The notes under the pieces are model-generated. The model did no database searches, was not told where the DNA came from, and saw only the letters and a program-made list of their open reading frames with translations. Below, in pieces: positions 1-31,996 of a stretch of 31,996 nucleotides of DNA. Made by a program: the position numbers and the translations under genes. Numbering within the stretch: position 1 is the stretch's first letter; the number at the start of each line of letters is the position of its first letter. The stretch covers positions 1 to 31,996 of the IMG/VR virus record IMGVR_UViG_3300030943_000115; one strand, written 5' to 3'. Origin of the DNA: a virus.

Positions 1-379
1 CTTTGTTGTCAAAGTTTGCAACATAGTTGCAGGGATTTGGAGAGTTTAAGACGTTGAATGTTAAATAAATAGTAATTTATTAAGGTTTTTTAGTGTTTAG
101 AAAAATATAGCGATTGCATAGATTCTGTTTTTTGAATAATAAATGAATTTTCGACTTCGCACAACAAAAAATAATTTGATTTAAACAGCTTCGGTAATTT
201 TATTATTTATGTACAAATTATTGTTAGTAATGTTGATAAAGAGTATTTAATATATTGATATACAGTATTATAATGTGTTTTATGTTGATATTTTTTTGTA
301 TCTTTGTATTGTCAAAAGGTAGTCGAGCCACCTAATGACATAAATAAACTATTTTATTAACAACAAAAATTTCAAATTT
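1..379. other. AT-rich region without a gene, left edge
   Basis: I see no convincing reading frame here. The stretch is very AT-rich and holds a short hairpin near the left edge (TGCAAC, 3-nt loop, GTTGCA at about 18-32) and one good Bacteroidota-type -7 box at 299-306. It probably serves as the promoter and leader region of the gene starting at 380. The leader from the box to the start codon is about 70 nt. Confidence 0.5.
299..306 (+). promoter_or_regulatory. Bacteroidota-type -7 box upstream of the first gene
   Basis: TATCTTTG matches the TAnnTTTG -7 consensus of Bacteroidota primary-sigma promoters. It lies 73 nt upstream of the ATG at 380, with no gene between. The -33 region is T-rich but has no clear match, so the promoter call rests on the -7 box and position. 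Confidence 0.5.
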
Positions 380-730
380 ATGAAAGCAGAAAAAAATGTT
401 AGTATCACTAACACCGAAGCGGACGAACTGACCGCAAAATTAGAAGTACAACTTCAAGAAATTACCCACAAAAAAAGGTTGGCTGATAATAGGTCAATTT
501 TCCTACAGAAAAAAAGCTCTCTAGACGAGTTTAAACAATTAATTGAAACGGAAATGTCATCGGGGAACTTTGAATCAACAAAGTTTAAACTTTCTTTTTC
601 GACAGGAACGTACAGAGATGACGAAAAATTCACGATATCTAATACCGACCTGGTATTGTTTTTTGTGGATGGATTGACAAGCAAAATTGATGAACAGATT
701 ACGAAGCTTGAAACCGAACTAATCGGATAA
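380..730 (+). CDS. Hypothetical protein, 116 aa
   Basis: I do not recognise a named family. The protein is charged and looks helical at both ends (about residues 10-55 and 95-116), with a more beta-like middle containing an FSTGTYRDDEKFTISN stretch. No signal peptide or membrane segment is visible. The ATG is preceded by an AAATTT tract, as is that of the next gene. It is the first of three small + strand genes (this one, an ArdC-N-like and a SymE-like gene) that look like a phage accessory block. An opposite-strand frame over it has no features of its own and was not called. Confidence 0.7.
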   Translation: MKAEKNVSITNTEADELTAKLEVQLQEITHKKRLADNRSIFLQKKSSLDEFKQLIETEMSSGNFESTKFKLSFSTGTYRDDEKFTISNTDLVLFFVDGLTSKIDEQITKLETELIG

Positions 731-736
731 AAAAAA

Positions 737-773
737 GAATGTGTGGGATAAGTTTCGAGCCTCCCACACATTC
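737..773. terminator. Perfect 12-bp hairpin between accessory genes
   Basis: GAATGTGTGGGA (737-748) pairs perfectly with TCCCACACATTC (762-773) across a 13-nt loop. It is preceded by an A8 run, which would be a U-run if read from the minus strand. On + it is followed by AAACCATTTTAC, a poor U-tract. It may be an attenuator or a minus-strand terminator; only the structure is certain. Confidence 0.5.
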
Positions 774-821
774 AAACCATTTTACTAATTAAAATTTTCA
801 TTTTAAAAGCACTGCAAATTT

Positions 822-1226
822 ATGGAAACTACATCAAATACGCAAACAAAACCAAAGCTTTACATTAAACGGAAACCAACCGAAAAGCAATTGGAAGCCA
901 TCAGGGCAAAACGTGACGAACTGAAATTGTTATCAATAGGAATTAAAGCACTTGTAAAAGAGGGTAAATACAATACGATTAACGAGGGATTAATTGAACT
1001 ATATGCCGAAGCTGGGTACACGAATTTAAAAACCCTACACCAATGGAATGAAATTAATATGAGCGTAAAGAAAGGCGAACACGCATTGTTATTGTGGGGA
1101 AGCCCGAAGAAAGAGGATAAGAAAGAAGAAACAACCGTTTCGGAAGATGGAGAAAAGAAAGAAACGTTTTACCCGCTTTGTTTTGTGTTCTCAGAAAATC
1201 AGGTACAACCAATGGTAGCAAGGTAA
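822..1226 (+). CDS. ArdC N-terminal-like ssDNA-binding domain protein, short
   Basis: This 134-aa protein resembles the N-terminal domain of ArdC-type antirestriction proteins. Its helical region (about residues 20-85) has the TLHQWNEINMSVKKGEHALLLWG pattern in outline (W75 region, V-KKGE, LLLWG), and FYPLCFVFSENQV closes the domain near residues 117-129. ArdC proteins bind single-stranded DNA and usually carry a C-terminal metallopeptidase domain of about 150 more residues. That domain is missing, so this is a stand-alone N-domain or a truncation. Its stop codon overlaps the next start (TAATG at 1224-1228), so the SymE-like gene is translationally coupled. The family call is by pattern only. 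Confidence 0.6.
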   Translation: METTSNTQTKPKLYIKRKPTEKQLEAIRAKRDELKLLSIGIKALVKEGKYNTINEGLIELYAEAGYTNLKTLHQWNEINMSVKKGEHALLLWGSPKKEDKKEETTVSEDGEKKETFYPLCFVFSENQVQPMVAR

Positions 1227-1465
1227 TGGAAAAGTTGTTAACAGTGTGTAGAGCCACACAGGGGAATAAATATACATCTGCTATCAACATAAAAGGAGAG
1301 TATTTGAAAAAGTTTGGTTTTGAGTTGGGCGATTTTGTTAAGGTAGAAATCTGCAAACATAAAATTGTCATACAAAAAAATGTTAATACCGAGCTTTTAA
1401 ATGCTATGGGAGCAAAGAACCCAGCACTTTTGACTATGATAGAAAATTTAGGAATGACAGTATAA
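1226..1465 (+). CDS. SymE-like AbrB-fold protein
   Basis: The 79-aa product carries the core of the SymE family: an INIKGEYLKKFGFELGDFVKV-type block (residues about 19-38) followed by a basic KIVIQK strand. In E. coli, SymE is an SOS-induced toxin-like protein with an AbrB-type fold linked to RNA cleavage and to the restriction locus. I chose the ATG at 1226 rather than the in-frame one at 1178: it overlaps the TAA of the ArdC-like gene by one base, and the extra upstream residues look unrelated. The last 25 residues are not typical of SymE. Toxic activity is inference only. Confidence 0.6.
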   Translation: MEKLLTVCRATQGNKYTSAINIKGEYLKKFGFELGDFVKVEICKHKIVIQKNVNTELLNAMGAKNPALLTMIENLGMTV

Positions 1466-1615
1466 ACGCATTAAACAGCAATTGAATAGGCTTCACCTCT
1501 TAATAAAGGGGGTGAATCCTTCGTGTCGACTACTTTTTGTCTCTCCAAAAAGTAGCAAAAAGGCGAAAACGCCCATAAAGGGCAGAGTTGAAAAAAATAT
1601 TTTGTAGTGCTGTTA
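1466..1615. other. Hairpin-rich spacer
   Basis: There is no gene here. The stretch holds a hairpin with arms TTCACCTCTT and AAGGGGGTGAA (around 1492-1516), a perfect 10-bp hairpin CTACTTTTTG/CAAAAAGTAG (1530-1539 with 1546-1555) and a small GGCG-AAAA-CGCC hairpin near 1562-1573. It separates the accessory block from the late genes and probably ends transcription from the left. Confidence 0.55.
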
Positions 1616-1647
1616 GCATCGGACTGTGAAGTTCGGTGCTTTTTTTT
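1616..1647 (+). terminator. Terminator hairpin with GUGA tetraloop
   Basis: A 10-bp fully paired RNA stem (1616-1625 with 1630-1639, two G-U pairs) is capped by GUGA, a GNRA tetraloop closed by U-A, and is followed directly by T8. The T-run touches the late promoter that starts at 1647, so termination and restart are adjacent. Confidence 0.85.
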
Positions 1648-1682
1648 GTCCTTTTCCTAGCCTGTATTCCTTTTTAATTTTG
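1647..1682 (+). promoter_or_regulatory. Late promoter copy 1 (TGTCC-N-TAATTTTG)
   Basis: TGTCCTTTTCCT starts at 1647 and a -7 box TAATTTTG lies at 1675-1682, 28 bp from the first T of TGTCC to the T of the box. The ATG of the first late gene (1703) is 21 nt after the final G of the box. Both distances recur at 6287 and 13660, and the 28-bp one also at 8565 and 13107, so I read this as a phage late promoter with an unusual -33 region. Confidence 0.8.
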
Positions 1683-1702
1683 TATCGTTAAAGTTTCAAT
1701 TT

Positions 1703-2767
1703 ATGGTAGAAGATCGTTTCCCTGCTTCCGGATTAAGTGCTGAATATGGTGACATTGTGATTAGCAGTGTTGCCGGTTCTGTTATTGTAGAAATATCATA
1801 TTCCGGATCAGTAATTTTATATGAAAATTATACTGCAGATGCTGATGGAAAAATTTACATCAAGGAAATTGGAGAATTAGCATTAAGTCTTGTTGAGTCA
1901 ACCGATTTTATGACAGCTAATGGTTATTCAGGAATTGGAACTATTCAATTATCAATCTCAATTATTGGAGCAACAACCATTACGAAAACTGTAACATTTT
2001 ACATTTCGAAGATTGATTTTAGAAGTACTCTAGATGTAGCATTGCTTTCAAAAATTCCATTGTCAAGATCGACAATTAAAATAACTGGTCCAGGACGTAC
2101 TGAGTGTGTTTCATTTTACGGAAATTCAACAGTAAAAGCTTATGTTGTAAAAAAGGGCACAGAACAGGATGTATCGGTTAGTTTTGATATTGTAAGTTAT
2201 TCATTGGCCAATAAAATTTATAATACTAATGTTTCTCCGGAAATAATTGCTGCTCTGGCTGTATGTGAAGTTTCAGATTTGATTTATTATAACATATATA
2301 CTTCTACAGATGCTATAGTTCAATTTAAGATGGATCATAAAAATTATCCTGCAAAATCTACATTTATTTTTATGAACTGTTTTGGTGCTCAGGAAACATT
2401 TACCTGTATTGCGGATAATGAAAGTTTGAAAAAGTGGAATAGGGAATTTGGATCTACAAGTAATAATCAAATTCAGATTAGTGCTGATATGGTTGATTCT
2501 GTGAAAATTAATACAGGTAATGTGAATGCCAAATCTTTAGATATAATAAGTGATTTGCTTCAGTCTGATCAGATTGCATTAATTGATGACTTGGGCTTTT
2601 TGCCAATTGTAATTACTGAAGAAAACTATAGTAATAATAGTCGGAGAGATCAATTGAAATCTATTGATTTTACATACCGGTTGAAGTCAAATAAACCTGT
2701 TTCAAGATATTCAGTATTCAAAAAACCAAAAGTGTTTAGTACCGAATTCGATAATACATTCAACTAA
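1703..2767 (+). CDS. Probable phage virion or tail-associated protein, 354 aa
   Basis: The protein is rich in beta strands and in S/T/V/I, with little charge, as in virion proteins. A segment around residues 215-235 (KNYPAKSTFIFMNCFGAQETFTC) resembles the F-x-N-x-x-G-x-x-E-x-F-T motif I associate with tail or baseplate proteins of Bacteroidota phages. There is no signal peptide or membrane segment. It is the first gene after late promoter copy 1, with the start fixed by the promoter-to-ATG spacing shared with two other late genes. Its stop overlaps the next start by one base (TAATG). The exact role is unknown. Confidence 0.6.
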   Translation: MVEDRFPASGLSAEYGDIVISSVAGSVIVEISYSGSVILYENYTADADGKIYIKEIGELALSLVESTDFMTANGYSGIGTIQLSISIIGATTITKTVTFYISKIDFRSTLDVALLSKIPLSRSTIKITGPGRTECVSFYGNSTVKAYVVKKGTEQDVSVSFDIVSYSLANKIYNTNVSPEIIAALAVCEVSDLIYYNIYTSTDAIVQFKMDHKNYPAKSTFIFMNCFGAQETFTCIADNESLKKWNREFGSTSNNQIQISADMVDSVKINTGNVNAKSLDIISDLLQSDQIALIDDLGFLPIVITEENYSNNSRRDQLKSIDFTYRLKSNKPVSRYSVFKKPKVFSTEFDNTFN

Positions 2768-3054
2768 TGCATAATAGACCAATTGAAATACGGCGCAATA
2801 TGGTTCTGAAGGAACTTGATATTAAATGGGATCCTTACGGAAATCGTAGGGTTTTCTCTATAAAGTTTGTGACTCTTTCCGGAAAGATACACTTTTTCCC
2901 AATGGCATGTTGCCGGGGATTACGATACGATGTGCATGAAGCTCGTCAGCGTGGAATACAGCCATGTGACGAACGCGGGAACCTTATAGATCATGTTTAT
3001 CCGGTTGGCATTGATGCCATCACTCAATATAATCAAATGGAAGTAATACTTTAA
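2767..3054 (+). CDS. Conserved-looking phage protein, 95 aa
   Basis: A small basic protein without signal peptide or membrane helix. It has a compact pattern (IKWDPYGNRRVFSIKFVTLSGK near residues 19-40, then MACCRGLRYD) and a GNLIDHVYPVGID tail, which suggests one small alpha/beta domain. Two adjacent cysteines (CC) lie near residue 49. It is translationally coupled to the preceding gene and ends 4 nt before the portal gene, so it likely acts with one of them in virion assembly. I recognise no family. Confidence 0.6.
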   Translation: MHNRPIEIRRNMVLKELDIKWDPYGNRRVFSIKFVTLSGKIHFFPMACCRGLRYDVHEARQRGIQPCDERGNLIDHVYPVGIDAITQYNQMEVIL

Positions 3055-3058
3055 AACT

Positions 3059-4423
3059 ATGGATATATTATTTAACGACAAAGGAACTCCGCTTATTATG
3101 ACTTCGAAGCGAGTGTTCGCTTCTACTACCGGAGCTCCTAAAGGTATTACTGCCGATGAAAAAAAGGCATTGATTCAGACGGTTGATACTAAATTGGATC
3201 AGGATTTTTTGGCGTTGACAGGAATACGCCTATTGGCTTGGAACTCAAATAATGATTTTCCGCAATGGGCTGACAAGATAATTACTTCTACCAGCGTGTT
3301 GAATTCGGGCTTAAAGTTCATTCGTAACTTCACCATTGGTCAAGGTGTGTACGCCTGTAGAGTTACCGGCTATGATGCTGACGGTAACGAAATACTTGAA
3401 GCATATCCGGATCCAATTCCACAACAGATTGTTTCATCTCCTACAACCAGGCGTTATTTTGAATTAGCCGGTCGTGATTATTTTAAATTCGGATGCTCAG
3501 GCGTTCAGCTAGTACCTAATGCTGACGGGTCTCAAATTGTAGGTCTGAACGTACTCAATGCTTATTATCTTCGCCTGAGTGAGCGTGATGCCAATGGGTT
3601 GGAAAAATGTGTCGTTTCCGGAAAATTCCCGGATAATCCTGGTACTGGTGATTTCACCGTATACGATGTGTTATTGGATTACGATCCAATCCTTGACATG
3701 GACATTCGCCGTGCGGAAGGTAAAGGCAAAGAAAGTGCAATATTCATGATTCGCGATAGCTGGAGTAATCGCGACACCTATTCAGAACCTATATGGCTAT
3801 CAGCTTATTTGGCCGGATGGATTGATATTGCAAAGTCAGTACCGAAATATCTAAATAAAGCCTATAAAAATCAGGTAACTAATAAATTACATATTCAAAT
3901 ACCATACTCTTTTTGGGATAAGAAATTTCCTGAATCTGAATTTGAGGAAAAGGCAGATAGAGAAGCTGCTATTGGCATGTATATGGATGATATTGAAACT
4001 AATTTATTAGGCGCTGAGAATGCCGAAAAACCATTATTCACTCATTATTCTACCAGCGATACTAATGGTAAGATTGAAGATGGTTGGATAATTACAAGGG
4101 TTGATGGTGCCGGTAAAGATGCTGACAAACTTGTTACCAGTGCAGCTGCTAATTCAGAGATCCTTTTTGCTTTAATGATTAACCCGAACGTACTTGGTGC
4201 CGGGATGCCTGGTGGTACTTATGCCGGTAATCAGGGAGGTAGCAATATCCGTGAAGCCTTTTTAGTAAATATTGCCAACGCGTGGGTAGATCGTCAGAAC
4301 TTTTTGGATCCGCTTGAAATTCGCCTACGATATAACGGTTATACCGATGTTGTACTACGCTACCGCAATACCATACTTACCACGCTCGACAAGGGTAGTG
4401 GTACTCAGAAGAATTTAGCTTGA
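3059..4423 (+). CDS. Phage portal protein (putative)
   Basis: The 454-aa product has the outline of a siphophage portal, the dodecameric ring through which DNA enters and leaves the capsid. The N-terminal part has a P-QWADKI-TS-L-SGLKFIRNFTIGQGVYA stretch (about residues 67-100). The middle is beta-rich (LNAYYLRLSERD). The C-terminal part has an EILFALMINPNVLGAG clip-like region (about 367-382), then SNIREAFL and an LDPLEIRL segment, typical of portals in Bacteroidota phages. The ATG lies 5 nt after the previous stop. No large terminase lies beside it, which is unusual. The call is by pattern and position and could be wrong in detail. Confidence 0.6.
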   Translation: MDILFNDKGTPLIMTSKRVFASTTGAPKGITADEKKALIQTVDTKLDQDFLALTGIRLLAWNSNNDFPQWADKIITSTSVLNSGLKFIRNFTIGQGVYACRVTGYDADGNEILEAYPDPIPQQIVSSPTTRRYFELAGRDYFKFGCSGVQLVPNADGSQIVGLNVLNAYYLRLSERDANGLEKCVVSGKFPDNPGTGDFTVYDVLLDYDPILDMDIRRAEGKGKESAIFMIRDSWSNRDTYSEPIWLSAYLAGWIDIAKSVPKYLNKAYKNQVTNKLHIQIPYSFWDKKFPESEFEEKADREAAIGMYMDDIETNLLGAENAEKPLFTHYSTSDTNGKIEDGWIITRVDGAGKDADKLVTSAAANSEILFALMINPNVLGAGMPGGTYAGNQGGSNIREAFLVNIANAWVDRQNFLDPLEIRLRYNGYTDVVLRYRNTILTTLDKGSGTQKNLA

Positions 4424-4460
4424 TTTTTTTTCATTTTGTATTAGATTTACTCATAGACCA

Positions 4461-4499
4461 GGTACCGCTCAACTGTGAAGTTCAGTGGTATCGTTTTTT
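4461..4499 (+). terminator. Terminator hairpin with GUGA tetraloop after the portal gene
   Basis: Arms 4461-4474 and 4479-4492 form 13 pairs with one C-C mismatch around a GUGA loop closed by U-A, followed by T6 (4494-4499). It has the same loop as the terminators at 1616 and 13621 but a different stem. Confidence 0.8.
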
Positions 4500-4511
4500 A
4501 AATAAATTACT

Positions 4512-4519
4512 TATCTTTG
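4512..4519 (+). promoter_or_regulatory. Promoter giving a nearly leaderless transcript
   Basis: TATCTTTG is a perfect TAnnTTTG -7 box. The ATG of the 38-aa gene is at 4524, only 5 nt after the last G of the box, so the transcript would start at or a few bases from the start codon. The TGTCC element of the late promoters is absent 28 bp upstream, so this is a host-type promoter independent of the late ones. Confidence 0.6.
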
Positions 4520-4523
4520 CGCT

Positions 4524-4640
4524 ATGCTTACCGAAAATCAAAAACAACGATTTATTTACCAACCACTAGCCGGGATTGCTATTCTGGCTATAGTTGCTAT
4601 TATATATTTAGTATCAACATTTTTAAAATCTATTTTATGA
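4524..4640 (+). CDS. Small single-span membrane protein, 38 aa
   Basis: The frame starts at an ATG just after a -7 box and encodes a short polar N-terminus (MLTENQKQRF) followed by one hydrophobic segment (about residues 13-36) and stops with TGA. That TGA shares bases with the ATG of the following secreted protein gene (ATGA at 4637-4640), which indicates coupled translation. Nothing else is known about it; it could help anchor, export or regulate the partner. It is short, but promoter, coupling and membrane segment all agree. Confidence 0.55.
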   Translation: MLTENQKQRFIYQPLAGIAILAIVAIIYLVSTFLKSIL

Positions 4641-5149
4641 AGAAAGTTTTATTACTAGCCGTAATGGCTATTTTTTTTGTTTGTGTGAATTCGTTTTCTC
4701 AAGTAGACTCAATTTGTGGAGTGCTTCCTAGCAAAAATGGGATTGTTACATTTGATAATGTCGTGAAAATTGATAGTCTTAGTTCAAATAAGCTTTATAA
4801 TTATGCAAAGTTATGGATTTCACAGAATTTCGTAAGTTCTAAGGCTGTTATTGATTCAGACATTGAAAATTCAATGATTTCAATTTCTGCTATACTTGGA
4901 AATAATTCAGTTGAAAATTATTCTTTTAAAATGAATATACAGTTTAAGGATAATAGATTTAAGTATACGATAACAGACATCATTCTTCATTTAAAATTTA
5001 CAGGACTTCAACCTATTGATAAACATATTGAAGAATTACCTGCAATTATAGAATGTAAAAAATCGAGTCTAATTGAAATAAAAATGAAATTTGATAATTT
5101 AGTTAAAGGTTTAATTACTTCAATGAATAAAAAAAACGATAATTGGTGA
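4637..5149 (+). CDS. Secreted DUF4468-like protein
   Basis: Starting at the ATG at 4637, the 170-aa product has a classic signal peptide (MKKVLLLAVMAIFFVCVNSF, cleavage near SFSQ) and then a domain resembling DUF4468: KLYNYAKLWISQNF, a middle ISISA strand, and FKDNRFKYTITDI near residue 110. DUF4468 proteins are Bacteroidota envelope-associated proteins of unknown function, often with a TBP-like fold. The in-frame upstream extension to 4517 is rejected, because it would precede a perfect signal peptide and because the ATGA overlap supports 4637. With its own promoter between terminators, it looks like a lysogenic-conversion (moron) gene rather than a virion gene. Confidence 0.7.
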   Translation: MKKVLLLAVMAIFFVCVNSFSQVDSICGVLPSKNGIVTFDNVVKIDSLSSNKLYNYAKLWISQNFVSSKAVIDSDIENSMISISAILGNNSVENYSFKMNIQFKDNRFKYTITDIILHLKFTGLQPIDKHIEELPAIIECKKSSLIEIKMKFDNLVKGLITSMNKKNDNW

Positions 5150-5188
5150 AATAATTTCATTTTTTCATTGCTATTTCAAAAAATAGTG

Positions 5189-5197
5189 TAATCTTTG
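5189..5197 (+). promoter_or_regulatory. Possible promoter for the small-gene operon
   Basis: The sequence TAATCTTTG contains AATCTTTG, one base from the TAnnTTTG consensus, about 80 nt before the 49-aa frame and 210 nt before the gene at 5407. The -33 region has no clear match. If used, the transcript would carry a long leader containing the terminator-like hairpin at 5230 and the interlocked repeats at 5283-5403. Confidence 0.4.
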
Positions 5198-5229
5198 CAA
5201 CGCAGAAAACAAAATAGGACATACGGTGT

Positions 5230-5252
5230 CCACCAAACGAGGTGGTTTTTTT
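5230..5252 (+). terminator. Short terminator hairpin in the leader
   Basis: CCACC (5230-5234), a 6-nt loop and GGTGG (5241-5245) are followed by T7. It would end transcription from the DUF4468-like gene, or attenuate transcription that starts at about 5200. Confidence 0.6.
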
Positions 5253-5279
5253 ATGCCCAAAAACTAACTTATTGAAAAT

Positions 5280-5429
5280 ATGGCGATGCCATATATCGAA
5301 CCTGAACCGGTAACGGTCGACAGGTATTATGCCCTATGGTGTTTTCTGCAGCGATATATGAGCATCGCTTTTTTGTGCTCTAAAACCAAATGCAGAAAAC
5401 ACCGTTATGAACCAAACAACCACTCGTAG
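5280..5429 (+). CDS. Possible 49-aa protein overlapping the next gene
   Basis: An ATG at 5280 opens a 49-codon frame ending TAG at 5427-5429, overlapping the gene at 5407 by 23 nt in another frame. The product begins MAMPYIEPEPVTVDRYYALW and ends basic (CSKTKCRKHRYEPNNHS); it has four cysteines and a possible short amphipathic helix. The composition looks protein-like, and the downstream genes also overlap one another. Against it, the same bases hold two long interlocked inverted repeats that could explain the conservation as RNA instead. I list both readings. Confidence 0.4.
   Translation: MAMPYIEPEPVTVDRYYALWCFLQRYMSIAFLCSKTKCRKHRYEPNNHS
5283..5403 (+). ncRNA. Predicted pseudoknot-forming leader RNA
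   Basis: Stem A pairs 5283-5298 with 5352-5368 (16 pairs, one bulged A) and is followed by T6. Stem B pairs 5338-5350 perfectly with 5391-5403 (13 bp). The 5' arm of B lies in the loop of A and the 3' arm of A lies in the loop of B, which is pseudoknot topology. One nucleotide separates the stems, so they could stack. Inside loop A there is a further hairpin, 5300-5325, with a CCG-GUAA-CGG tip. Stem B ends 3 nt before the ATG at 5407 and would mask the start region. Regulation or attenuation is inference. Confidence 0.5.
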
Positions 5430-5661
5430 GCATCGCCCTACAAAGCCGGTAAAACAACTACCGGTAGAACTTACCAAAATAACGAGCGTAGTCAATGCGC
5501 TAAGTTGCCTCAATGAATTTGTGAAAGAAGCCCGGAAAGAAATCCGGAGGCATAAAAATGTAAAGATGAGACTTCGTCAGGACGATTTATGCGGCTCTAT
5601 GTTATTTGTATTCGATGATTTTAGTTTATGTATTGATTTTACGGAAGGGATAACGGTATGA
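5407..5661 (+). CDS. Small basic phage protein, 84 aa
   Basis: The first 20 residues are basic and probably disordered (TTTRRHRPTKPVK). A helical stretch rich in K/R/E follows (NEFVKEARKEIRRHKNVKMR, about residues 37-57), and the end is acidic and hydrophobic. I recognise no family. The ATG lies 3 nt after the end of the long stem B. The stop codon overlaps the next start (ATGA at 5658-5661), so it begins a coupled chain of three small genes. Confidence 0.6.
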   Translation: MNQTTTRRHRPTKPVKQLPVELTKITSVVNALSCLNEFVKEARKEIRRHKNVKMRLRQDDLCGSMLFVFDDFSLCIDFTEGITV

Positions 5662-5936
5662 CAAAAATAGACGGTTTTACAGTAAGTCCAGAATTGGTAC
5701 AGTCGCTAAAAATGTGGTGTCCGCGTCGTGAGTATGACGAAACTTTACTTATGAGTTATATTGATTATATTTCTCGTATACAAGATTTTCTTTGTCGTCA
5801 TATGGATGAATTGCCTCCAAAATGTATGCCTGAAATTAGTGAATATCTTGGCGAATTAGTAACTATTAAAGATGATTTAAAGCGACTTGAAAAATTATTA
5901 CCAATAATTACGAATGAAGAAAGGGAAGCATCATGA
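5658..5936 (+). CDS. Small phage protein, 92 aa
   Basis: A mostly helical acidic protein with a PRREYDETLLMSYIDYISRI stretch and a C-terminal helix (DDLKRLEKLLPII). No signal peptide or membrane segment. It overlaps both neighbours by ATGA (5658-5661 and 5933-5936). It could be a small assembly or chaperone-type protein given the late-gene setting, but I see no diagnostic motif. Confidence 0.6.
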   Translation: MTKIDGFTVSPELVQSLKMWCPRREYDETLLMSYIDYISRIQDFLCRHMDELPPKCMPEISEYLGELVTIKDDLKRLEKLLPIITNEEREAS

Positions 5937-6229
5937 AAAAGAAACGAATTGGATTTGACTCCTACGGTGACGAAGATCCAGAAGAAAAAGACAACGTGAA
6001 TAAATCCGTTGAGCAGATTAAAACCTTTCTACAGGCAATTTATTCTAATGATGGAACTACGGAGCAAAAGGAGTTCCGAACTACACGAGATCTGATCTAT
6101 GAGCTACGGGATATGATTACGGCTGGGTTCAAAGATATGAACGAAGCGCTTTCCGATTTAGGCTATGAACTGGAGTATCTGGAGGGAGTTCCACACTGGA
6201 TTTTATACGAGAGAACCCCTAACCCCTAA
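5933..6229 (+). CDS. Small phage protein, 98 aa
   Basis: Starts with KKKRIGFDSYGDEDPEEKDN, an acidic and probably disordered stretch, then two predicted helices (VEQIKTFLQAIYS and DLIYELRDMITAGFKDMNEAL). The end runs into C-rich DNA (RTPNP). No family recognised. Last gene of the overlapping trio, followed by the strong terminator at 6256. Confidence 0.6.
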   Translation: MKKKRIGFDSYGDEDPEEKDNVNKSVEQIKTFLQAIYSNDGTTEQKEFRTTRDLIYELRDMITAGFKDMNEALSDLGYELEYLEGVPHWILYERTPNP

Positions 6230-6255
6230 AGGGGAATAAATCACCTCACCCCCTG

Positions 6256-6285
6256 CCCCCTCTCCTTAAGGCGAGGGGGTTTTTT
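6256..6285 (+). terminator. Strong GC-rich terminator
   Basis: CCCCCTC (6256-6262) pairs with GAGGGGG (6273-6279); inside it CC/GG can pair around TTAA. T6 follows at 6280-6285. It abuts late promoter copy 2, repeating the terminator-then-promoter arrangement seen at 1616-1682. Confidence 0.85.
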
Positions 6286-6286
6286 A

Positions 6287-6322
6287 TGTCCTTTTCCTGC
6301 CCTCACATAACTTATAAATTTG
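6287..6322 (+). promoter_or_regulatory. Late promoter copy 2 (TGTCC-N-TAAATTTG)
   Basis: TGTCCTTTTCCT begins at 6287 and TAAATTTG lies at 6315-6322, again 28 bp apart, with the ATG at 6343 exactly 21 nt after the G of the box. The bases after the box (TACAATCAAAAT) are shared with copy 3 at 13695. Confidence 0.8.
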
Positions 6323-6342
6323 TACAATCAAAATTATAAGTT

Positions 6343-7293
6343 ATGATATTCTCAGCACAAAAATGGAACAATGCTTCCGAAATTCAGCCGTATATAAGTG
6401 TAGCTGCCAGCTTATCGTTTGCCACTATGGAAGCGCCTCTCCGCAATGCTTTCGAAATGTTTTTGCGTTCGCTCCTGGGCGATGCGCTGATAACCGATAT
6501 TGAAACATATTACGCAGATTCGGAGGCTACTCCCAAACAAAAGCGATTACTCCAGCTTGCACAGCGTGCCAATGCGTTGTTATCGCTTTGGTATGATTAC
6601 GACGAGCTTCAGGTTGAAATAAGTGACTCAGGTGCTAAGCGTCAGGAATCAGACAAGGTTAAAACACCCTATAAGTACCAGGAACAATCACTAAAAAAAG
6701 GGTGGAAAGAAAAAGGCTTCAATGCCTTGGATGATCTCTTATCTTATCTTGAGGCTGAAAAAGCCACTTTTACTCATTATACTTCCAGCTCTAAAAAAAC
6801 GGAAATAGTGCGTAGTGCTGCCGAAATAGATCAATTTTACTATATCAACGGTAGCCGGATTATTTTTCTTCGCCTGCAGTCACACTTCCGCAATGTGGTA
6901 AATACCATTGTTGCTCCACGGTTGGGAGATATCTATGCCAATTATTTGACAGAAATTGTCAAAGATACTCCTGATGCTAAGTATGTGAAACTTCGTGGAG
7001 CATTGCTTCCGGTAGTGGTTTTTTATGCCGTTGCCCGCCTGATCCGCGAAACAGGTAGCCTGACAGATAAAGGTTTGTTTTTCGAAACATTGAAAAATTC
7101 CGACGATGCCGTGAACACGTCACCGGTTACCGATGAACGTGTAGTTTCTCAAGCGAAACTAGCTGAATCGGATGCAATAGCCTATTGGGCAATCGTTGAA
7201 AAATTACTCAAGACAGATTTTGCCTACACCGGACCATCGGTTAGTAAAATTCCAAAGCGTGATAATAACGATAAAAAATCTTTTTGGGGATGA
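6343..7293 (+). CDS. Phage structural/assembly protein, DUF6712-like
   Basis: The 316-aa protein opens with SAQKWNNASEIQPYISVAASLSFATMEAPLRNAF and is largely helical, with an RAAEID-type stretch (IVRSAAEIDQFYYINGSR, about residues 152-170). It resembles the Bacteroidota phage family I know as DUF6712, of unknown function. Position before two assembly-type genes suggests a head-tail connector or head completion role, which is inference. The start is fixed by promoter copy 2. Its TGA overlaps the next ATG (ATGA at 7290). Confidence 0.6.
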   Translation: MIFSAQKWNNASEIQPYISVAASLSFATMEAPLRNAFEMFLRSLLGDALITDIETYYADSEATPKQKRLLQLAQRANALLSLWYDYDELQVEISDSGAKRQESDKVKTPYKYQEQSLKKGWKEKGFNALDDLLSYLEAEKATFTHYTSSSKKTEIVRSAAEIDQFYYINGSRIIFLRLQSHFRNVVNTIVAPRLGDIYANYLTEIVKDTPDAKYVKLRGALLPVVVFYAVARLIRETGSLTDKGLFFETLKNSDDAVNTSPVTDERVVSQAKLAESDAIAYWAIVEKLLKTDFAYTGPSVSKIPKRDNNDKKSFWG

Positions 7294-8078
7294 AAACACT
7301 GAAAGTTATAGACCACCGGTACTTTTTCTTTTTCGATAAAACCATCGAACTTCAGGTACCTGAACGATGGGAAGATCTGAACGATAATCAGTTTACCGTA
7401 TGTGCCGGCATTTATGTGGACCCACTTTCGGATATTGACTTTATAAGTCAGTATTTTGGTATAGATAAGCGTGTTGTGAAGCAAATTAGCAAGTTTGAAC
7501 AATACAAACTTACTGAATTGGCCAGTTTCGTGGTGAAGCCAACCGGTACAGTGAATTTCTTTTACATTGATCAAATACCAGGAACAAAATTACTCTCTCC
7601 CGGACAAAAACTCCGTGGAGTTACGTTTGAGCATTTTGCACTATTCGATACCTATTTTTTCGACTATGTAAATGATCCTACCGAAGCTAATCTTCGCACG
7701 TTTGTAGCTGCCGTTTACCTCAAAAAAGGGGATAGGATAACCGATATCGATTTTGAAAAACATGTCAACTTATTTGCACGAAAAGTGGATAAAATGACAT
7801 TATATGCCATTTTTCTAAACTACGTATTTCTTCGCGACTGGCTTTCGAAAGCATTTCCATCCCTATTTCAAAAATCAGACTCAAAAGAGGACGATGAAGA
7901 TGACAGGAAAATAAAACCACAGAAAAAACCGAGTAGACCCGATTGGAACTCAATGCTCGATGGAGTTGTGGGAGAAAACATACTGGAATATGACAGTTAC
8001 AAGGCTTTGCCTTGCATACAGTTATTCAAATTAATGAATAAACACATCAAAGAATTCAAACGTAATGGCCGAAAATAA
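7290..8078 (+). CDS. Phage assembly protein, 262 aa (function unknown)
   Basis: I start this gene at the ATG at 7290 (MKTLKVIDHRYFFFFDKTI), which overlaps the previous stop, rather than at the TTG at 7284. After an N-terminal alpha/beta region (VPERWEDLNDNQFTVCAGIY) it has a helical body, a charged linker (about 192-215, rich in D/E/K) and a C-terminal block with WNSMLDGVVGENILEYDSY and ALPCIQLFKLMNKHIKEFK. This layout recalls tail assembly or chaperone-like genes of Bacteroidota phages, but there is no diagnostic motif. The last 14 bases overlap the next gene. Confidence 0.55.
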   Translation: MKTLKVIDHRYFFFFDKTIELQVPERWEDLNDNQFTVCAGIYVDPLSDIDFISQYFGIDKRVVKQISKFEQYKLTELASFVVKPTGTVNFFYIDQIPGTKLLSPGQKLRGVTFEHFALFDTYFFDYVNDPTEANLRTFVAAVYLKKGDRITDIDFEKHVNLFARKVDKMTLYAIFLNYVFLRDWLSKAFPSLFQKSDSKEDDEDDRKIKPQKKPSRPDWNSMLDGVVGENILEYDSYKALPCIQLFKLMNKHIKEFKRNGRK

Positions 8079-8595
8079 CGCATTATCAGACTTTACCACT
8101 TATATCTGTAACCTATGTAGAGCGCATGTGGAACTCAAGCATACTTCATCGAGTAAGCACTTTATTGAGCTTAATTCCAACGAACAAATGGAGAATCAGC
8201 GACAGGCAGTTTATCCGCTTGTGGCCATGGAAAAACTTACGGTAAGTTATACCGGACTCAATGACGCCGTTCGTAAAAGTCGCTACTGCGAAATCATGTT
8301 TTTGAATAAGGTAACAAGTAATGGAGATTTCGCAGCAGTTCAGGCTGTTAAAGATGCTATGGAAGCAATAGCAGAGGATTTTTTGAAGAAGATGAAGATA
8401 GATAAGCGTAGCCGATTATATCCATTCCTTAAGTGCCTGGAACTATCCAATATCGAATTGAATTTTATCGAAAATGAATCTATAAACCTACATGGCGTTC
8501 TATTGTCGTTGAATTTCGATCTTCCATTTATCGAAACATTGGAAGCTGGACGCTTTGATGATACTGTCCTTTTTCCACCTGTACCAGAAAGCTAA
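8065..8595 (+). CDS. Phage structural protein, 176 aa (function unknown)
   Basis: A soluble alpha/beta protein with no signal peptide. The middle has paired helices (AAVQAVKDAMEAIAEDFLKKMK, about residues 92-113) between strands; the end (SINLHGVLLSLNFDLPFIETL) is beta-rich. I recognise no family; a tail completion or tube-attachment role fits the position. It overlaps the previous gene by 14 nt. Its last 31 bases contain the TGTCC element of a late promoter for the fibre gene. Confidence 0.55.
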   Translation: MAENNALSDFTTYICNLCRAHVELKHTSSSKHFIELNSNEQMENQRQAVYPLVAMEKLTVSYTGLNDAVRKSRYCEIMFLNKVTSNGDFAAVQAVKDAMEAIAEDFLKKMKIDKRSRLYPFLKCLELSNIELNFIENESINLHGVLLSLNFDLPFIETLEAGRFDDTVLFPPVPES

Positions 8596-8600
8596 TTTTG
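8565..8600 (+). promoter_or_regulatory. Late promoter copy 4, embedded in a gene end
   Basis: TGTCCTTTTTCC begins at 8565 inside the preceding coding sequence and TAATTTTG lies at 8593-8600 across its stop codon, exactly 28 bp apart. The fibre ATG at 8620 follows 20 nt after the G. The spacing kept inside coding sequence supports function. Confidence 0.75.
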
Positions 8601-8619
8601 TAACAAAATAATAATTATT

Positions 8620-11322
8620 ATGGCCATAATTGATTTATTAAACCGCGCTAAACAGGTAAAAACCGAAACTGTAGAACTAAATAATAGTTCTACACGTATT
8701 GGTGGTTTGTTTGAAGATACTCTAAATTATGTTGAGACAATCTTGACCGGAATTTATGACGTTTCATATAAAATACCGCTTCCGGCAGGTCAATATTATA
8801 CTGCTACAACTGCTAGAGCTGCAGTTCCGGTTTCTTTCCGCAAAAAAGGATTAGTAATATCTTATGATACTTCTTCCACTGTCTATGTTATTGAGGAATT
8901 CTATCAAGGCGAAGTTTCAGCATGGACAACTTCCGGTAATTGGAAGAATAATACCAGTAAGATTTTAAATGCCATTTCTCTGATTGATGGTAAAGTTACA
9001 GATGAAGTTGGGTTAAGGATTGCGGGGGATGCTAATTTGCAGGGTCAGATAAATGCAGTTTCTGCCGGATCTTTAGGAGCAATAGCTTATAATGATCCGG
9101 CTCCAACACCTGGTAAAAATGGGTATTTTAAATTTTCAAATGGTGGAAGTTGTACATTTATTACCGGCGGAGCAGTTACAGTAAAAGCACAAGATGAATT
9201 ATCAGTAGAATTTACAGCACCATCAACTTATGTTTATAAGGCTATTGTGATTGATAATTCTCAATTTGTAAGCAAATCTGCTCAATCATTTACATCTGCA
9301 GAAAAATTGCAAGCTCGCAAAAATACAGAATCAAAACATGAGTATCAAGATGCTTCAATAGTTGATGCTGAAAAAATACCATTACCAAATATCGGTTGGA
9401 GGTCAACGTTAGGCGTATATACGGCACAATCAATGTTTTATTCAAGCGATTTGATACCAATTGTTGGCATAATTTATATGTATGCACCAATTCACAGCAA
9501 TGAAAGTGTTGCTACAGTTTGTTTTTTCAATTCTTCGGGTGTTTTTATATCGGCTTTTAAAGCAAGAAAAATTGGATTTTATTGCATCGATGAGTTTCCA
9601 GCTACAGCAACTCAATATACATTTACATCAAATACCGATAGTAGGACTTATTGGTGCAGAAATGGGGTTCAACAGGATTTAAGAAAATATATAAATGTTT
9701 CTGTAAATAATTTAAAAGTAGCCGATCCGAATTTAATTGATTTGCCATTAACATGGGTAGCCGGTAGCTATTATAGTGCAACTACAGGTAATTTAGTTCC
9801 TCAAGGAGGATGGAATTACACTGCGCCTATTGATTTATCATTAATCTCGTTAGCAATCTCGGGTAGCTACAATGATAATGGAACTGTTGCAAGCGTTTTA
9901 TATCAGCGTGCCGATGGTACTTTTTTACAAAAAGATACGAATCTTATTAACGGTACTCTTTATACAGATAAGATTTTAAACAAACCATACGAAGCTAAAT
10001 ACGCCATATTGTCTTGTCCTGATGCTGCAAAATTTACAGCAAAAAGCTCTACAAATATAAATATATCAGACCTTCCAGCTGCAATTACACCATTATATTT
10101 AGCTAAAGTGAAAAAACCAACTTATAATTATTTTATTGATTATAACTTGTTTGTTCCGCTAAATTTGAAGCGTTGGATTGATGGGGATTATAATGGATTA
10201 GACAGTGTAGTAACAGCAACTTCGCTAGGATTATTTTCAGCCTACGGTTTTGGAAAAGAATTAAATATTGTCAATTCTGGAAGTATTGGGAATAAAGCAA
10301 TTCTGATGATTCAAACTGTCCGTAACGAGTTGAAGGTTAGTAATAGAATTAATTTTCATTTTTTTGCTGTTGCAACAGTTTCTGGAACATATAGCATTCA
10401 ATTATATAATTTGAATACATCAGTAAAAACAATTCCTTTGATTTTGACAGCAAATGTAATTCAAGAGGTAAGTTTTTATTATGATTTTCCTAATGGATAT
10501 GATTGGACAACATTTAGCCGACTAGTACTTTATAGCATTAATCATCCGTCTACATCGACATTAACAGTTTCACCATTTGAAATATGGGATGGCAAATTAC
10601 CACAACCGTCATTTACGAATCAAATTTCATTAAAAGAATCCAATATATTGATAGATAGAAGTGGATTCGTTGGGAAAAGAGGGTTGTTTATAGGAGACAG
10701 TATTTCGGTGACTAATGAACGGTTTTGGAAAGGTGTTCTTTCTACCCTATATGGATTTGACTATGTTTTACCAATTGCAGGACAATTAGCTCCTGCACAA
10801 GGAGGGATGCCACTTTATCCACATGTAACAGAAACAACGGGTTCAGAAAGTATATGGTATCGGTGCGGTGGCAATAGAATGAGTATTTATTCATTCGACA
10901 AGATAAATTTATTTGGCGGAACGAATGATTTAAATGCCGGCTATAACTTAGGTGCTGCTACTGATACAGCCTATAAAGATACGAATAGTCGGCCGGGTAC
11001 TTTGACATGGTGTGCGGCATTTAAAGGGTGTATAGAGATGTTACAACGAGATTTCCCCGGCATTGAGATCGTTATTTGTACAGTTTTGGATACAAGTGGT
11101 TATGGCAATACAATGTATGATGGAACTTATAATACTCGCGAAGCCATGGCCATACGTCAGATGCAAATAGCTGCATTATACAATCTCAAATGTGTTCCAT
11201 TCTTTTGGATGTCAGGAATAACAGCTCATAATACGCCAATGATGACAGCGGATAGCATACATCCAAACTTATTCGGTGCAAATGGAATGGCTGCTTGTTA
11301 TGCTGCTACTGTAGGTTTATAA
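8620..11322 (+). CDS. Tail fibre / receptor-binding protein with C-terminal SGNH hydrolase
   Basis: A 900-aa fibre-type protein. The N-terminus (residues 1-60) is a short coiled attachment region (AIIDLLNRAKQVKTETVEL). The middle (about 240-680) is beta-rich, with at least two jelly-roll-like blocks (one near 262-325, another near 368-480). The C-terminal 210 residues form an SGNH/GDSL hydrolase: GDS at 692-694 (nucleophile S694), GTND at 767-770 (N769) and DSIH at 878-881 (D878, H881). Such domains remove acyl groups from glycans, so the fibre probably de-esterifies surface polysaccharide during adsorption. It follows late promoter copy 4 and precedes the lysis genes. The hydrolase call is strong; the substrate is unknown. 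Confidence 0.8.
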   Translation: MAIIDLLNRAKQVKTETVELNNSSTRIGGLFEDTLNYVETILTGIYDVSYKIPLPAGQYYTATTARAAVPVSFRKKGLVISYDTSSTVYVIEEFYQGEVSAWTTSGNWKNNTSKILNAISLIDGKVTDEVGLRIAGDANLQGQINAVSAGSLGAIAYNDPAPTPGKNGYFKFSNGGSCTFITGGAVTVKAQDELSVEFTAPSTYVYKAIVIDNSQFVSKSAQSFTSAEKLQARKNTESKHEYQDASIVDAEKIPLPNIGWRSTLGVYTAQSMFYSSDLIPIVGIIYMYAPIHSNESVATVCFFNSSGVFISAFKARKIGFYCIDEFPATATQYTFTSNTDSRTYWCRNGVQQDLRKYINVSVNNLKVADPNLIDLPLTWVAGSYYSATTGNLVPQGGWNYTAPIDLSLISLAISGSYNDNGTVASVLYQRADGTFLQKDTNLINGTLYTDKILNKPYEAKYAILSCPDAAKFTAKSSTNINISDLPAAITPLYLAKVKKPTYNYFIDYNLFVPLNLKRWIDGDYNGLDSVVTATSLGLFSAYGFGKELNIVNSGSIGNKAILMIQTVRNELKVSNRINFHFFAVATVSGTYSIQLYNLNTSVKTIPLILTANVIQEVSFYYDFPNGYDWTTFSRLVLYSINHPSTSTLTVSPFEIWDGKLPQPSFTNQISLKESNILIDRSGFVGKRGLFIGDSISVTNERFWKGVLSTLYGFDYVLPIAGQLAPAQGGMPLYPHVTETTGSESIWYRCGGNRMSIYSFDKINLFGGTNDLNAGYNLGAATDTAYKDTNSRPGTLTWCAAFKGCIEMLQRDFPGIEIVICTVLDTSGYGNTMYDGTYNTREAMAIRQMQIAALYNLKCVPFFWMSGITAHNTPMMTADSIHPNLFGANGMAACYAATVGL

Positions 11323-11360
11323 AATAATTTTATTCAATAAACTATTTATAATAATTCCCC

Positions 11361-11840
11361 ATGAACCCATACATTTATATTAAATCCATTTTTTATACCA
11401 TTTCAGGTTGGTTTTCGGCGATATTACTATATTTTTTGCCTATCAAAGATCTTGTTCATGCATTGGCTATAATGTTTGCTATAAATTTTGTATTGGGAAT
11501 TTTAGCAGGTATATTAGTTCAGGGCGAAAAAGTTGATTTTAAAAAAGCATTATTAGCATTTGCCGAAATTGCACTGTACTTGGTAATACTTACCTGTGTA
11601 TTTAATTTAGGTGAGAAAATGAAAGGAAGTGACTGGATTTTTGCTATGCTTATTTGGTTGACTTGGGCTTGGCATTATTTCTATGTTTCGAATATTCTCA
11701 AAAATATGACTCGTTTACTCCCAAATAGTAAAGGTTTACGCTTTGCCTATTATATTTTAGGTTTAGAATTTATAAAACGTATTCCCGGATTAAGAGGTTT
11801 CGAACGAAAAGAAAAATTATCTAAATCACCATGTAAATAA
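11361..11840 (+). CDS. Phage holin
   Basis: A 159-aa protein with about four hydrophobic segments (roughly residues 8-27, 30-53, 63-84 and 90-112) and a positively charged tail (RIPGLRGFERKEKLSKSPCK). Size, topology and the PIKDLVHALAIMFAINFVLGILAG pattern in outline fit the phage holin family common in Bacillota and Bacteroidota phages. Holins permeabilise the inner membrane at lysis time and here would release the M15 endolysin, which has no signal peptide. It opens a four-gene lysis cassette with 7-nt to overlapping spacing. Confidence 0.75.
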   Translation: MNPYIYIKSIFYTISGWFSAILLYFLPIKDLVHALAIMFAINFVLGILAGILVQGEKVDFKKALLAFAEIALYLVILTCVFNLGEKMKGSDWIFAMLIWLTWAWHYFYVSNILKNMTRLLPNSKGLRFAYYILGLEFIKRIPGLRGFERKEKLSKSPCK

Positions 11841-11847
11841 TCATAAT

Positions 11848-12087
11848 ATGAAAAAACCAACTCTATTTCAACGCCTAAAAGCAGCATTTAAGGCAGAAAC
11901 GCCAGTATTTGCTCGTTTCTTTCAAACTTTATCAGTTGGAGTGGCTGCATTGCCACTGTATTACTCGGGTTTAGATCCCGAAATTAAAGCTGTTATTCCA
12001 AAAGATTACCTACTTACTATTGCGGTGGTAGGTGGAATTTTGATTGTTATTTGTCAGTTTTTTGAAAAGAAAGGAGGCGCAAAATGA
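11848..12087 (+). CDS. Small membrane protein of the lysis cassette
   Basis: A 79-aa protein with an amphipathic basic N-terminus (MKKPTLFQRLKAAFKAE), a weakly hydrophobic stretch (about 25-42) and a clear membrane helix (about 53-71, LLTIAVVGGILIVICQFF) followed by KKGGAK. Position between holin and endolysin, with an ATGA overlap to the endolysin, suggests a second holin, an antiholin or a holin partner. No sequence feature decides which. Confidence 0.6.
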   Translation: MKKPTLFQRLKAAFKAETPVFARFFQTLSVGVAALPLYYSGLDPEIKAVIPKDYLLTIAVVGGILIVICQFFEKKGGAK

Positions 12088-12539
12088 GCAAAATAGACAC
12101 CCTTCACCCGCTTATTCGCGAAGAAGTAAGACAATTAGTTGATAAAATCAACACCTCAGTTTTGACAAGTAATGTCAAAATGGTAGTTACATGTGGTCTA
12201 CGCACGTTTGACGAACAAAATGCCCTGTACGCACAAAAACCGAAAGTAACCAACGCTAAAGGCGGTCAGAGCCTGCATAATTACGGCTTTGCATTCGATT
12301 TTTGTTTGGCCGTAGGCGGCAAAACTATCTGGGATGTGGCCAAAGATTTCGATGGTGACAAAGTTCCGGACTGGATGGAAGTGGTAAAAGTTTTCAAAGC
12401 TGCCGGATATACCTGGGGCGGAGATTTCCGAAGCATTACCGACCGTCCACACTTCGAAAAAACGTTTGGCCATACATGGCAACAACTATTAGTAATTAAA
12501 CAAGCCGGCAAAACCGAAAACGGTTATGTCATAATATAA
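12084..12539 (+). CDS. Endolysin, M15-family peptidase
   Basis: A 151-aa peptidase of the M15 (VanY/L-Ala-D-Glu peptidase) type, which cuts the peptide part of peptidoglycan. The zinc-binding motif SLHNYGFAFD supplies H65 and D72, and DRPHFE supplies H123; R40 in the CGLRTFDEQ block matches the conserved substrate-binding arginine region. A DFDGDKVPDW insertion (about 88-97) looks like a calcium-type loop. There is no signal peptide, so it needs the holin to reach the wall. It overlaps the previous gene by ATGA and lies 5 nt before the spanin-like gene. The length is typical of phage M15 endolysins. Confidence 0.9.
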   Translation: MSKIDTLHPLIREEVRQLVDKINTSVLTSNVKMVVTCGLRTFDEQNALYAQKPKVTNAKGGQSLHNYGFAFDFCLAVGGKTIWDVAKDFDGDKVPDWMEVVKVFKAAGYTWGGDFRSITDRPHFEKTFGHTWQQLLVIKQAGKTENGYVII

Positions 12540-12544
12540 TTATC

Positions 12545-13153
12545 ATGAAAATACCAACACATAAATTACTCGCATTGCTCATTTTATTTGTTTTTGTAGC
12601 CTGTTCTACAGTTAAGAAAACAACCACTTCCAACATAAAGGAAGTGGTGAAATCTGATACTGAAGTATCGAAAAATACGGAAGCAAAACAAACTTCAAAT
12701 TTTACGGACAAATCAAATATTGTGGAGTCGAAAACGATTGCTCAAGCGGATCTGGATTCTTCGGAATGTGATACAAGGATAATTGACTACGATACCAATA
12801 AACCAATTGTAGACGGCACAGGAAAGCCCCCTGTATTGCGTGAAACGGTTATTAGTAACAGAAAACACGTTAAAAAACTTGCCACAATCACAGATAAGAA
12901 GGATGAGCAAAAAAATGTACAATCAAACTATACAATGTTGCTCAAAAGCAACATTGATAGTATGCAACACATAAATACTTCACTTATAAGTAAAACTGAA
13001 ACCAAGGAAACCCCAGTACCTAATAACTGGTTGAAATGGTTATTATCTGGAATAGTTATTTGTTTGGCGGTTGGTCTATTTTTGAAATTTAAAGGATTGA
13101 ATTTAGTGTCCTTTATTTGGAAGTTTATCAGGAGTATTTTTGTATCGAAATAA
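12545..13153 (+). CDS. Putative unimolecular spanin (lipoprotein with C-terminal TM)
   Basis: The 202-aa product has a lipoprotein signal ending in FVAC, with C20 as the predicted acylated cysteine, then a polar periplasmic region (21-160) rich in K/T/S/E/D. A single membrane helix follows near the C-terminus (about 163-180, WLLSGIVICLAVGLFLKF), with a short basic tail. Outer-membrane lipid anchor plus inner-membrane helix in one chain is the architecture of u-spanins (T1 gp11 type), which fuse the two membranes at the end of lysis. It lies directly after the endolysin. No separate Rz/Rz1 pair was found. Function is inferred from topology and position. Confidence 0.65.
   Translation: MKIPTHKLLALLILFVFVACSTVKKTTTSNIKEVVKSDTEVSKNTEAKQTSNFTDKSNIVESKTIAQADLDSSECDTRIIDYDTNKPIVDGTGKPPVLRETVISNRKHVKKLATITDKKDEQKNVQSNYTMLLKSNIDSMQHINTSLISKTETKETPVPNNWLKWLLSGIVICLAVGLFLKFKGLNLVSFIWKFIRSIFVSK
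13107..13142 (+). promoter_or_regulatory. Late promoter copy 5, embedded in a gene end
   Basis: TGTCCTTTATTT begins at 13107 inside the spanin-like gene and TATTTTTG lies at 13135-13142, exactly 28 bp apart. The bases after the box (TATCG) match copy 1. The next ATG (13188) is 46 nt downstream, longer than at the other copies. Confidence 0.65.
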
Positions 13154-13187
13154 AACAATTATTATTAATAACTAAAATTAAATTCTT

Positions 13188-13592
13188 ATGAAAAGATTGA
13201 TTTTTCTTTTAATTGCATTCGCCTGCGGTTTAACTACTGTGATTGCTTCTGATGTAGGTTCTAAGCCTACTCTACAATTACCAACGTCCGTGATTACGCA
13301 AATCACAGCCATGCCGGTACTTAATGCTGTTTGTTTTGAAATGACTCCGGTCATTTATCAAGCTTCAGGAGTAACTCTGGTGAATAAGTATCAAATGGTA
13401 GGTAAAACGTTTATGCCGGTTGCAATTCTGCATTTAGATCCTGGCATATACATACAGGTGTCGGTAAATAAATTTAATCTACAAAACAGAACCTCAAACA
13501 ATAGTTATACGCCATATTCGATGCTAAACAACTATGAACTATTAACTGTCAACTATGAATTGAATTTACCTACTGCTCGACATGTTTCGTAA
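13188..13592 (+). CDS. Small secreted protein, 134 aa
   Basis: A clear signal peptide (KRLIFLLIAFACGLTTVIAS, cleavage near residues 21-23) is followed by a Q/T/V-rich domain (LPTSVITQITAMPVLNAV) with no recognised family. The last part is translated from a stretch with two AACTATGAA repeats (around 13530 and 13551), giving the odd NNYELLTVNYELN sequence, so the C-terminus may be recently altered. It sits under late promoter copy 5, between lysis and tail genes. It could be a secreted late accessory protein; the function is unknown. Confidence 0.55.
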   Translation: MKRLIFLLIAFACGLTTVIASDVGSKPTLQLPTSVITQITAMPVLNAVCFEMTPVIYQASGVTLVNKYQMVGKTFMPVAILHLDPGIYIQVSVNKFNLQNRTSNNSYTPYSMLNNYELLTVNYELNLPTARHVS

Positions 13593-13603
13593 TTTGTATT
13601 TTT

Positions 13604-13653
13604 AAATGGTTTTTTTCAAACGCCCGGTCTGTGAAGATCGGGCGTTTTTTGTA
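13604..13653 (+). repeat. Dispersed repeat copy A bearing a GUGA terminator
   Basis: About 50 bp that recur almost unchanged at 20445-20492: a shared AAATGG-T(n)-CAAACGC lead, the hairpin, then TTTTTTGTA. The hairpin at 13621-13644 is 10 fully paired positions around a GUGA loop with U-A closure, followed by T6, so this copy is also a terminator. Most differences from copy B fall in the T-run and the stem. Confidence 0.8.
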
Positions 13654-13659
13654 GAAATA

Positions 13660-13695
13660 TGTCCTTTTACTATGCTGCGTTATTGCCGAAATTTG
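13660..13695 (+). promoter_or_regulatory. Late promoter copy 3 (tail operon)
   Basis: TGTCCTTTTACT begins at 13660 and the box GAAATTTG lies at 13688-13695 (first base differs from TAnnTTTG), 28 bp apart. The ATG at 13716 is exactly 21 nt after the final G, as at copies 1 and 2, and the downstream bases match copy 2. Confidence 0.75.
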
Positions 13696-13715
13696 TACAA
13701 TCAAAATCAGATTTT

Positions 13716-14168
13716 ATGCAAAACCAAACTCCAAAGCTAATTACCGAAGCCGAATTTAATCTTAAAGTAAGAGGCTGGACAATTAATGTTCGGGGTAGGA
13801 TATCTTCCAATGCTCCAATTAGTGCCGAAAAACAGTGGGGAAAAAGAACTTCTAAAAAACTAGCTCAGTCGGTTATGTACCGGCTTAAAATGGAATTTGG
13901 CGCTACTTCTCGCATTCGCTATGAATTTGAACGACATGGTATATTCTATCATTATGGCGTTGGACGTGGATATATACGTGAAGGTAATGCCGTTGTACGA
14001 ACTGCTAAGTCTGTATCCGCAAAAAATAGAACTCCAAACGATTGGTTTGATGTGGAAATTCGCCAGGGCTTGAATCAATTGGCTGATATTACTCAGGAGT
14101 TTTACGGCGACTTGGCCATGAAGCAAGTACTTTCAAAAATTGATAAATTTTTAATCCAAAAAACCTAA
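13716..14168 (+). CDS. HK97 gp10-like minor tail protein (putative)
   Basis: I start at the ATG at 13716, because the in-frame ATG at 13659 lies inside the promoter and the 21-nt promoter-to-ATG spacing is kept. The 150-aa product is basic, with a FNLKVRGWTINVRGR beginning, RTSKKLAQSVMYRLKMEFG, FERHGIFYHYGVGRGYIREG and a C-terminal helix with FYGDLAMKQVLSKIDKFL. This pattern of a basic compact protein ending in an amphipathic helix, directly before the tape measure gene, suggests a gp10-like or tail-terminator type protein. It lies 4 nt before the tape measure gene. Confidence 0.5.
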   Translation: MQNQTPKLITEAEFNLKVRGWTINVRGRISSNAPISAEKQWGKRTSKKLAQSVMYRLKMEFGATSRIRYEFERHGIFYHYGVGRGYIREGNAVVRTAKSVSAKNRTPNDWFDVEIRQGLNQLADITQEFYGDLAMKQVLSKIDKFLIQKT

Positions 14169-14172
14169 CCAT

Positions 14173-17100
14173 ATGTCTGATAAAGTTGCAAAAAGAGGTG
14201 TGTCGATTTATATCGACGGCAAAGAAGTGGTTAATTCCGTGAAGAGTATTGCCGGTGAAATGAAAAAGCTCCAGAATGAGCAGGCTAAAATGACTATGGG
14301 TGCTGATGATTACATTGCTCATGGGAAAAAAATAGCTTATTTGGACTCTTTGCTTCAGGAACATAAGCAAACCCAGAAAGAAATTGCGAAAGAGTATGCT
14401 AATATGCAGAAAGCCTCTGATTCTTTTTCGAAAAATGCTGAAAGCGGAATATCCAAAACCGCCAACATGATGAATAAGTACTTTGCGATGTTTACTACTG
14501 CGTTGACATTCATAACCGGGCTTACTTTAGGTCTGAAAAAATTCATGGATGAGCGCAATAAATTGGAAGATTCTAAATTGGATCTGCAAGCATTAACCGG
14601 ACTTGATGATAAGAGTGTAAATAAATTGGAAGGTTGGGCAAAACAAATGGCTTCGAGTCCATTAGAAGGCACTACTATCCGAATAAAAGCTTCAGCTTCC
14701 GAAATAATGGAAGCTTATAAGTTGGTTGGATCCGCTAAGCCTGAATTATTGAAAAATGCTGAAGCGCTGAACGAAGTAACCAAACAATCAATGATTTTGG
14801 CTCAAGCTGCCGGCATGCCATTGGCCGATGCTGTACATGGTACTGTAATTGCTTTAAATCAATATAGTGCCGGTGCTGAAGAAGCTGCAAAATATGTGAA
14901 TATACTTGCTGCCGGTTCTCAAGCCGGTGCTCAGGAAGTTCCGTATATTGCCGAAGCTCTTGTGAAGTTTGGAGCTGTGGCCAAATTGGCTAACGTGCCA
15001 TTTGCGCAATCAGTGGCACTTATCGAGGCTATTGGCGAAAAAGGTTTTCAGGCTGAAGTAGCCGGTACAGGGATAAAAACATTCTTCACCAAATTACTGC
15101 AGGGAGCTGACGAAACTAATCCGGCTGTTGTTGGAATGAGTACCGCTCTTGATAACCTGAATGCAAAATTCTCAAATAAGGGTGGATTTGCCGAAATGAC
15201 CAAATTATTCGGTCAAGATAACGTTGTCATTGCTCAAACACTCATTGACCAACGTGCTAAATTCAATGACCTTACTACAGCAGTTACCGGAACTAATACG
15301 GCTATAGATCAGGCAACCATTACCAGTAAAGCTATGAATACAAAAATGGCTCAGGCGCAAAATCAATTTATGATATTGGGTATGGAACTGGTTCAGAACC
15401 TGAATCCGGCAGTACTTAAAGCTACTAACCTTGGTAATGCATTTTTGAAATTCATTGTTACACTTCCCAAATGGTTAAATGAGAATAAAGGATTGATTAT
15501 CTCGTTAGCCGGTGCGCTTGGAACTTATGCCATGTGGCTTGGAGTGATCACATTGGCCGAACGAAAGAATACGATTGAAAAATCAATTTCTCTTGGATTG
15601 ACCAAAGCAAGAATTATCGCTGATTTAGCATGGTGCGCTGTTCAGCAGACAATGGCAGGAAATTTTAAAACTGCCGGTAAGGCTATGAAGGCACTCAATG
15701 TTGAAATGGGTTTAAACCCTTATGTTGCTTTAGGTGTTGCCATTGCTGCCGTAACAGTTGCATTGTATAAGTTGGCTACAGCTCAATCTACAGCTCAAAA
15801 AGCTTATCGAGAATATAATGTTCAATCGGCAATTGAAACAACAAATGCGAATCAACTTTTTGAAGCTGCTAAAAAGAATCTCGGGAATAAAGAGGAACAT
15901 AAAAAGTTAATTGATAAAATAAACTCTGTTTATGGCGAATACATTGGCTATCAGTTGACTGAAAAATCAAACTTAGACGAAATTTCAAGAGCGCAATTGA
16001 ATGTCAATTCGGCTCTTCGTGATAAAATTGCTATCCAAACTAAAGAACAATTTAAGGGAGATGTGACTAAAAAATATGTTACTCAGCAAGTAGATTTGGC
16101 CGATAAGCTTAGGAGTGATATGGCGACATTTAAAGGCGATGACGTTGCCGGAGTATTCAAGGAGGAAATTGATAAGATACTTCAAGAGAATGCAGGAAAC
16201 CTTGAGAAAGGTTATAAATTGGCCAGTGAAAAATTGAAAAATCAAATGGGTAATGATCTTCGCCCTGGGCAACTAATTACTTTGCGCGAATATGCTGTGT
16301 CAGTTTCCAAAATGAATAATGAATTGTCTGACATTGATAAAAAATTTCAAGGTTTTGAGGCTAAAATAGATTTAGTAATATATGATCCTACTAAAAAATC
16401 TATCCAACCGAAAGAAGGTGATGTTTCGCCCGATGGTACTATGATCTACAAAAGCGGTAAATGGGTAGCGAAAACAAATAACTTTGGTCCTGGTGGTGAT
16501 GACAAAGCTGCAGCTCAAAAAAAGAAAGTAGATGAGGCAATGAAAGCACTTGAAATTCAAAATTTAAAGGATATTGCTGCTATCAAAAAACGCTACATAG
16601 ATGGTGACATTGCATTTGAATATGACTACAATGAAACTTTATTGGATCAACAAGATAAGTACGATTCACAGAGAAAGAAAAAGCTTCAGGAGTTATTGAA
16701 AACTGTTTCGGATCCCGGCGTAAAATTGGAGATGAATAACCAGATTGCCGAAATTGATAAGAAAGCGCTCGATAGGCAGATTGAACAAAATAATAAGATA
16801 AAAAAGATACTACTCGATGCCGATCCTATAAAAGCAGAAAATCAGGCGTATGATAACCGATTGCGTGAACTGGGCTTATTTGGAGTAAAAAAAGAAAACA
16901 TGACGGCAGATCAGTTGGAAACTTTACGCGTACTAGAGGAGCAACATAACGCAACTCTGAGTAAATTATCTACAAAACAGGCATTAATTGATTTAAAGCA
17001 GCTTGACAAAGATCAGCAAGATGCTGAGAAATTAGCCGCTGAAGATAGAGCTTCCGGCATATTGAATGAACAGCAGTATAAGGATAAATTATTGGCAATA

Positions 17101-18261
17101 GAAATTGAATTTTTGAAAAAGAAACTTATAATTCAAGGTTTATCGGCTGATGAGGCTGATAAAATAGCCAAACAATTAACCGGAAAACTACTTACTGAAG
17201 CTGATAAATCGGCTCAAGAACTATTATCTTTCAAAGATAAATACGGACTTGATGAATTAGATCGGTTTAAATCGCAAAAAGAACTTGAATTAAAATTACT
17301 TCAAGAATATATTGATAAAGGACTTATTTCGGAAAAAGAGGCTGTAAAGGTTAGAGCAGTACTTGCATCGGAGGAATTTAGAGCGAAAACTAAAAACTTC
17401 TACGATTCTGCTGAGGCAATGAGCCGAATTACCGGTGATTTTTCAAATGCATTTCAAGGATTTCAGCAAGCTGAAGAAAAATCTATTGAAACTAAATATC
17501 AGAAGCAAATTGATGCTGCCGCCAAAGCCGGAAAAGATACCACCAAAATAGAGGAGCAAAAAAACAAAGAGTTGGCAGCTCTTAGGGCTAAAAATGCCGA
17601 TGCTATGTTTGCTGTTCAGGTTGCTGGTATCATTGCCTCTACTGCAGCTGCTGCTATAGATTCTTATGCAAATGCTGTGAAAATACCTTATGCGGGTTTA
17701 GTTTTAGCTCCAATTGCTGCTGCAGCTGCAGTGGCTTATGGAGCGTCTCAAATCGTCGTAGCCAATTCAGCTCGCGAATCTGCAAAGGAAGGTTATTACG
17801 ATGGTGGTTGGCACCGACCTGAAGGTTTCACCGGTGGAGATAATCCGCGCGAAATCCGAGGTCGTTTCCCTGACGGTCAGCCGTACCATGGTGATGAATT
17901 TATTGCAAATCATCATACTACTCGCAATCCCAACGTTGTGCCGGTCCTGGATTTATTTGATGAGGCTCAAAAAAATGGAACTGCTTCATCGCTTTCAAAG
18001 GCTGACATATCTCGTGCGCTGCGCCTGTCTCCTAGTGGCTATTACGATGGCGGTTTCAGACCCTCTGGAAGCAATAATGCTCAGTCTGTCGATAAAACTC
18101 CTACCGCTGAATACATGATGGCTGTAGTTGCAGCCGTGAATCGGTTAAATGACCATTTAGATAATGGTATAGAAACTAATTTGAGTATTTCAGGCGAAAA
18201 AGGGGTTGCAAATCAATTAAAGAAGTATAATTCATTAATTTCAAATTCAAAAAGAGGATGA
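14173..18261 (+). CDS. Tail tape measure protein
   Basis: A 1362-aa protein with all main signs of a tape measure. A helical N-terminus carries a hydrophobic stretch (about 97-117). A TP901-type core (about 155-420) contains GTTIRIKASASEIMEAYKLV and AAGMPLADAVHGTVIALNQ. Hydrophobic segments lie near 430-460, 515-535 and 1165-1190. A long charged coiled-coil region spans about 780-1130. The C-terminus has a GYYDGGWHRPEGFTGGDN motif and HGDEFIANHHTTRNPNVVP, typical of Bacteroidota phages, with GYYDGG repeated near residue 1290. At roughly 1.5 angstrom per residue, the tail would be near 200 nm. ATGA overlap with the next gene. Tail length is a rule-of-thumb inference. Confidence 0.9.
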   Translation: MSDKVAKRGVSIYIDGKEVVNSVKSIAGEMKKLQNEQAKMTMGADDYIAHGKKIAYLDSLLQEHKQTQKEIAKEYANMQKASDSFSKNAESGISKTANMMNKYFAMFTTALTFITGLTLGLKKFMDERNKLEDSKLDLQALTGLDDKSVNKLEGWAKQMASSPLEGTTIRIKASASEIMEAYKLVGSAKPELLKNAEALNEVTKQSMILAQAAGMPLADAVHGTVIALNQYSAGAEEAAKYVNILAAGSQAGAQEVPYIAEALVKFGAVAKLANVPFAQSVALIEAIGEKGFQAEVAGTGIKTFFTKLLQGADETNPAVVGMSTALDNLNAKFSNKGGFAEMTKLFGQDNVVIAQTLIDQRAKFNDLTTAVTGTNTAIDQATITSKAMNTKMAQAQNQFMILGMELVQNLNPAVLKATNLGNAFLKFIVTLPKWLNENKGLIISLAGALGTYAMWLGVITLAERKNTIEKSISLGLTKARIIADLAWCAVQQTMAGNFKTAGKAMKALNVEMGLNPYVALGVAIAAVTVALYKLATAQSTAQKAYREYNVQSAIETTNANQLFEAAKKNLGNKEEHKKLIDKINSVYGEYIGYQLTEKSNLDEISRAQLNVNSALRDKIAIQTKEQFKGDVTKKYVTQQVDLADKLRSDMATFKGDDVAGVFKEEIDKILQENAGNLEKGYKLASEKLKNQMGNDLRPGQLITLREYAVSVSKMNNELSDIDKKFQGFEAKIDLVIYDPTKKSIQPKEGDVSPDGTMIYKSGKWVAKTNNFGPGGDDKAAAQKKKVDEAMKALEIQNLKDIAAIKKRYIDGDIAFEYDYNETLLDQQDKYDSQRKKKLQELLKTVSDPGVKLEMNNQIAEIDKKALDRQIEQNNKIKKILLDADPIKAENQAYDNRLRELGLFGVKKENMTADQLETLRVLEEQHNATLSKLSTKQALIDLKQLDKDQQDAEKLAAEDRASGILNEQQYKDKLLAIEIEFLKKKLIIQGLSADEADKIAKQLTGKLLTEADKSAQELLSFKDKYGLDELDRFKSQKELELKLLQEYIDKGLISEKEAVKVRAVLASEEFRAKTKNFYDSAEAMSRITGDFSNAFQGFQQAEEKSIETKYQKQIDAAAKAGKDTTKIEEQKNKELAALRAKNADAMFAVQVAGIIASTAAAAIDSYANAVKIPYAGLVLAPIAAAAAVAYGASQIVVANSARESAKEGYYDGGWHRPEGFTGGDNPREIRGRFPDGQPYHGDEFIANHHTTRNPNVVPVLDLFDEAQKNGTASSLSKADISRALRLSPSGYYDGGFRPSGSNNAQSVDKTPTAEYMMAVVAAVNRLNDHLDNGIETNLSISGEKGVANQLKKYNSLISNSKRG

Positions 18262-20444
18262 TAAAATTTTTTGTTCAAAATAAAGAAGTAATACTTCCAG
18301 CAGATTTTTCGTTCACAATGGTTGAAAATAATCCGGAGATAAATAACGAGGGTGAGTTTACGTTGGATATGAAGGTATCGCTTAAATGTACTCAAAATAT
18401 AATTGCATTTAAGTTCTTAAATAGAACCAATAAGCAAGATATTGAGCAAAAGACTGATGCTTATATGTCGGAAGATGGTCAATTGTTTTTGGGCACAATC
18501 AGAATTACTGATAATACAAATTCCGAGGTTACATTTCAATTTTTATCCGGCAATTCAGAACTTAACTATTTAATTAAGAACAAAAAGAAAATATATGAAT
18601 TAGAAGGCTGGGGCACAGAATCGGCAATTGATTTCAATAGAGCTGTGTTGTCGTTACAGCAGACTGGTTATATATGGGAGATAACTGTGGGAGCTAATTT
18701 GGTAAGAAATAGTAAATTAATATCTAATAATTACCTTCCAACCTGGGACACAATATACCGATCAGTATCACTCGAAAGCGGAAAAACTTACACCCTTTCT
18801 ATCACCGGACGTTCTACCGAAACCGGATTTACCGGTAAATTAGATGTAGGTATAAAAAATAGTAATAATACCGTAACTGTTTTGCCTGTAAATACTTATT
18901 CATTTGCTGACGCTGCACATGCAACTACGGTTACAGTCACATTTACTTCAAATGTGACAGATGCTAACTGTAATATTTCTTTGGTACGTTATAGTTTAGA
19001 TCCTGGACATATTTCATTGATTTCAATAAAAGTAGAAGAAGGAAGTGTTGCTACTGCATGGTGTCACAACGTGCAAGATATATGCACATTTGTTTGTGCT
19101 CCCATAAAAGTATCAGATGATATTGTAAATGACTTTGAATTCAACATAGCAACTTCGGGAGAATACTTTGATGATGGATTTAGATTTGACCGTATCACCG
19201 GAAAAACAATAATGCAGCCCTATTTACTTTATTATATCAATAGACTTCCTGCATTGTTAGACTATACGTTAAAATATAATGTATTGAACTATGATTTAAG
19301 AGCGAAATTAATCTATTTGGTCAATGCTACGGAATCGCTTAACTACGCTGATGCATTGCCAAATATGACGGTTTCGGAATTTATAACGGCAATCGAGAAT
19401 TTTTTCAATGTATCTTTTATTGTCGATTCTAAAGATAAAAGTATTTCTATCAATAATTTTCAATCTAGTTTTGAATCCAAAAAAACAGTTAATTTAAGTG
19501 GTGTTTTAGATGATTACAATCGTGAATTTACAGAAGATGACACTTCGTTAAAATTTGGATTTACAAAATTAAGTTACGATGTTCCAAGTTCTAAATATTT
19601 TGATTATCAAAAATTATCAGATGCAATTATTTCTAAATGTGAAGTATTAAATTTTGAGTATTTTGAAAAACTATATACTTATGTGGCTTCACATTTATTG
19701 GTTGATAAATATAAAATATATAGGGATTTAGACAAAAATGAGGATTATATTTCTTGCGCTGAACCTAGTTTTAATTTATTTAATCAAAAAATTGACGATG
19801 ACCGGCATGTTACATTGGTCAATAAATTTGCATCCGTTGGCAGTTCTGATGAAAATGAATTAATTTTTAAAATAGTTCCTGCTCAAATAGATGCTATAAA
19901 TAAAACATTATACTACGGTGATCCTGTATATGCTGATTATATTTGCTTTTATCAGATTCCTAAAAGCAGCAATTCATATAGTATCATTGAAGATCTAGGA
20001 TTGACCTCGTCGATTGAAATTGGTTTAAAAGAAGCAACCAGATTATCAAATCTTGAAGTTTCGTTATTTATGGGTTTAACTGATATTCTGGCACATTATT
20101 TCACAGTACCGTACCCATTTTCATATTCGGATCTAAATCCTGAATTTGGGAAAGATGCTGCTCTCACTTATACCGAGTTTGAAAGATGGAGATTTGATAA
20201 ATATATTCCGAATGCACTTACAACGCTGAAATTAATCGGAGATAAAGGAATTATAGCAGACTATCACCAACAATCAATCATTGACATGAGAAAAGTATAT
20301 ACTTATGATTTAATTGACACACCGGAAGTTAGTGCAAGAAATGCTTTTATGATTAATGGATTAAAATATATCCCTATATCGCTTGAGCGGGTAAAAAAGA
20401 GGGTGAAAGGTACGGTAAAAGGTAAGTTTTACCGGATGGTTTGA
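18258..20444 (+). CDS. Tail hub/baseplate protein with inserted carbohydrate-binding-like domain
   Basis: A 728-aa protein directly downstream of the tape measure gene, with ATGA overlap and a preceding AGAGG. The N-terminal part (1-143) resembles the hub or tail-tip proteins of Bacteroidota phages (NPEINNEGEFTLDMKV, LFLGTIRITDN). Residues about 144-271 look like an inserted jelly-roll carbohydrate-binding module: GANLVRNS, W163, SGKTYTLSITGR and the closing IKVEEGSVATAWCHN. The remainder (272-728) is an alpha/beta region ending in a basic tail (RVKKRVKGTVKGKFYRMV). It probably forms the tail tip and helps bind surface glycan. The hub role rests on position and the insert on pattern. Confidence 0.7.
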   Translation: MIKFFVQNKEVILPADFSFTMVENNPEINNEGEFTLDMKVSLKCTQNIIAFKFLNRTNKQDIEQKTDAYMSEDGQLFLGTIRITDNTNSEVTFQFLSGNSELNYLIKNKKKIYELEGWGTESAIDFNRAVLSLQQTGYIWEITVGANLVRNSKLISNNYLPTWDTIYRSVSLESGKTYTLSITGRSTETGFTGKLDVGIKNSNNTVTVLPVNTYSFADAAHATTVTVTFTSNVTDANCNISLVRYSLDPGHISLISIKVEEGSVATAWCHNVQDICTFVCAPIKVSDDIVNDFEFNIATSGEYFDDGFRFDRITGKTIMQPYLLYYINRLPALLDYTLKYNVLNYDLRAKLIYLVNATESLNYADALPNMTVSEFITAIENFFNVSFIVDSKDKSISINNFQSSFESKKTVNLSGVLDDYNREFTEDDTSLKFGFTKLSYDVPSSKYFDYQKLSDAIISKCEVLNFEYFEKLYTYVASHLLVDKYKIYRDLDKNEDYISCAEPSFNLFNQKIDDDRHVTLVNKFASVGSSDENELIFKIVPAQIDAINKTLYYGDPVYADYICFYQIPKSSNSYSIIEDLGLTSSIEIGLKEATRLSNLEVSLFMGLTDILAHYFTVPYPFSYSDLNPEFGKDAALTYTEFERWRFDKYIPNALTTLKLIGDKGIIADYHQQSIIDMRKVYTYDLIDTPEVSARNAFMINGLKYIPISLERVKKRVKGTVKGKFYRMV

Positions 20445-20492
20445 AAATGGTTTTTCAAACGCATGGTCTGTAAAGATCAGGCGTTTTTTGTA
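20445..20492 (+). repeat. Dispersed repeat copy B bearing a GUAA terminator
   Basis: Near-identical to 13604-13653. The hairpin 20460-20483 has 9-10 pairs and one mismatch around a GUAA tetraloop (GNRA, like the GUGA of copy A), followed by T6. It ends the tail operon; together, copies A and B flank the gp10-like, tape measure and hub genes. Confidence 0.8.
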
Positions 20493-20493
20493 A

Positions 20494-20523
20494 GTTCAAA
20501 AGTTCAAAAGTTCCAAAGTTCGG
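20494..20523. repeat. Short tandem octamer repeat
   Basis: GTTCAAAA, GTTCAAAA, GTTCCAAA and GTTCGG follow head to tail with an 8-bp period between the tail-operon terminator and the integrase stop codon. It may be simple slippage or part of an integrase arm-site region. Confidence 0.6.
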
Positions 20524-20538
20524 CTAAATTCTACGTTG

Positions 20539-21714
20539 TTATACCTTGAATTTATTGAAGCAATCAATTCCACGCTGTTTTTTGCTCTCAAGAACATGAG
20601 CATAAATCAAAGTGTCTTTAATATCCGAATGTCCCAAAATATCTTTCAGTGAGTTTAGATCACTATTTTCAGACAGGTGATAAGTAGCAAAAGTGTGACG
20701 GCCTGTTTTATGGGTTATTTTCTTGTTTATTTCGGCTATAGTGGCTATTTCTTTCAAATACCGATTCATTGTTTGCTCTGCCGGAAGATTTTCGAATATC
20801 AGACCTTTCTTTCTATTCCCGACGATGTTGTGTACCAAGTTACGCAATGGCTTTGATACCGGCACTGTAATTAGTTCAGGTTTGCTATTTCGGGTTTTCA
20901 TCCGCCAATAACCAAAGGAAGTATCTGTAAATTGCTCCAGTGTCATTTTTTTTGCATCACCAATGTGTTGCGAACCAAAGCACATAAATAAGAATACCTG
21001 TAAGGTTTTATAATACTTCAGTTCTAAATCGCCAACACGATATTGCTTGAGTAATGCTTGTAGTTCCGCTTCCTCCAGGTAGGTGTAATTTGGTTTTGTC
21101 CGTAAAATATGAAATTCGTCAAATGGATTTTCGTCCATATAACCCGCCTTGTATGCTGCTTTCACATACTTTCTAATTATAGATAAGTTCTTATATGCTG
21201 TATTGTCATTATTCTTATTGTCTTTCCGCAAATAGGTATAATATGATGCAATAAAATCGAGGTCAATATCGTCGAAATGTAAATCGGGTGCAAATTCCTT
21301 CAGCTTTTTGAAAGTTGAAACATGAGTTTGCATGGTTGTATCTTCTATCATTCTCGATGCCTTTTTTCTTTGATCTTCATAAAAGGTATAGAAATTTTCA
21401 AAATCATCAGGTCTATTATATGATTTTAAAAAACCTGCTCGCGTGAGAACTTTGTTTTTAAGCCTATACTTAACAAATACGGAATTTATCCGGGATAAAA
21501 TATTCCCAAGGATAAGATTCTTATCCGATGCATCTTTATCCGATACTCTTACCTGTTGGGATTTTTCATTCCAATTTTTTACTTCACACAAAATTTTAGT
21601 AGAAAAATTCACCTTCTCTCTATTGACATAGAATGAAACCCACACATAGCCGGATTTCTTTTCTTTGTTGTCACACCTTAAATATAGTTTTACGGTAATC
21701 ATGGCGGTATACAT
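20539..21714 (-). CDS. Tyrosine site-specific integrase, HIGDA type
   Basis: A 391-aa phage integrase with three expected parts: an N-terminal arm-binding domain (about 5-95), a SAM-like core-binding domain (about 105-200) and a catalytic domain (about 215-391). Visible catalytic residues are K273 in the beta-hairpin, R339 in KTGRHTFAT, H362 in LGHSD and nucleophile Y371 in IYAHV. The first arginine, expected in a TGLRxSD-like motif, is replaced by H250 in CFGSQHIGDA, and the HxxR histidine position reads K336. I believe related Bacteroidota integrases share this. A second ATG at 21702 (MITVKLYLR) is an equally good start. It is transcribed away from the repressor gene. Confidence 0.9.
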   Translation of the reverse strand: MYTAMITVKLYLRCDNKEKKSGYVWVSFYVNREKVNFSTKILCEVKNWNEKSQQVRVSDKDASDKNLILGNILSRINSVFVKYRLKNKVLTRAGFLKSYNRPDDFENFYTFYEDQRKKASRMIEDTTMQTHVSTFKKLKEFAPDLHFDDIDLDFIASYYTYLRKDNKNNDNTAYKNLSIIRKYVKAAYKAGYMDENPFDEFHILRTKPNYTYLEEAELQALLKQYRVGDLELKYYKTLQVFLFMCFGSQHIGDAKKMTLEQFTDTSFGYWRMKTRNSKPELITVPVSKPLRNLVHNIVGNRKKGLIFENLPAEQTMNRYLKEIATIAEINKKITHKTGRHTFATYHLSENSDLNSLKDILGHSDIKDTLIYAHVLESKKQRGIDCFNKFKV

Positions 21715-21989
21715 TTGTGTAGAACGGTCTACAATTTGTTGTTTAGTTCAATTAATTTTTCTATTAGGATTCGGTCGTAACTTGTTGAAATATACCTAAA
21801 ATGCAAAAGCTCACAGTCTTTGCGACTGTGAGCTTTTGGGGGTAATGAGGTTCGTGGCGTACCACAACTCTTCCTTATTCATAGTCATTTATAAGTATTT
21901 GGTCTGCAATTGGTCTACATTTCAATGTTTTAAGAATGCTAGTTGAATTATAACTATCATTCTTAAGACAGGATAAAGAATCCACATTC
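21715..21989. promoter_or_regulatory. Candidate attP / integrase control region
   Basis: This 275-bp gap between repressor and integrase has no gene. It holds three copies of GGTCTRCAWTT (21726, 21901 and 21912), a 5-bp inverted repeat GTAGA/TCTAC around 21720-21733, a perfect 15-bp hairpin (21804-21818 with 21824-21838), a dyad GTTCGTGG/CCACAAC near 21850-21870 and a 14-bp imperfect inverted repeat (21930-21944 with 21952-21966). Such density of repeats beside an integrase gene is typical of attP with arm sites. The core cannot be located without the host sequence. Confidence 0.45.
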
Positions 21990-22385
21990 TTACCCTGCGA
22001 GTGCATCCTTGACGGGTGCACTGACGTTTTTTAGACGCTCATTCTCTAATTTAGTTTCCATAAGATCTTTCTGACATTCATATAACAATTCCCATGGATT
22101 TACGTGTGCATTTGTTAATTCATACGTTTCGATAGGACTTGAAACTATTGAACTATTATCATTTTTTAACTCGTATACTTCGGGATAAGTGATAATATCA
22201 ATTTCTCTTACACCTAGCTTTTCTGCAATAATCGAAAGTTCGCTTAGCTTCAATTCTCGTTTTCCAGCCTCTAATTTTGAGTATGATCCGTCTGATATTC
22301 CTAATGCATCAGCCAAATCTTGCTGAAGCATTCTTTTTTTATCCCTAAGAATAAAAATGTTTTTGATAATTTGATTTGTGTCCAT
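21990..22385 (-). CDS. CI-like transcriptional repressor (HTH XRE)
   Basis: A 131-aa protein with an N-terminal Cro/CI-type helix-turn-helix (about residues 8-62: QQDLADALGISDGSYSKLEAGKRELKLSELSIIAEKLGV). A linker and a coiled C-terminal helix (LYECQKDLMETKLENERLKN, about 98-118) probably mediate dimerisation. There is no peptidase domain, so it is not a LexA-type cleavable repressor. It is divergent from the early gene at 22530, with operator-like repeats between them, and co-directional with the integrase. It likely maintains lysogeny. Confidence 0.85.
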   Translation of the reverse strand: MDTNQIIKNIFILRDKKRMLQQDLADALGISDGSYSKLEAGKRELKLSELSIIAEKLGVREIDIITYPEVYELKNDNSSIVSSPIETYELTNAHVNPWELLYECQKDLMETKLENERLKNVSAPVKDALAG

Positions 22386-22430
22386 TATTTAATTAATTGA
22401 TTAACAATGCAATAGTTATTTATTTGTATT

Positions 22431-22483
22431 AATCGAAAGATTTAACAGTAAATAATCGAGAAATGACTTGCATAAATCGAAAG
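22431..22483. promoter_or_regulatory. Operator-like direct repeats in the lysogeny switch
   Basis: AATCGAAAG at 22431, AATCGAGAA at 22454 and AATCGAAAG at 22475 are spaced 23 and 21 bp, about two helical turns. The third overlaps the -33 region of the rightward early promoter. An inverted relative (TTGATTAA) lies near 22397, beside the repressor start. This fits binding sites for the repressor or the early HTH-like protein. Confidence 0.6.
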
Positions 22484-22490
22484 TTAGTTC

Positions 22491-22498
22491 TACATTTG
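22491..22498 (+). promoter_or_regulatory. Rightward early promoter -7 box
   Basis: TACATTTG matches TAnnTTTG perfectly and lies 31 nt upstream of the ATG at 22530. A TTG at 22468-22470 is a possible -33 element. The TGTCC late element is absent. Confidence 0.7.
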
Positions 22499-22529
22499 CA
22501 GAGTAATTATACAATAAACGTGTAAAGAT

Positions 22530-22736
22530 ATGGAAAAGTTTAGAAATTTCATGGATTCGATGCCAAAAGGGCAATTTGATAATATTAAAAAGCAAGTGAT
22601 AGATACTTGTATTATTACTGAAGATGTATATAAAAATTGGTACTATGGTCGAACCAAAGTTCCGCCATTACATCAAAAAGTAATAGAAGAATTAGCTGGC
22701 GAAAAAGTTTTTTCAAATGAAATTAACCTTAAATAA
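22530..22736 (+). CDS. Small Cro/CII-like early protein
   Basis: A 68-aa protein, first gene of the rightward early operon, with its start 31 nt after the -7 box. The second half (ITEDVYKNWYYGRTKVPPLHQKVIEELAG) has the spacing of a helix-turn-helix in which W and G of a KNWYYGRTKVP turn replace the usual residues. I read it as a probable Cro-like regulator acting on the operators at 22431-22483. The position, facing the repressor, supports this more than the sequence does. Confidence 0.55.
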   Translation: MEKFRNFMDSMPKGQFDNIKKQVIDTCIITEDVYKNWYYGRTKVPPLHQKVIEELAGEKVFSNEINLK

Positions 22737-22745
22737 TAGCTTAAT

Positions 22746-22985
22746 ATGCCAATTACCCGCACTGAGTTTGAAAATACTGTTGTTTTTGCATATAAAGGGA
22801 AAAAGCCCTATTTCTTTCTGATAGCAAATGGTGAAGTAGTTTTTTTGTGCAACGATTTCAATAAACTGTTTTATAGCAGAGTTTCAGATATTACAAATCT
22901 CGGTTTTACTGCTCAACGTGACTTTTTTGGACAAAAGGTAGAACTGCGAATCAATTTTGCTGATTGCGAAAAAGTTGATCAATAA
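22746..22985 (+). CDS. Hypothetical early protein, 79 aa
   Basis: A compact alpha/beta protein (FENTVVFAYKGKKPYFFLIANGEVVFLCNDFNKLF in outline, then VELRINFAD). No signal peptide, membrane segment or motif I know. It follows the Cro-like gene by 9 nt and is the last gene before the structured noncoding region. Confidence 0.6.
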   Translation: MPITRTEFENTVVFAYKGKKPYFFLIANGEVVFLCNDFNKLFYSRVSDITNLGFTAQRDFFGQKVELRINFADCEKVDQ

Positions 22986-22996
22986 TTAACCCCTTA

Positions 22997-23130
22997 GCTG
23001 AAGCGTCAGCAAGGTGCCGGAAGGCCGGCAAAAAAAGGAGAGCCAAATCGGACAATAAATACAAAAAAAGGTGATAGTGAATCTTTGTGTAATGGTCCCG
23101 GAAGTCTGACGGGAAAACTCTCCTTTTTTT
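22997..23130 (+). ncRNA. Structured RNA candidate 1
   Basis: Three nested or serial structures: GCTGA/TCAGC (22997-23001 with 23006-23010), TGCCGG-AAGG-CCGGCA (23015-23030), and a perfect 13-bp long-range stem joining 23030-23042 to 23118-23130, whose 3' arm is the T-rich end of a terminator-like hairpin. Inside the large loop lies TCCCG/CGGGA (23096-23100 with 23110-23114). I see no convincing protein here. Confidence 0.55.
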
Positions 23131-23159
23131 TTGAAAACCTCTCTACTCAACATAGTTTC

Positions 23160-23284
23160 TTGCTTTCAGAATATCGAAAGCAAAAAACCACTACCAGTTC
23201 CGGTGGCCCCGAAACCTCGGACGAACCAAGAAACCTCTTGAAGGCAAATTGGGGGAAAGTAACGCAGATGCCGGAACTGGTAGT
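23160..23284 (+). ncRNA. Structured RNA candidate 2 with twin AACC hairpins
   Basis: An 8-bp hairpin (23160-23167 with 23176-23183) is followed by a perfect 14-bp stem joining 23190-23203 to 23271-23284, which ends beside a T-rich tract. Inside the latter are two small hairpins with the same loop and flanks, CCGA-AACC-TCGG (23209-23220) and CAAGA-AACC-TCTTG (23227-23240); both read GAAACCTC. This repeated motif inside a closed long stem suggests a folded RNA that binds a protein or ligand. The frame across it (23085-23294) is low-complexity and not called. Confidence 0.55.
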
Positions 23285-23294
23285 TTTATTTTAA

Positions 23295-23314
23295 TTTTTC
23301 ATTTAAACGAAAAA
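23295..23314. promoter_or_regulatory. Near-perfect palindrome before the zinc-ribbon gene
   Basis: TTTTTC-ATTTAAAC-GAAAAA is palindromic at 18 of 20 positions and ends 5 nt before the ATG at 23320. It could be an operator or simply AT-rich symmetry around the start region. Confidence 0.35.
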
Positions 23315-23319
23315 ATAAA

Positions 23320-23586
23320 ATGAATAGTAACGCTAGATTAACATATAAATCTAAAAAGTTTAAAGACGGCAGTTTTTCAGAATTAAACATGCTGAAAAAG
23401 AACCTGATTCAACAAGGTTACAACGCCGCTGATCTTCATGTAGGCTATGCTTGCGCCAAAGGCTTTTTCTACTGTAAATCATGCGAAAACAAGGTAATCA
23501 ATCCTCCTAGTGATTGGTACCAGGGCACGGAATTTTGGAAATGTAAAACATGTGGTCAAATTAACTATATAATTATAAAATCATGA
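23320..23586 (+). CDS. Small zinc-ribbon protein, 88 aa
   Basis: The C-terminal half has two cysteine pairs spaced as in a zinc ribbon (FYCKSCENK and WKCKTCGQ, about residues 51-82). The N-terminal half has a basic helix (FSELNMLKKNLIQQGYNAADLHV). It may bind nucleic acid. The gene ends in an ATGA overlap with the next small frame. The exact function is unknown. Confidence 0.65.
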   Translation: MNSNARLTYKSKKFKDGSFSELNMLKKNLIQQGYNAADLHVGYACAKGFFYCKSCENKVINPPSDWYQGTEFWKCKTCGQINYIIIKS

Positions 23587-23684
23587 AAACTCTTTTAATT
23601 ATCCTCGCAGTTTTAGCTTTTATTTATTTAGTAATGCTAATATCTTTTTGTGTTAACTCATATCAATCTAACTCCTTAAATTAA
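23583..23684 (+). CDS. Tiny membrane protein, 33 aa
   Basis: A short frame coupled by ATGA to the zinc-ribbon gene. Nearly all of it is one hydrophobic helix (TLLIILAVLAFIYLVMLISF, residues 3-22) with a polar tail. Too short to assign; the coupling and the similar neighbours argue that it is real. Confidence 0.45.
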   Translation: MKTLLIILAVLAFIYLVMLISFCVNSYQSNSLN

Positions 23685-23689
23685 TCAAG

Positions 23690-23821
23690 ATGAAAACACC
23701 ATTGGAACATATATACGAATCGGAGCAACGGCGAAAAGCTGATATTAGGGATAATCGACTAGCCGATGCTATTGCCTGGGGAATTATTGCGGTTATTATA
23801 ATTTGTATGTTAATTAAATAG
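23690..23821 (+). CDS. Small membrane protein, 43 aa
   Basis: A charged N-terminal half (LEHIYESEQRRKADIRDNR) and a C-terminal membrane helix (about 26-42, DAIAWGIIAVIIICMLI). It begins 5 nt after the preceding tiny gene. Topology suggests a tail-anchored protein with a cytoplasmic helix. No known family. Confidence 0.5.
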   Translation: MKTPLEHIYESEQRRKADIRDNRLADAIAWGIIAVIIICMLIK

Positions 23822-23828
23822 TTGGGCT

Positions 23829-23972
23829 ATGGAAACAGTTTTAAAAATACTTGTTGTCCTAATTATTCTACCTGCAGCAATTAAGTCAACTCGTAATATC
23901 CAACGATTGCTCAAGAAAGAAAAGGATATGTATTTAAATCACACAAAATATAAAGATCATGACCATCCTTGA
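23829..23972 (+). CDS. Small membrane protein, 47 aa
   Basis: An N-terminal hydrophobic segment (about 4-19, VLKILVVLIILPAAI) is followed by a basic amphipathic region (RNIQRLLKKEKDMYLNHTKYK). It overlaps the next gene by 14 nt. It is the third small membrane frame in a row; the reversed topology compared with the previous one is notable. Function unknown. Confidence 0.45.
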   Translation: METVLKILVVLIILPAAIKSTRNIQRLLKKEKDMYLNHTKYKDHDHP

Positions 23973-24252
23973 AAGCACTCTTAATTCTGGTGATTCCGAA
24001 ATGAAACTACAGGTGAATAAAATGTATAACACAATCATTTTATTGATAGAAGTCAATTTCAATGTTTACGAACATTTGAATTTTGCCTATAAAAACATTT
24101 TATCGCTTGGGGGAATAAGAACATTAACCGGTGTACAGGCAAATGGCAGAAATAAAGGTCAATACTCGTTTTTATTGAAAAACGATGTGAACGTAGATCT
24201 TTTGAAAACAAATATTCAGGAACAATTTGAAAATTATTTCATTCAATTTTAA
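23959..24252 (+). CDS. Hypothetical early protein, 97 aa
   Basis: A soluble alpha/beta protein with a central helix (MYNTIILLIEVNFNVYEHLNFAY in outline) and a C-terminal amphipathic helix (VDLLKTNIQEQFENYF). No family recognised. It overlaps the preceding tiny gene and lies 6 nt before the next. Confidence 0.55.
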   Translation: MTILESTLNSGDSEMKLQVNKMYNTIILLIEVNFNVYEHLNFAYKNILSLGGIRTLTGVQANGRNKGQYSFLLKNDVNVDLLKTNIQEQFENYFIQF

Positions 24253-24258
24253 CCGATT

Positions 24259-24615
24259 ATGGACTTGTCAATCTACAAACTCAAATCACTTACCGATCCA
24301 GCATGGATAGAATTGTCCATTAAACAAATGGGAGAATCAAAATTCTGGTCTTTCAAAAATAGAGTTTACGATCTTTTAGACCTATTAAAAGTAGGTGAAT
24401 CGATGAAAATTGACCCAAACTGGAACAAATCAAATATTGAATTTTATATCAAAATTGCTGAATACTATATTTCCGAATCAAATGTATGTTATCGCTTTAA
24501 TAGTACATATACAGCTATTAATAGACAATTTGATAATGAAAAAATAACCGCTTCTCTAAATCTTTTGAAAAAAAATAGAATAAACAATGAAACACTGGTC
24601 GAAAGCTCAAACTAG
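24259..24615 (+). CDS. Hypothetical early protein, 118 aa
   Basis: A mostly helical soluble protein (DPAWIELSIKQMGESKFWSF, then VYDLLDLLKVGESMKI and a polar C-terminal helix). No motif recognised. Its last 29 bases overlap the following HTH-like gene, so the two are likely coupled. Confidence 0.55.
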   Translation: MDLSIYKLKSLTDPAWIELSIKQMGESKFWSFKNRVYDLLDLLKVGESMKIDPNWNKSNIEFYIKIAEYYISESNVCYRFNSTYTAINRQFDNEKITASLNLLKKNRINNETLVESSN

Positions 24616-24976
24616 ATACGTATTTAAGTACATTAATGAAAAACCGCGTCCGCAAATTGCAAAAGATATTGGACGTTCAGAACTCGCCCTGGATCTTTAT
24701 CTACACCGGCACAGAAATGATCCTAGATTACTTGATAAAAAGAATCTGCTGATTCAATTACTTCAGAAAAAGTTTAAGGATATAACCTGTTTTACTCCCA
24801 ATCGTTCGTTTTTTGACGAAGTGAAAATAGGACAAAAAAGGTACTGGAGCATTTATAAAGGCACAGATCAAATAACCGGAGAAGAATTAAAACGTATTGC
24901 TGATTACTTAGATGTGACATTGGAAGGTGTTTACGAAGCACGACAAACATCTCTTTTTGAAAATATAACCAAATGA
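24587..24976 (+). CDS. Double helix-turn-helix-like regulator
   Basis: A 129-aa protein with a SANT/HTH-like N-terminus (WSKAQTRYVFKYINEKPRPQIAKDIGRS, about 4-31, then LDLYLHRHRN) and a second Cro-like segment (FDEVKIGQKRYWSIYKGTDQITGEELKRIADYLDV, about 75-110). The second repeats the residue spacing of CI/Cro DNA-binding helices. It sits directly before the primase gene with an ATGA overlap, so it may control or assist replication initiation. DNA binding is inferred from the pattern. Confidence 0.6.
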   Translation: MKHWSKAQTRYVFKYINEKPRPQIAKDIGRSELALDLYLHRHRNDPRLLDKKNLLIQLLQKKFKDITCFTPNRSFFDEVKIGQKRYWSIYKGTDQITGEELKRIADYLDVTLEGVYEARQTSLFENITK

Positions 24977-27900
24977 GCCAAATATCCCCAGATATAATTT
25001 CCAAAATTAAAGATAAATCCGATATTGTTCAGGTTATCGGGAAGTCTTTAAAACTCACAAAACACGGTCGTAATTACGTTGGTATATGTCCATTTCACTC
25101 GGATAAAGCACCATCGCTGACCGTTTCACCACAAAAAAATATTTACACTTGTTTTGCCTGTGGAGCTACAGGTGATGTGATAAACTTTGTAAAAGAGCAT
25201 GAGCGAGTTTCATTTTTCGAAGCCGTGAAAAGTCTGGCCAAAGATTGTCATATCGAACTTCCGGAAGTAAGCATGACACCCGAAGACACGGCTAGGCAAA
25301 AACAGCGGGAATCGGTTTTTATCGTTCTGCAGGAAAGTCAAAACCAATTTTCGGAAAATTTGAAATCGTTTGAATTTGCAACGGAATATGTAAAAGTTAC
25401 CCGCCAACTTACCGACGATACTATTGAAACATTCCGGATTGGTTACGCTAATCAGGATAATCAGATTACCCGCGAATTTCCAAAACGCGGATACAACTTC
25501 GATAATTTATTAGCGGCAGGAATGACGGGTATTTCTGAAGAAAAGAAATTTCAATACGATACATTCCGTCAGCGAATCACATTCCCTTATTTGGATATGC
25601 ATGGTCGCCCGATAGGTTTTACCGGCCGAATAACAGACAATGAAGCCAAAACTGCTAAATATCTCAATACGCCGGATACACTGGTGTTCAATAAAGGGAA
25701 TGTGCTGTTTGGTTTATTCCAGGCAAAAGAATCTATTATCCGCAAAAACAAAGCTTATCTGGTAGAAGGTCAATTTGATGTGGCTTCCATTTACCAACGT
25801 GGTGTTCAGAATATAATTGCCGGGTCAGGTACTGCGCTAACCGATGCACAGGCACGGTTGCTAAAACGATTTACCAATACAGTGGTAGGTATTTATGATC
25901 CTGACGCTGCCGGATTAAAAGCCAGTATCTCCAATGCAAAAACATTCCTGGCACATGGGTTCGATGTGCGTGCCATTATGTTACCAGAAGGACAGGATCC
26001 TGATGATTTTGCCAAAGCTTCAGTAAATCAGGATTTATCCGTATTGCTTCAAAATAGAGAACTATCTTTTATTGAATATTTTTTTGAAGCTAAGAAAGTA
26101 GCCAAAGTTTCAGACTTTGAAAGTGAACAACTGCTCGATCAGATTTGCGAATGCATTTCGGTAGTGCCAAGTAAGAGTCTTCGTGAAAAGTATTTAATAA
26201 GTGTATCAAATACATTTAATATCTCGTTAAATTTAATAAAAGATAAAGCCAAACCAACAAAAGAACTTAAAGTAGAAAATTGGAAACATGGGTTTTACGG
26301 ATTAGAGGATGCGGCCGAACTAATGGAAGATGATGAGGAGTCGGATTGTTGGTTGGTTTTTGATCAGAAAAATTTTATTGAATCATTTTCTGAAACTCCA
26401 ACAATATTAGCCGTTGGAAATCCAACATTAACCGATTTGCAGTCATTACGACCAGTTACAAGCAAATTGATTGTAAATTCAATTAAAACTATTGAGCCAA
26501 CAGAAGCCGGAGAACCTAAACCATTGCTATTATTGAAAAATATGCATAAAAACGGATTTGATATTTCCGTTGGTGATGGTGATAAAACAATGAGTTTCTG
26601 TGATTTTTATATAGAAAAATATGGAGAGCTACTTAGTGGGGAAAAATCGGAAGATAAAATTACAGATAGTACAAAAATATCTGAAATTATTGGCAAGTGT
26701 GCTGAAGTGATATCTCAGTTAGATGCAACCGTAAGAGTAGTTATTCAAGATGTTTATGCTAAAAAGCTGAACATGAAAGCAACTGCTTTCGAAAAAGTAA
26801 TGAAACCGTTCCTGGCCAAAAAGAAAGATAAAGCCATGATCGACAATCAACGTATGGGTGAGCTTGGACAGGCTATTGATACTGAAATTATTCCTGAGTA
26901 CGTTGAAAAAGATAAAGTGCTTTGGAATAACTATCTGAAATGGGGATTTTATCCATTGGCTGACAAAGATGGTCGTTATTTTACCTATATGTTCAAGAAT
27001 CAAAACGGTGCTAGTAGTCATTCTCCTGTGTCGGATTTCTTTATCAAACCATTGCTCCATATTTTTGACGAAAGCAACGACGATGCCAATAATAAACGTG
27101 TGATCCAACTTTGCCACATGGATAAACGCCTGGATAAATACGTAGAGTGGAAATCGGGAATATTTGCTGTTCTACCAAAAGTACATGAAAAATTGGTCAA
27201 TGTAGGTCCTTACAATTATTTCGGGACGGTAGATCAATACAAGCGCATTTGGATGAACATGAGTTACGGATTTACAAAGTGCTATCCAACCGGAATACTT
27301 GGACAACATAACGATGGTTTTTTTGTGTTTGGTAATGCCATATTTCACAAAGTGCAAGGTAAGTATCAGATTGATTATGTAGATGATTTGGGAGTAGTGA
27401 CACATGATGACACTAATTATTATCTTCCGGCATTTTCAAAAATTCATCTGGATAGAAAAAACGACAGTGATAAAAACAAATACAAATTAGCACGAAATTT
27501 TATGTATAAAGAAATAAATGAAGATAAACAATTGCCTTTCAAACGTTGGGCTGAGTTAATGGACAAAGTTTATACGGTAAATGATAATGGTAAATGGGCT
27601 ATTTTGTACGCCATAACATGCGGTTTCCGTGACTTTATTTTCGAAAACCGTGGAGAATTCACGGCGCCGTTTTTTATTGGTCCTACAAGCTCCGGAAAGT
27701 CAAAAATTGCGGAATCGATCCGTAACTTATACATGGATTATAAATCGGCTGCATTCAATTTGAACACCGGTACTCCGGCAGCTTTTTTTATGTTTATCGA
27801 AAGCTTGAGGAATCTTCCTATTGTAATGGAAGAATACAACGACAATACGATTAACCCTATGATTTTTCAGGCTCTAAAAGCAGCCACTTTAGACGGACAA

Positions 27901-28917
27901 GGGCGTATAAAAGTGGCTGATGCTGCCAGTAAAACGATGGATAGCTCAGAGATAAATGCATCCCTTATATTACTAGGCCAGGAAGCACCGCAAAAGGATG
28001 ATGGATCGTTGGCCAACCGCTGTATTATTTGCGATGTTCCGTCGCGCGACTTTACAGAAGAAGAAAGTGCAATTTTTGAAGAATTGAAAAATTCTGAGAA
28101 ATCCGGACTTTCAAATATTCTCCTTCAGGTGCTTGAGCTTCGCGAAATATACGAACGTCACTATCTCACCATTCTAGCCGATGAAACTAAAAAGCTCAAG
28201 GAATCGGTAAAAGTAAATGTCTCGAATACCGAAGGGCTGATGCGTATCGTCAACGCTTGTGCATTGATGACAGCAACTTGTAAATTATTGGAGGAACATG
28301 CTCCACACATGCAACTACCTTTTTCTTATTCCGAATTTTTACCCATTGCTCAGCAAAAGGTATTTAGCCAAATAGAACGCATATCCAGCACTAATAAACT
28401 ATCTACTTACTTCCAAACCATGTCGACGTTGATTACTCATGAAAAGATAAAAATCGGACGTGAGCTCAAAATTAGCGAAACAACAAGTGTAACACGTTTG
28501 CTTTCAGGCAAAAAGAAAGAAGAGGTTTTATTCAATGTTGGAACTAAAGTTCTTTATATTGATTTTGAGGGAGTTTACTCACTTTATCAGAAAGAAATCG
28601 GAAGTAATGAGGCTCTTAGCCGTCAATCGCTTACGGCTTATTTCAACAGTAATCAGGCATTTATAGGTTTATGCAACGCAACCCGCTTCAAATGGATCGT
28701 ACCGGAACATGCCGGATCTTCCGTTGAAGCCGAAGTTGCACTAGATGGCGAATCGGTAGTAACCAATACAAACGCACGTATGAGAATGACTGATAAAACA
28801 AAAACAACATCGGCTTATATGTTTAACTACAACATATTGAAAGGTCTAGTAGATATAGATTTTGAGCGAATAGAAGAAACAGGAGTAGTACCTGGAGAAA
28901 GTGATTTGCCATTTTGA
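24973..28917 (+). CDS. Primase-helicase fusion
   Basis: A 1314-aa replication protein. Residues 1-100 form a CHC2 zinc domain (C39, H42, C60, C63). Residues about 120-250 match the DnaG RNA polymerase N-domain (FRQRITFPYLDMHGRPIGF). A TOPRIM domain spans about 258-350, with E265 in VEGQFD, D309 and D311 in IYDPDAAG, and EGQDPDDF. A poorly recognised region (about 400-880) follows. The C-terminal part has an ATPase with Walker A GPTSSGKS (903-910) and a Walker B-like IVMEEY (about 950-955). This joins primer synthesis and DNA unwinding in one chain, as in T7 gp4-type proteins, although the ATPase looks more like an SF3/AAA helicase than DnaB. Confidence 0.9.
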   Translation: MSQISPDIISKIKDKSDIVQVIGKSLKLTKHGRNYVGICPFHSDKAPSLTVSPQKNIYTCFACGATGDVINFVKEHERVSFFEAVKSLAKDCHIELPEVSMTPEDTARQKQRESVFIVLQESQNQFSENLKSFEFATEYVKVTRQLTDDTIETFRIGYANQDNQITREFPKRGYNFDNLLAAGMTGISEEKKFQYDTFRQRITFPYLDMHGRPIGFTGRITDNEAKTAKYLNTPDTLVFNKGNVLFGLFQAKESIIRKNKAYLVEGQFDVASIYQRGVQNIIAGSGTALTDAQARLLKRFTNTVVGIYDPDAAGLKASISNAKTFLAHGFDVRAIMLPEGQDPDDFAKASVNQDLSVLLQNRELSFIEYFFEAKKVAKVSDFESEQLLDQICECISVVPSKSLREKYLISVSNTFNISLNLIKDKAKPTKELKVENWKHGFYGLEDAAELMEDDEESDCWLVFDQKNFIESFSETPTILAVGNPTLTDLQSLRPVTSKLIVNSIKTIEPTEAGEPKPLLLLKNMHKNGFDISVGDGDKTMSFCDFYIEKYGELLSGEKSEDKITDSTKISEIIGKCAEVISQLDATVRVVIQDVYAKKLNMKATAFEKVMKPFLAKKKDKAMIDNQRMGELGQAIDTEIIPEYVEKDKVLWNNYLKWGFYPLADKDGRYFTYMFKNQNGASSHSPVSDFFIKPLLHIFDESNDDANNKRVIQLCHMDKRLDKYVEWKSGIFAVLPKVHEKLVNVGPYNYFGTVDQYKRIWMNMSYGFTKCYPTGILGQHNDGFFVFGNAIFHKVQGKYQIDYVDDLGVVTHDDTNYYLPAFSKIHLDRKNDSDKNKYKLARNFMYKEINEDKQLPFKRWAELMDKVYTVNDNGKWAILYAITCGFRDFIFENRGEFTAPFFIGPTSSGKSKIAESIRNLYMDYKSAAFNLNTGTPAAFFMFIESLRNLPIVMEEYNDNTINPMIFQALKAATLDGQGRIKVADAASKTMDSSEINASLILLGQEAPQKDDGSLANRCIICDVPSRDFTEEESAIFEELKNSEKSGLSNILLQVLELREIYERHYLTILADETKKLKESVKVNVSNTEGLMRIVNACALMTATCKLLEEHAPHMQLPFSYSEFLPIAQQKVFSQIERISSTNKLSTYFQTMSTLITHEKIKIGRELKISETTSVTRLLSGKKKEEVLFNVGTKVLYIDFEGVYSLYQKEIGSNEALSRQSLTAYFNSNQAFIGLCNATRFKWIVPEHAGSSVEAEVALDGESVVTNTNARMRMTDKTKTTSAYMFNYNILKGLVDIDFERIEETGVVPGESDLPF

Positions 28918-28935
28918 AAATAACATATTCATATT

Positions 28936-29466
28936 ATGAAAGCAATTACAATTAAACAGCCATGGGCTTCACTTATTTGCGAAGGGATTAAAGATATTGA
29001 AAATCGTTCGTGGAGAACTAAATTTCGAGGTCGTATTTTGATTCATGCTTCCGCAAATTCTATTAAATATTTTAGTGCTTTAGATTTTTTCGGTGAAGAA
29101 AGACTTAAAGTGATTAAAGAAAAAACTGGTTATGTTCCTGAACTGCCAATATCATCTATTATCGGATCAGTAGAAATAATTGATTGCGTCAGCAAAACTT
29201 ATAATAGAAAAGGAGATACAACGTCTATTTGGGCGGACGAAGGTCAATGGCACTGGGTGCTAGCAAACCCGATTCTATTTCCTGAACCAATTTCCGTAAA
29301 AGGAAAACAATCATTTTGGGACTATCCAAATATTTTAGCTGAACCCGAAGAAAAAAAAGGCGAACTATTTTGTCATTGTCAATTACCCGTAAAAGAAGAA
29401 AATCAAGTTGCTAGATTTATAACACATTATCGTTGTAGATACTGCGGTGGTCTTTGGTATAAATAA
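28936..29466 (+). CDS. ASCH-domain protein with C-terminal zinc ribbon
   Basis: The N-terminal about 130 residues are a clear ASCH domain (PUA-like, RNA/nucleotide-interacting): MKAITIKQPWASLICEGIKD, IENRSWRT and RGRILIHAS. After a linker, the last 35 residues hold C-x-C and C-x2-C pairs (FCHCQ and YRCRYCGG), probably one zinc ribbon. ASCH proteins are frequent in phages. It starts 19 nt after the primase stop and is followed by the first attC-like site (29488). No attC arm partner for its own left boundary was found, so whether it is cassette or resident gene is open. Confidence 0.8.
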   Translation: MKAITIKQPWASLICEGIKDIENRSWRTKFRGRILIHASANSIKYFSALDFFGEERLKVIKEKTGYVPELPISSIIGSVEIIDCVSKTYNRKGDTTSIWADEGQWHWVLANPILFPEPISVKGKQSFWDYPNILAEPEEKKGELFCHCQLPVKEENQVARFITHYRCRYCGGLWYK

Positions 29467-29487
29467 ACTGCGTTTTTTTAGCGCAGC

Positions 29488-29620
29488 GCCTAACGAACGA
29501 GGCTATCCGCTTTTGGCGGTTTGCGGGCAGTCGACTTGTCGACAAGCAAAATGGTAAATACGGGAGCCGAAACCTGCTAAACGCACGGAATAGCTAATGG
29601 CGGATAGGCGTGTGTTAGCT
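29488..29620 (+). repeat. attC-like site 1
   Basis: R'' arm GCCTAAC (29488-29494) and R' arm GTTAGCT (29614-29620), 133 bp overall. The inner stem CTATCCGC (29503-29510) pairs with GCGGATAG (29600-29607), separated from the R arms by unpaired bases, and the centre is an imperfect cruciform with GTCGACTTGTCGAC at 29531-29544. Arms, spacers and location after a gene match an integron attC recombination site. Its R' tail GTTAGCTTC is exactly complementary to the R'' arm of site 2. Confidence 0.75.
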
Positions 29621-29653
29621 TCCAGTGCTTTCTTAATCTTTTAAATCAACATT

Positions 29654-30109
29654 ATGATTGTAAATAAAGAATTAGCCAATTCAAAAGGCTGTTTGCAAAA
29701 AGATAAGTGGGAAACTCCACATAAGATCTTTAATCAACTTAATCAACTATACAATTTTACTCTTGATCCGGCTTGCGAAATTCATACAGCTAAATGCAAT
29801 AGGTTTTTTACAGAGCTTGATAACTCACTTATAAAAGATTGGTCAAACGAGATCGTTTTTTTAAATCCGCCATACTCGAGAGGAAATATAGATCTTTTCA
29901 TGCAAAAATGCTATGAAGAAAGTTTAAAAGGAACTAAGATTGTAGCTTTAATTCCAGTATCAACATCCTCGAAATGGTGGCATAATTTCGTATGGAATAA
30001 AGCAAAGATCCATTTTTATAAAGGTCGTATTCGTTTTGTTGGCGCACCATTTACCGCACCATTTTCGAGTTGCCTTGCAATTTACAATTTACCGCTTCCG
30101 CCTCTTTAG
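29654..30109 (+). CDS. Phage-type DNA N6-adenine methyltransferase
   Basis: A 151-aa protein of the phage Dam-like family: the N-terminal WETP motif (19-22), a motif-I-like LDPACE (37-42), the catalytic NPPY (71-74) and a C-terminal hydrophobic block. It would transfer a methyl group from S-adenosylmethionine to adenine N6, protecting phage DNA from host restriction or timing replication. It is a little shorter than many relatives (often about 160-180 aa). It lies alone inside the second attC-bounded segment, with its own 40-nt leader after attC-like site 1. The ASCH neighbours suggest a nucleic-acid modification theme. Confidence 0.85.
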   Translation: MIVNKELANSKGCLQKDKWETPHKIFNQLNQLYNFTLDPACEIHTAKCNRFFTELDNSLIKDWSNEIVFLNPPYSRGNIDLFMQKCYEESLKGTKIVALIPVSTSSKWWHNFVWNKAKIHFYKGRIRFVGAPFTAPFSSCLAIYNLPLPPL

Positions 30110-30113
30110 CATT

Positions 30114-30250
30114 GAAGCTAACGACCGAGGCTATGGGAATTTGGCGGTATGCGGGAGCATTCGCTGTCGTGAAACGACAAAGTGAATGCGGGAGCAAAAC
30201 TGCCGGAATGCACGTCAGCCAGCCAATGAACATAGGCGTGTGTTAGCGGG
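30114..30250 (+). repeat. attC-like site 2
   Basis: R'' arm GAAGCTAAC (30114-30122), R' arm GTTAGCGGG (30242-30250). The inner stem CTATG/CATAG (30131-30135 with 30231-30235) is followed by GGCGGT/ACTGCC, a 9-bp GCATTCGCT/AGTGAATGC stem and GTCGT-GAA-ACGAC at the tip (30166-30178). The same GAGGCTAT and ATAGGCGTGTGTTAGC end boxes occur as in site 1. Confidence 0.75.
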
Positions 30251-30274
30251 TCGTTATTTATTTTTCGTTTTAAT

Positions 30275-30299
30275 TGTCCAAGTTTTGGACACTATTTTG
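30275..30299 (+). promoter_or_regulatory. Operator-like palindrome and possible promoter of cassette 3
   Basis: TGTCCAA-GTT-TTGGACA (30275-30291) is a perfect 7-bp inverted repeat. Two bases later TATTTTG (30293-30299) resembles a -7 box one base short of TAnnTTTG, 22 nt before the ATG at 30322. The palindrome would overlap the -33 region. The TGTCC here is not followed by a box at 28 bp, so it is not a late promoter copy. Confidence 0.45.
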
Positions 30300-30321
30300 A
30301 ACAATTTAATTTCAATTATAT

Positions 30322-30828
30322 ATGAAAACTTATGTAATCACAGTTTCAAGAAAATTTCCAACAACTCATAAAAGAACTGGAGAGCCAACATTCTTTATTG
30401 AAAAGATTTTTGGTGGCTTTAAACAAATAATTCCGTGTCAACTATGCGATTTTGAAAAATTATGTAGTGGGAATTGCACCAAAAACTACGTTAATAAAAA
30501 TCCTAAAATTCATACTATTCGTCAAAATGTCGAATTATGGCAAAAACGAATTTCTGAAATTCAAAAAGGAAATGCGATTCTTTCAATTCGATATTGGTCG
30601 GGAAAACCTTATAATTCAAAACAAGTCGAAATTTGTCAACTTGATAAAAATTCAGGAATTGGACTTGAAGAAGTTATAATTCCATGTATGAATGATATTG
30701 ACCATATAAAACAACTTGCAATGAATGACGGTCTTTCACTCGAAGATTTTGAAGAATGGTTCAAAAAATACGACTTTTCAAAATCGCTTGCAATTATCCA
30801 TTTCACAAAGTTCCGTTATTTTTTATAA
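30322..30828 (+). CDS. ASCH/PUA-like protein with cysteine cluster, 168 aa
   Basis: A soluble alpha/beta protein. CQLCDFEKLCSGNC (about 40-53) has four cysteines in a compact metal-site-like arrangement. KIHTIRQNVELWQKRI, then NAILSIRYWSGKPYNSKQ (about 84-101) recalls the conserved strand and basic loop of ASCH/PUA-type domains. The C-terminal part (LSLEDFEEWFKKYDFSKSLAIIHFT) is helical. It may be a base- or RNA-modification-related reader. It is the only gene in cassette 3, between attC-like sites 2 and 3. The family call is tentative. Confidence 0.6.
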   Translation: MKTYVITVSRKFPTTHKRTGEPTFFIEKIFGGFKQIIPCQLCDFEKLCSGNCTKNYVNKNPKIHTIRQNVELWQKRISEIQKGNAILSIRYWSGKPYNSKQVEICQLDKNSGIGLEEVIIPCMNDIDHIKQLAMNDGLSLEDFEEWFKKYDFSKSLAIIHFTKFRYFL

Positions 30829-30830
30829 TG

Positions 30831-30909
30831 CCCGCTAACATTAAGGCTATTGTTTAGCCTCTTTGAAAATGTCAGCATTTGAGGCTAAATTATAGCCCTG
30901 TGTTAGCAG
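30831..30909 (+). repeat. attC-like site 3, the most compact copy
   Basis: 79 bp. R stem GCTAACA (30834-30840) with TGTTAGC (30901-30907). L stem GGCTAT (30845-30850) with ATAGCC (30892-30897). Inner stem TTTAGCCTC (30853-30861) with GAGGCTAAA (30881-30889). Tip AAATG-TCAG-CATTT (30867-30880), with a 5-nt bulge on one side. The alternation of paired boxes and unpaired spacers is what attC folding on one strand needs. R' is GTTAGCAG (30902-30909). Confidence 0.8.
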
Positions 30910-30932
30910 TCATACCATTTCTTTCTTACAAG

Positions 30933-30956
30933 CGTTCTTTGAAATTTTGAGAGTAT
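30933..30956 (+). repeat. 24-bp perfect inverted repeat, left copy
   Basis: The sequence CGTTCTTTGAAATTTT and the 8 bases that follow are exactly the reverse complement of 31830-31853. The two copies bracket the three-gene operon at about 0.9 kb spacing. No target duplication is apparent. Confidence 0.85.
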
Positions 30957-30974
30957 AAAGTTAAATGATTATCA

Positions 30975-31031
30975 TATATGAAAACTTTAACTATAAATGT
31001 TTTCGTATATGAAAACAAACATCTATATTTG
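30975..31031 (+). promoter_or_regulatory. Promoter and operator repeats of cassette 4 operon
   Basis: TATATTTG (31024-31031) is a good TAnnTTTG -7 box, 25 nt before the ATG at 31056. TATATGAAAAC occurs at 30975 and again at 31006, 31 bp apart, and a related ATATGAAAAC sits at the start codon. GTTTTC-GTATAT-GAAAAC (30999-31016) is a palindrome over the -33 region. The arrangement suggests autoregulation by the HTH protein that ends the operon. Confidence 0.6.
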
Positions 31032-31055
31032 CATATCATTTAAAACGAAAACGAT

Positions 31056-31403
31056 ATGAAAACTATTAAAGACATTCTTACAGAAAACAGAGACAGCGTT
31101 ATTAGTTCAATCAAATTTTGTTTTAAAGTTTATAGAGCTGACGAAATCAGAACTAAAATGATTGAATTTCTTGCTTATGCTGAAAAATACGGAAACGTAG
31201 AAAGATTAGAAAATAGCAAAAGAGTAAAATCAGACTTGAAAGATATAGTTTGTCACATGGCTATCGAACAAAAACGTGAAGAAAAAAGACTTTTCAATTT
31301 GACTACTTACGGAATTGAAAATCCAACAATTGCAGATATGCAAGCACACGCACACCAAGACGAAAAATTTAATTTTCTAAAGAAAGAATGGATTAAATAT
31401 TAA
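31056..31403 (+). CDS. Hypothetical protein of cassette 4, 115 aa
   Basis: A charged, mainly helical soluble protein (MKTIKDILTENRDSVISSIK start; a long KR/E-rich middle; a HAHQDEKFNFLKKEW end). No known family. It is the first gene of a three-gene operon in the fourth cassette, under a promoter with operator-like repeats. By position and size it could be the toxin-like or effector member of a small self-regulated module; I see no catalytic motif to support that. Confidence 0.6.
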   Translation: MKTIKDILTENRDSVISSIKFCFKVYRADEIRTKMIEFLAYAEKYGNVERLENSKRVKSDLKDIVCHMAIEQKREEKRLFNLTTYGIENPTIADMQAHAHQDEKFNFLKKEWIKY

Positions 31404-31430
31404 TAGTTATAAATTTTAAAAATTACAATT

Positions 31431-31646
31431 ATGGAAGCAACTTATTATGTTATCGCAATCATGTACGGACAAAACACAGAGTATTGGAATAGCTCATTGA
31501 AAGCTGACGATTACACAGTTAAAATGATTGAAAATGCAGAGGGTTTTGGTTCGGTAGAAGCTGCTGAAAAAGAGCTTGAAAACGCTGTAAAACCTTACGG
31601 AATTTCAAAAGGTTGGAATGTTACTTATTCAATTGACGAAGCATGA
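31431..31646 (+). CDS. Hypothetical protein of cassette 4, 71 aa
   Basis: A small acidic alpha/beta protein (YYVIAIMYGQNTEYWNSSLKADDYTVKMI in outline, then GSVEAAEKELENAVKPYG). No recognised family. It begins 27 nt after the previous gene and shares ATGA (31643-31646) with the HTH gene, so the last two genes are translationally coupled. Confidence 0.55.
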   Translation: MEATYYVIAIMYGQNTEYWNSSLKADDYTVKMIENAEGFGSVEAAEKELENAVKPYGISKGWNVTYSIDEA

Positions 31647-31825
31647 CAATCCGAGAATCAATTATCTATTTTCAGGATTTAGCAAACATATCAAATGCCA
31701 CAATGTGCAATGCGATAGAAACTACTCCTGGTAATTATAGCTCATTCCGAGCTGGACGAAGAAACCTGACATGGGAGCAACTTCAAAAAGCTATTGATTT
31801 TCTAGAACTGAAAATCACAAAATAA
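31643..31825 (+). CDS. Small HTH (Cro/CI-like) protein, 60 aa
   Basis: Nearly the whole protein is one XRE-like helix-turn-helix: LANISNATMCNAIETTPGNYSSFRAGRRNLTWEQLQKAIDFLEL. The SSFRAGRRNLT turn matches the recognition-helix end of the family. It is the last gene of the operon and the obvious candidate to bind the TATATGAAAAC repeats upstream. Operons with a trailing small HTH repressor are common among toxin-antitoxin-like modules, but that role is inferred. Confidence 0.65.
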   Translation: MTIRESIIYFQDLANISNATMCNAIETTPGNYSSFRAGRRNLTWEQLQKAIDFLELKITK

Positions 31826-31829
31826 TAAC

Positions 31830-31853
31830 ATACTCTCAAAATTTCAAAGAACG
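31830..31853 (-). repeat. 24-bp perfect inverted repeat, right copy
   Basis: Exact reverse complement of 30933-30956, starting 5 nt after the stop codon of the HTH gene. Its last bases are part of the 5' arm of the terminator at 31846. Confidence 0.85.
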
Positions 31854-31887
31854 ACCGGATTAGCAACCCCGGTCGTTCTTTTTTTTT
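31846..31887 (+). terminator. Terminator of the cassette 4 operon
   Basis: GAACGACCGG (31849-31858) pairs with CCGGTCGTTC (31869-31878), extendable by three A-T pairs, and is followed by T9. It ends 8 nt before the attC-like site 4 arm. Confidence 0.85.
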
Positions 31888-31894
31888 ATGGTTG

Positions 31895-31996
31895 CTGCTA
31901 ACGTATTGCAGCTATGGTTTAGTGCCGGACTTAACGCACAAAAGGTCGGACGAGAGCAAATAGAGTATTTTTTTGTGCGTGGATTTCTTAATTTTA
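31895..31996 (+). repeat. attC-like site 4, truncated by the window end
   Basis: The R'' arm CTGCTAAC (31895-31902), followed by GTATTGCAGCTATGG, resembles the 5' half of sites 1-3, and an inner inverted repeat ACGCACAAAA/TTTTGTGCGT lies at about 31934-31980. The R' arm would lie beyond the end. CTGCTAAC is complementary to GTTAGCAG of site 3. Confidence 0.6.

Follow-up and report, generated by a model that had tools for sequence, protein, structure and literature searches.

The right end of the window (the whole stretch of 31,996 nucleotides analyzed here) carries a phage-borne, CALIN-like cassette array; arrays of this kind have been described before in other phages. This array is probably a recombinase-less piece of an integron-like cassette system borne by phages, operating by the full mechanism proposed here. 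What is new is found beyond the window: in related phages, the arrays end at a TAACTA site and an Xer-like recombinase that lacks the I2 region. Together with genes that face opposite to those of bacterial integrons, this recombinase hints that phages have made their own version of the integron. In the proposed mechanism, an attC hairpin and the gene downstream of it, encoded on one strand, would form the mobile unit. Folding would take place in the gene-sense strand, and strands would be exchanged between TAA and C in its left arm. The 3′ end of the array would carry an attI-like TAAC site where new units enter, inserted by the I2-less Xer-like tyrosine recombinase that adjoins this site in related phages. 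The cassette genes would read toward the recombinase and could be transcribed from upstream phage promoters, and the window phage may have lost its array recombinase or may use one in trans. In canonical integrons, cassette genes read away from attI.

The repeats, designated sites A to D, are confirmed as real. Sites A (29490..29619), B (30118..30247), and C (30835..30907) are complete, and site D (31898..31996) is a 5′ half truncated by the contig end. All lie on the plus strand at gene boundaries to the right of the phage DNA primase gene (24973..28917, plus strand; 1314 aa), a backbone gene with Pfam and PHROG matches that precedes the array region. The first-pass annotation had described attC-like sites that share an orientation and are continuous with a phage early region, and this is borne out. 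Site A forms the distal end of the array, with a predicted crossover after position 29493, and site C is a near-palindromic 72-nt hairpin. The complete sites share the form CTAAC...TGTGTTAGC. The pattern CTAAC-N4..9-GCTA-N20..120-TGTTAG matched four times in the window, with site C counted on both strands, versus a mean of 0.03 and a maximum of 1 in 300 dinucleotide shuffles, and the simpler pattern CTAAC-N50..125-GTGTTAGC matched three times (shuffle mean, 0.027; maximum, 1). With a looser stem-based score, single sites were not significant (10.0 for A and C and 7.4 for B, with seven hits of at least 10 in 20 shuffles); the site scanner was home-made, and the window sites fall below its strict form. 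An Rfam search of the window returned no matches. The R′ boxes of the window (GTTAGCT, GTTAGCG, and GTTAGCA) have C as the sixth base and do not fit the consensus GTTRRRY given by Qi et al. (PMC9892861). This 7-mer discriminates poorly here, since IntI arrays of the phylum depart from it in several cases (GTTATGC and GTTATAC); that of locus L131 conforms (GTTAGAC).

The 3′ half of site D was located at positions 40-65 of contig L053, the left end of a longer contig of the same phage (G397), and in L016 a methyltransferase gene (280 aa) sits between the two halves of D, i.e., in the loop. The first-pass annotation proposed looking for phage genes rightward beyond the array, and L053 supplies one, the structural gene for a head maturation protease; the other eight of nine L053 proteins searched had no match.

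Within the window, the right flank of each site and the left flank of its successor are reverse complements. The leading match runs beyond GTTA for 5 nt (A-B), 5 nt (B-C), and 4 nt (C-D), compared with 1 to 2 nt in the nine other pairings; plain identity over 8 nt gives a weaker contrast (6, 5, and 5 for adjacent sites versus 2 to 6, with a C-C control of 6). Because the repeats are real and successive sites carry matching cassette ends, the region is a phage-borne cassette array. For 34 adjacent pairs in relatives, the cassette-end match was 5.53 of 8 versus 2.86 after permutation, and none of 10,000 permutations reached the observed value.

In the mirror reading, the unit of cassette 1 would span 29494-30121 and contains a gene for a Dam-type N6-adenine methyltransferase (29654..30109, plus strand; PF05869, phrog_111, and an orphan methyltransferase in PADLOC). 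The unit of cassette 2 would span 30122-30838, with a gene for a phrog_8581 protein of unknown function (30322..30828, plus strand), a homologue of which (55% identical) is a cassette to the left of the primase in L019. The unit of cassette 3 would span 30839-31901 and holds three hypothetical genes on the plus strand, at 31056..31403 (no family in Pfam, PHROGs, NCBIfam, or PADLOC), 31431..31646, and 31643..31825. At 31850-31889, visual inspection suggests a terminator-like hairpin, which would impede transcription across the array and counts against the preferred explanation. The ASCH-domain gene (28936..29466, plus strand; PF04266), previously taken as cargo, is probably a backbone gene outside the array and not a cassette, because no cassette end is present in the sequence flanking site A on the left. 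The ASCH homologues of L024, L021/L023, and L019/L020/L025 occupy a position to the right of the primase, and no attC-like site adjoins those of L024, L021, and L019. A distant-mode search for DNA resembling 28936-31996 found no match among known phages. The first-pass annotation had regarded such a phage array with methyltransferase and ASCH cargo as unusual; phage CALINs carrying methyltransferases have already been published (Qi et al. 2023, PMC9892861).

The only tyrosine recombinase found in the window is an ordinary phage integrase (20539..21714, minus strand; PF13102, PF00589, Arm-DNA-bind_5, and phrog_1), and no Xer-like array recombinase was found there. The integrase was rejected as the array recombinase because it is arm-binding, lies about 8 kb from the array, and is weakly similar to the array recombinase. 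In L019, a relative whose primase is 66% identical to that of the window phage, an array, a TAAC site, and a recombinase occur together, and the recombinase gene has an in-frame stop. The recombinase of the relatives is no IntI. The recombinases of L019 and L013 scored 174.5 and 156 bits, in two stretches, against TIGR02249 (cutoff, 265 bits), and that of L070 leaves IntI4 residues about 181-241 unmatched and is without the I2 region. Phylogenetically, the array recombinase stands apart from IntI and from XerC/D. It resembles the Xer recombinases XerA (5hxy and 4a8e) and XerH (5jjv) in sequence and predicted fold. The fold aligned with 5hxy at a Z score of 20.8 (rmsd, 8.7; 250 aligned), and since IntI4 gave a close Z score of 19.0, the fold alone cannot separate XerA from IntI4. 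Known Xer enzymes act on dif sites and are not known to act on cassette arrays. The recombinase contigs are assigned to phages because of their IMG/VR membership and the replication and virion genes flanking the recombinase in L061, L070, L068, and L074; L067 had no such match, and terminase PF03237 matched in 3 of 18 recombinase records, in 2 of them above the cutoff.

Arrays and recombinases are linked. In 18 viral loci with the recombinase, 54 sites lie upstream of it on its own strand versus 1.65 expected, and the three other side and strand classes hold 4, 6, and 2 sites versus 0.9 to 0.95 expected. Ten held-out loci gave 16 such upstream sites versus 0.2 expected, with 4, 3, and 1 in the other classes versus 0.4 to 0.5. 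No upstream site was found in L057, L069, and L162, where L069 offers <60 nt and L162 offers 560 nt, and L163 offers 9 nt, too few for a judgment. Of 15 loci, 13 have the conserved TAACTA site upstream of the recombinase gene, and the pattern is absent from the other 2. The flank of the last detected site matches the TAACTA site (at least 5 of 8) in 7 of 13 loci and fails to match the recombinase-side site in 6, where an undetected site may intervene. In the window phage, TAACAATATTATATG at L053:113 resembles the TAACTA site by eye. Exact site patterns, one searched against the viral contigs and another against the genome contigs, gave no hits, and host arrays were reached via recombinase families. 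Among 20 regions around bacterial relatives of the recombinase, 10 have at least one strict site and 3 at least two; all 5 scored cassette genes there have canonical polarity, which counts against the preferred explanation.

The first-pass annotation placed each site after its gene. The sites most likely belong to the downstream gene, as indicated by the TAACTA flanks together with gene polarity, homology, and start codons. On the site strand, cassette genes of the viral loci are 32 sense to 1 antisense, so that 32 of 33 scored genes read toward the recombinase side, versus 6 to 22 in Bacteroidota IntI loci (P = 3e-10), among which L143 is an exception with four sense cassettes. The held-out loci gave 7 to 1, or about 5 to 1 without repeats, as L164 resembles L165. 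Homology between sites never extends >12 nt left of TAAC, and 8 of 38 alignments, which count both directions of each pair, continue for 40 nt or more to the right of GTTA; L055 and L064 have one entire unit in common, from TAAC to TAAC. The same control on IntI arrays (at least 40 nt to the right in 3 of 236 and to the left in 5 of 236) is uninformative because their sites are too alike. Of 53 sites, 20 contain an ATG that reads into the gene downstream and 1 has one in the reverse direction, compared with 1 of 38 and 0 of 38 in IntI arrays; the held-out loci gave a weak 6 versus 2. Computed folding energies favor the gene-sense strand in 48 of 55 elements and disfavor it in 5, as determined with a symmetric scan after a strand-biased scan that could overstate the preference was dropped.

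An ordinary CALIN, in which a host IntI placed canonical cassettes in the phage, the polarity reflects selection of a subset, and the Xer-like gene is carried along as a passenger, is the best-surviving rival and is unlikely. Many genomes of the phylum encode IntI (105 of 395 above the curated cutoff), and chromosomal integrons of Bacteroidota (L131-L146), with an IntI that exceeds this cutoff, have the same site form, TAACG...TGTTA, and the same site polarity toward the recombinase. Because IntI1 recombined five of six phage attCs in Qi et al. (PMC9892861), a host IntI could recombine window-type sites too. However, the near-uniform sense polarity in two locus sets, the ATG starts within sites, and the fixed place of the recombinase and TAAC site beside the arrays of distinct phages argue against an ordinary CALIN. 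Turnover of the arrays solely by homologous recombination among phages, with no site-specific recombinase active today, would agree with the missing array recombinase of the window phage and the interrupted gene of L019, yet it is improbable given that 17 of 19 relatives have an uninterrupted recombinase frame across the conserved part (exceptions, L071 and L075; the distant L076 was left out) and that the TAAC boundaries are sharp. A reading of the repeats as transcription terminators, or as intergenic hairpins of an unrelated kind, which their position between codirectional genes might suggest, is highly improbable, since a terminator scan of 28900-31996 (loops of 3 to 8, longer ones being possible) found four sites (shuffle mean, 2.4), none in A to C, and since flanks match across genes, homology breaks at TAAC, and sites of relatives supply start codons of downstream genes.

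We infer that these sites are substrates of the Xer-like recombinase, that it works on single strands, and that it inserts units at the array's 3′ end. The chances are even that phages of Bacteroidota and their relatives own an IntI-independent integron class, in which an I2-less Xer-like recombinase would act on folded gene-sense attC hairpins, with a 3′-end attI, a mirror-image array that phage promoters feed from upstream, and hairpins giving start codons and N-terminal residues to some cassette genes. Phages would thereby gain their own route to shuffle genes, such as those for methyltransferases. IntI is thought to have gained single-strand attC recombination through the I2 helix in an Xer-like ancestor, and a viral origin of integron integrases is mentioned as speculation (Escudero et al. 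2020, PMC7790495); if an attC-associated recombinase naturally lacks I2, the step of I2 acquisition becomes directly testable.

The phage CALINs of Qi et al. (PMC9892861) are alike in their attC-like sites, methyltransferase cassettes, and lack of an integrase in the CALIN; the part of that account drawn on here mentions neither a dedicated recombinase nor an attI-like site for them, and gene polarity is given just as "divergent directions." Polaribacter phage P12002L has similar site ends and one scored cassette gene, also sense, and tblastn with two queries found no relative of the array recombinase in it (best E value, 0.62). The reverse integrons of Treponema, as presented in PMC7691350 and PMC3607928, similarly have the recombinase and cassette genes on one strand, with intI transcribed toward attI and the cassettes downstream, whereas the recombinase of the phage arrays, located at their 3′ end, is transcribed in the direction leading away from the TAAC site.

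Phage arrays of attC-like sites are associated with recombinases that resemble XerA. The 31,996-base window is an IMG/VR virus record of a tailed, integrase-bearing phage with matches to a tape measure protein, a tyrosine integrase and a primase, and primase relatives in a Prevotellaceae and a Tannerella metagenome-assembled genome point to a Bacteroidota host. Right of the primase lie genes for an ASCH protein, a Dam-type methyltransferase and a phrog_8581 protein, followed by three small genes, all on the plus strand. Between these genes are three complete attC-like sites, A (29490-29619), B (30118-30247) and C (30835-30907), and the left half of a fourth, D (31898-31996). The number of sites exceeds chance expectation. 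The right flank of each site is, at its start, reverse-complementary to the left flank of the following site, which is the trace expected from cassettes that were excised and reinserted. Since the left flank of A has no matching partner and lacks the ATTG-like motif that precedes B, C and D, the array most likely begins at A, with the ASCH gene as backbone. ASCH homologues in relatives are also located right of the primase, with no attC-like site adjoining. At 31850-31889, where cassette 3 ends, a hairpin and T-run seen by eye (AACGACCGG...CCGGTCGTTCTTTTTTTTT) resemble a terminator; the hairpin's loop exceeds the lengths covered by the terminator scan applied to the region.

On the right, the window stops at a contig break within D. 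A 41,969-base contig of the same phage (L053) ends on the right at nearly the same place and begins on the left with the 3' half of D, followed by a short gene-less stretch ending TAACAATATTATATG and then by more genes, including one for a head maturation protease. Position 113 of this contig is, by eye, a candidate attI-like site. In a relative with a 91% identical primase (L016), the D halves flank a gene for a 280-amino-acid N6/N4 DNA methyltransferase, with TAAC at 9353 and GTTA at 10357; this makes D an attC-like site whose loop holds about 1 kb. In each of four records inspected, an apparently non-coding segment (L053:650-970, L016:10740-11060, L019:13700-14060 and L021:7540-7900) contains repeats of the GTAGGTCG/GTAGGACG type, which may be a replication origin.

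The region around the primase is variable among primase relatives. In L017, two sites lie right of the primase. In L019, two scored sites and a third found by eye lie left of it and are separated by a gene that is a 55% phrog_8581 homologue. The site scanner, which was home-made, found no attC-like sites in this region of L021 and L024; high-scoring L021 matches were rejected as CCCTAACCCC repeats. The L019 array leads into CTGCCTAAC|TACTATC, which by eye is a match to the last site's end, and then into a tyrosine recombinase gene interrupted by a single in-frame stop. The identical stop of this recombinase (L019:6450-7286) occurs in three metagenome contigs. In L013, a long array is followed by an intact, related recombinase gene.

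A search with two recombinases as queries gave 27 loci, 18 of which were analyzed after leaving out repeat contigs (L062, L072 and L073), a broken frame (L075) and loci with ≤28% identity (L076 to L080; one weak match in L076, none in the others). Upstream of the recombinase, 54 same-strand sites were observed versus 1.65 expected, with at least one in 16 of 18 loci, a set of unequally long, partly redundant contigs that includes those of the query recombinases (L054 and L071) and near copies (L056/L057, L058/L065). A second search gave 20 loci; the 10 on new contigs, held out and analyzed with unchanged settings, contained 16 sites versus 0.2 expected. Genes near the recombinase loci encode phage helicase, primosomal, primase/helicase, exonuclease and internal virion proteins.

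The best model for the L019 and L013 proteins was XerA (NF040815), with scores under its cut-off, and the PDB structure nearest to the L013 recombinase is XerA. The L070 recombinase aligned with IntI4 in two pieces, leaving IntI4 residues ~181 to 241, the position of the integron-specific insertion, unmatched. In a 48-protein tree, IntI and XerC/D each formed one group (100/100 each), and the viral recombinases fell apart from both, beside bacterial XerA-like proteins. One bacterial sequence, L111, grouped among the viral recombinases. This phage-clade recombinase (L111:7127-7958) lies on a 4.1-Mb bacterial contig, preceded by a TAACTATTATATAT site and, by eye, a methyltransferase-like gene; no array was detected at it.

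Gene polarity was compared between 16 viral loci (without L057 and L069) and 16 author-chosen IntI loci from Bacteroidota genomes, mostly long contigs. With the recombinase set on the plus strand, the form TAACG...TGTTA was seen for 38 of 41 sites at IntI loci and 54 of 56 at viral loci; of the cassettes, 22 of 28 at IntI loci had antisense genes, against 32 of 33 with sense genes at viral loci. In one chromosomal IntI array (L143), 4 of 4 scored cassette genes were sense, the phage-like polarity. Carrying over the strand logic of a 2009 paper (PMC2727003), the gene-sense strand would be the active strand, which fits with four further observations. On the recombinase side, the site carries TAAC, not GTTA. 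Homology between arrays ends at TAAC and runs on beyond GTTA, with one complete unit in common. The ATG opening the downstream gene lies inside 20 of 53 sites versus 1 in the other direction, with only 6 versus 2 in the held-out loci. Finally, the better-folding strand is the gene-sense one in 48 of 55 elements. The attC-like sites at L061:739, L061:1926 and L064:316 encode a near-identical N-terminal peptide (MKDLKHIRRFNESEENLN...) that continues into the downstream cassette gene.

Clusters of attC sites lacking an integron-integrase (CALINs), some with methyltransferases, have already been published for phages (Qi et al. 2023). Within open-licence papers other than preprints, no report was found of a phage array with reversed genes or with a recombinase lacking I2, the additional region specific to IntI, so this absence is weakly supported. 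On its minus strand (38035-38936 and 30008-30056), Polaribacter phage P12002L carries sites whose ends are of the same ATTGNNNNTAACG...TGTTA type; these are probably the published CALIN sites, and a methyltransferase gene is sense to one of them.
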